A stretch of 64,000 nucleotides of DNA from Cyanobium sp. Morenito 9A2 (GTDB taxonomy: Bacteria; Cyanobacteriota; Cyanobacteriia; PCC-6307; Cyanobiaceae). This document shows positions 1 to 64,000 of this stretch, in pieces; position 1 is the stretch's first letter, and each line of letters begins with the position of its first letter. The translations under genes and the position numbers were made by a program. The stretch lies in assembly GCF_024345575.1 (NCBI RefSeq), contig NZ_JAGQBJ010000004.1, forward strand, positions 1 to 64,000, written 5' to 3'. The notes under the pieces were generated by a model that saw nothing but the letters and a program-made list of their open reading frames with translations, had not been told where the DNA came from and searched no databases.

Positions 1-233
1 TGGATGGGGAGTGCCTGCGGGGGGACATGCGGGCGCTGCTGGAGCAGCTGCCGGAGATCCAGGGGCGGGTGCTCAAGATGCGCTACGGCATCGATGTGGA
101 AGAACCCATGAGCCTCACCGGCATCGGCCGCATCCTGGGCATGAGCCGTGATCGCATCCGCAATCTTGAGCGCGATGGGCTCATCGGCCTGCGGCGTCTG
201 AGCGACAGCGTTGCGGCCTACGTGGCCAGCTGA
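1..233 (+). CDS. RNA polymerase sigma factor, C-terminal fragment (sigma-70 family)
   Basis: This is the 3' end of a gene cut by the left edge of the window; the frame is open from base 3 to the stop at 231-233. The visible part is sigma region 4: a helix beginning LPEIQGRVLKMRYGI, then the region 4.2 helix-turn-helix around GRILGMSRDRIRNLERDG that reads the -35 promoter element. The MSLTGIGRILGMSRDRIRNLE pattern is typical of cyanobacterial group 2 or group 3-like sigma-70 factors. The subclass cannot be decided without the N-terminal two thirds. It converges on the COQ4-like gene and overlaps its 3' end by 16 bases. Confidence 0.85.
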   Translation, partial: DGECLRGDMRALLEQLPEIQGRVLKMRYGIDVEEPMSLTGIGRILGMSRDRIRNLERDGLIGLRRLSDSVAAYVAS

Positions 234-1222
234 CTGACGTGGGGGCCTTCCCCCACCCGGTTGCGGGGCCTGATGCCGTAGAGCGAGCGCACCGTTTCCA
301 GGGGCTTGTCGAAATCGTCCCAGGGGTCCCAGTCGCTGATCAGATCGCGGGTCACGGTGCTGCCATGTTCCAACCCCCTGAAGATCGTTTCAGGATCAGC
401 CTGGTCGGTGGCGGCGGCGGTGACCGGCGTGCTGCCGATGCCCAGCTGGAACTGGGCCAGGGCGAACAGGATCGTGAAGAAGGGATCGTTGCGGCCGAAG
501 CCGGCCTGGAACCCCAGCACGCCGCATTCCTCGGCGGCGCTGGTGCCGTAGCCACCGAGCACGTGGCAGCAGTCATGGCGCACCACCGGGGGCGGCGGCC
601 CCCCGATCTCGCCAGGGAGACTGAAGCCGTTGGCGGCAATGAAGGCGCTGTAGGCGCGCCCCAGGCTGCCCTCGGGGTAATGGGCCAACTGGCGATAGCG
701 CTCGGCCAGGGCTGGATCATCCTGTTGCAGCAGGGCCCGGGCCAGTTGCAGGGCCCCAGCGGGGCCCTCATCGCGCAGATAGCTCAGGGCCGCCCCCTTC
801 TGAAAGCCCCGGCGGGCTATGTCCAGGCGCACCAGGTTGAACTGGTGCTCGAGCACGTGGCGGAAGGTCTCCACCGGGGCGTCGTCGATGCCGAGGGCCC
901 GGGCCGTGGCCCGCAGCCTCTTCAGTTGGGCGGAGCTGGGTTCGTGCTCCAGCAGCGCCAGCACGGTCATGCCCCGCAGGATGCGCTCACGCCACTCCGC
1001 GCCAGGCACCGCCTGGGCCAGCTCTTCGGGGCTGAGGGGCTGCAGCTGATCCAGGGGAATCGGCAGGCGGATCAGGTGGTCACGGATGGCCGTGATCGTG
1101 CGCAGGGCGAGCGGGCTGGGGGCCCCCTCCAGCGAGGCGATCGCCAGCAAGCTCCCCAGGCCCGCCCGGCCGATGGCTTCGCGCTGGTCTTCAGGGGGCT
1201 GGAGTTGCGGATGGATGGTCAT
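218..1222 (-). CDS. TerB-like / COQ4-like fusion protein
   Basis: 334 aa. The first half is helical and resembles TerB-like tellurite-resistance domains, though this is weak. The second half matches the COQ4 family: YPEGSLGRAYSAFIAANGF, then the metal-binding signature HDxxH-x11-E seen as HDCCHVLGGYGTSAAEE. COQ4 proteins take part in ubiquinone synthesis in mitochondria and proteobacteria and bind a metal and an isoprenoid lipid. Cyanobacteria make plastoquinone rather than ubiquinone, so the role here is unknown; a quinone or prenyl-lipid role is inference. The start overlaps the stop of the upstream small secreted protein by 4 bases (ATGA), so the two are probably co-translated. Confidence 0.75.
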   Translation of the reverse strand: MTIHPQLQPPEDQREAIGRAGLGSLLAIASLEGAPSPLALRTITAIRDHLIRLPIPLDQLQPLSPEELAQAVPGAEWRERILRGMTVLALLEHEPSSAQLKRLRATARALGIDDAPVETFRHVLEHQFNLVRLDIARRGFQKGAALSYLRDEGPAGALQLARALLQQDDPALAERYRQLAHYPEGSLGRAYSAFIAANGFSLPGEIGGPPPPVVRHDCCHVLGGYGTSAAEECGVLGFQAGFGRNDPFFTILFALAQFQLGIGSTPVTAAATDQADPETIFRGLEHGSTVTRDLISDWDPWDDFDKPLETVRSLYGIRPRNRVGEGPHVSQLAT

Positions 1223-1515
1223 GGCTGGGGCGCAGATGACGCCTCCAGACCGAATTTGCTCGTGGCCAGGGGCGTGCAGGTGGCCTTGGCCTTCTCCGCG
1301 CTGGCCCCTGCGCGCATCTGGTCGGCGACGCAGCCGCAGGTGAACTCGACCATGCCGCTGGGTGGTGTCTTGCCCGCCTTGGTGAAATCACTGGCCATGG
1401 CCCTGGCACAGAAGGAGCGCACCATCTTGTCCTTGAAGGCCTGGGCGTTCGCCGCCGGTGCCCACACCTGGGCGCTGGCCGCCAGCGTGATCAGAACCCT
1501 CGTGATGACCGGCAT
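1219..1515 (-). CDS. Small secreted cysteine-containing protein, unknown function
   Basis: 98 aa from ATG at 1513-1515. Residues 1 to about 25 form a signal peptide ending in APAANAQA, suggesting cleavage by signal peptidase I and a periplasmic location. The mature part has four cysteines (one near FCARAM, a CGC pair, and one near ATCTPL) that could form disulfides. An upstream in-frame extension to 1677 would destroy the signal peptide, so this start was preferred. It is the first gene of a two-gene unit with the COQ4-like protein. No family is recognised. Confidence 0.6.
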   Translation of the reverse strand: MPVITRVLITLAASAQVWAPAANAQAFKDKMVRSFCARAMASDFTKAGKTPPSGMVEFTCGCVADQMRAGASAEKAKATCTPLATSKFGLEASSAPQP

Positions 1516-1637
1516 CGATGGCGCGTGAACCAAGGCAGCACCAGCCTCCCATGGGTTTTGAATCTTGCCTGCATCGATGGGGCCAGCCTGTGGCTGTTCC
1601 AGCTCACGCCGCCCATGGACACCGGCGCCCCGAGACC

Positions 1638-2801
1638 ATGGGCCCCAGCATGACCAAGGGTGTGTTGAGCAGCCCACTGCCCTGGAATCCCGCCGCCCTG
1701 CGAGCGGCCCTGCTGGATTGGTGGGATGTCCATGGCCGCCATGACCTGCCCTGGAAGCTGACGGCCCGGGGCGGCCGACCGGCCCCTGGCGAACCGTTGG
1801 ATCCCCTGGCGATCTGGAGCGCCGAGGTGATGCTCCAGCAGACCCAGTTGGTGGTGATGCTCCCCTACTGGCGCCGCTGGATGGCGGCGTATCCCGACCT
1901 CGGCACCCTGGCGGTGGCGGATCAGCAGGACGTGCTGCTGCTCTGGCAGGGCCTCGGCTACTACGCCCGTGCCCGGAGGCTGCACCAGGGGGCGGGGATG
2001 GTGCTGGCGCGGGAGGCCGGCGGGGTGGCCGATCCCTGGCCGCGCACGCTCAAGGGCTGGTTGGCTCTCCCCGGCATTGGCCCCAGCACCGCTGGCAGCA
2101 TCCTCTCCTCGGCCTACGACCTTCCCCATCCGATTCTCGATGGCAATGTCCAGCGGCTGCTGGCGCGCTTCAGGGCCTATACCGAGCCGCCTCGCCGTCA
2201 GGGGCGCCTGTTTTGGGCGCTCAGCGCTGACCTGCTCGATCCGCTGCGGCCCAGGGATTTCAACCAGGCGCTGATGGATCTGGGGGCCACGGTCTGCACC
2301 CCCCGCCAGCCGGCCTGCGAGCGCTGTCCCTGGCAGGGGGCCTGCGCTGCCTACGCTTCCGGCGATCCCCAGGCCTTCCCCGTGAGTGAAGCCCCTAAGC
2401 CATTGCCCTTCCAGGTGATCGGAGTGGCGGTGGTGCTCGATGCCAGCGGGCGTGTGCTGATCGATCAGCGCTTGGAGGAGGGGCTGCTGGGGGGGCTTTG
2501 GGAGTTCCCGGGGGGCAAACAGGAGCCCGGCGAGGCGATTGAGTTCACCATCAGACGCGAATTGGCTGAAGAACTGGCGATCGAGGTGGAGGTGGGTGAG
2601 GAACTCATCACCCTTGAGCACAGCTACAGCCACAAGCGCCTGCGCTTCGTGGTGCATCTCTGCCGTTGGTTGGCGGGCGAGCCCCAGCCCTTGGCCAGCC
2701 AGCAGGTGCGCTGGGTGGAGCCGGAGCGACTGGGCGAGTTCCCCTTTCCCGCGGCCAATGCCCGGATCATCGCTGCCCTGAGGGAACGGCCGTCCCGCTG
2801 A
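1638..2801 (+). CDS. mutY: A/G-specific adenine glycosylase MutY
   Basis: About 387 aa. MutY removes adenine mispaired with 8-oxoguanine in base excision repair. Visible in order: catalytic Glu in EVMLQQTQ (about 63), helix-hairpin-helix LPGIGPSTAG (about 144-153), catalytic Asp in DGNVQR (about 168), and a 4Fe-4S loop with Cys spacing C-x6-C-x2-C-x5-C (about 220-236). The C-terminal third is a NUDIX/MutT-like domain with a near-complete Nudix box (GGKQEPGEA...RELAEEL), which in this family recognises 8-oxoG. ATG at 1638 is preferred; ATG at 1650 is possible. An upstream in-frame ATG at 1518 would add about 40 residues unlike the family. It stands alone, 42 bases before the sugar kinase. Confidence 0.95.
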   Translation: MGPSMTKGVLSSPLPWNPAALRAALLDWWDVHGRHDLPWKLTARGGRPAPGEPLDPLAIWSAEVMLQQTQLVVMLPYWRRWMAAYPDLGTLAVADQQDVLLLWQGLGYYARARRLHQGAGMVLAREAGGVADPWPRTLKGWLALPGIGPSTAGSILSSAYDLPHPILDGNVQRLLARFRAYTEPPRRQGRLFWALSADLLDPLRPRDFNQALMDLGATVCTPRQPACERCPWQGACAAYASGDPQAFPVSEAPKPLPFQVIGVAVVLDASGRVLIDQRLEEGLLGGLWEFPGGKQEPGEAIEFTIRRELAEELAIEVEVGEELITLEHSYSHKRLRFVVHLCRWLAGEPQPLASQQVRWVEPERLGEFPFPAANARIIAALRERPSR

Positions 2802-2843
2802 CCAGGTCCCATCGGCGCCCAAAACCGCCGATAGGTTGAGGGC

Positions 2844-3857
2844 ATGGCACAGGTGCTCTGCCTTGGCGAGGCCCTGGTGGACCGGCTTGGTCCTCCCGGG
2901 GGGGATCCGGCGACGGATCGCCCCTTCGACGATCGCCTTGGCGGGGCCCCCGCCAACGTGGCCTGCGCCCTGGCCCGGCTCGGCACGACATCGGCCCTGC
3001 TGGCGCGGCTGGGCCGTGACGCACCGGGTGCAGCCTTTGCGGCGCTGCTGCTCGATCGAGGCGTCGACACCCGTGCTCTTCAGTGGGATGAAGGGCGGCC
3101 CACGCGGGTGGTGCTGGTGCGGAGGGAGCACTCGGGCGAGCGCGTGTTCGGTGGTTTCGCGGGGAATCGGGGCCAGGGCTTCGCCGATCAGGTCCTTGAT
3201 CAAGGGGCTCTCAGGGCTCCCCTGGCCCAGCTGCTGCCGACGGCCCAGTGGCTGCAGATGGGCAGCCTGCCCCTGGCCAGCCCGGCTTCTGGCGCGGCCT
3301 TGGAGCGGGCCGTGGAGTTGGCGGTTGCCGCTGCGGTGCCCGTGGCCCTGGACGTGAACTGGCGGCCCCGTTTCTGGGCCGTGGGACCCGAGGAGGCCCG
3401 GAATCGGCTGGTGCCCCTGCTGGAGCGGGTGCGTTTGTTGAAGTTGGCGGGTGAGGAGGCCGACTGGCTGTTTGGGCGGTTGGGGGTGGCCCGCCGCGAT
3501 CCCCGGGCGATCGCCGCCGCCCTGCCCCAGGGGCCAGCGGTGCTGATCTCCGATGGCGCGGCTCCGGTGCGCTGGTGGATGGGGGGCCATACAGGTGAAC
3601 TGGCCCCCGCCCCCGTGCCTGTGGTGGACACCACCGGGGCAGGGGATGCCTTCCTCGCCGGCTTGCTGCACCGCCTCTGCGCCGAGCCAGGGTTGCTGGC
3701 AGGGGCCGAGGCGGCCCGGGTGCGTGATGCCGTGGCCTTTGCCTGTGCCTGCGGGGCTCTGGTGTGTCAGGGGGCCGGGGCGATCGATCCCCAACCTGAT
3801 CAAGCCCAGGTCTATGCCTTTTTGAACGAGCAGGCGGTCTCCCTCAGGGAGCCTTGA
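2844..3857 (+). CDS. PfkB-family carbohydrate kinase, probably fructokinase
   Basis: 337 aa, the usual length of ribokinase/PfkB sugar kinases. These use ATP to phosphorylate a sugar in the cytoplasm. The N-terminal signature includes the GG of RLGGAPANVA (33-34); the anion-hole and catalytic-base motif DTTGAGDAFLAG lies at 262-273, with the base at Asp268. Overall layout is closest to fructokinases (EC 2.7.1.4), but substrate specificity inside PfkB is hard to assign, so another hexose is possible. The 3' end converges with and overlaps tsaE by 14 bases. Confidence 0.85.
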   Translation: MAQVLCLGEALVDRLGPPGGDPATDRPFDDRLGGAPANVACALARLGTTSALLARLGRDAPGAAFAALLLDRGVDTRALQWDEGRPTRVVLVRREHSGERVFGGFAGNRGQGFADQVLDQGALRAPLAQLLPTAQWLQMGSLPLASPASGAALERAVELAVAAAVPVALDVNWRPRFWAVGPEEARNRLVPLLERVRLLKLAGEEADWLFGRLGVARRDPRAIAAALPQGPAVLISDGAAPVRWWMGGHTGELAPAPVPVVDTTGAGDAFLAGLLHRLCAEPGLLAGAEAARVRDAVAFACACGALVCQGAGAIDPQPDQAQVYAFLNEQAVSLREP

Positions 3858-4299
3858 ACAGACGCGCCCTCCGCCCCTCCCCCTCAGGCTCCAGGTCCAG
3901 TCGCCAGGCGCCCGAGGGCACAAAAGGGAGCCGCTCGGGCCACTCCACCGCCAGCACGGCCGCGAGCGCCAGGGCTTCCTCCTCCTCCTGCTGGTAGAGG
4001 TCGGAGGCGGCCGCGGCCGCCTCCAGCCGGTAGAGGTCCAGGTGCACGAGATGGGTGGGCTCTCCGGCCAAGGAACCTTCGTAGTGCTGGGCCAGGGCGA
4101 AGGTGGGGCTGGTGATCGGCCCATCGATGCCGAGGCCGGCGGCCAGTCCCTGCACCAGGGAGGTCTTGCCCGCCCCCAGCTGGCCCCTGAGGAGCAGCAG
4201 GCGCCCAGAGGGCTTGAGCTCTAACAGCTCGGCGGCCAGGGATTTCCCCAGACGGGCCGTGGCCTCGGGATCGGCCAGGAACACATCTCGCTGATTCAT
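3844..4299 (-). CDS. tsaE: tRNA threonylcarbamoyladenosine biosynthesis ATPase TsaE
   Basis: 151 aa. TsaE is the P-loop ATPase that works with TsaD and TsaB to make the t6A modification on ANN-decoding tRNAs. The Walker A motif GQLGAGKT is at 39-46, followed by the family-typical [11 protein letters not shown] and a LDLYRLE segment with the Walker B-like acidic residue. Length agrees with the family (about 150). The gene ends inside the 3' end of the sugar kinase and starts 159 bases from ahcY, in divergent orientation. Confidence 0.93.
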
Positions 4300-4359
4300 C
4301 CCTGTAGATTGGCCATTGAGCGAGCCCGAAGCCTCGGCGTCTCTGCAGATATTCCCAGG

Positions 4360-4378
4360 CCCCAGGCTTTTCCTGGGG
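4360..4378 (+). other. Stem-loop in ahcY leader
   Basis: A 7-bp perfect stem (CCCCAGG / CCTGGGG) with loop CTTTT lies about 80 bases before the ahcY start. A second copy of CCCAGG at 4354-4359 could pair with the same right arm, so two folds are possible. No T tract follows. It does not match the SAH riboswitch consensus as I know it. Whether it regulates anything is unknown. Confidence 0.35.
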
Positions 4379-4458
4379 GGGTTGCCGTTCCGATCGCACC
4401 CTCAACGCCGATGCCATCGGCCCCACAGTCCCTCACATTCACACTGCCGCGAACCCCC

Positions 4459-5886
<1,428 letters not shown>

Positions 5887-6030
5887 GCGACTTGGCTGGT
5901 CGATTGGCCTCCTTTGGTTCCTGCCCGGCCCTCCAGCCGTGCTTTTTCATGCCCCTGCTCCGTGGGCTCTAGAAGCGCTCTCAGCCTGCTGGTCTGGAAG
6001 ACTTGCCACGATCCCCTCTGATCGCTTCCT

Positions 6031-6687
6031 GTGGCCATCGATTTGGTTCAACAGTTGCCCGCCATGATCGGATCGGCGGTGGAGGCCAATCCGAGCGCGG
6101 GTTATGGCGCGATTTTTGCCGCCATGTTTCTGGAGAATCTGTTTCCGCCCATTCCCTCTGAATTGATCATGCCCCTGGGGGGGTTCTATGTGCAGCAGGG
6201 GAAACTCGCCTTGGTTCCGGTGGTGCTGGCCGGTTTGCTGGGCACGGTCCTTGGGGCTCTGCCCTGGTACGGCGTTGGTCGCCTCGTGAACGAAGAGCGC
6301 TTGGAGCACTGGCTCGAGCGCCATGGCCGCTGGATCGGCATCAGCTCGAAGGAGCTGCGCCGCACCCGCAGCTGGTTCAACCGCCACGGCACGGCCCTGG
6401 TGTTCTGGGGCCGTCTCGTGCCGGGCATTCGCACCTTAATCTCTGTGCCTGCAGGCATCGAGATGATGCCGCTGACCCCCTTTCTGATCTGGACCACCGC
6501 AGGCAGCCTGATCTGGACCCTGTTGCTGACCCTGGCCGGTGTGGCCCTTGGGGAGGGCTACAGCAAGGTTGAGCTCTGGATCGATCCCGTCGCTCGGGTG
6601 GTCAAGGTTCTCCTGGTGGTGGCTGTGCTGGCCGGTGGCCTGTGGCTGGGCCTGCGCATCTGGAAGCAGCGTCAGGACAGCCACTGA
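6031..6687 (+). CDS. DedA family integral membrane protein
   Basis: 218 aa, several hydrophobic segments. The DedA/SNARE-associated signature is visible: FLENLFPPIPSELIMPLGG near the N-terminus and the FWGRLVPGIRTLISVPAG segment with its conserved arginine. DedA proteins sit in the cytoplasmic membrane and are linked to lipid translocation and membrane homeostasis. GTG at 6031 is the likely start; ATG at 6064 is the fallback. It converges on ssb with a 37-base gap. Confidence 0.88.
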   Translation: MAIDLVQQLPAMIGSAVEANPSAGYGAIFAAMFLENLFPPIPSELIMPLGGFYVQQGKLALVPVVLAGLLGTVLGALPWYGVGRLVNEERLEHWLERHGRWIGISSKELRRTRSWFNRHGTALVFWGRLVPGIRTLISVPAGIEMMPLTPFLIWTTAGSLIWTLLLTLAGVALGEGYSKVELWIDPVARVVKVLLVVAVLAGGLWLGLRIWKQRQDSH

Positions 6688-6690
6688 GCC

Positions 6691-6723
6691 GGGCTTGGCT
6701 GGGACGTGGCCTTGGCCGAGCCC
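6691..6723. terminator. Possible hairpin between convergent dedA-like gene and ssb
   Basis: GGGCTTGGC at 6691-6699 can pair with GCCGAGCCC at 6715-6723 with one G-T wobble. No clear T tract follows on either strand, so a terminator role is only suggested by the convergent position. Confidence 0.3.
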
Positions 6724-6724
6724 C

Positions 6725-7120
6725 TCAGAAAGGCACTTCCTCGGAGCTGGGCTCACCGCCCCCGTAGCCCCCGCCGTCTCCATAGGCGCTGGCCTGTTCG
6801 CCGTCGCGTTTGGAGCCCAGCAGCTCGAGGCGGTCCACCCGCACCACGGGCTTGCTGCGCTCCTCACCCGTGGCCCGGTCGGTCCAGCGGTCGAGCTTGA
6901 GCGAGCCGATGATCCCCAGCTGGGAGCCCTTGCGGACGTAATCGGCGGCCACCTGGGCCTGCTTGCCCCAGATTTCGAGGTTGAACCAGTCCGGTTCCTC
7001 ATCGCGGCTGCGGCGGTTCACCGCGAGGGTGAGGTTGGCCACCACGCTGCCTGACTCGAAGTAGCGCACTTCGGGGTCGCGGCCGGCCCGGCCGACGAGG
7101 GTGACGGAATTGACGCCCAT
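6725..7120 (-). CDS. ssb: Single-stranded DNA-binding protein
   Basis: 131 aa. The OB-fold occupies roughly residues 1-105 (MGVNSVTLVGRAGRDPEVRY start, then NLEIWGKQAQVAADYVRKG), followed by a short glycine-rich linker and the acidic-hydrophobic tip ending SSEEVPF, which recruits replication and repair partners. Cyanobacterial SSBs are typically this short. An in-frame extension upstream through mreB is a shadow. It is transcribed divergently from mreB across a 177-base gap. Confidence 0.95.
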   Translation of the reverse strand: MGVNSVTLVGRAGRDPEVRYFESGSVVANLTLAVNRRSRDEEPDWFNLEIWGKQAQVAADYVRKGSQLGIIGSLKLDRWTDRATGEERSKPVVRVDRLELLGSKRDGEQASAYGDGGGYGGGEPSSEEVPF

Positions 7121-7297
7121 GGCGTTATCTCCTGCTTGTAGTTGAACAATGATGCGCCACTTGCTTGGGGCGTCTCGTTCAAGGAGTTCCACCCTTGGCC
7201 CCGGCTGTATCACCCAGCCTGGATCCACCCATCCAGACCGGCCGGGGGGTGGTTCGGTCGGCACTCCTATGATTCCGCCCGGCTTGGTCTCACACCT

Positions 7298-8344
7298 GTG
7301 TTCTTTCGACGTTTCCAGCTCTCCCGGGACATCGGCATCGATCTGGGAACGGCCAACACCCTGATGTACGTGTCCGGCAAGGGCATCGTGCTCCAGGAAC
7401 CTTCCGTGGTGGCGCTCGATCTGGAGAAGGGGGTGCCCCTGGCGGTGGGTGATGAAGCAAAGCTGATGCTCGGCCGCACCCCGGGCAACATCCGGGCCGT
7501 GCGGCCCCTGCGCGATGGCGTGATCGCCGACTTCGACGCCGCCGAGATGATGATCAAGTCCTTCATTCAGAAGGGCAACGAGGGCCGCGGCATCGTTGCC
7601 CCCCGTCTGGTGATCGGCATTCCCAGCGGCGTGACCGGGGTCGAGCGGCGGGCCGTGCGCGAGGCTGGTCTGGCGGGAGCCCGCGAGGTGCACCTGATCG
7701 ATGAACCCGTGGCGGCAGCGATCGGTGCCGGGCTTCCGGTCACCGAACCCGTGGGCACCATGATCGTGGATATCGGCGGCGGCACCACGGAAGTGGCCGT
7801 GCTCAGTCTCGGCGGCACCGTGCTGAGTGAATCGGTGCGGGTGGCGGGCGATGAGCTCAGCGAGGCGATCGGGGTCTACCTCAAGAAGGTGCACAACCTC
7901 GTGGTGGGCGAGCGCACCGCCGAGGACATCAAGATCCGGATCGGCTCGGCCTTCCCCGACGACCGTCACGATGACACTTCTATGGATGTGCGCGGTCTGC
8001 ACCTCCTCTCCGGCCTGCCTCGCACCATCAACGTGCGCGCCGGCGACATTCGTGAGGCCATGGCCGAGCCGCTCAATGTGATCGTCGAAGCGGTCAAGCG
8101 CACCCTCGAGCGCACGCCCCCCGAGCTCGCCGCCGACATCGTCGATCGCGGGATCATGCTCGCCGGAGGCGGTGCGCTCGTGCGCGGCATCAGCGACCTG
8201 ATCAGCCACGAGACCGGCATCCTCACCCACATCGCCGAGGATCCGCTCCTGTGTGTGGTCAACGGCTGCGGCCGGGTGCTGGAGGACTACAAGCGGCTGG
8301 AGCGGGTGTTGGACACCCCTGACTTCTCCCGCAACACCAACTGA
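7298..8344 (+). CDS. mreB: Rod-shape-determining protein MreB (actin homologue)
   Basis: 348 aa, standard length. MreB forms membrane-associated filaments that guide peptidoglycan synthesis. Actin-fold nucleotide motifs are present: DIGIDLGTANTL at the N-terminus, DIGGGTTEVAV in the middle and LAGGGALVRGI near the C-terminus. The start is taken at GTG 7298 (FFRRFQLSRDIGID follows) because MreB proteins begin there; the open frame upstream to 7142 has no family similarity. First gene of mreB-mreC-mreD, with 5 bases before mreC. Confidence 0.97.
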   Translation: MFFRRFQLSRDIGIDLGTANTLMYVSGKGIVLQEPSVVALDLEKGVPLAVGDEAKLMLGRTPGNIRAVRPLRDGVIADFDAAEMMIKSFIQKGNEGRGIVAPRLVIGIPSGVTGVERRAVREAGLAGAREVHLIDEPVAAAIGAGLPVTEPVGTMIVDIGGGTTEVAVLSLGGTVLSESVRVAGDELSEAIGVYLKKVHNLVVGERTAEDIKIRIGSAFPDDRHDDTSMDVRGLHLLSGLPRTINVRAGDIREAMAEPLNVIVEAVKRTLERTPPELAADIVDRGIMLAGGGALVRGISDLISHETGILTHIAEDPLLCVVNGCGRVLEDYKRLERVLDTPDFSRNTN

Positions 8345-8349
8345 TCCTG

Positions 8350-9099
8350 ATGGCCCCCGGGCGCCCCTTCCGCGTCCTGTCGCCGCGGCTGCTCATTCAG
8401 GGCTGGCCCTGGCTGGTGCTGCTGCTGGCGCTGGTGGGAATCCGCCTGAGCAAGGGGGCCTTCCTCAGCGAGCTCTACGCCCTGCTCAGTGCTCCGTTCT
8501 GGCCAGGGTCGGCGCAGAAGGAATGGGTGACATCGGCCCAGCAGCTCTCTGATCAGATCCAGCTGGCCCAGCTGCGCCTGGACAACGAACGCCTGCGCAC
8601 CGTGCTGGAGCTCAACCATGCCAATCCGCGTTTGGTGATGGCACCAGTGATCTCCCGGGAGCCCGGGGGCTGGTGGCAGCAGCTGGTGATCGGCCGGGGA
8701 GAGCTCCAGGGCCTTCATCCCGGCGATGCGGTGGTGGCCCCCGGCGGCCTGGTGGGCCGCGTGGCCAGTGTCACGCCGGTGACGGCCCGGGTCACCCTGC
8801 TCACCGACACCAGCAGTCAACTGGGGGTCTGGGTCGGGCGCACCCAGCGCCACGGCTTGCTCACGGGGCTGGGCACGGCCCGACCGGTGTTGCGCTTCCT
8901 GGAGAAGGATCCCCAGGTGCGACCGGGGGATGTGGTGGTGACCTCTCCGGCCAGCACCTTGGTGCCCCCCAACCTCACCGTCGGGGTGATTCAGGCGGTC
9001 AACGACAAGGCCGTGCCGGCGCCTGAGGCGCTGGTGCAGCTCAGTGCCCCCATTGAGGCCGTTGACGGGGTGCAGGTGATGCTCACGGGCCGCCGCTGA
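8350..9099 (+). CDS. mreC: Rod-shape-determining protein MreC
   Basis: 249 aa. One transmembrane segment (about 16-34), a short coiled-coil-like stretch rich in Gln/Leu/Glu (about 60-85), then the two-beta-barrel periplasmic domain including the conserved segment GDAVVAPGGLVGRV and VTLLTDTSS. MreC is the periplasmic scaffold that links MreB to the cell-wall machinery. It lies between mreB and mreD (3 bases before mreD). Confidence 0.95.
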   Translation: MAPGRPFRVLSPRLLIQGWPWLVLLLALVGIRLSKGAFLSELYALLSAPFWPGSAQKEWVTSAQQLSDQIQLAQLRLDNERLRTVLELNHANPRLVMAPVISREPGGWWQQLVIGRGELQGLHPGDAVVAPGGLVGRVASVTPVTARVTLLTDTSSQLGVWVGRTQRHGLLTGLGTARPVLRFLEKDPQVRPGDVVVTSPASTLVPPNLTVGVIQAVNDKAVPAPEALVQLSAPIEAVDGVQVMLTGRR

Positions 9100-9102
9100 G
9101 CC

Positions 9103-9615
9103 ATGGCCCTGCTCTCGCGCCAGCCCTGGTACGTGGCCACTGCGCTGGCTGTTCCCATCCTGGTGCTCGCGTCTCCGGGGGCGCTCAAGCTCAGCGGGGT
9201 GCCCCCCTCCTGGGCCGTGCTCTGGCTTCTGCCATGGGCGTTGGTGGAAGGTCCCGTTTCCGGGGCCCTGGCGGGCCTGGGCCTCGGCTTGATGCTTGAC
9301 GGGCTCAACCTGGGGGGTGCCAGCCAGATTCCTGCCCTGGTGCTGCTGGGCTGGTGGTGGGGGCGGATGGCGCGCCATGGGCCACCTCTGGAGCGCAGCT
9401 TCAGCCTCGGGCTCCTGGCCCTGGTGGGCACAGTGCTGCTCAACCTCAGCCTGATGCTGCAGTTTGCCCTAGGCGGAAGCTCCCTGGAGGCGCTGAGGCT
9501 AAGCGGTCTCCCGATCCTGCTGGCCCAGACCCTGCTCACGGGATTGCTGGCACCGATGATCTGCTCGTTGCTGCTGCTGTTCTGGCGCCAGCAAACCTCG
9601 TCGCTGCGGGGTTGA
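9103..9615 (+). CDS. mreD: Rod-shape-determining protein MreD
   Basis: 170 aa, almost entirely hydrophobic with about five membrane-spanning segments, the usual size and layout of MreD. Sequence conservation in MreD is low, so the call relies on position after mreC and hydropathy. It is a membrane partner of MreC in the elongation complex. Only 4 bases separate it from the next gene, a solute-binding lipoprotein. Confidence 0.88.
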   Translation: MALLSRQPWYVATALAVPILVLASPGALKLSGVPPSWAVLWLLPWALVEGPVSGALAGLGLGLMLDGLNLGGASQIPALVLLGWWWGRMARHGPPLERSFSLGLLALVGTVLLNLSLMLQFALGGSSLEALRLSGLPILLAQTLLTGLLAPMICSLLLLFWRQQTSSLRG

Positions 9616-9619
9616 GCCG

Positions 9620-10969
9620 ATGCCCCTGTTCCCCCTGATCCGTTTGCCCAGACCGCTAATCACCCGGTGCCTGATCGTTCGCGGCTCCGCCGTCGCCACC
9701 GCCCTCGTGCTGCTGCTCGGTGGCTGCGCCCGGCCCGAGACCCCGAAGAAGGAACTGCAGGTCTGGACCCTGGATCTGGCCCCCAAGTTCAACGGCTACA
9801 TGCGGGCCGTGATCGCCGACTGGGAACGGCAGAACCCCGGGGTGACCGTGCGTTGGACCGACCTGCCCTGGGGATCGGTGGAGCGCAAGCTGCTGGCGTC
9901 GGTGTTCGCCCGCTCCGCCCCCGACCTGGTGAACCTCAACCCCCTGTTTGCCGCCAACCTGGCCAGCAAGGGGGGGCTTCTCGCGCTGGATCCAGTGCTG
10001 CCTCCGGCCGCCGGGTCGGCCTATCTGCCGCGCATCTGGCAAGCGGGCCGCGCCGATGGCCACCAGATCGCCATCCCCTGGTACCTGACCACGCGCATCA
10101 CCCTGGCCAACCGCACACTTCTGGCCCGCTCCGGTTACCGCCAGCCCCCGAAGCAATGGAGTGAGGTCCCGGCCTATGCCGCGGCCATCAAGCGCCACAC
10201 CGGCCGCTATGCCCTGTTCGCCACGGTGGTGCCCGACGACTCGGCTGAGCTGCTCGAATCGATGGTGCAGATGGGAGTCATCCTCACCGATGCCCGCCAG
10301 CGGGCGGCCTTTGACAGCCCCGCCGGCCGCCGCGCCTTCGCCTTCTGGACGGATCTCTACCGGCGCGGGCTGCTGCCCCGGGAGGTGGTCAGCCAGGGGT
10401 TCCGCCGGGCGATCGAGCTTTACCAGAGCGGTGAGCTGGCCCAGGTGGCCAGCGGGGCGGAGTTCCTGCGCAGCATCCAGACCAACGCGCCCACCGTGGC
10501 CGCCGCCACGGCCCCCTTTCCGCCCCTGGTGGGCCCCGATGGTGCCGCCAACGTGGCGGTGATGAACCTGGCGGTGCCCAAGCAGAGCAAGCTGCCGCGG
10601 GAGGCGGTCAGCTTTGCGCTGTTTCTCACCAACGCCACCAACCAGGCCCGCTTTGCCGAGCAGGCCAAGGTGCTGCCCTCGGCCAACGGTGCCCTGCGCC
10701 AGGTGGGGCAGCAACTGGAGCGCGCCAAGCCCCAGGGGGCGGCCGAGGCCCAGGTGCTTGCGGCCCGCAAGCTTTCCCTGGCCACCCTCGGCCGTGCCCG
10801 GGTGCTGGTGCCCGCCACCCCGGGGGTGAAGCGGCTGCAGTCGATCGTCTACACCCAGTTGCAGCGGGCGATGCTGGGGCAACTGAGCACTGACCAGGCG
10901 GTGACGGCGGCAGCCCAGGAATGGAACCGCTACGCCGAAGCCCGCTGGCCGTCAGGACCTGGCGGCTGA
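9620..10969 (+). CDS. ABC-type sugar-binding lipoprotein (extracellular solute-binding family 1)
   Basis: 449 aa. The N-terminus has basic residues, a hydrophobic stretch (about 22-36) and a lipobox LLGGC, so it should be lipidated and anchored outside the cytoplasmic membrane. The rest follows the family-1 solute-binding layout: VWTLDLAPKFNGYMRAVIADWERQNPGVTV, then SAPDLVNLNP and an IAIPWYLTTRI segment. Such proteins deliver sugars to an ABC permease, but no permease or ATPase gene is nearby. Its position 4 bases after mreD suggests co-transcription with the cell-shape genes. Ligand unknown. Confidence 0.85.
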   Translation: MPLFPLIRLPRPLITRCLIVRGSAVATALVLLLGGCARPETPKKELQVWTLDLAPKFNGYMRAVIADWERQNPGVTVRWTDLPWGSVERKLLASVFARSAPDLVNLNPLFAANLASKGGLLALDPVLPPAAGSAYLPRIWQAGRADGHQIAIPWYLTTRITLANRTLLARSGYRQPPKQWSEVPAYAAAIKRHTGRYALFATVVPDDSAELLESMVQMGVILTDARQRAAFDSPAGRRAFAFWTDLYRRGLLPREVVSQGFRRAIELYQSGELAQVASGAEFLRSIQTNAPTVAAATAPFPPLVGPDGAANVAVMNLAVPKQSKLPREAVSFALFLTNATNQARFAEQAKVLPSANGALRQVGQQLERAKPQGAAEAQVLAARKLSLATLGRARVLVPATPGVKRLQSIVYTQLQRAMLGQLSTDQAVTAAAQEWNRYAEARWPSGPGG

Positions 10970-11126
10970 GCGGAGGGATCCCAGCCAGAGCGTGCGGGGA
11001 TCCACACGCCCGTGGTTCTGGACGAATCCTTAAGAGTTCGCGAAAACCGTCTGCTCACGGTCGATTCCAGGCGCGGCGGGTCCTGGCTGAGGGGTAGTGT
11101 TGCCTTTCTTCATCCGGCTCGCCGCC

Positions 11127-11936
11127 ATGCCTTTGGAGGACCTTCCCCGTCCTGATCAGGACGAATCCTTCGAAGCGGGGCGCAGCGAGCACCAGGCCAC
11201 CGTGTTGGTGGTCGATGACGAAGCGGCGGTGCGCCGGGTGCTGCTGATGCGGCTACAGCTGGCGGGCTATCGGGTGATCATTGCCGAGGATGGCGAGGAG
11301 GCCCTGAGCCTTTTTCATCAGGAGCAGCCTGATCTGGTGGTGCTCGACGTGATGTTGCCGAAGCTCGATGGCTTTGCGGTCTGTCGTCGCCTGCGGGCTG
11401 AATCCTGCGTGCCGATCATTTTTCTCTCCGCCCTCGATGCGATCACCGAGCGGGTGGCAGGTCTTGATCTCGGAGCCGACGACTACCTGCCGAAGCCCTT
11501 CAGCCCGAAGGAGCTGGAGGCCCGCATTGCCACCATCCTCCGCCGGGTGGGCCGCGGCTCAGCCGCCAGCGAACCGCGCGACCTCCCTGTGGGCCACGGC
11601 GTGATGCGCGTTGGCGATCTGGTGGTGGACACCAACCGCCGTCAGGTCACCCGCGAGGGTGAGCGCATCGGCCTTACTTACACCGAATTCAGCCTGCTGG
11701 AGCTGCTCTTCCGCGAGCCCGGTCGGGTGGTGCCGCGGGCGGAAATCCTCGAGCAGCTCTGGGGCTACCCGCCGCGCCGCGCAGCCGATCTGCGCGTGGT
11801 CGACGTCTACGTGGCCCGTCTGCGGGGCAAGCTCGAACCCGATCCCCGCAACCCGGAGCTGATCCTTACCGTGCGGGGCACGGGCTACTCCTCCCAGCGG
11901 GTGGGCGAACCCGTCCTGGCTGGCGCCAGCGCCTGA
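11127..11936 (+). CDS. OmpR/PhoB-family response regulator (orphan)
   Basis: 269 aa from ATG 11127; GTG at 11097 would add 10 residues. A receiver domain (about 20-140) shows the acidic pair VVDDE, the phospho-acceptor Asp in VVLDVMLPK, the Ser in FLSALD and the Lys in [10 protein letters not shown] winged-helix DNA-binding domain follows (about 155-255) with [11 protein letters not shown] and [15 protein letters not shown]. It is related to the cyanobacterial RpaA/RpaB/NblR group, closest in flavour to RpaB, but I cannot name the orthologue. No histidine kinase is nearby, so its partner must be elsewhere. A 157-base gap precedes it. Confidence 0.88.
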
Positions 11937-12006
11937 GCGACAACCGCTCGGGCTCCAGGTGCCCCCTGTCCTGCAGGATGGGGCCTCTCGATTGACTCCC
12001 CCGCCG

Positions 12007-13557
12007 GTGACGGAGCAGCGCCCCAATCGCCTGGAGCAGGCTCGCCTGGAGAAGGCCCGCACCCTCTCTGAGCTCGGCCAGGGGCCCTACGCCCTGCGCT
12101 TCGATCCCAGCCACCACACGGTCGATCTGCAGCGCGACCACGCCGACCTGCCCAACGGCGCGGAACGTGACCTGGAGGTGCTGGTGGCCGGCCGGGTGAT
12201 GACCCGCCGGGTGATGGGCAAGCTCGCCTTCTTCACCCTGGCCGATGAATCCGGCCCGATCCAGCTGTTCATCGAGAAGGCCACCCTGGCGGCCTCCCTG
12301 CCGGAGAACCCCGAGGCCTTTGCCCAGCTCACCACCCTCGTGGATGCCGGCGATCTGATCGGGGTGCGTGGCACCTTGCGGCGCACCGACCGTGGCGAGC
12401 TCTCGGTGAGGGTGCTGCAGTGGTGGATGCTGACCAAAGCGCTCCAGCCCCTGCCCGACAAGTGGCACGGCCTGGCGGATGTGGAAAAGCGCTACCGCCA
12501 GCGCTACCTGGATCTGATCGTCTCCCCCCAGACCCGTGAGACCTTCCGGCGGCGGGCCCGGCTGGTGAGCGGCCTGCGCCGCTGGCTCGATGAGCGGGGC
12601 TTTCTGGAGATCGAAACACCCGTGCTGCAGAGCGTGCCCGGGGGCGCCGATGCGCGGCCCTTCGAGACCCACCACAACACCCTGGATCTTCCGCTCACCT
12701 TGCGCATCGCCACCGAACTGCACCTCAAGCGGCTGGTGGTGGGTGGCTTCGAGCGCGTCTACGAGCTGGGGCGGATCTTCCGCAACGAGGGGGTCAGCAC
12801 CCGCCATAACCCCGAGTTCACCTCGGTGGAGATCTACCAGGCCTACGCCGACTACACCGACATGATGCTGCTCACCGAGGAGCTGATCGCTGCGGTGGCC
12901 GAGCAGGTCTGCGGCAGCACCCGCCTCACCTATCAAGGCAAGGAGGTCGATCTCACTCCCCCCTGGCGCCGGGTCACCATGCACGATCTGGTGCGAGAGG
13001 CCACTGGGCTCGATTTCAACCGCTTCACCAGCCGGGCCGAGGCGGCGGCGGCGATGGAAGCTGCGGGGCTGGAGGTGCCGGCCCTGGCGGATTCCGCGGG
13101 CCGGCTGCTGGTGGAGGCGTTCGAGCAGAGGGTGGAGGCCGATCTGATCCAGCCCACCTTTGTGCTCGATTACCCGGTGGAAAACTCCCCCCTGGCCCGC
13201 GCCCACCGCAGCAAACCGGGCATGGTGGAGCGCTTTGAGTTGTTCATCGTCGGGCGTGAAACCGCCAATGCCTTCAGCGAGTTGATCGATCCGGTCGACC
13301 AGCGCCAACGGCTGGAGACCCAGCAGGAGCGCCGGCTGGCGGGGGATCTCGAGGCCCAGGGGGTCGATGAGGACTTCCTGCATGCCCTGGAGGTGGGCAT
13401 GCCCCCCACTGGCGGCCTGGGCATCGGTATTGATCGGCTGGCGATGCTGCTCACCGACAGCCCCAGCATCCGCGATGTGATTGCGTTTCCGCTCTTGCGG
13501 CCGGAGAGCCGGGGAGGTCAGGAAAGCTCCATTTCGGACCCCGAACCGGCGCAGTGA
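12007..13557 (+). CDS. lysS: Lysyl-tRNA synthetase, class II
   Basis: 516 aa. It charges tRNA-Lys in the cytoplasm. An N-terminal OB-fold anticodon-binding domain contains [16 protein letters not shown]; class II motif 1 lies near [10 protein letters not shown], motif 2 is [14 protein letters not shown], and motif 3 is [11 protein letters not shown] near the C-terminus. The start is set at GTG 12007 because cyanobacterial homologues begin near here; GTG at 11959 is in frame and would add 16 residues. Lies 70 bases after the response regulator. Confidence 0.94.
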
Positions 13558-13591
13558 GATAATGGACCCACTAGGCAATCTCAACCGGCCC

Positions 13592-13855
13592 ATGAGTGGT
13601 GAGCGCGTAGGTTTCCGCTTCAAGCACGCGGATGCGGTGGTCAAGCGCAATCCCCAGGGTCGCTCCCGTCGCGGCTGGGTGATGGAGCCTGTCGAACAGA
13701 CCACGAGCCGGGGCACCAAGATGCCGGCCTATCGGATCCGCTGGCGCGACAGTGAACGCCCGGAGATCGTTCTTCAGCACATGTTGATTGCCGATCCTGA
13801 CCCCACCCCGCCCCCGGAAGGGGTGAGTCTGGTGCCGCCGGTTCCCAAGAAGTGA
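13592..13855 (+). CDS. Conserved cyanobacterial small protein, unknown function
   Basis: 87 aa from ATG 13592; ATG at 13562 would add 10 residues. It is rich in basic residues and contains GFRFKHADAVVKRNPQG and YRIRWRDSERPEIVLQHML, a pattern I recall from small conserved proteins next to lysS in picocyanobacteria. No domain name is known to me. The tail is proline-rich. It ends 4 bases before the 3' end of the convergent YdcF gene. Confidence 0.7.
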   Translation: MSGERVGFRFKHADAVVKRNPQGRSRRGWVMEPVEQTTSRGTKMPAYRIRWRDSERPEIVLQHMLIADPDPTPPPEGVSLVPPVPKK

Positions 13856-13859
13856 GTCC

Positions 13860-14657
13860 TTAGCTGCGGCCCAACAGCCTGTAGCTGGCCTGCCCCACAT
13901 ACTCCTTCAGCACCACAGTGCTGATCAACAGGGCTTCGGCGTCCGGCAGGCCATCTTTGATCATGCTGCCTACGGTTGGTCGGCCCCAGAGGCTCCGGGA
14001 GGCGAACTGGAAGTCGCAGGCCACGGGCACCACACGCAGGCCACTGAGCCGCTCGAAGCTGGCCAGGGCCCGGGGCAGGTGGGTGGCGCTGGTCACGAGC
14101 AGCACCGAACGCCAGCCCCGCTGCTTCGCCAGGGCCCCGATGTCACGCGCCTCTTCGGCGGTGGTGCGCGAGCGGTCATTGGTCACGATCGCCTCGGGTT
14201 TCAGGCCCAGCTCCATGGCCAGGGCCATGGTGCTGGTCGCTTCGGGCGGTGCTGGATCGTTGCCGGCGAAGCTCACCTGGCCGCCGCTCACCACCAGCAG
14301 CGGCGCCTTGCCCTGGCGGATCAGCCGCAGGCCCGTGAGCAGCCGATCGCCGGCTTCATTCACTTCCACGTTCCGGCGGGGCGCCACAGCGGGCCTGAGG
14401 CCGCCCCCCAGCACCACCACAGCATCGGCCTTTGGCATGGGATCAGGCGTGAGGGCCGCGCTGCGCTCCTCAAGGCTCCAGGCCAGGTGGCGAGCGATGA
14501 CGGGCATGGCGCTGATCCAGAGCAGACCAAGCCCCGCCCCTGACACCCAGCCAGCCCAACGCCGGCGGCGGCCCACAAGAGCGCTGAGCTGCAGCAGCAG
14601 TGCCAGCCCCAGGGGGTAGAGCGCCAGGGGCAGGAGCTTGGAGAGTAGGAAGCCCAT
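13860..14657 (-). CDS. YdcF/SanA family protein (DUF218)
   Basis: 265 aa. Two N-terminal hydrophobic segments (about 8-26 and 35-52) precede a DUF218 domain: DAVVVLGGGLRP, LLVVSGGQVSF, the conserved SRTTAEEARD and LLVTSATHLPRAL. Related proteins (ElyC, SanA, YdcF) act at the envelope and affect peptidoglycan or outer-membrane integrity; the biochemical activity is unsettled. It lies 3 bases downstream of the hercynine-associated coiled-coil gene, so it may be the last gene of the egtB operon. Confidence 0.88.
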   Translation of the reverse strand: MGFLLSKLLPLALYPLGLALLLQLSALVGRRRRWAGWVSGAGLGLLWISAMPVIARHLAWSLEERSAALTPDPMPKADAVVVLGGGLRPAVAPRRNVEVNEAGDRLLTGLRLIRQGKAPLLVVSGGQVSFAGNDPAPPEATSTMALAMELGLKPEAIVTNDRSRTTAEEARDIGALAKQRGWRSVLLVTSATHLPRALASFERLSGLRVVPVACDFQFASRSLWGRPTVGSMIKDGLPDAEALLISTVVLKEYVGQASYRLLGRS

Positions 14658-14660
14658 GGA

Positions 14661-15179
14661 TCAGGACCCGCGCTTTCGCTTGAGCTGCTCCAGGTCCTGC
14701 TGGGTTTCGAACGTGGCCCAGGCTTCATCCAGATCGGCGGCCCCCTGGGCGCTTCCCTCGGCGGGCGTCCCAGGGGGCGGGTTGGCGTTGCCGGGGCGAG
14801 CGGCCAGATCGTCGCGTTCCCGTTGCAGCCGTTGGAAGTCCTCCCCCAGCTCTGCCAGGGCTTTCCAGCGATCGCGCCCCTGGCCCATCAACTGATCCAC
14901 GTGGGCCTGGGCTTTTCCGGCCAATTCCTTCGCCCCGGCGCCTTGGGCCCGCTCCACCCGTTGCTGCCAGGTGGCGATCTCCTGGGCCAGGGCCAGCAGC
15001 TGGTTGCGCTGTTCGATCGCCTGCTGCTGAAGCTGCAACTCCCGCCGGCCCAGGCGCCGTGCGCGCTCCTGCAGCTCTTCGCGATCCAGCAGCGACTGCT
15101 GCTGGGGGTTGGTGCGCAGGAAGGCTTCCAACTGCTGCTCCAGCCGGGCTTCGAGTTCCTCGAACCAGCTGGCGCTCAT
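14661..15179 (-). CDS. Hercynine-metabolism-associated coiled-coil protein (TIGR04376-like)
   Basis: 172 aa, almost all charged and Gln-rich helix with strong coiled-coil character from about 5 to 130, then a Pro/Gly linker and a short helical tail. No signal peptide or membrane segment. Its position directly after egtB-egtD and a second small protein matches a cyanobacterial family that I recall as a companion of hercynine/ergothioneine genes. The function is not known; a scaffold is a guess. The start overlaps the preceding small gene by 4 bases. Confidence 0.65.
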   Translation of the reverse strand: MSASWFEELEARLEQQLEAFLRTNPQQQSLLDREELQERARRLGRRELQLQQQAIEQRNQLLALAQEIATWQQRVERAQGAGAKELAGKAQAHVDQLMGQGRDRWKALAELGEDFQRLQRERDDLAARPGNANPPPGTPAEGSAQGAADLDEAWATFETQQDLEQLKRKRGS

Positions 15180-15424
15180 GGCGTTGGGGTCTTCTGGGAC
15201 TGGGCCGGCGCCGTGGTGATCACAGGGGCCTCGATTTCCTCCTGCAGCGGCGTGATCGCCGCCTCGCGGGAGCGCAGCAGCAGCTGGGTGAGCCGGGCAA
15301 TCGCCCCTTCGCCCAGGTCATGGGTGCCGATGCGATCGAAGGCCTCCCGATAGAGCGCCTCGAGCTGCTCGATCAGGCCCTCACGCACTTGGCGCACGGC
15401 GCGCCGTTGGTCATCTCTGCTCAT
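15176..15424 (-). CDS. Hercynine-metabolism-associated small protein (TIGR04375-like)
   Basis: 82 aa from ATG 15422-15424 (MSRDDQRRAVRQVREGLIE). Two helices, then a proline- and threonine-rich tail. The gene overlaps egtD by 14 bases upstream and the coiled-coil gene by 4 bases downstream. The assignment to the small-protein family associated with hercynine metabolism rests mainly on gene order and size. Confidence 0.6.
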   Translation of the reverse strand: MSRDDQRRAVRQVREGLIEQLEALYREAFDRIGTHDLGEGAIARLTQLLLRSREAAITPLQEEIEAPVITTAPAQSQKTPTP

Positions 15425-16418
15425 CGGCCTGGGGTTCCTTGGCCTCCGAGTCTGCCTGCCCCAGCAGGTGAACACTGAGGTCGCCGGCTGGATCACTCCA
15501 GCGTGCCCTGGCTAGCCAGCCAGCCTGCGCCGCCAGAGCCTCGAACGCGGCGGGGTCGTACTTGGCGCTGTGTTCAGTGATCAGGGGTTCCCCTTCGGCG
15601 AAAGGCCAGCGTTCGCCGGCCACGTTGACCCAATGATCCCGCTGGCTGACCAGGGCCATTTCGATGCGCTGGGACTCCGGTTGCCAGCGGGCCCGGTAGC
15701 GGAAGGCGGCGGGGTCGAAGTCGCCGCCCAGATCACGGTTGAGCCGTTGCAGCAGGTTGAGGGCGAAGGCCGCGGATAGGCCGGCGCGGTCGTCGTAGGC
15801 CGCCTCCAGCCGCCGGACGTCTTTGGGTTGGTCGATGCCAATCAGCAGCTGGCCTCCCGGGCCCAGCAGCCGGGCGAATTGCCGCAGCAGCCCCACGGCC
15901 TCGGCACGGTTGAAATTGCCCAGGGAGCTGCCGGGGAAGAAGCCCAGCCGATTGCGCTGCTCCAGGAGTGGGTGGTCCGGCAGCTGCTCGAGGCCGGTGT
16001 AGTCGCAGCAGATGCCCAGCACGGGCACGCCGGGATGGCGGCCCTGCAGATCGCGGCAGGCCGAGCGCAGGTGATCGGCGCTGATGTCGAGGGCCACATA
16101 GGCCGGCCTCCCGAGGGCCCGCAGGAGGGGACTCACCTTGCGGGCACTGCCGGCCCCGAACTCCACCAGCACGCCTGGACCCATGGCCGCGGCCATAGCT
16201 GGTGCCTCGGTTTCCAACAGGGCCGTTTCGGTGGCGGTGAGGGTGTACTCCGGCTGGCAGCAGATCGCCTCGAACAGGCGGGAGCCCTCCGCGTCGTAGA
16301 GGAACCAGGCCGGCAGCTGCCTGGGGCTGCGGCGTAGCCCTTCCCGCACCAGCCGCTCCATGTCGGCGGCGGCGGGGTGCAGATCGAGCAGCTGGGGTTT
16401 CAGCAGCGCCGCAGTCAT
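15411..16418 (-). CDS. egtD: L-histidine N(alpha)-methyltransferase EgtD
   Basis: 335 aa, the usual EgtD length. It transfers three methyl groups from S-adenosylmethionine to histidine to give hercynine. Seen in order: WFLYDAEGSRLFEAIC near residue 35, LTATETALLE, the SAM-binding loop VEFGAGSARKVSPLL, and LGFFPGSSLGNFNRAEA. The start codon overlaps the egtB stop by 4 bases (ATGA), so the pair is translationally coupled. ahcY elsewhere in the window would recycle the S-adenosylhomocysteine produced. Confidence 0.95.
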   Translation of the reverse strand: MTAALLKPQLLDLHPAAADMERLVREGLRRSPRQLPAWFLYDAEGSRLFEAICCQPEYTLTATETALLETEAPAMAAAMGPGVLVEFGAGSARKVSPLLRALGRPAYVALDISADHLRSACRDLQGRHPGVPVLGICCDYTGLEQLPDHPLLEQRNRLGFFPGSSLGNFNRAEAVGLLRQFARLLGPGGQLLIGIDQPKDVRRLEAAYDDRAGLSAAFALNLLQRLNRDLGGDFDPAAFRYRARWQPESQRIEMALVSQRDHWVNVAGERWPFAEGEPLITEHSAKYDPAAFEALAAQAGWLARARWSDPAGDLSVHLLGQADSEAKEPQADEQR

Positions 16419-17671
16419 CCAGCGTTCCTCGCCAGCCGCAGGCCGCTGGCCATCCAGCGGCTGCCGGGGGGGAAGAAGTTGCGGTAGGTGAGCCGGCCGT
16501 GGCCGGCGGGGGTGAGGAAGGAGTGGCCCCTGAGCACGAACTGGGAGCTCATGAACTTGCCGTTGTACTCGCCCACGGCGCCGGCGGTGGGCAGGAAGCC
16601 GGGGTAGGGGCGGTAGGGGCTCGCGGTCCATTCCCAGAGCTGCCCGCAGTCCGCCAGCAGGCCCGCGGCGGTGGCGACCTCCCATTCGGCTTCCGTCGCC
16701 AGGCGGGCGCCGGCCCAGCGGGCGTAGGCCTCGGCCTCGAACCAGCTCAGGTGGCGCACCGGTGCCTGCGGCCGCAGGGGACGGCGGCCGGCGAGGGTGA
16801 ACTCCCACTCCCAGCCCTGGGCGGGGCCGCTGCCGCGCCAATAGCGCGGGGCCTGCCAACCCCGCTCGGTGGCCAGGGCCCAGCCTTCGCTCATCCAGAG
16901 TTCCGGGCGCCGGTAGCCCCCGTCGGCGATGAAGGCGGCGTAGTTGCCGTTGCTCACGAGTTGCCCGTGGAGGGCGAACGGTTCAAGCCAGTGGCGGTGG
17001 CGGGGGGTCTCGTTGTCGAAGTGGAAGCCTGTGGCCTCTTCGCCCCCATGGCCGATCGCCACCAGCCCGCCGGGATGCTCGCGCCAGCCCACCGTTCCTT
17101 CGGTGCCCGTGGCCTGGCGCGGGCCTGCGGCGTAGCGGGCTTCGGGACTGTCGGGGCCGCTGCGGTAGGCCGGTTCGAGCGGGTTGCGGGCAAACCCGTC
17201 CAGCAGGTCCATCAGCAGCAGTTCCTGGTGCTGCTGTTCGTGCTGAAGCCCCAGTTCCAGCAGGGCCAGTGGGGCGGCGCAGTGAGCTGAAGGGACCTGG
17301 TCAAGGCGCTCGATCAGGAGCAACAGCCCCGCGTCGATCCGCTGCCGCCAGGCCAGCACCTCGGCGATCGTTGGCCGGGTGAGCAGGCCGCGCAGGGGCC
17401 GTGCCAGCCGCTCCCCGATCGCGTCGTAGTAAGAGTTGAACAGATAGCCCCAGCGGCTGTCGGCCGGTTCGTGCTCGGGCAGTTCGTTCGCCAGCAGGAA
17501 AGTCTCGAAGAACCAGCTGGTGTGGCCCAGGTGCCATTTGGGCGGACTGGCGTCCGCCATGCCCTGCAGGCAGAGGTCCTCGGATTCGAGCCCGATGATC
17601 AGGGCTTCGCTCTGGCGGCGGATGGTCCCCAGCCGATGGGCCAGCGCCGCAGTGTCGGGGGGGCTCTCCAC
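16415..17671 (-). CDS. egtB: Ergothioneine-type sulfoxide synthase EgtB
   Basis: 418 aa. EgtB is a non-heme iron enzyme joining hercynine to a thiol as a sulfoxide. The N-terminal DinB-like domain carries the iron ligands: a His in WHLGH (47-50) and the pair His144/His148 in QHEQQHQE. The C-terminal FGE-sulfatase-like domain contains CGQLWEWTASPY and ends GLRLARN. No egtC gene is present next to it, so the thiol donor (cysteine or gamma-glutamylcysteine) is not decided by context. Divergent from cysK over 97 bases. Confidence 0.95.
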   Translation of the reverse strand: MESPPDTAALAHRLGTIRRQSEALIIGLESEDLCLQGMADASPPKWHLGHTSWFFETFLLANELPEHEPADSRWGYLFNSYYDAIGERLARPLRGLLTRPTIAEVLAWRQRIDAGLLLLIERLDQVPSAHCAAPLALLELGLQHEQQHQELLLMDLLDGFARNPLEPAYRSGPDSPEARYAAGPRQATGTEGTVGWREHPGGLVAIGHGGEEATGFHFDNETPRHRHWLEPFALHGQLVSNGNYAAFIADGGYRRPELWMSEGWALATERGWQAPRYWRGSGPAQGWEWEFTLAGRRPLRPQAPVRHLSWFEAEAYARWAGARLATEAEWEVATAAGLLADCGQLWEWTASPYRPYPGFLPTAGAVGEYNGKFMSSQFVLRGHSFLTPAGHGRLTYRNFFPPGSRWMASGLRLARNAG

Positions 17672-17768
17672 CGGGACAGGGTGACTGGGGGGAGGTTAAT
17701 CCGGTCAGACCGGTGCGGCGCGGCACCTACGATCGCCCCACATCTTCTGCAGGAGCACGGCCGGCGCC

Positions 17769-18755
17769 ATGGGCATTACCCAGGGATTCGTGGGTGCGGT
17801 CGGCCATACCCCCCTGATCCGGCTCGAGGCCCTCAGCGCGCTCACCGGCTGCGAGATTCTGGGCAAGGCGGAGTTCATGAATCCCGGTGGTTCTGTCAAG
17901 GACCGGGCCGCCCTCGGCATCCTGCTGGAGGCCGAGGCCAGCGGTGAGCTCCAGCCCGGCGGCACCGTGGTGGAGGGCACCGCTGGCAACACCGGCATCG
18001 GCCTCACCCACCTCTGCAACGCCCGCGGCTACCGCAGCCTGATCGTGATCCCCGACACCCAGTCGGCGGAGAAGATCGGCCTGCTGCGCAGCCTGGGGGC
18101 GGAGGTTCGAACCGTGCCCGCGGTGCCCTACCGCGACCCCAACAACTACGTGCGCCTCTCCGGCCGGATCGCCGCCGAAACCCCCGGGGCGATTTGGGCC
18201 AATCAGTTCGACAACCTGGCCAACCGGCGTGCCCATTACACCTCCACCGGCCCGGAGATCTGGGAGCAGACCGGCGGCCAGGTGGATGCCTGGGTGGCCG
18301 CCACCGGCACCGGCGGCACCTATGCCGGGGTGGCGCTGTTCCTGAAGGAACGCAACCCCCGGGTGCGCTGCGTGATCGCCGATCCCCACGGCAGTGCCCT
18401 CTACAGCTGGGCCACCAGCGGCGAACTGACCCTCGAGGGCAGCTCGATCACCGAGGGCATCGGTAACAGCCGGGTCACCGCCAACCTGGAGGGGGCACCG
18501 GTGGATGACGCCGTGCGCATCGACGACCAGAGTGCCCTCGACACCATCTACCAGATGCTCTGGGGCGAGGGTCTGTTCATGGGCGGTTCGGTGGGCATCA
18601 ACGTGGCCGCTGCGGTGGAGACCGCCCGGCGGCTGGGCCCCGGTCACACGGTGGTGACCGTGCTTTGTGACAGCGGCGACCGCTACCGCTCCCGTCTCTA
18701 CGACGCTGATTGGCTCGGCAGCAAGGGACTGCACCAGCCCCAGCGCCACCCATGA
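17769..18755 (+). CDS. cysK: Cysteine synthase (O-acetylserine sulfhydrylase)
   Basis: 328 aa, fold-type II PLP enzyme that makes cysteine from O-acetylserine and sulfide. The PLP lysine is Lys44 in NPGGSVKDRAA; the substrate-binding loop EGTAGNTGIGL and the phosphate loop GTGGTYAG are intact. It lies back to back with egtB, which could use cysteine as thiol donor. Its stop overlaps the start of the kinase-like gene by 4 bases (ATGA). CysK versus CysM specificity cannot be separated by eye. Confidence 0.92.
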   Translation: MGITQGFVGAVGHTPLIRLEALSALTGCEILGKAEFMNPGGSVKDRAALGILLEAEASGELQPGGTVVEGTAGNTGIGLTHLCNARGYRSLIVIPDTQSAEKIGLLRSLGAEVRTVPAVPYRDPNNYVRLSGRIAAETPGAIWANQFDNLANRRAHYTSTGPEIWEQTGGQVDAWVAATGTGGTYAGVALFLKERNPRVRCVIADPHGSALYSWATSGELTLEGSSITEGIGNSRVTANLEGAPVDDAVRIDDQSALDTIYQMLWGEGLFMGGSVGINVAAAVETARRLGPGHTVVTVLCDSGDRYRSRLYDADWLGSKGLHQPQRHP

Positions 18756-20824
18756 GCGCCGCGCTGATTGGCGATCGCTACCGGCTGGAGGAGGAGCTCA
18801 GCCACAGCGCCCAGGGGGTGCTGTGGCGGGCCAGCGACCTGCTGGCCGGCGAGGCGCCGATGGTGTTGCGCCAGCTGGCACCGGGCCAGGATCAGCAGCG
18901 TTTCCGCGAGCTCTGGGGCCGCCTGCAGGGGGTGCTTCATCCCCAGGTGCCCCGCTTCGGTGGCATCGTTCAGGACGGCGACAGCCTCTGGCTGGTGCGG
19001 GAGTGGCAGGGGGGTCCCACCTACCAGGAGCTCCTTGAGGCCCGCCGCGAGCGTCAGCTGGTGTTCGGCTCCGGCGAGGTGCTGCTGCTGCTGCGCCAAC
19101 TGCTGCCAGTGCTGGCGGTACTCCACAGCCAGGAGTTGCTCCACGGCGATCTCACCCCCGCCAACCTCCTGCGCCGCGACCGCGACGGCCTGCCGGTGCT
19201 GCTGGATTTCGGTCTGGTGCGCGGGGTGGCGGCCAACGGTTCTGAAACGGCTGGTCTGCTCGGGGCCACCCCCGGCTTTGCCCCGCCCGAGCTGGTGCGG
19301 GGGGCACCTGCCCAGCCCTGGATGGATCTCCATAGCCTGGGCGTGGTGGCCCTGGTGCTGCTCAGTGGCCAGGAACCCGCCGAGCTGCTCGATCCGATCA
19401 CCCTGGCCTGGCGCTTGCCCGCTGGGCTGGAGCCCGAACCCGGCTTCCGGGAGGCCCTGCTGCGCTTGCTGGCCAGTGACCCGTCCGAGCGCTTCGCCTC
19501 GGCGGCGGTGGCCCTCCAGGCCCTGCAGCAACTGCCCATGCCCGAGAGCACCGGTCCCGTGGCCCGGGCCGACCGCACCGTGGTGCTGGTGCCCCAGGCC
19601 AGTGTCCCTCCGCCACCGCCACCAACGGCGCTGACCCAGAACCCGGCTCCCCCCTCCAGCGCCGCCAGTGTCTCGCCAGCTCCGCCGCCGGAGCTGCCCA
19701 CCCTGCGGCCCCTGGCAGTCGCCAGTGGCGATCTTCCGCCCCGCAGCCGCCAGGAGCAGAAGGAGGAGGAAGCCGAAGGCAGGCTCTGGCCGGTGGTGAT
19801 CGCCCTGGTGCTCTCGGCGGTGGTGGGCACCGCCCTGGGCTGGTTGCTGCTCAGCCGCGGCAAGACCCCTGCCACACCGGATCCCGCCGCCTCCCTGCAG
19901 CTGCCGGCCAGCCTGCCGCCGGCGGAGGTGGACCAGCGCCAGCAGCTTCTCAATCGCCTGAGGGCGCTGCAGATCGATCGAACCTGGTTCCTCAAGCTGG
20001 TGGATGGCAGCTTGCTGGCCCAGTTCCCCGAACGGGGGGGGCGCCTGCCCAGCGACTCGCTCGAGGACGCGCCCCTGCGCAAAGTCTGGAACGAGCTGGC
20101 CGAAGAATGGCTGGCGCGGGTCGAACAACTGCCCCCGGAGCTGCGTCGGCGCTTGGGCAGTTTCAGCGCCGCCGACTGGCAGACCCAGCAGACCCGCCTG
20201 GGGGCCCAGGGGCTGAGCCCGGCGGTGCTGCGCCAACTCGTTTCGGGGTCAGCCCAGAATTTGCTGCCCGGCCGCTCCGGTGAGGACATCCCCCCCGAGC
20301 CCTTCCGCCAGCTCTGGTACGCGGCGGCCCAGAAGAGCCTGGCCAACGTGCAGATCGAGCAGATTCCCACCCAGGTCGGTCAGACCCGGGTGCTCTCAGC
20401 CCAGGTGGAGGCCGGGGGCGCCCGCCTGTTCCCGATCCAGATCGCCCCAGGATCCCGCCTGGTGCTGGGGGTCAACGGCTCGCCGCTGATGCAGATGAGC
20501 GTGTTCGGTGCCGATGGTGCCCTGCTGGAGGCCAAGGGTCCCTTGCGGGTGATCAGCCTCGACAAGATCACCAGCGCGCCCGTGCAGTTGCTGATCACCA
20601 ACGAGGGGGTGGCGGCGGCCCTGATTACCCTCTCGCTGCGGGTGGATCCGGCCCCGGCGGTGGAGCCCACCACCCCCACCACCCCCGGAGAGCCCACGCC
20701 CAGCACCCCGACCCCCGCCACCCCGGCGCCCACGCCAACCCCGACCCCCGCACCAACCCCAAGCCCCCCCAGCGGTCCAATGCCACCGCCGCCGGTGCCC
20801 GGCAGCGAGCCCAAGACCAACTGA
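18752..20824 (+). CDS. Ser/Thr kinase-like membrane protein, probable pseudokinase
   Basis: 690 aa. A kinase-like domain (about 5-260) keeps the catalytic loop [10 protein letters not shown] (Asp133, Asn138), the metal motif DFG (152-154) and APPE. The ATP-side features are degraded: the glycine loop reads [10 protein letters not shown] instead of GxGxxG, and the VAIK lysine is replaced by Arg40 in VLRQL. A proline-rich linker (about 285-330), one transmembrane segment (345-368), a domain of about 250 residues outside the cytoplasm and a low-complexity Pro/Thr tail (about 640-690) follow. Starts in the cysK stop and converges on smpB with a 4-base gap. Confidence 0.85.
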
Positions 20825-20828
20825 GTCC

Positions 20829-21326
20829 TCAGAGCCGGGAAATCGCCGCCCGGGTCTCCTTGGCATCCTGCTTGCGCTTTTCCTCCTGGCGCTTGTCGTG
20901 GAGCTTTCGGCCCTTGGCCAGCCCCACAGTGAGCTTGATCCAGGAGCCCTTGAGATGGAGGTTGAGGGGCACCAGGGTGAGCCCCTTCTGGTCAAGGGCG
21001 ATGCGGAACTTCTCGATTTCGCGCCGGTGGGCGAGCAGCGTGCGCACCCGCAGGGGCTCGTGGTTGAAGTAGGCGCCAGCGTGGCTGTGGGGCGAGATGT
21101 GCACGTTGTGCAGTTGCAGCTCACCGTTCCTGATCAGGCAGAAGCCGTCGCGCAGGTTGGCCTTGCCGGCCCGGATCGATTTCACCTCCGTGCCCACGAG
21201 CTCCACGCCGGTTTCGAGCGTGTCGAGGATCTCGTATTGATGGCGTGCGAAACGGTTGTCCGCCAGCAGCTTGTGGGCGGCATCCCGCGCTGCCTTGGCG
21301 GTCTTCTTGCCCCCGCCCTTCGCCAT
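20829..21326 (-). CDS. smpB: SsrA (tmRNA)-binding protein SmpB
   Basis: 165 aa. SmpB binds tmRNA and brings it to stalled ribosomes for trans-translation. The family core is clear: [29 protein letters not shown], then [16 protein letters not shown] and the C-terminal [19 protein letters not shown] tail that enters the mRNA channel. The tmRNA gene itself is not in the window. Divergent from ruvB over 51 bases. Confidence 0.97.
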
Positions 21327-21377
21327 CGCTCTGCCTGGAATGCTCCGACCCTAGGCAGGGGCCGGTACCCTCCATCC

Positions 21378-22487
21378 ATGGCGATCGTTTCCTCAGGGGC
21401 AGGACGGAGCGGGGCGGGCGGCACCGGACGATCCCGCCGCCAGTCGGCCGCTGTCGCGGGTGCCCAGCCGAGCGAGCCGCGACTCGTGGATCCTGAGCCC
21501 CTGGAGGAAGAGAGCGGGCCGGAGGTCCCTGTGCTGCGGGAGGACAGCCTGCGCCCCCGCCGCCTGGCGGACTACATCGGCCAGCGGGAGCTCAAGCAGG
21601 TGCTGGGCATTGCGATTGAGGCCACCCGGAACCGGGGGGAGGCCCTCGATCACGTGCTGCTCTACGGCCCCCCCGGCCTTGGCAAGACCACCATGGCCCT
21701 GGTGCTGGCCGAAGAGCTGGGGGTGCGCTGCCGCATCACCAGCGCACCGGCCCTGGAGCGCCCGCGGGACATCGTCGGGCTGCTGGTGAACCTCCAGCCC
21801 CATGAGCTGCTGTTCATCGACGAGATCCACCGGCTCAACCGGGTGGCGGAGGAGCTGCTCTATCCGGCGATGGAGGATTTCCGGCTCGATCTCACCGTGG
21901 GCATGGGCGCCGCGGCCCGCACCCGCAGCCTGCCGATTGCCCCCTTCACCCTGGTGGGTGCGACCACGCGTGCCGGGTCGCTGAGCTCGCCCCTGCGCGA
22001 TCGCTTCGGGCTGGTGCAGCGGCTCGAGTTCTACGACCTGCCCGATCTGCAGGCGATTGTGGAGCGGGCTGCGGGCCTGCTGAATCTGAATCTGGAGCCG
22101 CTGGCGGCCCTGGAGGTGGCCCGTCGTTGCCGGGGCACCCCCCGGATCGCCAACCGCCTGCTGCGCCGGGTGCGGGATGTGGCCAGCGTGGGCGGCTACG
22201 CCTCCATCGGCGCTGAGTTGGTGGGCGAGGCCCTCCTGCTGCACCGGGTCGATGAGCGTGGTCTTGATGCCAGCGATCGCCGGCTGCTGCAGTTGCTGCT
22301 GGAGGGCTACGGCGGCGGCCCCGCGGGCCTCGACACCCTGGCGGCGGGCCTGGGCGAAGACGCCGCAACCCTGGAGGCCGTGGTGGAGCCGTTCCTGTTG
22401 CAGCTGGGCTTCCTGCAGCGCACTCCCCGCGGCCGGGTGGTGACGGCCAGGGGTCGGGAGCACCTGGGCTGGCCGGAGGTGGCCTGA
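21378..22487 (+). CDS. ruvB: Holliday junction branch migration helicase RuvB
   Basis: 369 aa. RuvB is the AAA+ motor of branch migration with RuvA. Walker A is GPPGLGKTT, Walker B is FIDEIHR, sensor 1 lies in GATTRAG, and the arginine finger region is SPLRDRFG. A disordered, low-complexity N-terminus of about 50 residues precedes the core, as is common in cyanobacteria. ATG 21378 is chosen; the frame is open further upstream antisense to smpB, which is a shadow. The stop shares one base with the next start (TGATG). Confidence 0.97.
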
Positions 22488-23257
22488 TGGCTCCCTTGCT
22501 TGGCTTAACCCCTCTGGGGCCGCCGCTGCTGGCCCTGCTGCTGGCGGTGCAGCTCGCTCTGCCCCAACTGTTTGACCAGGCCCTGGACGCCAGCCGCCAG
22601 GGGCGTTTTGGCGACGCCCTGCCCCTGTGGGATCAGGTCCTGGAGCGGGCGCCTGATTCAGCCTCGGCCTGGAGCAACCGCGGCAACGTCCAACTCGCCC
22701 TGGGCCGGCCCGAAGCGGCGATCGCCGACCAGAACCGGTCCATGGCCCTGGAGCCGGACAATCCCGATCCGCACCTCAACCGCGGCACCGCTGAGGAGGC
22801 ACTACGTCAGTGGCCCGAGGCGGAGGCGGATTACCGCTGGATTCTCGAGCGCGACCCCGCCGATGCCTCGGCCCTCTACAACCTGGGCAATGTGCGCGGC
22901 TCCCAGGGCGATTGGGAGGCGGCCCGCGATCACTTCGAAGCCGCCAGCGACGCCCGGCCAGGCTTTGCCATGGCCCGCTCCAGTGCTGCGCTGGCGGCCT
23001 TTCAGTTGGGGGAGAGCGCGAGCGCCGAGCGCCAGCTGCGCTCCTTGATCCGCCGCTACCCGATGTTCGCCGACGCTCGTGCCGGCCTCACCGCTCTGCT
23101 CTGGCGCCGGGGGGCCAGCGGTGAAGCAGAGAGCCATTGGGCCGCAGCTTCCGGCCTTGATCCCCGTTACGGGCAGCCAGAATGGTTGCTGGAGCAGCGA
23201 CGCTGGCCGCCAGAGCCCGTGCACGCCCTCGAGGAGTTCCTCACCCTCACCCGCTGA
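22487..23257 (+). CDS. TPR-repeat protein with N-terminal hydrophobic segment
   Basis: 256 aa. A hydrophobic N-terminus (about 8-27) looks like a signal peptide or anchor, then about five tetratricopeptide repeats with the consensus visible in SASAWSNRGNVQLALGRPE and ASALYNLGNVRGSQGDWE. TPRs form protein-binding scaffolds; the partner is unknown. It probably acts at the membrane or in the thylakoid lumen/periplasm. Both ends overlap neighbours by one base (TGATG), so it is coupled to ruvB upstream and the M20 peptidase downstream. Confidence 0.85.
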   Translation: MAPLLGLTPLGPPLLALLLAVQLALPQLFDQALDASRQGRFGDALPLWDQVLERAPDSASAWSNRGNVQLALGRPEAAIADQNRSMALEPDNPDPHLNRGTAEEALRQWPEAEADYRWILERDPADASALYNLGNVRGSQGDWEAARDHFEAASDARPGFAMARSSAALAAFQLGESASAERQLRSLIRRYPMFADARAGLTALLWRRGASGEAESHWAAASGLDPRYGQPEWLLEQRRWPPEPVHALEEFLTLTR

Positions 23258-24465
23258 TGTCCCGCATCGCCACGGCTTCCCCTGATCTTTGGCAGGCGCT
23301 GCGGCTTGATGAAGCCCTGGCCGAGGCCCTGCCCCAGTGGATCGGCCTGCGCCGCCACATCCATGCCCACCCGGAGCTCAGTGGTGAGGAGCACCAGACC
23401 GCTGCCCTGGTGGCCGGTGAGTTGCGCCAGTGGGGCTGGCGGGTGAGGGAGGGGGTGGGCCGCACGGGCGTGGTGGCCGATATCGGTCCCGCCCATGGCC
23501 CCCTGGCGGCCCTGCGGGTGGACATGGATGCGCTGCCGGTGGAAGAGCGCACGGGGCTGGCCTACGCCTCCACCCGCCAGGGCTTGATGCACGCCTGCGG
23601 CCACGATCTCCACACCGCCGTGGGCCTGGGGGTGGCCCAGCTGCTGGCACCCCATGCGGATCGGCTGCAGGGCCGGGTGCGGCTGTTGTTCCAGCCGGCC
23701 GAGGAGATTGCCCAGGGGGCCGGCTGGATGGTGGCCGACGGGGCGATGGAGGGGGTCGAGGCCCTGTTTGGCGTTCACGTGTTCCCGAGCCTGCCGGTGG
23801 GCTCGATCGGCGTGCGCACCGGCGGGCTCACCGCCGCCGCCGGAGAGCTGGAGGTGGAGGTGCTGGGGGAGGGGGGCCATGGGGCCCGGCCCCACCAGAG
23901 CACCGATGCGATCTGGATCGCCGCGAAGGTGGTGAGCGGCCTGCAGGAGGCGATCAGCCGCAAACTGGATGCCCTGCACCCGGTGGTGGTGAGCTTCGGG
24001 CGCATCGAAGGGGGCAAGGCTTTCAACGTGATCGCCGACCACGTGCGCCTGCTGGGCACCGTGCGCTGTCTGGATCCGGATGTGCATGCCCAACTGCCGG
24101 GCTGGATCGAAGAAACCGTGCACGCCATCTGCCACGGCTACGGCGGTGAGGCGAGGGTGCGTTACCGCTGCATCGCGCCGCCGGTGCAGAACGATCCTGA
24201 GCTCACAGACCTGGTGGAGGCGGCTGCGATCGATCGGCTGGGTCGCGCCCATGTGCTGCGCCTGGAGCAGCCGTCCCTGGGGGCAGAGGATTTTGCGATG
24301 CTGTTGAAGCACACCCGCGGCACGATGTTCCGCCTCGGGGTGGCCGGGCCCCTGGGCTGCACACCATTGCACAGCAACAGCTTCGATCCCGATGAGGGCT
24401 CCCTGGCGGTGGGGGTGCAGGTGCTCACCCTCAGCCTGCTGCGTTGGTTGGAGCGGGAGCCATGA
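23257..24465 (+). CDS. M20-family amidohydrolase/peptidase
   Basis: 402 aa. Members hydrolyse N-acyl amino acids, hippurate-like amides or IAA conjugates using a di-metal site. Metal-binding features are visible: RRHIHAHPELSGEE, RVDMDALPVEE, HACGHDLHTA and QPAEEIAQGA; the dimerisation domain includes GHGARPHQSTDAI. No signal peptide, so it is cytoplasmic. Substrate cannot be told from sequence. It begins in the TPR gene's stop (TGATG) and overlaps the next small gene by 4 bases. Confidence 0.9.
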   Translation: MSRIATASPDLWQALRLDEALAEALPQWIGLRRHIHAHPELSGEEHQTAALVAGELRQWGWRVREGVGRTGVVADIGPAHGPLAALRVDMDALPVEERTGLAYASTRQGLMHACGHDLHTAVGLGVAQLLAPHADRLQGRVRLLFQPAEEIAQGAGWMVADGAMEGVEALFGVHVFPSLPVGSIGVRTGGLTAAAGELEVEVLGEGGHGARPHQSTDAIWIAAKVVSGLQEAISRKLDALHPVVVSFGRIEGGKAFNVIADHVRLLGTVRCLDPDVHAQLPGWIEETVHAICHGYGGEARVRYRCIAPPVQNDPELTDLVEAAAIDRLGRAHVLRLEQPSLGAEDFAMLLKHTRGTMFRLGVAGPLGCTPLHSNSFDPDEGSLAVGVQVLTLSLLRWLEREP

Positions 24466-24668
24466 CCCGCCGCCTGCTCGCCATCGCCTCGCCGCTGTTG
24501 ATCCTGCTGGCCCTGGTGGCCCTGCTCAGCCGCCAGGAGCGTGAGCGGCTCCAGGCGGTGCCGGCTCTGCTGATCGGTTCGGGTCTGCTGGCGACCAGCG
24601 CGATTGTGCGCGGACAGCGGCGGCGGGCGCTGCTGAACGCCCTACGGTCAGGAAAGGTGGGTCATTGA
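24462..24668 (+). CDS. Small membrane protein (DUF3188-like)
   Basis: 68 aa. Two predicted membrane helices (about 6-24 and 33-50) and a basic C-terminus. The size and layout resemble a small cyanobacterial family that I recall as DUF3188, but this is not certain. It starts with ATGA overlap at the end of the M20 peptidase gene and is followed 12 bases later by the HEAT-repeat gene. Confidence 0.65.
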   Translation: MTRRLLAIASPLLILLALVALLSRQERERLQAVPALLIGSGLLATSAIVRGQRRRALLNALRSGKVGH

Positions 24669-24680
24669 GGAGAGCGCTAC

Positions 24681-25268
24681 ATGGATCTTGAGGGGCTCAG
24701 AGAGGCGATCGTCTCCGGTGATCCCAGCCGGGCCATGCCCGCCCTGGTGGGCTTGCGCCAGGTGGATGTGGAGCAGGCGGTGCCGCTGCTGCTGCTGGGG
24801 TTGGAGCAGGAGATTTTCATGGTGCGCTCCTTGAGCTGCGCGGGCCTGGGGGAGAAGCGCAACGAACGGGGCTGGGAGGCCCTGGTGGAGGCTCTGAACC
24901 ACGACGGAGATCCCAACGTGCGGGCTGAGGCGGCCAACGCCCTGGTGAGCCATGGAACGCTGCGCGCCTGGCCGTTGTTGCGCGACGCCTTCGCGCGCGA
25001 TGGCCAGTGGCTGGTGCGCTGCAGCATCCTTTCGGCGTTGGCAGAGCAGGCGGAGATGGCTCCGGAGGCCCTGCTGGAGCTGGCCACGTTGGCGGTGGCC
25101 GATGGTGATGGCAGCGTGCGGGTGGGCGGCACCGAAATCCTGGGCCGGCTGGTGCGGGAGGCCTGCGCCGCCGAGAGCACCGCCAAGGCACGGGAGCTGC
25201 TGGTGGGTCTGCAGCAGGACGGGGACCACCGGGTGGTGGCCGCGGCGCTCAACGGTCTCCAGGCATAG
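24681..25268 (+). CDS. HEAT-repeat protein, NblB/CpcE-like
   Basis: 195 aa built of HEAT-like repeats of about 30 residues (for example PNVRAEAANALVSHG and WLVRCSILSALAEQAEM). In cyanobacteria, such short HEAT proteins include phycobilin lyase subunits (CpcE type) and NblB, which helps degrade phycobilisomes. There is no partner lyase subunit nearby, so an NblB-like or general scaffold role is more likely; this is inference. A purine-rich stretch (GAGGAGAG) precedes the ATG. Confidence 0.75.
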   Translation: MDLEGLREAIVSGDPSRAMPALVGLRQVDVEQAVPLLLLGLEQEIFMVRSLSCAGLGEKRNERGWEALVEALNHDGDPNVRAEAANALVSHGTLRAWPLLRDAFARDGQWLVRCSILSALAEQAEMAPEALLELATLAVADGDGSVRVGGTEILGRLVREACAAESTAKARELLVGLQQDGDHRVVAAALNGLQA

Positions 25269-25315
25269 CCCGGTCGATCACCTCGGATCGGCGAACTGTG
25301 AAACAGCCTTGCTAG

Positions 25316-26902
<1,587 letters not shown>

Positions 26903-26927
26903 ATAGCCAAGCTGTTTGCTGATGAGT

Positions 26928-26958
26928 GGCCCAGGGGAGGAACTTCTGGGCCTTTTTC
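26928..26958 (+). terminator. Rho-independent terminator of thiC
   Basis: A GGCCCAG / CTGGGCC stem with an 11-base loop is followed directly by TTTTTC, 26 bases after the thiC stop. It marks the left boundary of the accessory segment. Confidence 0.85.
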
Positions 26959-27368
26959 TTGCCTCGGGGCATGGGGCATCCGGCGGTTGGGTTGGCACTG
27001 GATGGGGGGCTTGGCTAGTAGCGCTGGCGAGAGCAGACTATCTTCTGTACCAGGGGGAACAGTTGATACGCAGTTCCGCCTAAGACGCTGACTAGTCAAA
27101 GCCTTCAGCTCAAGGCCACGTTACCGCTGTAGTTTCATGCGATGCTTCGTGCCTTGGTTGGGTCTTCTACGGACAGAATGGCCTTGGCTCATTTGCATCA
27201 CTGACCAGTCCAATCGGCGTTCGAAGGATGTGTCGTCTTTGATGGGAGCCAGCAAGGCAGCGTTGCGTTGCTGTAGCCAGGCAGCTACAGGTGAGGCAGG
27301 GTTGAAGTCCGTCAAGCAGAGCTTTTCTCCCACTGGCACGAGGTTGGCGTGATCTGATGTCTTGACCC
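26959..27368. other. Intergenic accessory DNA, no supported gene
   Basis: About 410 bases between the thiC terminator and a toxin-antitoxin remnant. Composition is less GC-rich than the flanks. One weak reading frame on the minus strand (about 27121-27339, GTG start) contains VGEKLCLTDFNPASPVAAWL, which faintly recalls the Phd/YefM antitoxin turn (GE..LTD...PVA); this is too weak to call. No RNA gene or repeat was seen. Confidence 0.4.
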
Positions 27369-27650
27369 ATGGCTCATGCCAGGATCAGACGCCTCACTCT
27401 CTGGCAATCCTGGGGACTTCAAGCCCGCTGGCGCCAACGAGCAAGGTTCTTGTCGCGAGACAGCCCTTGGCTACATCGCCTGGCGACAAGTGATGACCAA
27501 AGCGGCCAGGACTCATGCCTTTCCAGGGAGTACCTCTATCAGGAATTGCCAGGAGACCATTACCCGAGCCTTTCCACCATCCTCAAGGTAGTCTCGGCTA
27601 TGGACCTGTACTTGAGCGCCAGTGTGAGAAGTGAAGCAGTGATTGCCTGA
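27369..27650 (+). pseudogene. Degenerate toxin-antitoxin remnant (RelE/HigB-type killer plus HigA-type antidote)
   Basis: Family fragments are spread over two frames. AHARIRRLTL (near 27372) and, one frame over, GNPGDFKPAGANE (near 27403-27441) match the middle of addiction-module killer proteins. Immediately after, ETALGYIAWRQVMTKAAR (same second frame) and then, back in the first frame, LSREYLYQELP and SLSTILKVVSAMDLYLSA match the helix-turn-helix antidote partner (COG3636-like). So a toxin 5' part has been lost and at least two frameshifts break the antidote. Not expected to be functional. It lies in the AT-richer insert between thiC and tktA. Confidence 0.6.
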
Positions 27651-27842
27651 GCTCTGCTGGCGAGGCAAAGGTCCACAGACGCTGCCTGTTGAGAAACGAC
27701 ACCTTCGAACAAGCCCCTAGAGTGGACAGGCCTCCGGCGAGTCTGCCTCGATAGCGATAGCTTCCTGCCTGCCACTCAGGGGCACGTTAGCTGTACAGGA
27801 AGCCCGTGCTGGCTATCCTTTGAGTGGTGATGGCGATCACGG

Positions 27843-28076
27843 ATGCCGACAATCCTCAGAAGCGGCCCGTATCGGTTCTACTTCTACAGTCACGAGCCAT
27901 ATGAGCCTCCTCATATTCATGTTGACCGAGATCAGGCTTCATGCAAAGTTTGGCTCACGCCAGTGGCACTTTCCTCAAGCCTTGACTTTAGGGCCAGAGA
28001 GCTGCGTGAGATTGAACGGCTGGTCAGCATGAACAGAGCTATCCTGTTGAAAGCATGGGAGGAGTTTCATGGCTAA
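27843..28076 (+). CDS. DUF4160 domain protein (toxin-antitoxin-like pair, first gene)
   Basis: 77 aa. The DUF4160 signature is intact: PTILRSGPYRFYFYSHEPYEPPHIHV, followed by a KVWLTPVAL segment and a helical C-terminus ending in LLKAWEEFHG. DUF4160 genes are commonly followed by DUF2442 genes, as here, and the pair is regarded as a toxin-antitoxin-like module; which partner is toxic, if any, is not established to my knowledge. Overlaps the next gene by 8 bases. Base use is AT-richer than the core genes, consistent with transfer. Confidence 0.82.
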   Translation: MPTILRSGPYRFYFYSHEPYEPPHIHVDRDQASCKVWLTPVALSSSLDFRARELREIERLVSMNRAILLKAWEEFHG

Positions 28077-28329
28077 CCCTGGCGAGCGGGTCACAGATGT
28101 TGCCTGCACAGAGGACAAGTTAATTGTTGACCTCGCAGACGGCCGCTCTATCTCTGCGCCTCTGGCTTGGTATCCGCGGCTTTTACATGCCACCCCTCGG
28201 GAGCGGGAGAATTGGGAGATTGCTGGAGCTGGCTTTGGAATCCATTGGCCAGATGTTGATGAGGACCTCAGTGTGGAGGGCCTTCTTCGTGGCGCACCAT
28301 CGCCGCAGGTGAAGGCGCTGACCAGCTAA
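28069..28329 (+). CDS. DUF2442 domain protein (partner of DUF4160)
   Basis: 86 aa. DUF2442 features are clear: VACTEDKLIVDLADGRSISAPLAWYPRLLHATPRERENWEI and GIHWPDVDEDLSVEGLLRG. This small domain often follows DUF4160, and some proteins carry it with a helix-turn-helix, which supports an antitoxin or DNA-binding role by association only. Start ATG 28069 lies within the end of the DUF4160 gene. The frame is intact, unlike the neighbours on either side. Confidence 0.85.
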   Translation: MANPGERVTDVACTEDKLIVDLADGRSISAPLAWYPRLLHATPRERENWEIAGAGFGIHWPDVDEDLSVEGLLRGAPSPQVKALTS

Positions 28330-28417
28330 CAACGCCATGCACCAGAGCCGCCACCGGAAAGTTGGGTTCTATTTCTTAGTCTCACTGCGGCCAGGTGATG
28401 GCGGGCGTTCGACACAC

Positions 28418-29208
28418 ATGACCACCCCCTCACCAATCAAGAGTTCCGCCGAGGAGCCGGGCAAACGGTTGGTAGTCTTGATTGATGCTGATAATGCGCA
28501 ACCAGCAGTAATTGAAGCTCTTCTAGAGGAAGTCGCACTGTTCGGGGAAGCAATCGTATGAAGGATCTGCGGAGACTTCGCAACAGTGGCAAGTGGATCT
28601 TGGAAAAAGTTCCTCTACAAGCACTCGATCAAAGACATTCAACAGTTTGCTTACACCGTTGGCAAGAACGCGAAAGACAGTGCGATGATGTTGATGCGAT
28701 GGGCCTTCTTTATACACGAAGGCTTGATGGTTTTTGTCTAGTCGCAAGCGATAGTGACTTCACTGGGCTTGCTGTTGGGCTGCGAGAAGAGGGCATGTTG
28801 GTGTATGGATTTGGAGAGCAGAAGACTCTGCAAGCATTATGGAATGCTTGCCATAAATTTATCTTCACTGAGATTCTACGACCCGCTTCAAAGACGCTCA
28901 CTCCAAAGAGCTCTTGCGCTCCTACCGTCGCAGCCGGCTTGAAACAGTCAGCTGGATCGACAGTCGTTCTTGATATTTCGGCCGGCTTTTTGATGGAGGC
29001 CCTTGCCAAATCATTCGAAGGCACTGGCTAGTCGCATCTAGGCACATTCGGCAGCTATCTTCAAAAAATTCAGCCAGACTTTGATGCTCGTATAGATGGC
29101 TTCAAGAAACTCTCTGATCTAGTGGGAGACATCCAAATATCTTCCAGGCTGACGAGAAAGTTGGATCCGGAGGTCATCAAAAAATCTCTATGTGCGAGCA
29201 AAGAATAG
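28418..29208 (+). pseudogene. Broken NYN-domain (LabA/DUF88-like) protein with C-terminal OST-HTH/LOTUS region
   Basis: The gene can be read only by changing frames. Residues GKRLVVLIDADNAQPAVIEALLEEVALFGEAIV begin a NYN nuclease domain, then an in-frame TGA at 28559-28561, then the same frame continues RICGDF...KHSIKDIQQFAYTVGKNAKDSAMM; near 28690 the reading moves one frame to DAMGLLYTRRLDGFCLVASDSDFTGLA and on to FGEQKTLQALWNACHKFIF. A TAG at 29029 interrupts before LGTFGSYLQKIQPDFDARIDGFKKLSDLV, the OST-HTH part, which ends at 29208. Such proteins are putative RNA-processing nucleases. At least three lesions make it a pseudogene, assuming the base calls are right. Confidence 0.75.
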
Positions 29209-29352
29209 TGTCTAACATCAAGATCTAGAGGGCAGGACTCAAGATGACTGGGACAACCATAGAGCTTCCTGCTGCTGCCGATCTTGGCCGTTTGATACGT
29301 CAATGCCTTCTGAGCCCACGCCTTCTCAGTTCAAGATCCTCTGCACGCCTTC

Positions 29353-29384
29353 AAAAAGCCCCACCCATCTGGGAGGGGCTGAGA
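29353..29384 (-). terminator. Rho-independent terminator of acpP-fabF-tktA
   Basis: Read on the minus strand: GCCCCtCCC, loop AGAT, GGGtGGGGC, then TTTTT. It lies about 40 bases after the tktA stop and marks the right boundary of the accessory segment. Confidence 0.85.
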
Positions 29385-29421
29385 AGGCCGAGAAACGCCC
29401 CGGCCCCAATCACGAATTGAT

Positions 29422-31431
29422 CTAACCCAGAATCGCCTTCGCCTTCGCCACCACGTTCTCCACCGTGAAGCCGAACTTCTCCAGGCACACACCACCCGGA
29501 GCCGAAGCACCGAAACGATCGATCGAGACGGTGTCACCGTCGAAGCCGGTGTACTTGTGCCAGCCGAAGGAGCTGGAGGCTTCCACCACCAGGCGCTGGC
29601 GCACGGCGGCGGGGAGCACGGATTCGCGGTAGGCGGCGTCCTGCTCCTCGAACAGTTCCACGCAGGGCATCGACACCACGCGCACATTTTTGCCCTCGGC
29701 CCGCAGCTGGGCGGCGGCCTTGGTGCAGAGCTCAAGCTCAGTGCCCGAACCGATCACGATCAACTCGGGGGTGCCGTCGCTGTCTTCGAGGATGTAGCCG
29801 CCCCTGGCCACCTTCTCGGCGGCGGAGTTGGCCTGATTGGCCATCGCCTGGCGGCTGAGGGCCAGCACCGTGGGCCGCTTGCGATTGGTGATGGCTACCT
29901 GGTACGCGCCGCTGGTTTCGTTGCCATCGCCCGGGCGGATCACCAGCAGATTGGGGATCGCGCGCAGATTCGCCAGTGTTTCCACCGGCTGGTGGGTGGG
30001 ACCGTCTTCGCCTAGGCCGATCGAGTCGTGGGTGAACACGTAGATCACCCCCAGCTCGCTCAGGGCCGAGAGCCGGATGGCGCCCAGGGCGTAGCCCGCG
30101 AACACCAGGAAGGTGCCGCCGTAGGGAATCAAGCCGCTGCCGTGATACGCGAGGCCATTGAGGATCGCTGCCATGGCGTGCTCACGCACGCCGAAGTGGA
30201 GGTAGCGGTTGGCCTCGGCGCCCTTCTGAAAACTCTTCTCCCCCTTGATGTCGGTGAGGTTGGAGTGGGTGAGGTCTGCCGAGCCGCCGATCAGCTCGGG
30301 CAGCTTGGGGCCGACCGCATTGAGTACGTTGTAGGAGTACTGGCGCGTGGCCAGGCCCTTGTCGGCGGGGGTGAAGCTGGGGAGCGACTGCTCCCAGCCG
30401 CTGGGCAGCTCGCCCCGCAGCCGGCGCTCGAATTCAGCGGCTTCAGCGGGGTAGGCGGAGCGGTAGGAGGCCAGGGTGTCGTTCCAGGCCGATTCCAGGG
30501 CCGCGCCGCGCTTGATCGCCTGGCGCCAGTGGTCGTAGGACGCCTGGGGCACCTCGAAGTCGCCGTAGGTCCACTCCAGGGCCGCCCGGGTGAGGGCCGC
30601 TTCCTCGACGCCCAGGGCCGCCCCATGGACGCCGGCGGTGTCGGCCTTGTTGGGGGAGCCGTAGCCGATGGTGGTGGTGACCTTGATCAGGCTGGGCCTG
30701 TCGGTGACCGCCTTGGCCGCCTCGATCGCCCGACTGATGGCGTCCACATCGGTGTTGCCCTCGGCCACGTGCTGCACGTGCCAGCCGTAGGCCTCGTAAC
30801 GCTTGAGCACATCCTCGGTGAAGGAAACCTCGGTGTTTCCATCGATGGTGATGTGGTTGTCGTCGTAAAGGCCGATCAGCTTGCCCAGGCCCAGGTGACC
30901 CGCCAGGGAGGCGGCCTCACCGGAGATCCCCTCCTGGTGGCAACCGTCGCCCATGATGACGTAGGTGTAGTGATCGACCAGCGGCAGACCGGGCCTGTTG
31001 AACTGGGCCGCCAGGTGCGCTTCGGCGATCGCCAGGCCCACGGCGTTGGCGATGCCCTGGCCCAGGGGGCCGGTGGTCACCTCGACGCCGGGAGTCTCAA
31101 ACGTTTCCGGGTGGCCGGGGGTCTTCGATCCCCACTGGCGGAACTGTTTGATGTCTTCGATCGAAACGCTGTCGTAGCCGGTGAGGTGCAGCAGCGCGTA
31201 GAGCAGCATGCAGCCGTGGCCGGCGGAGAGCACGAAGCGGTCCCGGTTGAACCAGAGGGGGTTCTTGGGGTTGTGCTTCAGCACGCGATCCCAGAGGGCG
31301 TAGGCCATGGGCGCCGCGCCCATGGGGAGGCCGGGGTGCCCCGAGTTCGACTTGTTGATCGCGTCGATCGCCAGGAAGCGAATGCTGTTGACGCAGAGGG
31401 TGTCGATGGACACGGGGGGTGCGGCGACCAT
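29422..31431 (-). CDS. tktA: Transketolase
   Basis: 669 aa, typical length. This TPP- and magnesium-dependent enzyme moves two-carbon units in the Calvin cycle and pentose phosphate pathway. Visible: [29 protein letters not shown] at the start, the TPP-binding GDGCHQEG motif, [18 protein letters not shown] in the middle domain and [18 protein letters not shown]. Last gene of the acpP-fabF-tktA block (53 bases after fabF) and followed by a terminator. TPP supply is linked to thiC just across the accessory insert. Confidence 0.97.
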
Positions 31432-31484
31432 GGGAGTGGATGGAAGGGTGAGGAGAGTGGGGCGTTCCGGGGGGGGCTAGGAAA

Positions 31485-32732
31485 TCACCCCATCCGACGG
31501 AAGGCAAGACAGACGTTGTGACCACCAAACCCGAAGGAGTTCGAGAGCACCACGTTCAGCTTCTGTTCCCGGGCTTGGTTGGGAACGTAATCCAGATCAC
31601 AGGCAGGATCAGGGTTTTGATAATTGATCGTAGGCGGTATGAGGCCATGGACAATCGCCAGCACGGAGGCCACGGCCTCGATGCCGCCGCTGCCACCGAG
31701 CAGATGTCCGGTCATCGATTTGGTCGAGCTCACCGGGATCTGGAACGCATGGTCGCCGAGGACCGTTTTGATGGCGGCGGTTTCGTTGCTGTCGTTGGCC
31801 TGGGTGCTGGTGCCGTGGGCGTTGATGTAGTCCACGTCGGTTGGATCGATCTTGGCATCGGCCAGGGCCAGCCGAATCGCCTCGGCGGCGCCGACTCCGC
31901 CAGGTGAGGGCAGCGTGTAGTGGTAGGCGTCACAGGTCATGCCGTAACCCACCACCTCCGCCAGGATCTCGGCGCCGCGGGCCTCGGCGTGCTCCAGGCT
32001 TTCAAGCACCAGCAGGCCAGCGCCCTCGCCGATTACGAAGCCGTTGCGCTCGGCATCGAAGGGCCGGCTGGCCGTGGCCGGGTCGTCGTTGCGAAACGAG
32101 AGGGCTTTGGCGCTGGCGAAGCCCGCCACCCCCAGGGGCGTGATCGCCGATTCGGCGCCACCGCAGACCATGGCGTCAGCCAGACCGAGCTGAATCAAGC
32201 GAAAGGCATCACCGATGGCGTTGGATCCGGCGGCACAGGCGGTAGCGACGGCACTGCTGGGACCCCTGGCCCCCAAGGCGATCGCCGCCAATCCCGTGGC
32301 CATGTTGGGGATCATCATCGGCACGCAAAACGGGCTGACCCGATCAGGGCCGCGCTCGGCGAGCACATGGGCCTGGCTTTCCATCATCAGAAGGCCGCCG
32401 ACCCCTGACCCGATCGCCACACCGATCCGGTGCTGGTTGGCAGGGTCGATGGCCAAGCCGGCATGGACTACCGCCTGCTTGGCCGCCACCACACCGAACT
32501 TGGAGAAGCGGTCCCAACGCTTGGCCTCCTTGGGCTCGATGAAGCCGGTGGGATCGAAGTCTTTGACTTCCGCCGCGAAACGACAGGCATGATGTGAAGC
32601 ATCAAAGAGGGTGATCGGCGCCACCCCGTTGCGACCAGTGCTCAGACCCTCCCAATAGGAAGTGACGTCATTGCCGATCGGTGTGACCGCGCCCAGTCCT
32701 GTGACAACGACGCGGCGGAGACCCTCCACCAT
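31485..32732 (-). CDS. fabF: Beta-ketoacyl-ACP synthase II
   Basis: 415 aa. FabF condenses malonyl-ACP with acyl-ACP in type II fatty acid synthesis. The catalytic Cys is in VATACAAGSNAI, and the two catalytic His are in INAHGTST and TKSMTGHLLGG. The N-terminus LRRVVVTGLGAVTPIGNDV is standard. It lies 8 bases downstream of acpP and is presumably co-transcribed with it. Confidence 0.97.
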   Translation of the reverse strand: MVEGLRRVVVTGLGAVTPIGNDVTSYWEGLSTGRNGVAPITLFDASHHACRFAAEVKDFDPTGFIEPKEAKRWDRFSKFGVVAAKQAVVHAGLAIDPANQHRIGVAIGSGVGGLLMMESQAHVLAERGPDRVSPFCVPMMIPNMATGLAAIALGARGPSSAVATACAAGSNAIGDAFRLIQLGLADAMVCGGAESAITPLGVAGFASAKALSFRNDDPATASRPFDAERNGFVIGEGAGLLVLESLEHAEARGAEILAEVVGYGMTCDAYHYTLPSPGGVGAAEAIRLALADAKIDPTDVDYINAHGTSTQANDSNETAAIKTVLGDHAFQIPVSSTKSMTGHLLGGSGGIEAVASVLAIVHGLIPPTINYQNPDPACDLDYVPNQAREQKLNVVLSNSFGFGGHNVCLAFRRMG

Positions 32733-32740
32733 CCGGATCC

Positions 32741-32983
32741 TCAGGCCTGCTTGTCCTGGATGTACTTGACGGCGTCACCAACGGTGGTGATGCCTTCGGC
32801 GGCCTCATCCGGGATCTCGATGTCGAAGGCCTCTTCCAGGGCCATCACCAGTTCAACGGTGTCGAGGGAGTCGGCGCCCAGATCGTTCTGAAAATTGGAT
32901 TCGGGCTTGACCTCAGCGGCATCAACGCTGAGCTGCTCGGCAACGATCGAGCGGACTTTCTCGTAGATCGCTTCCTGGGACAT
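32741..32983 (-). CDS. acpP: Acyl carrier protein
   Basis: 80 aa, acidic. The phosphopantetheine attachment serine lies in the motif [13 protein letters not shown] carries growing acyl chains in fatty acid synthesis. First gene of the block acpP-fabF-tktA; divergent from psaC over 145 bases. Confidence 0.97.
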
Positions 32984-33041
32984 GACCGCTGTGTGGGAGG
33001 CCGCATCCTACGGGTCGCCCGGACAGCCCCCTGGCTTATGA

Positions 33042-33374
<333 letters not shown>

Positions 33375-33397
33375 TCGGCCTTCCCCTCAGGAACCAT

Positions 33398-33422
33398 GCC
33401 CGGCCTCGGTCGGGCTTTTTTT
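33398..33422 (+). terminator. Rho-independent terminator of psaC
   Basis: GCCCGGC, loop CTCG, GTCGGGC with one G-T wobble, followed by a run of seven T residues, about 24 bases after the psaC stop. Confidence 0.9.
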
Positions 33423-33468
33423 CTGCTTGGCAATCCACTAGAAACGAGCCCACTCAGCCCTTCCCTCC

Positions 33469-35373
<1,905 letters not shown>

Positions 35374-35377
35374 ACTG

Positions 35378-35405
35378 GGGTCCCGGCCTGCGCAGACCGG
35401 GACCC
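35378..35405. terminator. Perfect inverted repeat between convergent glmS and manC-type gene
   Basis: GGGTCCCGG (35378-35386) and CCGGGACCC (35397-35405) form a 9-bp perfect stem with a 10-base loop 4 bases after the glmS stop. No T tract on the plus strand, so it may be a transcription pause/stability element or a factor-assisted terminator. Confidence 0.5.
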
Positions 35406-35499
35406 GGCTCAAGGGCTCGTGAAGCACTGGGTTCGCTGGGCCATGGGGGACGCTTGGGGCGGCCCTGCCCTTTGCACCCTTGACCGCACGGGCGCTGGG

Positions 35500-36960
35500 T
35501 TATGGCACCAGCAGGGGGTCGCTGCGGCCATAGCGGTCTTCGAAGCGGACGATGTCGTCTTCGCCCAGGTAGGGGCCGCTCTGAACTTCGATCAGCTCCA
35601 CCGGGATCTTGCCGGGATTGGAGAGTCGGTGCCTGGCGCCGAGGGGGATGTAGGTGCTCTGGTTTTCGCCCACCAGCTCCTCGACACCATCTTTTTCGAC
35701 AACGGCCGTGCCCTTGACCACCACCCAGTGTTCGGCCCGGTGGTGGTGCATCTGCAGGGACAGGCAGGCCCCGGGCTTGACCTGGATCTTCTTGACCTGC
35801 CAGCGCTCGCCTTCCACCACGCCGTCGTAGTGGCCCCAGGGGCGGTAGATGCGGCGGTGGGCCTTGCCTTCGGAACTGCCATCGGCCGCCAGCCGGTTCA
35901 CGATCGTCTTGACGTCCTGGGCCCGGTCGCGGTGGGCCACCAGCACGGCGTCATCGGTTTCAATCACCACCAGATCCTCCACCCCAAGCCCCACCACCAG
36001 GCGGTGCTCACTGCGCAGGTAGCAATTCCGCGCCCCCTCGCTGATCACCCGGCCCCGCAGCACGTTGCCGGCGCCGTCTTGTTCGCCCGTTTCCCACAGG
36101 GCGCCCCAACTGCCCACATCACTCCAGCCGGCTTCCAGGGCCAGCACCGATCCGCGTTCGGTCTTCTCCATCACTGCCACGTCGAAGGCGATGTTGGGGC
36201 AATTGGCGAAGGCCTCCCGCTCCAGCCGCAGGAACTCCAGATCGCTGCTGTCATGGTCGAGGGCGGAGCGGCAGGCGCTCACCACCTCAGGAGCCCAGCG
36301 CTCCAGTTCCGAGAGCACCGTGCTGGCGCGGAACAGGAACATGCCGCTGTTCCAGGTGAAGCGACCACTGGAGAGGAACTGCTCAGCGGTGGCTTGGTCG
36401 GGTTTTTCGACGAAACGGGCGATCGGCACAGGCGCGGCCCCCAGCCCCTCGGTCGCCTCGATGTAGCCGTAACCCGTTTCCGCTGAGCTCGGCACGATGC
36501 CGAAGGTGACCAGGGCACCGGCTTCGGCGGCGGCGATGCCAGCGCTGACCGTGGCGCGGAAGTGGTCGGCTTCGCGGATCACATGGTCGGCGGCCAGCAC
36601 CAGCAGCAGGGGGTCCTCTCCTCGGGTCGTGGCCTTGAGGGCCGCCACCGCCACGGCCGGCGCGGTGTTGCGCCCGAGGGGCTCCAACAGGATCGCCGCT
36701 GGCTCAATGCCGATCTGGCGCATCTGCTCGGCAACAATGAAGCGGTGGTCCTCGTTGCAGATCAACAGCGGTGGGGCGAGGCCGGGCAGCCCCTCCAGCC
36801 GCTGCTGGGTCTGTTGCAGCAACGTCTCCTCTCCCTGGCCGGACAGGGGCCAGTACTGCTTGGGGTAACTGGCCCGCGACAGGGGCCAGAGCCGGGTGCC
36901 GGTGCCCCCGCAGAGGATCACCGGCACCAGGGCAATGGGTCGGCTGGCCGAGGAGCTCAT
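35500..36960 (-). CDS. Mannose-1-phosphate guanylyltransferase / mannose-6-phosphate isomerase (type II)
   Basis: 486 aa, the usual length of the bifunctional ManC/CpsB/AlgA type. The N-terminal nucleotidyltransferase motif is seen as VILCGGTGTRLWPLSRASYPKQYWPL with FVEKPD later; the C-terminal cupin contains RPWGHYDGVVEGERWQVKKI and LQMHHHRAEHWVVVKGTA, with metal-binding His. It supplies GDP-mannose for envelope polysaccharides. The gene converges with glmS; rimM follows upstream on the same strand 40 bases away. The symbol is left out because ManC/CpsB/AlgA naming varies. Confidence 0.94.
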   Translation of the reverse strand: MSSSASRPIALVPVILCGGTGTRLWPLSRASYPKQYWPLSGQGEETLLQQTQQRLEGLPGLAPPLLICNEDHRFIVAEQMRQIGIEPAAILLEPLGRNTAPAVAVAALKATTRGEDPLLLVLAADHVIREADHFRATVSAGIAAAEAGALVTFGIVPSSAETGYGYIEATEGLGAAPVPIARFVEKPDQATAEQFLSSGRFTWNSGMFLFRASTVLSELERWAPEVVSACRSALDHDSSDLEFLRLEREAFANCPNIAFDVAVMEKTERGSVLALEAGWSDVGSWGALWETGEQDGAGNVLRGRVISEGARNCYLRSEHRLVVGLGVEDLVVIETDDAVLVAHRDRAQDVKTIVNRLAADGSSEGKAHRRIYRPWGHYDGVVEGERWQVKKIQVKPGACLSLQMHHHRAEHWVVVKGTAVVEKDGVEELVGENQSTYIPLGARHRLSNPGKIPVELIEVQSGPYLGEDDIVRFEDRYGRSDPLLVP

Positions 36961-37000
36961 GGGATCGAGTCGGGCTACGGCGTCGATGCTATGGGTCTCC

Positions 37001-37549
37001 TCATGGATCCAACAACCCCGGCGGCGGCGTCAGGCCCAGCCAGCCCTCGGAAAGGTTCACGGTCGGCACGATCGCCTCGACGAACGGCACCAGCACCTTG
37101 CGCCCCTGGCCCCCTCGGGGGCCGTCGGGCCTGAGTTCCACCTCCAGCAGGTCATTGCCGGCCGACAGCAGATCCACCACGGTGCCGATCGTGCGGCCGT
37201 CGGCCTCGAGGCGCACCTCCAGCCCCACCAGGTCCATCAGGTGGAACTCCCCTTCCTCCAGTTCCGGGCGGTCATCGGCGCGCACCAGCAGCGCCTGTCC
37301 CACCAGGGCTTCGGCCGCTTCGCGGCTGTCGATGCCCGTCAGACGCACGACGAACAACTCCTTGCCGGGCAGTTGGCGCCCGGCAAGGAGTTCCACCGGG
37401 CGCGGTTCCTCCTCTTTCAGCCTCAGCCAGCGGGGGCCGGGCACGGTGAAGCGTTCAGGAAAATCGCTGCGGGGCACCACGCGCAGCTCCCCACGCAGGC
37501 CTTGGGCCGCCACCAGCTTGCCCACCATCAGCCACTCGTCCATTTCCAT
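37001..37549 (-). CDS. rimM: 16S rRNA processing protein RimM
   Basis: About 182 aa. RimM helps mature the 30S subunit head. The N-terminal beta-barrel domain has [27 protein letters not shown], and the C-terminal PRC-barrel domain has [33 protein letters not shown] 37547-37549 is chosen; a start at 37588 is possible but would overlap the divergent ndhS gene. Confidence 0.93.
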
Positions 37550-37602
37550 CGCGTCGGTTGCCAGCGCCGGAGCTGATAATGGCTGCACGACGGACTGATC
37601 CC

Positions 37603-37779
37603 ATGGCCGAATCGATCCTGCCGGGCTCCACCGTGGTGGTGCGCGATGTGACCTCGATCTACGACGGCTACCGGGGCTTTGTGCAGCGGATCAGTGATGT
37701 GCGGGCGGCGGTGCTGTTCGAGGGTGGCAACTGGGACAAGCTGGTGACCCTGCCGCTCAAACACCTTGAGAAGCGCTGA
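37603..37779 (+). CDS. ndhS: NAD(P)H-quinone oxidoreductase subunit S (DUF3252)
   Basis: 58 aa from ATG 37603; ATG at 37579 would add 8 residues. The whole protein is the SH3-like NdhS fold: [28 protein letters not shown], then [20 protein letters not shown]. NdhS is the ferredoxin-docking subunit of cyanobacterial NDH-1, used in cyclic electron flow. Divergent from rimM. Confidence 0.9.
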
Positions 37780-37804
37780 GGGCCCTGGGCCTCAGACCCA
37801 CCCC

Positions 37805-38518
37805 TCAGTCCGAGGGCAGCTGGGCCTCCAGTGCCTCCAAGGCCCGGCGGGCCGCCCGTTGCTCGGCCTCCCGCCGGGAGCGGCCTGAACCCTCGCCCAA
37901 GGGCTTTCCCGCCAGCTCCACCCTGCTGTGGAAGCGCTCCGGGTGGCCGTGGCTGCGGTGGCGTTCCTCCAGGGCATAGCTCGGCAGCCCCAGCCCCTTG
38001 CCTTGGCTCCACTCCTGGAGAGCCTGTTTCCAGTTGTGGCGGTGGGGATCCGCCAGCAGTTCGGCGGTGGCCCGCTGCCAGTGGGGGGACAACCAGCGGT
38101 GGATGGGCAGCAGGTTCCCCCAGGCTTCGTAGAGGCCACCGATCAAGGCTTCGGTGCATTCGGCTCGCACCGTGGGGGCGGCGAGCGGATCCAGCCGGGT
38201 GGCCTCCGCCTGCAGCAGCACCGCATCGATTCCGCAGGCGGCCCCGAGTTCGGCCAAAGCCCGATCGCTCACCAGCTGCGCGCGCAGGGCCGAGCAGGCC
38301 CCTACACCGAGTTGGGGGTGCTGGTGCTGGAGGTGTTCCGCCGCCGCCAGGCGGAGGACCGCATCGCCAAGAAACTCCAGGCGCTCATGGTTCCGGGAGC
38401 GGCTGGCCGAGGTGTGGGTCAGGGCCTCATCGATCGGGGCCAGATCGGGGGCTTCCTCCAGCCCCAGGGAGGCCAGAAAGGCGACCAGTTGCTGACGGCG
38501 TTCGTTCGGGATCGGCAT
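37805..38518 (-). CDS. rnc: Ribonuclease III
   Basis: 237 aa from ATG 38516-38518. RNase III cuts double-stranded RNA, including rRNA precursors. The catalytic signature HERLEFLGDAVL is present in the N-terminal domain, with downstream acidic residues in ECTEALIGGLYEA; a double-stranded-RNA-binding domain forms the C-terminus (KQALQEWSQGKGLGLPSYAL...). In-frame extension to 38623 runs into rnpB and is not used. The 5' end lies about 45 bases downstream of the rnpB 3' end, same strand. Confidence 0.95.
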   Translation of the reverse strand: MPIPNERRQQLVAFLASLGLEEAPDLAPIDEALTHTSASRSRNHERLEFLGDAVLRLAAAEHLQHQHPQLGVGACSALRAQLVSDRALAELGAACGIDAVLLQAEATRLDPLAAPTVRAECTEALIGGLYEAWGNLLPIHRWLSPHWQRATAELLADPHRHNWKQALQEWSQGKGLGLPSYALEERHRSHGHPERFHSRVELAGKPLGEGSGRSRREAEQRAARRALEALEAQLPSD

Positions 38519-38562
38519 GGCAGCGGGTGGGGCCAGGGCCGCCAACGGGGGCTGTGGAAGGG

Positions 38563-38951
38563 GGTGAAAGCAGGACGTAAGCCGGGTTCTGTTCCAGATC
38601 GCCAGGCGATCCGGGGCGGTCATCTATCTGGGACCGTTGTTACCAACGGCCTCGAGCGGCGCACTTAGGGCGGGACGGGTGTCATGGCCAACCGTTGTCC
38701 CTGGGCCTTGCTCCCAGCCGGGGTTTACCGAGCCAGCACCTCTCGATGCTGCTGGTGCGCTCTTACCGCACCTTTGCACCCTTGCCTGTGCCTCGGGCAA
38801 GCCCGGGTCATCGGCGGTGTGTTTCTGTGGCACTCTCCTCACGGTCACCCGCACTGGGCGTTACCCAGCAAGCCTGGCCATTGGGGAGCCCGGACTTTCC
38901 TCAACCGGGGGACATCCCCCGATTGCGACCACCTCGCCTGCTTTCGGGGTC
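38563..38951 (-). ncRNA. rnpB: RNase P RNA, bacterial type A
   Basis: Read on the minus strand, the molecule begins GAAAGCAGG and ends CCTGCTTTC, which pair as helix P1. The universal segment GAGGAAAGTCCGGGCTCC lies near the 5' end and the terminal GAACCCGGCTTACG near the 3' end; the internal CGGTAAACCCCG and the ACAGAAAC segment also match cyanobacterial RNase P RNAs. It is the catalytic RNA that matures tRNA 5' ends. It sits directly upstream of rnc on the same strand and 54 bases from a divergent tRNA gene. Ends are approximate. Confidence 0.96.
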
Positions 38952-39004
38952 CATCATGCCCACGGGTGGCCGCCCGGCAGAGGGATCCCATAATGACCAT
39001 CCTG

Positions 39005-39078
<74 letters not shown>

Positions 39079-39142
39079 TCGGCCGCCCCCTTGGAGGGAT
39101 GCAATCGTGCCGCTAGCGTTGGCCCGTTGCCGCACTGGAGCC

Positions 39143-39394
39143 ATGGGACTCCGCCTTCACCTCCCGCTGGTCTTGGCCTCGGCCAGCGCCTTCACGGCTG
39201 GTTTGGTGGTTTCTGCCGGCATCGCCATGGCCCAGCAGCCGAACATGCAGAACGCCTTGGGATCCCTGCTCAACGCCCAGGCCTCCTTGCAAGCGGCCGC
39301 TCCCAACAAAGGAGGGCACCGCGATCGTGCCCTCGCTCTTGTGGCCCAGGCCATTGTTCAGGTGCGGGCTGGCATCGCCTACTCCGCCAACTGA
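39143..39394 (+). CDS. Small secreted protein, unknown function
   Basis: 83 aa from ATG 39143. The first about 30 residues form a signal peptide ending AGIAMAQ; an alternative start at 39107 would spoil it. The mature part is about 53 residues, helical and Ala/Gln-rich (NMQNALGSLLNAQASLQ), with no cysteine. It likely acts outside the cytoplasmic membrane. It resembles short, repeated-gene secreted proteins of picocyanobacteria only in layout; no family is recognised. Confidence 0.6.
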   Translation: MGLRLHLPLVLASASAFTAGLVVSAGIAMAQQPNMQNALGSLLNAQASLQAAAPNKGGHRDRALALVAQAIVQVRAGIAYSAN

Positions 39395-39491
39395 ACCAAC
39401 CGGACACTCTGGAGGAGGTAGCATACGCTACGTGTGGTGGTCTACCAATTGGCGCCACTGCCGCTAGCGTGGCCGCAGTCGGCGTTCTCCG

Positions 39492-39815
39492 ATGACCCAG
39501 CTGCACGATCTGCGCCTGAGGCTGCTGGTCCAACAGGAGAGTGAGCGCATCGCCGCCAACCAAGGCGCCGACCTTGACCTCTCCGTGGTCCAGGCCCGCT
39601 GCCTCTGCTGGCTGGCTCTGCTGGCCGAGGCCCATGAGGACCAGGCCAGCGACGCCGAGAAGCGCGGTGACGTGGAGCAGGCCATGGGCTGGTTCGCCGA
39701 TTCCATGCGCCTGCGCGATGTGATCGGTGTGGTCAGTTCGATTGAAATTCCCCTGCCTGTCGTGTGCGGTTGTGACGACGATCCCGAGCATGACGACGGC
39801 TCGATGACGGCCTGA
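39492..39815 (+). CDS. Conserved hypothetical protein
   Basis: 107 aa, acidic and helical, no signal peptide. It contains a helix-rich centre (SVVQARCLCWLALLAEAHEDQA) and a C-terminal strand VVSSIEIPLPVVCGCDDDPEHDD with a CGC motif next to acids, which might bind metal (inference). Nothing in the context defines a role. Preceded by a gap of 97 bases from the secreted protein. Confidence 0.6.
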   Translation: MTQLHDLRLRLLVQQESERIAANQGADLDLSVVQARCLCWLALLAEAHEDQASDAEKRGDVEQAMGWFADSMRLRDVIGVVSSIEIPLPVVCGCDDDPEHDDGSMTA

Positions 39816-39870
39816 ACGAAGACAGGAGCCGGCAATGCCATGATGGAATCTGAGAACCAAAGGGAGTGCG

Positions 39871-40347
39871 GTGCCCGAAGAGCCCTGCCAATGCCCTGAC
39901 TGCCAGCGTTTCTATCGGGAACACGACCGATTGATCCGCGAAAACCCCACCCTGCGCCAGCAGCAGGAGATCAATTGGGCTGCGCTGCAATCGTTTCGCA
40001 CCCTGGCGGGGCGGGTGCTCGAAGACCTGCAGAAACTCCACGGAGACACCGAGGCCCCGCCTTTGGCCCCCCCCATGGCGGCGGGGGCCAAAGGAGCGCC
40101 TGACGCCCCTGAGCCCGAGAGCGATGCCATGCAGCAGGCGATCGGCGATCTGGAGAACATCAATGCCCACCTGTTCTCGATCGAAGCCTTGATGGAGCGC
40201 ATCTTCGACGTGCGCGTGCCTGAGGAAGTGGAGCAGAAATTCAAGGAGTTGGCGGGTGAGTTGGCCCCCGACCCCCTCAACGCCGATCGCCTGCGGCTCA
40301 ACCGCCTGTTGCACCAAACCCCCGACCTGCCCGATCATCGCGCCTAG
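39871..40347 (+). CDS. Conserved hypothetical protein with N-terminal CxCxxC
   Basis: 158 aa, GTG start at 39871. The N-terminus has closely spaced cysteines (CQCPDC) followed by CQRFYREHDRLIRENP-like text; the middle has a long helix and a proline-rich linker; the C-terminus contains a helix-rich RIFDVRVPEEVEQKFKELAG segment. The cysteines could bind zinc, but only three are clustered. It converges on ackA, whose stop overlaps its 3' end by 4 bases. Unknown function. Confidence 0.6.
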   Translation: MPEEPCQCPDCQRFYREHDRLIRENPTLRQQQEINWAALQSFRTLAGRVLEDLQKLHGDTEAPPLAPPMAAGAKGAPDAPEPESDAMQQAIGDLENINAHLFSIEALMERIFDVRVPEEVEQKFKELAGELAPDPLNADRLRLNRLLHQTPDLPDHRA

Positions 40348-41369
40348 GCCGCAGCCGCCAGCGCAAGGCATTGGCGGGCCATCAGACCTTCTTCATCCGC
40401 CGGGATTCGGAACCAGTGGAGGGGCCCGAGCCAGCCCAATCGCTCCTTGAGCTCCTCTTCCAACAGGCGGTCGTTGGCCCCGATTCCGCCGCTCAGGGCA
40501 ATGGCGTCGACACCGTTGAGGCTGGCGGCCATGGCCCCGATCCCCGCCAGCAGGCGATGCTGGAACACCTCCAGGGCCAGCTGAGCCCCCCGGTGATGGG
40601 TGGCCGCGGCCTGGCGCAGCTCGGCCCAGTCGCCGCTCAGCTCGGAGAGACCCAGCAGGCCACTCTCACGGGTAAGGGCATGGTCGATGTGATCCACTGG
40701 CAGGCCCTCGCGCATCAGGTGCAGCAGCAGCCCCGGGTCCACCGAGCCGCTGCGGCTGGCCATCACCAACCCCTCCAGGGGGGTGTAGCCCATGGTGGTG
40801 TCGATGCTGCGGCCTTCTTGAATCGCCGCGAGGGAGCAGCCGGCCCCCAGATGGCAGCTGATCAGACGCAGTTGGCCGGGGTGGCCCAACCGGTCGGCCA
40901 CCGTTTCGCTCACGTGCTGGTGGTTGAGGCCGTGGAAGCCGAAGCGCCGCAACCCCCGGGCTCGCCAGCTCGCTGGCAGGGCATAGGTGAAGGCGGCTTC
41001 GGGGAGGTGGTGGTGGAAGGCCGTATCGAAACAGGCCCACGGGCTCAGGGCCGGATCCCAAGCGATCAGGGCGCGGATCAGTGCCAGGGCGGGGCCGTTG
41101 TGGAGTGGGGCCAGGGGCACCAGCGCCTCCAGGGCCTGCACCAGCTCCGGGGTGATTCGGGCAGGGGCGCTGAAGTGTTCCCCCCCATGCACCACCCGGT
41201 GGGCCGCCAGGGCCAGCTGGCCGCGCCAGGGCTCAAGCTGCTCGGCCAGCCACGGCGCTGCTTCGCCCCCACCGGGACCCTGGCCCTGCCACAGCCGCAC
41301 TCCGGCGCGGTCAATGACCGCGGCCTTGAGGCTGGAGCTGCCCAGATTCACCACCAGAGCAGGGAGCAT
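40344..41369 (-). CDS. ackA: Acetate kinase (short form)
   Basis: 341 aa, about 55 residues shorter than the usual 395-400. It makes ATP and acetate from acetyl phosphate. All residues I associate with catalysis are present in context: VNLGSSSLK, the Arg of HRVVHGGE, FDTAFH, the His of GFHGLNHQHVS, PLEGLVMASRSGSVDPG and the C-terminal Glu of ADEEGLMARQ. ATG at 41367-41369 is preferred; a start at 41390 would overlap glgP. Last gene of xfp-glgP-ackA. Confidence 0.92.
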   Translation of the reverse strand: MLPALVVNLGSSSLKAAVIDRAGVRLWQGQGPGGGEAAPWLAEQLEPWRGQLALAAHRVVHGGEHFSAPARITPELVQALEALVPLAPLHNGPALALIRALIAWDPALSPWACFDTAFHHHLPEAAFTYALPASWRARGLRRFGFHGLNHQHVSETVADRLGHPGQLRLISCHLGAGCSLAAIQEGRSIDTTMGYTPLEGLVMASRSGSVDPGLLLHLMREGLPVDHIDHALTRESGLLGLSELSGDWAELRQAAATHHRGAQLALEVFQHRLLAGIGAMAASLNGVDAIALSGGIGANDRLLEEELKERLGWLGPLHWFRIPADEEGLMARQCLALAAAA

Positions 41370-41376
41370 GGTGAGC

Positions 41377-43895
<2,519 letters not shown>

Positions 43896-43899
<4 letters not shown>

Positions 43900-46352
43900 G
43901 CGCCCACCTCGGCGGCGGTTTCGGCGGCGGCTTCAGTGGTGGCGGGGGCCCAGCGCCAGCCGGTCACCTCGGGATTGTCCATGCCATGGGCATGGGCGTA
44001 GGCGCGGTGCTCGAGAATGTGCTCCTTCATGCGCTCCTTGACGTGGGCGGCACGGGAGCCTAGGGACGGCACCCGGTCGATCACATCGATCACCAGATTG
44101 AAGCGGTCGATCTGGTTGTTCATCGCCAGCTCAAGTGGGGTGTTGATGTTGCCTTTCTCCTTGTATCCACGCACATGGAAATTGGCGTGGTTGGTGCGGT
44201 GATAGGTGAGCCGGTGAATTAACCAGGGATAACCGTGGAAGTTGAAGATGACCGGCCGGTCGGTGGTGAACAGGCCGTCGAAGTCCGCATCCGAAAGGCC
44301 GTGGGGGTGCTCCTTCGGTGCGGTCAGCGCGAACAGCTTGACCACATTGATGACCCGGATCTTCAACCGCGGGATTTCCCGGCGCAGGATCTCCACCGCC
44401 GCCAGGGTCTCCTTGGTGGGGATGTCACCGGCGCAGGCCATCACCACGTCGGGCTCGTCGGCTTCGGTGCTGTTGTCATCGTTGCTGGCCCAGCTCCAGA
44501 GGCCGATGCCCTTGGCCACGTGCCGGCGCGCCTGCTCCAGGTCGAGGTATTGCAGGTGTTTTTGCTTATCGGAAACGATGATGTTGCAGACATTGGTTTC
44601 CAGGAAAGCTTCCTCGGCCACCGCCAGGAGGCTGTTGGCATCGGCCGGCAGGTAGACCCGCACCACCTCGCCGCTCTTGTTCCCCGCCAGGTCGATGAAG
44701 CCAGGGTCCTGGTGGGTGAAGCCGTTGTGGTCCTGGCGCCAGACCGTGCTCGAGATCAGGCAGTTCCAGGGGGCGATCGGGGCGCGCCAGGGGGCGTGGT
44801 GGATGCAGGATTCCAGCCACTTGGCGTGCTGGTTGAACATCGAGGCGATCACATGGGCAAAGGCCTCGTAGGTGTGGAAAAAGCCGTAGCGACCCGTGAG
44901 CAGGTAGCCCTCCATCATTCCCACCAGGGTGTGCTCGCTGAGCATCTCCACCACCCGTCCATTGCGGGCCAGTTCGCTGCCGCCGGCATCCTCGGGAAGC
45001 AATTCCTCCATCCACACCTTCTTGCTCACCTCGTAGATCGCCTGCAGGCGGTTGGAAGCGGTTTCATCGGGGCCGAAAATGCGCAGGGAATCGGGGTTGC
45101 GGCTGATCGCATCGCGCAGCAGCGCTCCGAGGGGTGCGGTGTTGGCGACTTCGCTCTGGCCGGGCACCTTCACCGGAGTGGCGTAGGCCTCGATCGGCGG
45201 CAGTTGCAATTTGCGGCGCAGCAGACCGCCATTGGCGTGCGGGCTCGAACCCATGCGCCGGTCGCCCCGGGGTGAGAGGGCCTGGAGCGTGCTCACCAGG
45301 GTGCCGCCGGCATCGAACAGTTCTTCGGGCCTGTAGCTGCGCAACCATTGCTCCAGAAGGGCCAGTTGGGCGGGGTCGTGGCGGGGGTTGGGCAGGGGGA
45401 CCTGATGGGAGCGCCAGAAGCCCTCGAGCTTGAGGCCGTTGAGCTCCTTTGGCCCGGTCCAGCCCTTGGGGGAGCGCAGCACGATCAGCGGCCAGGCCGG
45501 GCGGAAGGGTTGGCCGCTGGTTCGGGCTTGGTCGCGAATCGCCAGGATCTGGCCCACCGCCTGGTCCATCGCCGCCGCCATGGCCCGGTGCATGGCGGCG
45601 GGTTCCTCGCCTTCCACGAACAGGGGGTTCCAGCCGTAGCCACGGAGCAACTGTTCCAGCTCCTGGTGACCGATGCGGGCCAGAAGGGTGGGGTTGGAGA
45701 TCTTGTACCCGTTGAGATGCAGCACCGGCAGCACCGCACCATCGCTGACGGGGTTCAGGAACTTGTTGATGTGCCACGACGTGGCCAGGGGGCCGGTCTC
45801 GGCCTCGCCATCGCCCACGCAGGCCAGGGCGATCAGGTCGGGGTTGTCGAAGACGGCGCCGCAGGCGTGGGAGAGCACATAGCCCAATTCGCCGCCCTCA
45901 TGGATCGAGCCGGGGGTTTCAGGGGTGCAGTGGGAGCCGATGTGGCCGGGGAAGGAGAACTGCTTGAAAAAGCGGCGCAGCCCTTCGATGTCCTGGGATT
46001 TATCGGGGTAGATGGCGCTGTAGCTGCCATCGAGATAGGTGGGGCCGAGCACCCCCGGGGCGCCGTGGCCCGGCCCCGACAGGTAGATCATGTCCAGGTC
46101 GTGGCGGCGGATCACGCGGTTGGCGTGGGCCCAGATGAAGGCCTGACCCGGACTGGAGCCCCAGTGGCCCAGCAGCCGATTCTTGATGTGTTCGGGCCGC
46201 AGCGGTTCCCGCAGCAGCGGGTTGCCCTGGAGATAGATCATGCCCACCGCCACGTAATTGGCGGCCCGCCACCAGGCGTCGATCAGGGCCAGCTCGTTGT
46301 CACCTGGGGCAACCAGACTCTTGGGGTCGGCCTCGATGGTGAGGGGTTCCAT
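43896..46352 (-). CDS. xfp: Xylulose-5-phosphate/fructose-6-phosphate phosphoketolase
   Basis: 818 aa, full length. Phosphoketolase splits xylulose-5-P or fructose-6-P to acetyl phosphate plus glyceraldehyde-3-P or erythrose-4-P using TPP. Visible: HWGSSPGQAFIWAHANRVI, YLSGPGHGAPG, VGDGEAETGPLATSWH (TPP-binding) and HGYPWLIHRLTYHR near the C-terminus. The start is ATG 46350-46352; the frame is open for 147 further codons upstream, but that part is antisense to the methyltransferase gene. First gene of the operon with glgP and ackA; divergent from the methyltransferase gene over 145 bases. Confidence 0.96.
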
Positions 46353-46497
46353 GGGAGCACGGCACCGAACCAGCGGAAGGTAGCCAAAGTTCGGCGAGGG
46401 ATAGGCATGCAGCATCACAAGCCAGGGTCTCGACACCATCGCTCCACGGTGAACCCCCGCTGGCCGATCAAAGTGGAGCAAGCCGCCTGGCCCCGCG

Positions 46498-47037
46498 ATG
46501 ACACATCCCCTGTCGGACGCCCTCAGGGCGTGGGGCCTGACCTGGGGCGGCTGGCTGGACAACCGCCGCGGCGAGTGGTGGCTGCTGGCCCAGCTTGTGC
46601 TGATTGCCCTGTTGCTGTTGCCCGCAGTCCCGGCGCCATCCGCCCTCGGGTTGACCTGGCCCCTGGCCGTCCGGCTGGTCGGGGCCGTCGCCGTGGCGCT
46701 TGGGGTGGTTGAGGGCCTGCGGGCTTTTCTCAATCTCGGGTCCAGCCTCACGCCCCTGCCCGATCCCAAGCCCGGGGCGGCGCTCGTGACCACGGGGCCC
46801 TATGCCCGCGTGCGCCATCCGCTCTACCAGGCCATTTTGATCGGTGCCCTGGGCATGGCCCTGGCCCGGGGCAGCCTGCTGCACCTGGGGCTGCTGCTGG
46901 CCCTGGTCGGCGTGCTGGGGGGCAAGGCCCGGCGCGAAGAGAACAAGCTGCTCGCCGAGCATCCGGAGTACACCGCCTACCGCGCCTCCACGGCGGCGAT
47001 CGTGCCGGGGCTGCCCTGGCTTGACTGGCGCGCTTGA
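46498..47037 (+). CDS. Isoprenylcysteine carboxyl methyltransferase-type membrane protein
   Basis: 179 aa, about four membrane helices. The ICMT/PEMT-like signature is present: a YARVRHPLYQAIL motif (the RHPxY turn of the SAM-binding region) and a terminal REENKLLAEHPEYTAYRAST segment with the conserved EE. Bacterial members methylate isoprenoid, lipid or small-molecule acceptors at the membrane; the substrate is unknown here. ATG 46498 is the natural start. Confidence 0.85.
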   Translation: MTHPLSDALRAWGLTWGGWLDNRRGEWWLLAQLVLIALLLLPAVPAPSALGLTWPLAVRLVGAVAVALGVVEGLRAFLNLGSSLTPLPDPKPGAALVTTGPYARVRHPLYQAILIGALGMALARGSLLHLGLLLALVGVLGGKARREENKLLAEHPEYTAYRASTAAIVPGLPWLDWRA

Positions 47038-47041
47038 TCCC

Positions 47042-47344
47042 TCAGGCTCCTGGTTCGCGGCTGCGGTCGGCCAGGGCCCACAGCAGGCTGGCGAGCACCG
47101 CCATCAGACCCAGGCTGCTGGCCCAGGCGGGCCCCAAAGCCCAGCTCAGCACCAGGTCGGTGATCAACCCCACCACCAAGGCCAGCAGCAGGCTGCTGAC
47201 GATCAAGGTGACCTGCTGCAGCCGCTCATCGAGCGGCCCCTCGCCCAGGGCCTGCTCCAGCCGGGCCAGGGGGGCGCTCAGGGGCAGGTAAAGGGCCAGG
47301 GCCCACAGCGCCGTGCCGGGCAAAAGCGGTGACCAGTCGGGCAC
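47042..47344 (-). CDS. Hypothetical membrane protein
   Basis: 100 aa with three predicted membrane helices (about 10-22, 47-65, 70-90) and a charged amphipathic stretch (LARLEQALGEGPLDERLQQ) between the first two. No family recognised. It converges on the methyltransferase gene (4-base gap) and diverges from the alpha/beta hydrolase. Confidence 0.6.
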   Translation of the reverse strand: MPDWSPLLPGTALWALALYLPLSAPLARLEQALGEGPLDERLQQVTLIVSSLLLALVVGLITDLVLSWALGPAWASSLGLMAVLASLLWALADRSREPGA

Positions 47345-47395
47345 GGGTCTGGGGGCGGGTTGAGCTCCCTAGCATCGACGACCCTGCGCCGTTCC

Positions 47396-48253
47396 ATGGC
47401 CCCCTGGTCGTACCTGGACCATTCCGTGTTCAGCCTGCGCCGCCGACCGGAAGCCCCGGTGGGGCCTGCCCTGCTGCTGGTGCATGGTTTCGGTGCTTCA
47501 ACGGACCACTGGCGCTTCAACATCCCGGTGCTGGCGGAGCACCATGAGGTGCACGCCCTCGACCTGCTGGGCTTCGGCCGCAGCGCCAAGCCAGAGGGCC
47601 TCGCCTACGGCGGCGCCCTCTGGTGCGATCAACTGGCCGCCTACGTGCGCGAGCGCATCGGCCGCCCCACGGTGCTGGCGGGCAACTCGCTCGGGGGCTA
47701 TGCGGCCCTGGCGGCGGGTGTGGCCCTGGGCGAGCTGGCGGCGGGGGTGGTGCTGCTCAACGCCGCCGGCCCCTTCAGCGCCGAGCAACGGGAGCCCGAA
47801 GGCTGGGGCGCCATCGCACGGGCCACGGTGGGTTCGGCTTTGCTCCGAAGCCCGGTGCTGCAGCGGCTGCTGTTCGAGAACCTGCGCCGGCCCGCGACGA
47901 TCCGTCGCACCCTCAACCAGGTGTACGTGGATCGCACCAATGTGGACGCGGAGCTGGTGGAAGCGATCCGGCGGCCGTCGCTCGATCCCGGCGCTTTCGG
48001 GGTGTTCCGCACCGTGTTCGACATCCCCCGCGGTCAGCCCCTCGATGGGCTGTTCGATCAGTTGAAGGCGCCTTTGCTGTTGATCTGGGGCCTTAAGGAT
48101 CCGTGGATCAACGCCGAGGGGCGCCGGGCCCGGTTCCTGGCCCATGCCCCCGCCGGCACCCGTGAGGTGCTGCTACAGGCCGGTCACTGCCCCCACGATG
48201 AGCTGCCGGCGGTGGTGAACCAGGCGCTGTTGGCCTGGCTGGGGGAGCTCTAA
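47396..48253 (+). CDS. Alpha/beta-fold hydrolase
   Basis: 285 aa from ATG 47396 (an upstream in-frame start at 47360 is possible). The oxyanion loop LLVHGFGAS, the nucleophile elbow AGNSLGGYAA (Ser), an Asp in LLIWGLKDPWI and the terminal His in LQAGHCPHDE form the classic catalytic set. The layout resembles chlorophyll- and esterase-like hydrolases common in cyanobacteria. Substrate unknown. The mutarotase-like gene follows after 35 bases. Confidence 0.85.
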   Translation: MAPWSYLDHSVFSLRRRPEAPVGPALLLVHGFGASTDHWRFNIPVLAEHHEVHALDLLGFGRSAKPEGLAYGGALWCDQLAAYVRERIGRPTVLAGNSLGGYAALAAGVALGELAAGVVLLNAAGPFSAEQREPEGWGAIARATVGSALLRSPVLQRLLFENLRRPATIRRTLNQVYVDRTNVDAELVEAIRRPSLDPGAFGVFRTVFDIPRGQPLDGLFDQLKAPLLLIWGLKDPWINAEGRRARFLAHAPAGTREVLLQAGHCPHDELPAVVNQALLAWLGEL

Positions 48254-48288
48254 GCTCCCCGCCCACTGTTTCCTTCCCCGTGATCCCC

Positions 48289-49116
48289 ATGGCCCTCGTC
48301 CAGCACGCGGATCCCTACCCCCACTGGGTCTTTACCCACCCTGCCAGCGGCGATCAGGTGCGGCTGGTGCCCGAGCGCGGCGGCCTGGTGACAGGCTGGA
48401 GCAGTGGCGAACGGGAGCGGCTGTATTTCGATGTGGCCCGTTTCGCCGATCCGGCCCGCTCGGTGCGGGGTGGGATCCCCGTGCTGTTCCCGATCTGTGG
48501 TGGTCTCCCCGATCACCCCTTGCCCCAGCACGGCTTTGCCCGGGATCGGCCCTGGTCCCTGGCGCTGCTGGAGGACGGTGAAGGGGTGCGGCTGGAGCTG
48601 CGGGAAGATCCCAGCACCCTGGCCCTGTTCCCCCACCCCTTTCGCCTGAGCCTGGAGGTGCGCCCGAAACCCTCGGCGCTGGAGATTCGCGTCCGGGTGG
48701 AGAACCCGGGCGAGCAGCCCCTGCCGTTCAGCTTCGGGCTGCACCCCTATTTCCAGGTGTCTTCGCTGGCGGCGGCGCGGATCGAGGGGTTGCCCGAGCA
48801 GGTGCTCAATCAGCTCACGCTTGAGCAGGCTTCCTCCAGCGACTTGCTGGAGGACCTGCCGGCAGGGGTCGATTTGCTGGCGGCTCCCACGGGGTCCGTC
48901 CGCCTCGTGGACACGTCCCGGGGTGAGGCGATCAGCCTCGAGACCACGGCCCCGCTCGATCTGGTGGTGGCCTGGAGCGATCCGCCCCGGCCGATGGTCT
49001 GTCTGGAGCCCTGGACGGCCCCCCGCGGCGCCCTGATCAGTGGTGATCGCCTGCTGCGGCTGGCCGCCGGAGAGGCACGCGAACTGGTCACCTGCTACAG
49101 GCTGACGCCGGCCTGA
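48289..49116 (+). CDS. Aldose 1-epimerase-like (galactose mutarotase superfamily) protein
   Basis: 275 aa from ATG 48289. The superfamily pattern is visible: GGIPVLFPICGGLPD near 60, QHGFARDRPW (conserved His), and FGLHPYFQV with another conserved His. The C-terminus has a VCLEPWTAPRGAL segment resembling hexose-6-phosphate mutarotases (YeaD-like). It probably equilibrates sugar anomers in the cytoplasm; the exact sugar is unknown. The 3' end converges on and overlaps glcE by 22 bases. Confidence 0.85.
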   Translation: MALVQHADPYPHWVFTHPASGDQVRLVPERGGLVTGWSSGERERLYFDVARFADPARSVRGGIPVLFPICGGLPDHPLPQHGFARDRPWSLALLEDGEGVRLELREDPSTLALFPHPFRLSLEVRPKPSALEIRVRVENPGEQPLPFSFGLHPYFQVSSLAAARIEGLPEQVLNQLTLEQASSSDLLEDLPAGVDLLAAPTGSVRLVDTSRGEAISLETTAPLDLVVAWSDPPRPMVCLEPWTAPRGALISGDRLLRLAAGEARELVTCYRLTPA

Positions 49117-50318
49117 GCCACCCCTGGCAGCCGGCCCCTGGCCAGTTGCTGCCGAGGATCGAACTGCCGCTTGAGTGCCTCGATCAGGGGGCGATCGGGC
49201 GCGTCCCCCCAGGCGGCCAGGCCCGCTTTCTCGGGCTGCTCCAGCACGGTCAGGTAACCGCCGAGCTCTGTGCAGCGCCGTCGCAGCTCCTGCACGTGGA
49301 AGCGGGCCAGCTCGCCCGGGCCCGATCCAGCCGCGGCCCAGGCGAGCCCCAGGCCGCTGCCCGCCCCGAGGCTCACGGGCACCGACCGCAGCAGCCTGTG
49401 GTCCAGCAGCGTGAGGCCATGGGCGGGCAGCACCCCCAACCGCAGCAACCAGCGCCCCTCCTGGGGGGCGGGGTGGCTCAGCAGGCCATCGCCCAGGCCC
49501 AGGGCCCGCAGGGCTTCCAGGCGCTCACTGTCGAGGGGTTGCGCACGAACGCCCTCGACGCGGGCTTCGGTGCCGATGGCGGCGATCTGCTCGGCCAGGG
49601 CTTCGGCGCTGACGCTGGCGAGGCTGATCAGCAGCGCCGGGCTGGCCTCCAGCCCGGCCTCGGCGGTGAGGGCCGCCCCCCAGAGGTCGATCAGTTCGGG
49701 GGTGAGGCTGGAGCTGAGCAGCCAGCGACGCAGGCGTTCAAGGGCCGAGCTCTCCCCCAGCAGCAGCAGACCGCGGCGCTGGGGCGGCACGGGCGTCGTG
49801 CGCAGGGTGAGCTCGGTGATCAGGCCCAGGGAGCCCCAGCTGCCCGTGAACAGGCGCATCAGGTCATAGCCCGCCACGTTCTTGACCACCCGGCCGCCGG
49901 CGTGGGCGGCGGTGCCATCACTTCTCAGCAGGCCAAGGCCAATCACCTGGTCGCGCACCCCCAGGTGGCGCTGGCGCAGGCCCCCGGCCAGGCCCCGGGC
50001 CACCAGCCCGCCGACGCTGCCGGCATGGCTGCCATCGGCGCCACTGCCCCAGGGCCAATCCATCGCCAGCCACTGGTGCTGTTCCGCCAGCGTTTGCTGC
50101 AGTTCCTTGAGCCCGAGACCCGCCTGCACGGTGACGGTGAAATCGCCGACGGCGTGGTCGATCAGTCGGTTCAGGCGGCGGCAGCTGACGACGGTGGTCT
50201 GTGGGCTGGGGGGACCCCAGTGCAGGCGGCTGCCATGGCCGGCGGGCAGCCAGGGGGTGGCTTCGGCGTGCAGCTGGCGCACCAGCTCCGGCAGCTCCCT
50301 GGGGTCTGGGGTGATCAC
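49095..50318 (-). CDS. glcE: Glycolate oxidase/dehydrogenase FAD-binding subunit GlcE
   Basis: 407 aa, GTG start at 50316-50318. GlcE is an FAD-binding subunit of the membrane-linked glycolate dehydrogenase used in photorespiration. The FAD-binding PCMH-type domain has PAGHGSRLHWG, a DWPWGSGADGSHAGSVGGL loop and the strongly conserved GGRVVKNVAGYDLMRLFTGSWGSLGLI. The frame stays open upstream into the divergent kinase gene; that part is a shadow. glcF lies 5 kb away on the same strand; GlcD is not in the window. Confidence 0.92.
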   Translation of the reverse strand: MITPDPRELPELVRQLHAEATPWLPAGHGSRLHWGPPSPQTTVVSCRRLNRLIDHAVGDFTVTVQAGLGLKELQQTLAEQHQWLAMDWPWGSGADGSHAGSVGGLVARGLAGGLRQRHLGVRDQVIGLGLLRSDGTAAHAGGRVVKNVAGYDLMRLFTGSWGSLGLITELTLRTTPVPPQRRGLLLLGESSALERLRRWLLSSSLTPELIDLWGAALTAEAGLEASPALLISLASVSAEALAEQIAAIGTEARVEGVRAQPLDSERLEALRALGLGDGLLSHPAPQEGRWLLRLGVLPAHGLTLLDHRLLRSVPVSLGAGSGLGLAWAAAGSGPGELARFHVQELRRRCTELGGYLTVLEQPEKAGLAAWGDAPDRPLIEALKRQFDPRQQLARGRLPGVAQAGVSL

Positions 50319-50332
50319 GGCACGATGGTGCC

Positions 50333-51718
50333 ATGCGCAGCCGCCCCACGATTGTCGTTTTTGATGACGACCCCACCGGGTCCCAGACGGTGCACGGTTG
50401 TCCGCTCCTGCTGAGCTGGGAGCAGCCGGCCTTGGCGGAAGCCCTGGGGGCCCCTGAAGCGCTGCTTTTTCTGCTGACTGACACGCGTGCCCTGGCGCCC
50501 GAGCAGGTGGCCCCGCGGCTGCGGCAGGTCTGCCGGGCGCTGGCGGCGGCCCGCGGCGAGGTGGGGCTGGAGCACTGGCTGCTGGTGAGCCGCGGCGATT
50601 CCACCCTGCGGGGCCATTTCCCCCTGGAGGTGGAGGCGATCGCAGCAGAGTTGGGGCCCTTCGATGGCACGTTGCTGGTGCCGGCCTTCCTGGAGGGGGG
50701 GCGCACCACGGTGGACGGAGTGCACCTCTTGTATGGCGAACCCGTTCACACCACGCCCTTCGGCCAAGACCGCCTGTTCGGCTTCCGCAGCAGTGCCTTG
50801 CCCGAGTGGGTTGAGGAAAAGACCGCTGGCCGCGTGCCGGCGGCGGCTGTGCGGCGCATCGGCCGCGCCGAACTGGCGGCGGCGGCGGCGGGCCCCACGG
50901 GGGCCCGAGCCCTGGCGGACACACTTCAGGGCCTGCGCGGCAACCCATTCGTCGTGGCGGACGCGGAGCGGCCCGAGCAGTTGGAGGCCCTGGCGACGGC
51001 CGTGTGGGCGGCCCAGGCGGCCGGATCACGCCTGCTGATCCAGTCAGCGGCGGGCTTGATTCGGGCCCTGGCGGCTCTGCCGCCCCAGCCCCTTGATGCC
51101 GCGGGCCTGGTGGCCCTGCGGCGCGGCCCCGCCCCGGGGGCGGTGCTGGTGGGCTCCCATGTGCCCCTGGCGGACCTGCAGCTGTCGGCCCTGCTGGCGG
51201 AACCGGGCTGCGGCGGCGTGGAGTTGCCGGTGGAGCGCGTTTTAAGCCACCTGCGCCAGGGGCGCCCGCTGGAAGACGGGTTCGAGGCGGAGCTGCTGGA
51301 CGCCATCGCCGCGCTGCGCCGGCAGGGCCGCACCCCCGTGCTGTTCACCAGCCGCGGAGAAGCGAGTTGCGCAGACGGAGCGGAACGCCGGGCCTTGGGC
51401 GAGGCGCTGGCGGGACTGATGGCCCGGATCGCCGCCGCCCTGCCGGCGGATCTGAGTTACCTGATCAGCAAAGGGGGCATCACAACCCAGACCCTGCTGG
51501 GCGAGGGGCTGGCTGCGGCGGCGGTGCGGCTGGAGGGTCAACTGCTGCCGGGACTCTCCCTGGTGCGGCTGCCGGCCGATCACCCCCGCTTACCGTTGCT
51601 GCCGCTGCTCACCTTCCCGGGGAACCTGGGCGAGGCGGGCACCCTGGCCCAGGCCTGGCGGCTCATGGCGTTTGAGGAGCCCGAGACCGAGCGACCTCGT
51701 CCAGCCGGAAGCACCTAG
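50333..51718 (+). CDS. Four-carbon acid sugar kinase family protein (DUF1537)
   Basis: 461 aa. Members (OtnK, DtnK, related) phosphorylate four-carbon sugar acids such as threonate and erythronate with ATP. N-terminal signature FDDDPTGSQTVHG and SRGDSTLRGHFPLE are present; the C-terminal nucleotide-binding domain has VGSHVPLADLQ and an ISKGGITTQTLL motif close to the family's GGDT-like element. Usual partners (aldolase OtnC, dehydrogenase LtnD) are absent nearby. Starts 14 bases from the divergent glcE start. Exact substrate unknown; a sugar-acid repair role is inference. Confidence 0.88.
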   Translation: MRSRPTIVVFDDDPTGSQTVHGCPLLLSWEQPALAEALGAPEALLFLLTDTRALAPEQVAPRLRQVCRALAAARGEVGLEHWLLVSRGDSTLRGHFPLEVEAIAAELGPFDGTLLVPAFLEGGRTTVDGVHLLYGEPVHTTPFGQDRLFGFRSSALPEWVEEKTAGRVPAAAVRRIGRAELAAAAAGPTGARALADTLQGLRGNPFVVADAERPEQLEALATAVWAAQAAGSRLLIQSAAGLIRALAALPPQPLDAAGLVALRRGPAPGAVLVGSHVPLADLQLSALLAEPGCGGVELPVERVLSHLRQGRPLEDGFEAELLDAIAALRRQGRTPVLFTSRGEASCADGAERRALGEALAGLMARIAAALPADLSYLISKGGITTQTLLGEGLAAAAVRLEGQLLPGLSLVRLPADHPRLPLLPLLTFPGNLGEAGTLAQAWRLMAFEEPETERPRPAGST

Positions 51719-51767
51719 GGTCACGCCCATCTTCACGGGCCCGGGCAGTCGGTTTCCCAAACTCTCC

Positions 51768-53105
51768 ATGACCTTTCCAGCGCTGTTGCTTGAGGTGGGC
51801 AGCCACGAGTTTGAGGTGGCCGAAACCCTGATCGGGGTCGGCCGCTTCGTGTTGATCTTCATCGCCGCCCGCGCCCTGGCCGAGGTGCTGGTGCGGCTTC
51901 AGTTGCCCACGATCCTCGGGGAACTGATCGCCGGGGTGCTGATCGGCCTCTCGGGCCTGCACCTGATCCTCCCCCCGGAGACCCAGGGGGAGGTGAGCGC
52001 CTGGTTCGTCAACACGATTTCTTCCCTGGCCCACCTGGGCCCCACGGAGGTGCGGGAGATCTACGCTGAAACCTTCCCAAGCCTGCAGGCGGTGGCCACC
52101 CTTGGCCTGTTCTCGCTGCTGTTTCTCACGGGCCTGGAGAGCGACCTCGATGAGCTGATGGCGGTGGGCGCCCAGGCTTTCACCGTGGCGACCACCGGGG
52201 TGGTGCTGCCCTTCGCCCTCGGCACCTTCGGTCTGCTCTGGATCTTTCACGTGCCGCTGATTCCGGCCGTCTTCGCCGGCGCCTCCATGACCGCCACCAG
52301 CATCGGCATCACCGCCAGCGTGTTCAGCGAACTCAAGTTCCTGCGCACCAAGGAGGGGCAGATCGTGATCGGCGCCGCCGTGCTCGATGACATCCTCGGC
52401 ATCGTGATCCTGGCGGTGGTGGTGGCCCTGGCCTCCAGCGGCACCGTGGCCATCGGCCCGATCGTGAAGCTCTGCCTGGCCGCTGTGGTGTTCGTGGTGG
52501 TGTCGCTGGTGCTGAGCCGCACGGCCGCCCCCCTGTTCGATTGGGCCCTCGATCAACTCAAGGCCCCCGGTGAGGTGGTTGTGGCCTCGTTCCTGGTGCT
52601 GTGCGTGGCTTGCTTCGCCTCCCAGGCCATTGGCTTGGAGGCGGCCCTGGGGGCCTTCGCCGCCGGACTGATCCTCAGCAGCTCCCGCCACACCAAGGCG
52701 ATCGAGGCGGCAGTGAAACCCCTGGTCGCTCTGTTCTCCACCGTGTTCTTCGTGCTGATCGGCACGACCATGGACCTCTCGGTGCTCAATCCGATGGATC
52801 CCGCCAACCGGGAGGGCCTGATCGTCGCTGGCTTCCTGCTGGTGGTGGCTGTGGTCACCAAGGTGGTGGCAGGCTGGAGCTACGTCAGCAAGGACCCCAC
52901 CAACCGGCTGGTGGTGGGGCTGGGAATGATGCCCCGGGGCGAAGTTGGCTTGATTTTCCTGGGGCTTGGCACCCAGGCGGGCCTGCTCACGCCCTCGTTG
53001 GAGGCGGCCATCTTGCTCATGGTGATCGGCACCACTTTCCTGGCGCCGGTGCTGCTGCGGATCGTGATCAGCCGGCAAGCCGCCCCCGCTGAGCAGCCGG
53101 CCTGA
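51768..53105 (+). CDS. Cation/proton antiporter, CPA2 (NapA/KefB-type) family
   Basis: 445 aa from ATG 51768; the frame is open to 51672 but that part lies in the previous gene. About 12 membrane helices. Family signature includes LPTILGELIAGVLIGLSGL, the TM5 residues of VFAGASMTATSIGITASVF, and the ion-binding acidic pair in AAVLDDILGIVIL, as in CPA2 antiporters that exchange Na+ or K+ for H+. No RCK/TrkA-N nucleotide-binding domain is attached. Location: cytoplasmic or thylakoid membrane. Confidence 0.9.
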   Translation: MTFPALLLEVGSHEFEVAETLIGVGRFVLIFIAARALAEVLVRLQLPTILGELIAGVLIGLSGLHLILPPETQGEVSAWFVNTISSLAHLGPTEVREIYAETFPSLQAVATLGLFSLLFLTGLESDLDELMAVGAQAFTVATTGVVLPFALGTFGLLWIFHVPLIPAVFAGASMTATSIGITASVFSELKFLRTKEGQIVIGAAVLDDILGIVILAVVVALASSGTVAIGPIVKLCLAAVVFVVVSLVLSRTAAPLFDWALDQLKAPGEVVVASFLVLCVACFASQAIGLEAALGAFAAGLILSSSRHTKAIEAAVKPLVALFSTVFFVLIGTTMDLSVLNPMDPANREGLIVAGFLLVVAVVTKVVAGWSYVSKDPTNRLVVGLGMMPRGEVGLIFLGLGTQAGLLTPSLEAAILLMVIGTTFLAPVLLRIVISRQAAPAEQPA

Positions 53106-53140
53106 TGGCGGCCTCTGGCTCGGCTTGACCCTCGCTCGGT

Positions 53141-53623
53141 TCAGCCGCAGAGCGCTTGGCGCCTCACCCAGCTGGCCCGGAAGCTCCCGTGCACCCGCTC
53201 ACCCCTGGGGCTCACCAGGTCGAAGCTTCCGAGCACCGGCTGGCCTGGAACCACCGAACGGAAGCTGACCCGGCCCTTGAGCAGGCCGTCCAGGCCTGGT
53301 CTTGGCTGCAGGGTGATCGATCCGATCCGGTCGTCGGCAGGAAAACTGAACTGGGTTGGGTGGCTCAGGGTGGGCGCTTTCCAGATCGCAATCGAGAGGA
53401 TGGCGGCCGGTCGGCTGGGCCGGGCGGGCCAGGGCATGGTGACGGTGAAGGCGGCCCCGTCCCAGGGGGCGCAGTCGTTCCAGATCTGGGCGCTCAAGGG
53501 CGTGGCGGCGGGTCCGGGTTGCTGCGTTGGGCTGGCCAGCAGGTCGGTTGGCAGCCCCAGGGCCAGGAGGGCGCCCACTGGGGCCAGGGCCCTGAGGACA
53601 GCTGAGGGGGATGGAGGGGCCAT
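53141..53623 (-). CDS. Secreted hypothetical protein
   Basis: 160 aa from ATG 53621-53623. A signal peptide (about 1-31, ending near LLAS) is followed by a beta-rich domain with three spaced Cys and a repeated pattern of Trp/Pro (APWDGAAFTVTMPWPARP). A C-terminal half with GRVSFRSVVPGQPVLGSFDLVSPRGERVHGSFRA looks like a beta-barrel or jelly-roll surface domain; no name is recognised. It lies 7 bases downstream of the cupin gene. Confidence 0.6.
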   Translation of the reverse strand: MAPPSPSAVLRALAPVGALLALGLPTDLLASPTQQPGPAATPLSAQIWNDCAPWDGAAFTVTMPWPARPSRPAAILSIAIWKAPTLSHPTQFSFPADDRIGSITLQPRPGLDGLLKGRVSFRSVVPGQPVLGSFDLVSPRGERVHGSFRASWVRRQALCG

Positions 53624-53630
53624 GGCGGGA

Positions 53631-53939
53631 TCAGGGGTTGGAGGCCGTGCGCTGGGGGAAGGACAACTCCAGCACCAGGCAGCCCTCCTCGGTGCGAAAG
53701 GGCCCATGGACCTCACCCGGCGGGCGGCTGGCGTAGTGGCCGGCCTCCAGCCAGATCCCGAAGGCGGCATCGAACAGCCGCCCGCTGACGATGAACACCT
53801 CCTCCGGGTAGGGATGCACCTTGGCGCCGAAGGCGGCCGTATCAGCGCCGGGATGGAAGCGGGTCAGGCGGGTGATCTCACCGGTGGCGGGATCGTGGCT
53901 CAACGTGAGTTCTTCGGCCAGCTGCTCAAGCCCCGTCAC
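53631..53939 (-). CDS. Cupin-domain protein (anti-ECF ChrR-like cupin), start uncertain
   Basis: 102 aa from GTG 53937-53939. A single cupin barrel: RFHPGADTAAFGAKVHPYPEEVFIVSGRLFD, then GHYASRPPGEVHGPFRTEEGCLVLEL with metal-ligand His. Coding-like sequence continues upstream in frame (reading NLKSLSRYWNVFAADQLHRWTPVTGLEQ) to a stop at about 54022, but no ATG, GTG or TTG starts it there, so the N-terminus may begin at a rare codon or be truncated. Metal-binding small-molecule or stress role is inference. Confidence 0.65.
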   Translation of the reverse strand: MTGLEQLAEELTLSHDPATGEITRLTRFHPGADTAAFGAKVHPYPEEVFIVSGRLFDAAFGIWLEAGHYASRPPGEVHGPFRTEEGCLVLELSFPQRTASNP

Positions 53940-54090
53940 CGGCGTCCAGCGGTGGAGCTGGTCTGCGGCGAAGACGTTCCAGTAGCGGCTCAGGCTTTTC
54001 AGGTTGGCTCGGGGGGTAAAGGGTGGTTCTGGTCAGGCGCAAGCTGCAGAACAGGGCCTGACCTCTGGTGCCCGGGCGTTCAACGGCTGC

Positions 54091-54372
54091 TCAGAGAACG
54101 CCGCGCTCGAGCTCATCGAGGTAGAGGAAAGTGGGGGCATGCACGCCGGCCTCCTGCCGCAGTTTGACCAGTTCCGGTGATTCAAAGAAGAGCCGGGCCG
54201 CTGCAAGCGAGGTCCACGCCGAGAGGTGAACCAACTGCTGGGGATCGGAGGCGTCCCGGAGCAGCTGGAAGCTGATCTCACCGGCCTCGCGGCGGATCGT
54301 GGCGGCGTCATCGAAAAATCGCTTCCAGGCTGGATAGCTTTCCACCGCGTGGAGGATCAGCACGTGGGGCAT
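54091..54372 (-). CDS. Dimeric alpha-beta barrel (antibiotic biosynthesis monooxygenase-like) protein
   Basis: 93 aa from ATG 54370-54372; ATG at 54399 would add 9 residues. The sequence PHVLILHAVESYPAWKRFFDDAATIRREAGEISFQLLRDASDPQQLVHLSAW is typical of the ABM/stress-responsive dimeric alpha-beta barrel fold, small enzymes or ligand binders. No catalytic residues can be named. Neighbours do not define the pathway. Confidence 0.7.
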   Translation of the reverse strand: MPHVLILHAVESYPAWKRFFDDAATIRREAGEISFQLLRDASDPQQLVHLSAWTSLAAARLFFESPELVKLRQEAGVHAPTFLYLDELERGVL

Positions 54373-54426
54373 GGGCTCTGAGCGGAGCTCCTGAGTCAAG
54401 CAGCGCAGCCCGAAGCCTCAATGGGA

Positions 54427-54969
54427 TCAATCGCCTTGGCCCGGCCCCCTGGGACCGTTGTCATACTTGCGGCTCAGGCGGTCCAGTTCGCTGCGCAGGT
54501 CATCAAGATCGCTGCGGTTGCGCTCCCTTTCCTGATCGGGGTACTGACGCAGGGAGCGGAACATCAGGCCGGCGCCGCCCCCGACCATGGCCACCATTGC
54601 CAGCAGGCTCCAGAGGCTGGTGGGCCGGAAGCTGAACACCAGGCTCTGGAGCACCAGCACCCCAAGGGCGGCGGAGCTGGCCCAGATCAGGAACCAGGCC
54701 AGTTTGCGGTAGGTGCCCGCGAGCAGCAGGGCGGCGCCGATGGCGAGGGGCACCATCAGCAGCCCGAAACCCTGGCCATTGTCGAAGCCCATCAGCCCAC
54801 CGAAGAAGCTGCCTCCGCGGCCGACCGAGCCCCTGCCGAACCAGCCCCCCAACCCCAATGACCCCTGGGATCCCACCATCACCTGGCTGGTGAACAGCAC
54901 GATGCCGGCGGCGAACAGGGCCCCACCGAACAGGAACTGCAGGAAGTCCTGAGTGGGCTTGCGGCTCAT
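54427..54969 (-). CDS. Conserved membrane protein, unknown function
   Basis: 180 aa from ATG 54967-54969. Helices near 10-28, 67-85, 90-108 and 118-135; a glycine-rich stretch (GSLGLGGWFGRGSVGRGGS) connects the first two, and a charged, arginine-rich cytoplasmic tail (RSDLDDLRSELDRLSRKYDN) ends the protein. The tail could form a short coiled coil. No named family recognised. Confidence 0.65.
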   Translation of the reverse strand: MSRKPTQDFLQFLFGGALFAAGIVLFTSQVMVGSQGSLGLGGWFGRGSVGRGGSFFGGLMGFDNGQGFGLLMVPLAIGAALLLAGTYRKLAWFLIWASSAALGVLVLQSLVFSFRPTSLWSLLAMVAMVGGGAGLMFRSLRQYPDQERERNRSDLDDLRSELDRLSRKYDNGPRGPGQGD

Positions 54970-55044
54970 GGGACATGCCCAGGGGGAGCCATCCTGTGCA
55001 AGGGGGGTCAGGCCTGTCAATGGCGACCCGTCGTCCTTGGGCCT

Positions 55045-55461
55045 TCACCAGGGAAACGCCACCGTCACCCCCACCACCTCCACGGCCGGATCCGCCTGGA
55101 CGATCGCCAGCAGATCCGTCTGCAGCCGATCCACCCAGGGCCCTGTGTTCACCCAGCCCAACCGCCTCCAGCTCCAAACCTTCGGCCCCGGTGCCCCTGC
55201 GCTCAGCACATAGTTCCGAGGCCCCTCCTGATCCGGCTGGCTGTAGACGCACACCCCGCAACTGAACGGAGCATCCTTCAGCTCCACCCACCAACCCCAG
55301 TCTTCGCAGCAGACGAACGCTGCCCTGTGGCCGCGCCCGATCAGCGCTGTCTGCAGGTAGCGAGCCAGGGACTGGCCCACGGTGCCCGGATTGGTCCAGA
55401 CCTGCTCCTCCCCCGGGAGCTGGGGAAACTGTGCGGAGTGGATTTCAATGAAGCGGGCCAA
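55045..55461 (-). CDS. Hypothetical protein
   Basis: 138 aa, TTG start at 55461 (no ATG in the N-terminal region). The protein is Trp-rich with a Cys-rich middle (AAFVCCEDWGWWVELKDAPFSCGVCVY) and a helix ending in WVDRLQTDLLAIVQADPAVEV. Soluble, no signal peptide. Family not recognised. It precedes the end of glcF by 54 bases on the same strand. Confidence 0.6.
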   Translation of the reverse strand: MARFIEIHSAQFPQLPGEEQVWTNPGTVGQSLARYLQTALIGRGHRAAFVCCEDWGWWVELKDAPFSCGVCVYSQPDQEGPRNYVLSAGAPGPKVWSWRRLGWVNTGPWVDRLQTDLLAIVQADPAVEVVGVTVAFPW

Positions 55462-55515
55462 GGCGAGGGGTTGTGCCGATGGATCGAGGCGGTGCCTGCG
55501 CTGACTACACCAGCC

Positions 55516-56904
55516 TCAGCCGCCTGAGAGGCTCCGCTCCAGCAGCTGAATCGGGTGCAGCACCTCGATCGCTCGCCCGGTGCCATCCATGTGCTGGCGG
55601 ATCTGCAGGGTGCAGCCGATGTTGGCGCTCACCGCCAGATCGGCACCGGTGCCGGTGAGATCCTGTGCCTTGAGGCGGCCCAGTTCGGCGGCCTCATCAG
55701 GTTGCACCAGGTTGTAGATGCCGGCGCTGCCGCAGCACACTCCCGCCTCGCTGGCCTCGCGCAGCTGCACGTGGGGGATGCGCCGCAGCAACGCCCTTGG
55801 CTGCTCGGAGATCCCCTGGCCGTGAAGCATGTGGCAGGCGTCGTGGAAGGCCAGCCGCAGCGGCCGCTCGGCGCTGGCGGGCGTGCCATCGCCGTGGCGC
55901 AGGGGCTTCAGGCGGATCTTGACGGCTTCGCTGAGGCCCACGCGCTCCAGAAATTCCTGGATGTCCTCCACCCGGGCGGCGAAGGCGCTGCCACGGGCGG
56001 CCCAGGCGGGTTCGGCCGCCAGCAGCCGCTCGTAGGCCTTGAGGGTGTGGCCGCAGCCGGAGGCCGCCACCAACACGGCCTCCAGGGGTTCACTCCCCGC
56101 CGGCTTGCCCGGGCCGACCACGGCATCGAAGGCGTCGATCAGATCCCCCGCCAGCGCTCGGGTCTGCTCCAGTTCCCCCTGGTGGTGGGTGACGGCGCCG
56201 CAGCAGTTCTGGGCCGGGGGGATCACCACCTCGATGCCATTGGCGCTCAGCACTTCGATGGCCGCCCGGTTCACCGCCGGATCGAACAGCCGCTGCACGC
56301 AGCCCAGCACCAGCCCCACCCGGTGGCGCCGCTCGCCCTGGGCGGGCACCACCAGCGGGAAATCATCTGTGAACGCCTGGGGTGCCAGGGGCGGCAGCAG
56401 CCGCTCCATCGCCTCCAGCTGCGGCCCGAGCAGCCTGGTGAGGCCACTGGAGCGCGCCAGCCGTTGCAGCGGCGTGCCGGCATAGAGGCGCAGTGGCGCC
56501 AGCAGGGCCCGCAGCCTCCGGGGGTAAGGCAGCAGCGCGAACAGTAGCTGGCGGAAGCGGCGCTGGCCTGGGCTGCGCAGGTCCGGCGCGTTGAGCTTGG
56601 GGCGGGTGGCCTCGATCAGCTGGTCGTAGCGCACGCCCGAGGGGCAGGCCGTGACGCAGGCGAAGCAGCCCAGGCAGGAATCGAAGTGGCCCGCCACTGT
56701 GGCATCGAGTTCCAGCTCACCCGCCTCGATCGCCTTGAGCAGGTGAATCCGCCCCCGGGGCGAATCCATCTCCGTGCCCAGCACCCGGTAGCTGGCGCAG
56801 CTGGGCAGGCAGAAGCCGCAGTGCACGCAGGGGTCGCTGGCCAGGTTGAGGGGGCCCGCCAGGGCGGTGGCGTCGCGGGCCGTGGCGGACGGGGAGGCGC
56901 TCAT
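55516..56904 (-). CDS. glcF: Glycolate oxidase/dehydrogenase iron-sulfur subunit GlcF
   Basis: 462 aa from ATG 56902-56904. GlcF carries electrons from the FAD subunits. Two ferredoxin-type 4Fe-4S motifs, CVHCGFCLPSC and CLGCFACVTACPSG, are followed by two CCG (cysteine-rich heterodisulfide reductase) domains, seen as QNCCGAVTHHQG and ACHMLHGQGI...CCGSAGIYN. It belongs to the same enzyme as GlcE. 23 bases separate its start from the icd stop, and icd precedes it on the same strand. Confidence 0.94.
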   Translation of the reverse strand: MSASPSATARDATALAGPLNLASDPCVHCGFCLPSCASYRVLGTEMDSPRGRIHLLKAIEAGELELDATVAGHFDSCLGCFACVTACPSGVRYDQLIEATRPKLNAPDLRSPGQRRFRQLLFALLPYPRRLRALLAPLRLYAGTPLQRLARSSGLTRLLGPQLEAMERLLPPLAPQAFTDDFPLVVPAQGERRHRVGLVLGCVQRLFDPAVNRAAIEVLSANGIEVVIPPAQNCCGAVTHHQGELEQTRALAGDLIDAFDAVVGPGKPAGSEPLEAVLVAASGCGHTLKAYERLLAAEPAWAARGSAFAARVEDIQEFLERVGLSEAVKIRLKPLRHGDGTPASAERPLRLAFHDACHMLHGQGISEQPRALLRRIPHVQLREASEAGVCCGSAGIYNLVQPDEAAELGRLKAQDLTGTGADLAVSANIGCTLQIRQHMDGTGRAIEVLHPIQLLERSLSGG

Positions 56905-56927
56905 GGGGGCCAGTCTGCCCCGCAGGC

Positions 56928-58373
<1,446 letters not shown>

Positions 58374-58442
58374 CGACGCCAGCGGTTGCGGAGCGCCGAG
58401 ATTAGGTTGCGCACACGCCCCGTTCTGCTCAGGGGAAACGCC

Positions 58443-58886
58443 ATGAACGCGGCGGATCAGGCACGCACACTGGAGATCACCCAGGCGATCGCGGCTGCGG
58501 CGGCCCTCCTGCGTCAGCAGTTTCCCGCCGCCAAAGCCAACCTCAACCCCTGGCGCGACGACCCGATCACGCGTCAGTTCCAGGAATGGGAATCCATTGA
58601 CCTGGCCTTTCACTTCCCTGGCTGGAGCCCCAGGCTCCAGTGCCGCAGCCTGCTGGTGCAGCTGCGCCTGGCCCAGCGACCGGAGCGGGGATCGGCCGAG
58701 CGTCCACGGCTGTTGGGGGTGTTGATCAGTGGCATGACCTTCCACGGGGAGCAGTGGCGCCTGGCCACCGTGGGCGACTGGGAACCCACGGGCCCCCAGC
58801 CGCCGGAGACCGCCGTGGTGGCCAAGCTGCAGACCTTCTGCCGGGAGCTCTTTGAGCTGTTTGAGGGCAAGCGCTTGGCGGCCTGA
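58443..58886 (+). CDS. Conserved hypothetical protein
   Basis: 147 aa, ATG start at 58443. It begins with a helix [31 protein letters not shown] and ends in a hydrophobic helix [23 protein letters not shown]. The middle has a strand-rich [24 protein letters not shown]. No signal peptide. Family not recognised, but the size and content look like a cyanobacterial conserved protein. Confidence 0.6.
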
Positions 58887-59723
58887 AAGGCCAGGACTCA
58901 CCAGAGCACACGAACCAGATCGCGCTGGAGGGCTCGGTCCGAGGTCACCGGTTCATGGCCGTGGTCGACCGCTCGGCCAAGGGGCAGTTGATCGATGGGA
59001 TCGCGCTGATGGTCGGGCCGCACGATGCGTGGGGTGATCACACCCTCGTGCAGGGACAGGGTTTGGAAGCCGTGGCGCTCCCGAAGGATGGGTGAGGCAG
59101 GCGGGCTCGGGAAACGGACGTTGTCCGGCGGGGGCGCTTGCAACCATCACCCCCCTCTCACCGCGCCCAGAGGCAGGGGTCTGGCCGGAGCGACACGGGC
59201 GGCCCTGGCCCTGTCCGCGAGCATCCCAACCGTGGGCATCTTTCAGAACAAGCTGCAGCTCTCCAGCCGCAGGCCAGGTTCCTTGGGGCCAGCCCAGCGA
59301 AGCCGGCCTGACGCTCACCAGCAAGGTCACCAGATCAAGCGGGACGGGATGGGTATGCCAGCCTGCACCGCCTGGCCGGGTTGACGGCGCGCGCTGGGAG
59401 AGGGCCTATCAGCGGACGACACCCGGCCATGGCCCTGTGGCGCTGGCTGATCGCCACGTTTTCCCCCCTCTCGCCCGATCGAGCCAGGCGGCGAGGCGGG
59501 CTTGGGCCCCTTGGGCCCAGAAGGAGGTCGTTCGCTGGGCACCAACCTCGGGAGCTGATGGGCGGCACAACGCTTGAGCTGATCCCTGGTTTGATCGGTG
59601 GACCGGCCCGATCGAGGGGATGGCCGGGCGCGTAATCCTTCGCAACCTTGACGCAGTCTGCGGAAGGCCGCACGTAGCTTTGGCCCACTGCCCTGTCGCG
59701 TTTTCGAGCGCCCTTTTTCGACG
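58887..59723. other. Intergenic region, no supported gene
   Basis: 837 bases between the small hypothetical gene and ho1. Open frames occur on both strands (for example minus 58898-59143 and plus 59092-59577) but none shows a family signature, a convincing start or a signal peptide. No tRNA, repeat, riboswitch or terminator was recognised. It may hold a small RNA, a degraded gene or regulatory sites. Confidence 0.5.
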
Positions 59724-60437
59724 ATGTCCGTCGCCCTTGCCACCCAGTTGCGTGAAGGGACCAAAAAGTCCCACACCATGGCCGAGAACACCGGTTTCGT
59801 GACCTGCTTCCTGAAGGGGGTCGTCGACAAGGTCAGCTACCGCAAGCTGGTGGCTGACCTCTACTTCGTCTATGCGGCGATGGAGGAGGAGATCGGCAAG
59901 CTCAAGGACCACCCGGTGGTGGGTCCGGTGGCCTTTGAGCAGCTCAACCGTCGTGAAAGCCTTGAGGCTGACCTGGCCTACTACTTCGGCCCCGACTGGC
60001 GCCATCAGATCAAGCCCTCCCCCGCGGCGGCGGCCTACGTCGCGCGCCTTCATCAGGTGGCGGCCGAGTCGCCCGAGCTGCTGGTGGGTCACCATTACAC
60101 CCGCTATCTGGGTGATCTCTCAGGGGGGCAGATCCTCAAGAACATCGCCCAGAAGGCCATGAACCTCGGCGAGAGCGATGGCCTGCACTTCTATGAGTTC
60201 GATGCCATCGCTGATGACAAGGCCTTCAAGGTCGCCTACCGCGCCACCCTTGATGAGCTGCCGATCGACCAGTCCACGGCCGATCGCATTGTCGAGGAGG
60301 CCAATGAGGCCTTCCATCTGAACATGACGATGTTCAAGGAGCTGGAGGGCAACCTGGTGGCGGCCATCGGCAAGGTGCTGTTCGGCTTCCTGACCCGCCG
60401 CCAGCGGGTGGGCAGCACCGAGGCTGTGGCCGCCTGA
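59724..60437 (+). CDS. ho1: Heme oxygenase (biliverdin-producing)
   Basis: 237 aa, typical cyanobacterial HO length. It opens heme to biliverdin IX-alpha, CO and iron, the first step toward phycobilins, with electrons from ferredoxin. The proximal heme ligand is His17 in KKSHTMAEN; the distal glycine-rich helix is LGDLSGGQILKNIAQKAM. The start ATG 59724 follows the 837-base region. The glycosyltransferase gene begins 10 bases after the stop. Confidence 0.96.
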   Translation: MSVALATQLREGTKKSHTMAENTGFVTCFLKGVVDKVSYRKLVADLYFVYAAMEEEIGKLKDHPVVGPVAFEQLNRRESLEADLAYYFGPDWRHQIKPSPAAAAYVARLHQVAAESPELLVGHHYTRYLGDLSGGQILKNIAQKAMNLGESDGLHFYEFDAIADDKAFKVAYRATLDELPIDQSTADRIVEEANEAFHLNMTMFKELEGNLVAAIGKVLFGFLTRRQRVGSTEAVAA

Positions 60438-60447
60438 GCGGCCGGGT

Positions 60448-61482
60448 TTGCGTCCGCTTCGCTTCCTGGTCCCCGGCACGTCGGGGAAGTTCCGCTGCGG
60501 CGGTCTGCAGGTGGAGTTACAGACCGCCCGTCTGGTGGGTGCCCTCACGGGCAGTGAGGTGGTCACCTACCGGCGCCGGGAGCCCGGTCGGCCGTTCCTG
60601 GGTGATCTGCTGCGCAACGAGCGCCCCCCTGGCCCCGCTTTATGGGTGGTGAGCTGGGGCTTCGACGTGCCCAAGCAGCTGCGGCGTCTGCGGGGGCGTC
60701 CCAGCGCCTATCACGCCCACAGCAGCGGCTACGGCTTCGATCTCCCCCCCGGGGTGCCGGTGCTCGCGGTGAGTCCCAACACGCTGGGCTACTGGGGCGA
60801 TCGGGCGCCCCGTCAGCCCTTGTTTCTGGTCCCCAACGCGATCGAGTCCCGTTGGGGCGACGACGGCGCCGTGCGTGATCCGGCCCGGGTGGCCCAGAGG
60901 CCGATCGATGTGCTGGTGCAGGCTCGCAAGAGCAGCGCCTACGTGCTCAGGCAGTTGGTGCCGGCCCTGCGGGCCAGGGGCCTGCGGGTCGAGGTGCAGA
61001 GCGGTTGGGTGCAGGACCTGGTGGATCTGTTCCGTTCGGCCAGGGTTTATCTCTATGACTCCGCTGATTATTGGCGTGGCCGCGGCGTGAGCGAGGGCTT
61101 CGGCCTACCGCCCCTGGAGGCGATGGCCAGCGGCTGTGTGGTGTTCAGCAGCCTCAACCATGCCCTGGCCGATGGCCTTGACCCTGGCCGACTCGGTCAC
61201 CAGATCGGAGCTGGCACGCTAAGCGCCGATGTGGAAAGGATCGCGGCGGCGGTGGCCGACCCGGCCGCCTTCCTCGCCGATCCCCAGCGCCTGGCCGAGC
61301 GCCTGGCCCAGTGCTCCGAAGGGGCGCTGCAGCTGCGCTGGCGCGAGGCCCTGGTGGCGATTGATGCCCACTGGGACCGCTTGCTGGCGGGGGAGCCGCC
61401 CCTGATGGCCCCCAGTCCGTTGCAGGTGCGCCTGGCTCAGCTGCGGGGACGGCTCAGGCGCCTGGGCGGCACGAGGCTTTGA
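60448..61482 (+). CDS. Glycosyltransferase, GT4-like family
   Basis: 344 aa, TTG start at 60448. GT-B fold: the N-terminal domain has the TSGKFRCGGLQVELQTARLV loop, and the C-terminal domain carries the family E-x7-E motif in GVSEGFGLPPLEAMASGCVVFSS. It transfers a sugar from a nucleotide-sugar donor to a glycan or lipid acceptor, probably for an envelope polysaccharide. The stop overlaps the next gene's start by 4 bases. Exact donor unknown. Confidence 0.8.
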   Translation: MRPLRFLVPGTSGKFRCGGLQVELQTARLVGALTGSEVVTYRRREPGRPFLGDLLRNERPPGPALWVVSWGFDVPKQLRRLRGRPSAYHAHSSGYGFDLPPGVPVLAVSPNTLGYWGDRAPRQPLFLVPNAIESRWGDDGAVRDPARVAQRPIDVLVQARKSSAYVLRQLVPALRARGLRVEVQSGWVQDLVDLFRSARVYLYDSADYWRGRGVSEGFGLPPLEAMASGCVVFSSLNHALADGLDPGRLGHQIGAGTLSADVERIAAAVADPAAFLADPQRLAERLAQCSEGALQLRWREALVAIDAHWDRLLAGEPPLMAPSPLQVRLAQLRGRLRRLGGTRL

Positions 61483-62576
61483 TCGAGCAGCCTGATCGCC
61501 TGCAGGTGCTGGTGCTCACAGGCGGGCTGATTCACCTGGTGAACCAATTGGCCGTGGTGTTCGACCTGCCCGAGGTGCAGGCCTCTGGCGCCGAGGTGGG
61601 CCTGATGTTCACGGGTGTGATCACCGGTGATGCGCAGGGGCTTGGGGCCCAGCATCAGGCGGTGCAGAACTGGCTGGCGGTGTTGCAGCGTGAGGATCCC
61701 GTGCACTTCGGCGCGGTGGAGCTGATCTCCTGCGCTGAAGATCTCCGGCCTGGCTGGGATCTGGTCTGCCTCAACAACCTGTGGCAGGGAGCGCAACGCG
61801 ATCCGGTGGAACGATTCGGGATCGCCACTGTGGTGGTGGGTGGCGATGGGCTGGGCCTCTATTACCGCACAGGCCGGGAGCTGCGGGCGATCCTTCCCAG
61901 TCTGTTGGGCTGTCCGATCGCCTTCGGCGATCGCGAGGTGCGTTATGTGCTCAACGGACGCCAACCTTTTTGGCATCGACCTCCTGGTCCCGCCAAGCCG
62001 GTGTCAGAGGCGATTCGCCGACAGCTGTTCGACGCCCTGGTGGCGAGCCAGCGGCAGCGGTGTCAGGTCTTTGTTCAAGACTGCCTGGAGCGGACGCCGC
62101 CGAACCGGCCCTTCTGGCTCTGCTCCGTTCCCAACCTGGCTCACCAGTTCCCTTTGAACCAGCTGCCTTTTTCGGTGCTTGAGCGCTGGTTGCAGCAGCT
62201 GGGCCGTGGTCATGGATTCGATCGCCAGCGGGATGCGTTGCTGCTCATCGACCATCCCAAGGCCCCAGCCTGGGGAAGCTTCGGGTCTGATCTTCCCGCT
62301 GGTGTCAGCGGACGGATCCGTAGTGCCGTGCCGCTGGAGGTGCTGGTGCGGGCCCTTGAGGAGGCGGCGCCTGGGCGATCAATTGTGGTGGCCGGCCTGA
62401 GCTCGGCTCTTTATGGCGTGCGCTGCCTCACCGGGGCGGCTGTGGTGTGGCTGTCACTGGCGCCGCTCTGGCTCGGCAATCGCCTCTACAGGCGCAGGCC
62501 GCTGGAGTTTCTCCACAGGGCGCTGAGGGTGAGGCGGATGGCGCAGCTCACGGCGCAACTGCGGAGCGATCAATAG
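61479..62576 (+). CDS. Polysialyltransferase/GT52-like protein (putative)
   Basis: 365 aa, TTG start at 61479 overlapping the previous stop. The N-terminus LQVLVLTGGLIHLVNQLAVVFDLPE, the middle GIATVVVGGDGLGLYY, and the conserved-looking ALLLIDHPKAP (DHP-type motif) fit bacterial polysialyltransferase-like enzymes that process sialic-acid-type or other capsular sugars. A hydrophobic stretch near 325-340 may anchor it. Assignment is by pattern only. 7 bases overlap with the convergent membrane protein gene at its end. Confidence 0.55.
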   Translation: MIEQPDRLQVLVLTGGLIHLVNQLAVVFDLPEVQASGAEVGLMFTGVITGDAQGLGAQHQAVQNWLAVLQREDPVHFGAVELISCAEDLRPGWDLVCLNNLWQGAQRDPVERFGIATVVVGGDGLGLYYRTGRELRAILPSLLGCPIAFGDREVRYVLNGRQPFWHRPPGPAKPVSEAIRRQLFDALVASQRQRCQVFVQDCLERTPPNRPFWLCSVPNLAHQFPLNQLPFSVLERWLQQLGRGHGFDRQRDALLLIDHPKAPAWGSFGSDLPAGVSGRIRSAVPLEVLVRALEEAAPGRSIVVAGLSSALYGVRCLTGAAVVWLSLAPLWLGNRLYRRRPLEFLHRALRVRRMAQLTAQLRSDQ

Positions 62577-63757
62577 CGCACCTCCCAGGGCCAGCGGTCG
62601 GGGATGCAGAGGAACGAGTCGTTCGCCCCGCAGGCCAGCGTTTCGGTGTTGAGGATGCGCCCGAACAGCCAGTAGTGAAGGGTGACGAGCAGGGCGGGCA
62701 GCAGGTAGGCGTAGGCCTGGTAGCGGTGGATCCAGGCCAGATAGGTGATCAACAGAAAAAACCCCACACCATCCGCCAATCGGAAGGTGATCTGGGGAAA
62801 CCACTCCCATTCGACCGAGGCCTGAATGAGCAGAAACAGCACGGAGAACAGGGCTAGCTGCCGGCTCAGAGAACATTTCAGCAATCGCATCACTCCGAGG
62901 TGCCGTTGCCAGCAGGTGAGGGCCAGTCCCAGCGCCAGGGCCCATTGCAGCCGCTGAACTTCCCGCAGCACGGCGTAGTGACTGAAGAAGGTTTCCCGGG
63001 CGGCATAGACGGAGACTTTCTGCCAGGCGATCGGCGCGACGGCGATCAGCAGGGCTGCGAGGACGCCCATGGTCAGCCACCAGCGCCAGCGGCCCGGGGC
63101 CGTTCCGGTCGCCCGATCGCGCAGCAGCAGGGGGGAAAGGCTGAGCAGCAGGTTCGTGGGGAAGGTGGAGTGGACCAGGGCAGACCAGAGCACCCCAACC
63201 GCGATCAAGGGACGACGGAGCTCCACCAGGCGCCCTGACCAGAGCATCAGGGGCAGCAGCAGCAGCAGGGCCAGGGCCTGCCTGGTCACGCCGTTCTGCA
63301 GAAAACTCCGCAGCAGGGGGCTGCAGCAGATCAGCAGACTCGACCAGCCCCCCCAGGCCAGGGCCCGCCAGCGCCAGGCCAGCAGGAGCGGTGCGGCGGC
63401 ATACCCGGCGGCCACCAGTCCGTGCACCGCCGCCATGCGATACGGCAAGGCCAACACCAACGGGCCCACCAGCAGCCAGAACGGTTCCCCTTTGGTGCCA
63501 CCACCTGGGTAGATCGCGAAGCCGTGGCTCAGCTTGGTGATGTCACTGGTCCCCCAGCTGGCGAGGGTGAAGAACAGGGCCACCAGGCTCAGCAGCACCG
63601 CTGCTCCGATCCACCAGCCGCGCCGGCGCCCGTTGACCCCGGCCCATGACATCCAGGCGGCCGCCGCCAGTTGGCACCCGAAGAGGCCGGCCATCAGCAG
63701 GGGGGCTGCGGTGACCTGATCGATGCGGAAAGGACCTTCGGTCGGGAACGGGGTCAT
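62570..63757 (-). CDS. Polytopic membrane protein, EpsG/polymerase-like
   Basis: 395 aa from ATG 63755-63757, with about ten hydrophobic segments. Large non-cytoplasmic loop (LASWGTSDITKLSHGFAIYPGGGTKGEPF) between the second and third helices, and the tail ends in a Cys-bearing loop (ETLACGANDSFLCIPDRWPWEVRY). Such layouts occur in exopolysaccharide polymerases and EpsG-like proteins. The neighbouring glycosyltransferases support this, but no family motif is certain. Its start overlaps the stop of the next upstream gene by 4 bases (ATGA). Confidence 0.6.
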   Translation of the reverse strand: MTPFPTEGPFRIDQVTAAPLLMAGLFGCQLAAAAWMSWAGVNGRRRGWWIGAAVLLSLVALFFTLASWGTSDITKLSHGFAIYPGGGTKGEPFWLLVGPLVLALPYRMAAVHGLVAAGYAAAPLLLAWRWRALAWGGWSSLLICCSPLLRSFLQNGVTRQALALLLLLPLMLWSGRLVELRRPLIAVGVLWSALVHSTFPTNLLLSLSPLLLRDRATGTAPGRWRWWLTMGVLAALLIAVAPIAWQKVSVYAARETFFSHYAVLREVQRLQWALALGLALTCWQRHLGVMRLLKCSLSRQLALFSVLFLLIQASVEWEWFPQITFRLADGVGFFLLITYLAWIHRYQAYAYLLPALLVTLHYWLFGRILNTETLACGANDSFLCIPDRWPWEVRY

Positions 63758-64000
63758 CGTCGGGGTCGAGGCTGACGGCCCATGGCGTGCTTTCGCCACA
63801 GGTCACGGAGTGACGCCTGCCCCTGCACGGAGGCAAAGCCCCAGTAGGGGTCAAGCAGCGTTCGTACCGCCGTGGTGCTCTCCCCCGATCGCAGCCGTTC
63901 CCGCAGCTCGGCGCTGAGCCGTTGCCGCTCCTGCCATTCGCGCACCTCCTCCTCCCCTTTGGCGTCGGTGAGTGTGGTGACATCTTGCTCGACCTCCACA
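63754..64000 (-). CDS. C-terminal fragment of an unknown protein
   Basis: About 80 residues are visible, and the frame is open to the right edge, so the gene is probably cut. The segment is charged and helical (REWQERQRLSAELRERLRSG), then DPYWGFASVQGQASLRDLWRKHAM and a basic tail. Its stop overlaps the start of the membrane protein by 4 bases, so they are in one operon, which suggests a glycan-related role. No family is recognised. Confidence 0.5.
   Translation of the reverse strand, partial: VEVEQDVTTLTDAKGEEEVREWQERQRLSAELRERLRSGESTTAVRTLLDPYWGFASVQGQASLRDLWRKHAMGRQPRPRR

Follow-up and report, generated by a model that had tools for sequence, protein, structure and literature searches.

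The gene at 18752..20824 (+ strand) of the window, as we call the whole stretch of 64 000 nucleotides that was analysed, encodes a membrane-anchored protein of a real and conserved pseudokinase family whose outer domain is unclassified and whose decay is recorded with unusual completeness; its function we infer. The whole is best explained, in our judgement probably correctly, as a receptor that crosses the membrane once and whose Hanks kinase, on the cytoplasmic side, turned into a pseudokinase on the branch to the Cyanobiaceae, a history read from sequence comparison. An earlier sequence-only reading had suggested that the protein is a pseudokinase or handles ATP in an unusual way. That proposal is supported, and the loss of the VAIK lysine appears fixed in the sampled family (no lysine in 131 distinct domains).

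Gene layout and genomic context

The open reading frame gives a 690-residue protein with, in order, a Hanks-type kinase domain (residues 8-262, 18773..19537), a poorly conserved proline-rich linker (residues 282-334, 19595..19753), a single membrane helix (about residues 343-369, 19778..19858), an outer domain of about 250 residues (about 386-634) and a Pro/Thr-rich C-terminal tail (residues 640-690, 20669..20821), all on the + strand; each of the non-kinase parts announced from the sequence was found. The kinase domain is placed by alignment, by an AlphaFold2 model (pLDDT 78.9, falling below 50 at residues 144-148 and 161-169) and by Foldseek, whose best match to the model is the PknA kinase domain. 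Pfam finds kinase-type families only on the full protein. Its Pkinase match (E 6.2e-20, 72.1 bits against a cut-off of 31.7) spans residues 56-211 and so begins downstream of the degraded N-lobe. Fold and Pfam match together identify a Hanks-type Ser/Thr kinase fold. Hydropathy gives one strong membrane segment, at about 343-369, and a second, borderline window (1.64) at residues 103-121, within the kinase domain. Between the kinase domain and the variable linker the motif STGPVxRADRTVxLVP (residues 266-281, 19547-19594) is strongly conserved, a possible site of docking or phosphorylation.

The source genome measures 3.10 Mb in 26 contigs, and among the family's named relatives are Synechococcus, Cyanobium and Vulcanococcus. 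Around the gene, cysteine synthase A, SmpB, RuvB, EgtB and EgtD match NCBIfam above cut-off. The upstream gene is that of cysteine synthase A (17769..18755, +; 523.6 bits against a cut-off of 387), and the kinase gene's start is coupled to its stop, as had been claimed, the ATG at 18752 overlapping the TGA at 18753-18755 as ATGA. On the other side lies the converging smpB (20829..21326, −), with ruvB beyond it. The divergent EgtB and EgtD genes, for ergothioneine synthesis, adjoin the cysteine synthase gene (window 15411-18755). Across 84 loci (80 named and 4 others, many of them cut by contig ends) neighbour matches were found to cysteine synthase in 72, to the EgtB gene in 66, to smpB in 64 and to ruvB in 62. 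By estimate, cysK and the kinase gene lie −57 to 243 bases apart in 60 rows of these 84 loci; the exact ATGA overlap was checked in the window.

A Pkinase match above cut-off was present in 37 of 48 picked genomes, and 11 of the 48 had none above cut-off. One such match, at L032, which we take to be probably PMT0154, is the only one above cut-off in its genome. The window's genome has a single further Pkinase match, P0002 (L069:781-3105, −, on G000:C23), a 775-residue frame in which an N-terminal Guanylate_cyc domain (Pfam 6.2e-8) is fused to a kinase domain that keeps the lysine and the αC glutamate and reads DFA for DFG.

The structure of the outer domain, prediction of which had been put forward as a check, is modelled (mcad810f672ac, pLDDT 86.7) as seven helices (residues 386-535, 19907..20356) followed by a nine-strand β sandwich (about residues 536-634, 20357..20653). 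Structure comparison, with a Foldseek search alongside it, matches the sandwich to p24 GOLD domains (Z 13.8 with an rmsd of 1.7 over 92 residues; another at Z 12.6), to PliG, an inhibitor of lysozyme (Z 11.9), to a collagen-binding domain (11.3) and to the collagenase PPC domain 5sv5 (Z 10.8), most of these matches spanning the β half, model residues 119-260. It shares the β-sandwich fold of GOLD and PPC domains; PliG and the collagen-binding domain score between the two, so the fold points to the superfamily and to no single family. GOLD and PPC are general binding folds, and fold likeness shows no function, so no ligand is proposed. Some of the outer-domain matches are toxin domains, again a likeness of fold only. 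Pfam gave no GOLD or PPC match in the window protein at E up to 1 or in eight relatives at E up to 0.01, and no Pfam family at all on the outer domain of these nine proteins.

In its order of kinase, membrane helix and outer domain the protein resembles the PASTA receptor kinases of PknB type. It differs from them outside the membrane, where a helical and GOLD/PPC-like domain takes the place of PASTA repeats: there is no Pfam PASTA match, the NCBIfam PASTA-kinase model scores 54.6 against a cut-off of 450, and the predicted structure mixes helices with a β sandwich.

Catalytic motifs in the window and across the family

The sequence-only reading had named an arginine in place of the VAIK lysine, a degraded glycine loop, and a retained HGD, asparagine and DFG. 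Alignment bears out all three. Arg40 (18869..18871) falls at the β3 lysine when aligned with relatives reading CVLKEFAP; the glycine loop is SHSAQG (residues 17-22, 18800..18817) against GxGGFG, with one of the usual glycines left; and HGD at 131-133 and N138, in the catalytic loop HGDLTPAN (19142..19165), and DFG at 152-154 (19205..19213) are present. Two further losses came to light. Leu54 (18911..18913) stands where intact relatives have the αC glutamate of REAGVL, a change that the earlier reading had missed, and HRD reads HGD, so its arginine is gone. The protein therefore lacks the VAIK Lys and αC Glu expected of an active Hanks kinase and has the catalytic Asp, the Asn and the DFG. Thr135 was considered as another loss and rejected: a catalytic loop of the LTP kind, without lysine, is not specific to this family, because intact relatives read HRDISPDN, HRDIAPDN or HRDISPEN.

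The wider pool comprised loci of the window's family and its named relatives, 163 kinase domains of which 136 are distinct (58 from named genomes, 78 from the rest). Named loci were assigned to the family by similarity only; L174, labelled as an unrelated bacterium, was taken as a mislabelled bin; and for L123, L142 and L158, where the gene lies in two pieces in separate frames, the better-scoring piece alone was used. At position 40 the 131 distinct domains have 127 Arg, 2 His, 1 Trp (from L142, whose frame is suspect), 1 Leu and no Lys, and all 72 of the 80 named loci that reach the position have Arg, the position being missing in the other eight. The αC position is variable and never Glu in the 131. 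The aspartate of HRD is kept in 129 of 131, the second letter of DFG is F in 109 of 132 and the third is G in 130 of 131. Alignment with orthologues, suggested earlier as a check, thus upheld the conservation of Arg40 and put the glycine loop in a new light: the window's is more degraded than the family's, in which the first Gly is present in 28 of 131, the second in 57 of 131 and the third in 120 of 130 distinct domains.

The absence of lysine from 131 distinct domains can be put down neither to faulty sequencing nor to a peculiarity of one strain. We regard it as highly improbable that this is an ordinary active kinase whose lysine was misassigned by the alignment or whose gene was misread: Pfam Pkinase does score above its cut-off, but the flanking alignment is unambiguous, and the arginine in 127 of 131 distinct sequences contradicts the idea. 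Nor was a relocated, WNK-like lysine found, since N-lobe positions 8-89 carry Lys in at most about 5% of sequences; with no conserved N-lobe lysine and a variable αC position, no WNK-like substitute is indicated.

Among described bacterial pseudokinases the DYD kinases come nearest in residue pattern, judging from the available text of PMC12599244: they are membrane-associated, have a β3 Arg, lack the αC Glu and keep the catalytic-loop Asn, as does the window protein, which is membrane-anchored too. They differ in belonging to actinobacteria and firmicutes and in reading DYD for DFG, whereas the window family is cyanobacterial and keeps DFG. The same source, in the parts available, describes ActPs2 pseudokinases, which share the conserved β3 Arg but have the HRD Asp changed to Asn, the DFG mostly deleted and large insertions, none of which applies to the window family (Asp in 129 of 131). 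It also describes CP1 pseudokinases, annotated in cyanobacteria, as being without a transmembrane region and linked to COG3899; the window protein has a membrane helix and kinase-type Pfam families only.

Intact relatives and the history of the loss

Orthologues with an intact lysine and glycine loop had been named as the evidence that would tell against a pseudokinase. None was seen within the family. Thirty-seven proteins that have both domains were read from other families of cyanobacteria (17 from among the best matches and 20 chosen as same-genus pairs), and 36 of them have the lysine, the αC glutamate, DFG and a Gly-rich loop; the exception, L042, has Gln at the lysine position. Coming from other families, these intact orthologues date the loss of the lysine instead of refuting the pseudokinase reading. 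One of them, L034, is like the window protein in its order of kinase, linker, membrane helix and outer domain (36% identity over residues 4-684) and differs in keeping GQGGFG, VLKEF, REA, HRD and DFG. Orthology between the Cyanobiaceae and other-family proteins rests on the common outer domain, at 20-27% identity.

A branch with support 100/100 sets the Cyanobiaceae apart in each of two trees, one of kinase domains (35 Cyanobiaceae rows) and one of outer domains (38); both are unrooted with long branches, and ten rows that were fragmentary or remote had been set aside beforehand. With the lysine absent in Cyanobiaceae and present elsewhere, the simplest history is that an active-type receptor kinase was disarmed on the branch to this family, probably long ago.

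Two of the 36 lysine-bearing relatives, L263 and L264, read HRN for HRD and have a loop with fewer glycines, so the catalytic Asp has been lost elsewhere in this kinase group too. Three genomes of family f25 (L189:7044-9191 then 9314-11392; L193; L194) carry a kinase with intact motifs followed by a tandem second copy that has no glycine loop and, as read in L042, has Lys changed to Gln, HGN for HRD and NFG for DFG. From its sequence we take this second copy to be an independent pseudokinase beside an active-type sister. The HG and FGL motifs that it has in common with the Cyanobiaceae form raised the idea that the latter descends from it, which neither tree supports: the kinase and outer-domain trees both place the three f25 copies (L042 and two alike) among the other families, away from Cyanobiaceae. 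Their own position is unsure, as the two trees place them differently.

The family has probably been seen in part before. A 2007 survey counted PMT0154, sync_0122, Syncc9605_0116 and Syncc9902_0160 as kinases with deviations 'deemed tolerable' and put these four marine proteins near SpkE/Slr1443; in the sections of the survey available they are not called pseudokinases (PMC2176072). The link to SpkE is that survey's placement. SpkE itself has been reported both inactive and active, according to the available part of PMC11863333. In the cyanobacterial and picocyanobacterial kinase literature, with few subscription journals covered, we found no paper that names the family a pseudokinase.

Constraint, erosion and a proposed role

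Each of nine residues picked from standard kinase knowledge (R40, H131, D133, N138, D152, G154, E180, D192 and R247) is conserved to 97% or more across 72 relatives, a level reached by 78 of the 255 kinase positions (hypergeometric p 1.7e-5; 5.9e-5 for the eight residues without Arg40). For dN/dS, 121 of the 136 distinct domains were entered, forming 45 disjoint pairs of 80-98.5% identity, and median omega was 0.148 for the kinase against 0.079 for the outer domain. Kinase dN exceeded outer-domain dN in 37 of the 45 Cyanobiaceae pairs (in the other 8 the kinase was not faster) as against 2 of 14 pairs from other families, where the median ratio was 0.61; Fisher's p of 7e-6 for this difference is only a guide, because the groups differ in divergence and pairs are treated as independent. 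Constraint on the kinase thus seems to have shifted, or relaxed, relative to the outer domain in Cyanobiaceae. The faster kinase domain could instead reflect new binding partners.

An omega near 0.15 together with the conserved catalytic set indicates that the kinase domain is no simple relic. How it might use nucleotide is another matter. An active kinase with an unusual ATP mode, in which Arg40, perhaps paired with Asp152, positions ATP and HGD, N and DFG catalyse transfer, strikes us as unlikely. It would account for the near invariance of HGD, N and DFG outside eroding lineages and for the arginine kept in 9 of 11 eroding copies of genera g5 and g30, and it has a parallel in DYD kinases, in which ATP was modelled despite a β3 Arg and no αC Glu, the Arg paired with the second Asp of DYD (PMC12599244, available text). 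It does not sit well with the variable αC position, the highest N-lobe lysine fraction of 5%, or the drop in kinase constraint relative to the outer domain. The pseudokinase may perhaps still bind nucleotide, and the retained Mg-binding residues could equally be compatible with residual catalysis. Somewhat less doubtful, and still only tentative, is a family-wide receptor pseudokinase that would bind nucleotide through Arg40 and HGD/N/DFG without the Lys-Glu pair, serving the outer domain as an ATP-dependent switch or a slow phosphotransferase.

Some lineages have gone further. At Arg40, D133, N138 or D152, 13 of 131-132 domains depart from the family, 11 of them from genera g5 and g30 and the rest being L056 and L142; N138 is lost in all 13, the activation segment is missing too from several g5 copies, and Arg40 persists in those 9 of the 11 g5 and g30 copies. 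Among 30 genomes re-examined because their matches were weak or short, so that the count is not a frequency, 12 (L203, L210-L214, L216, L217, L220, L223, L225 and L230) have the membrane helix and outer domain and no kinase match better than E 1.6 nearby, open frames of at least 25 residues on both strands having been searched. At 11 of these loci at least 1.2 kb of DNA lies upstream of the frame, and at L223 it is the frame that extends far upstream, showing no likeness to a kinase. Five of the 12 genomes are at least 95% complete (G026, G053, G169, G188 and G264) and the others 53-87%; genus mates of L203 retain the kinase. L202, the kinase-less locus of G053, adjoins smpB and ruvB, so the kinase probably disappeared from its original site. 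Only remnants of both parts are left in G219, a genome with a listed completeness of 100%. The eroding and kinase-less lineages are probably marine.

Where kinase-less genes were close enough to measure, outer-domain omega was 0.07-0.16 (one pair 0.35), and since the anchored outer domain persists without the kinase, it presumably has a job that needs none. Cyanobacteria were the only organisms searched for the domain, and there it is matched, whole or in part, in 116 of 194 genomes of the class (at E of 0.001 or less, in some cases weakly). Within the family 197 of 400 genomes have a match, or 141 of the 251 more complete ones. In other cyanobacteria many matches cover the helical half alone, in frames of about 500-630 residues; in the one such case checked, L049, a kinase domain precedes it.

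These losses invite a bleaker account, in which the Cyanobiaceae kinase domain is a functionless leftover on its way out and the outer domain alone matters. It would fit those copies from two genera in which N138, DFG and the activation segment have eroded, and the 12 genomes that have lost the kinase completely; an omega of about 0.15 over 45 pairs and a catalytic set invariant in 72 relatives, outside eroding lineages, tell against it, and we give this account little credence, less than the unusual ATP mode.

The pseudokinase receptor that we prefer combines what the sequences show with what they suggest. They show that the β3 Lys became Arg, that the αC Glu and HRD Arg were lost and that the glycine loop loosened, with HGD, N and DFG, which hold Mg and phosphate, and the C-lobe scaffold (APE Glu, D192, R247) staying nearly invariant outside the few eroding lineages. 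They suggest that the domain would no longer phosphorylate at a useful rate and would serve as a module, either responsive to nucleotide or structural only, which, to judge by the architecture, passes on or scaffolds signals coming from the helical and GOLD/PPC-like outer domain, the more constrained of the two. In some lineages, probably marine, this cytoplasmic module erodes and is lost, the anchored outer domain persisting.

Should the nucleotide-switch reading prove true, the passage from active kinase to pseudokinase to domain loss could be followed within one phylum at recognisable loci. Intact, disarmed, eroded and kinase-less forms coexist in related cyanobacteria that are harmless and in part cultured, which makes the role of a post-enzymatic kinase domain, and that of a lone outer domain, directly testable. 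Some of the proteins counted as Ser/Thr kinases in picocyanobacteria probably do not phosphorylate.
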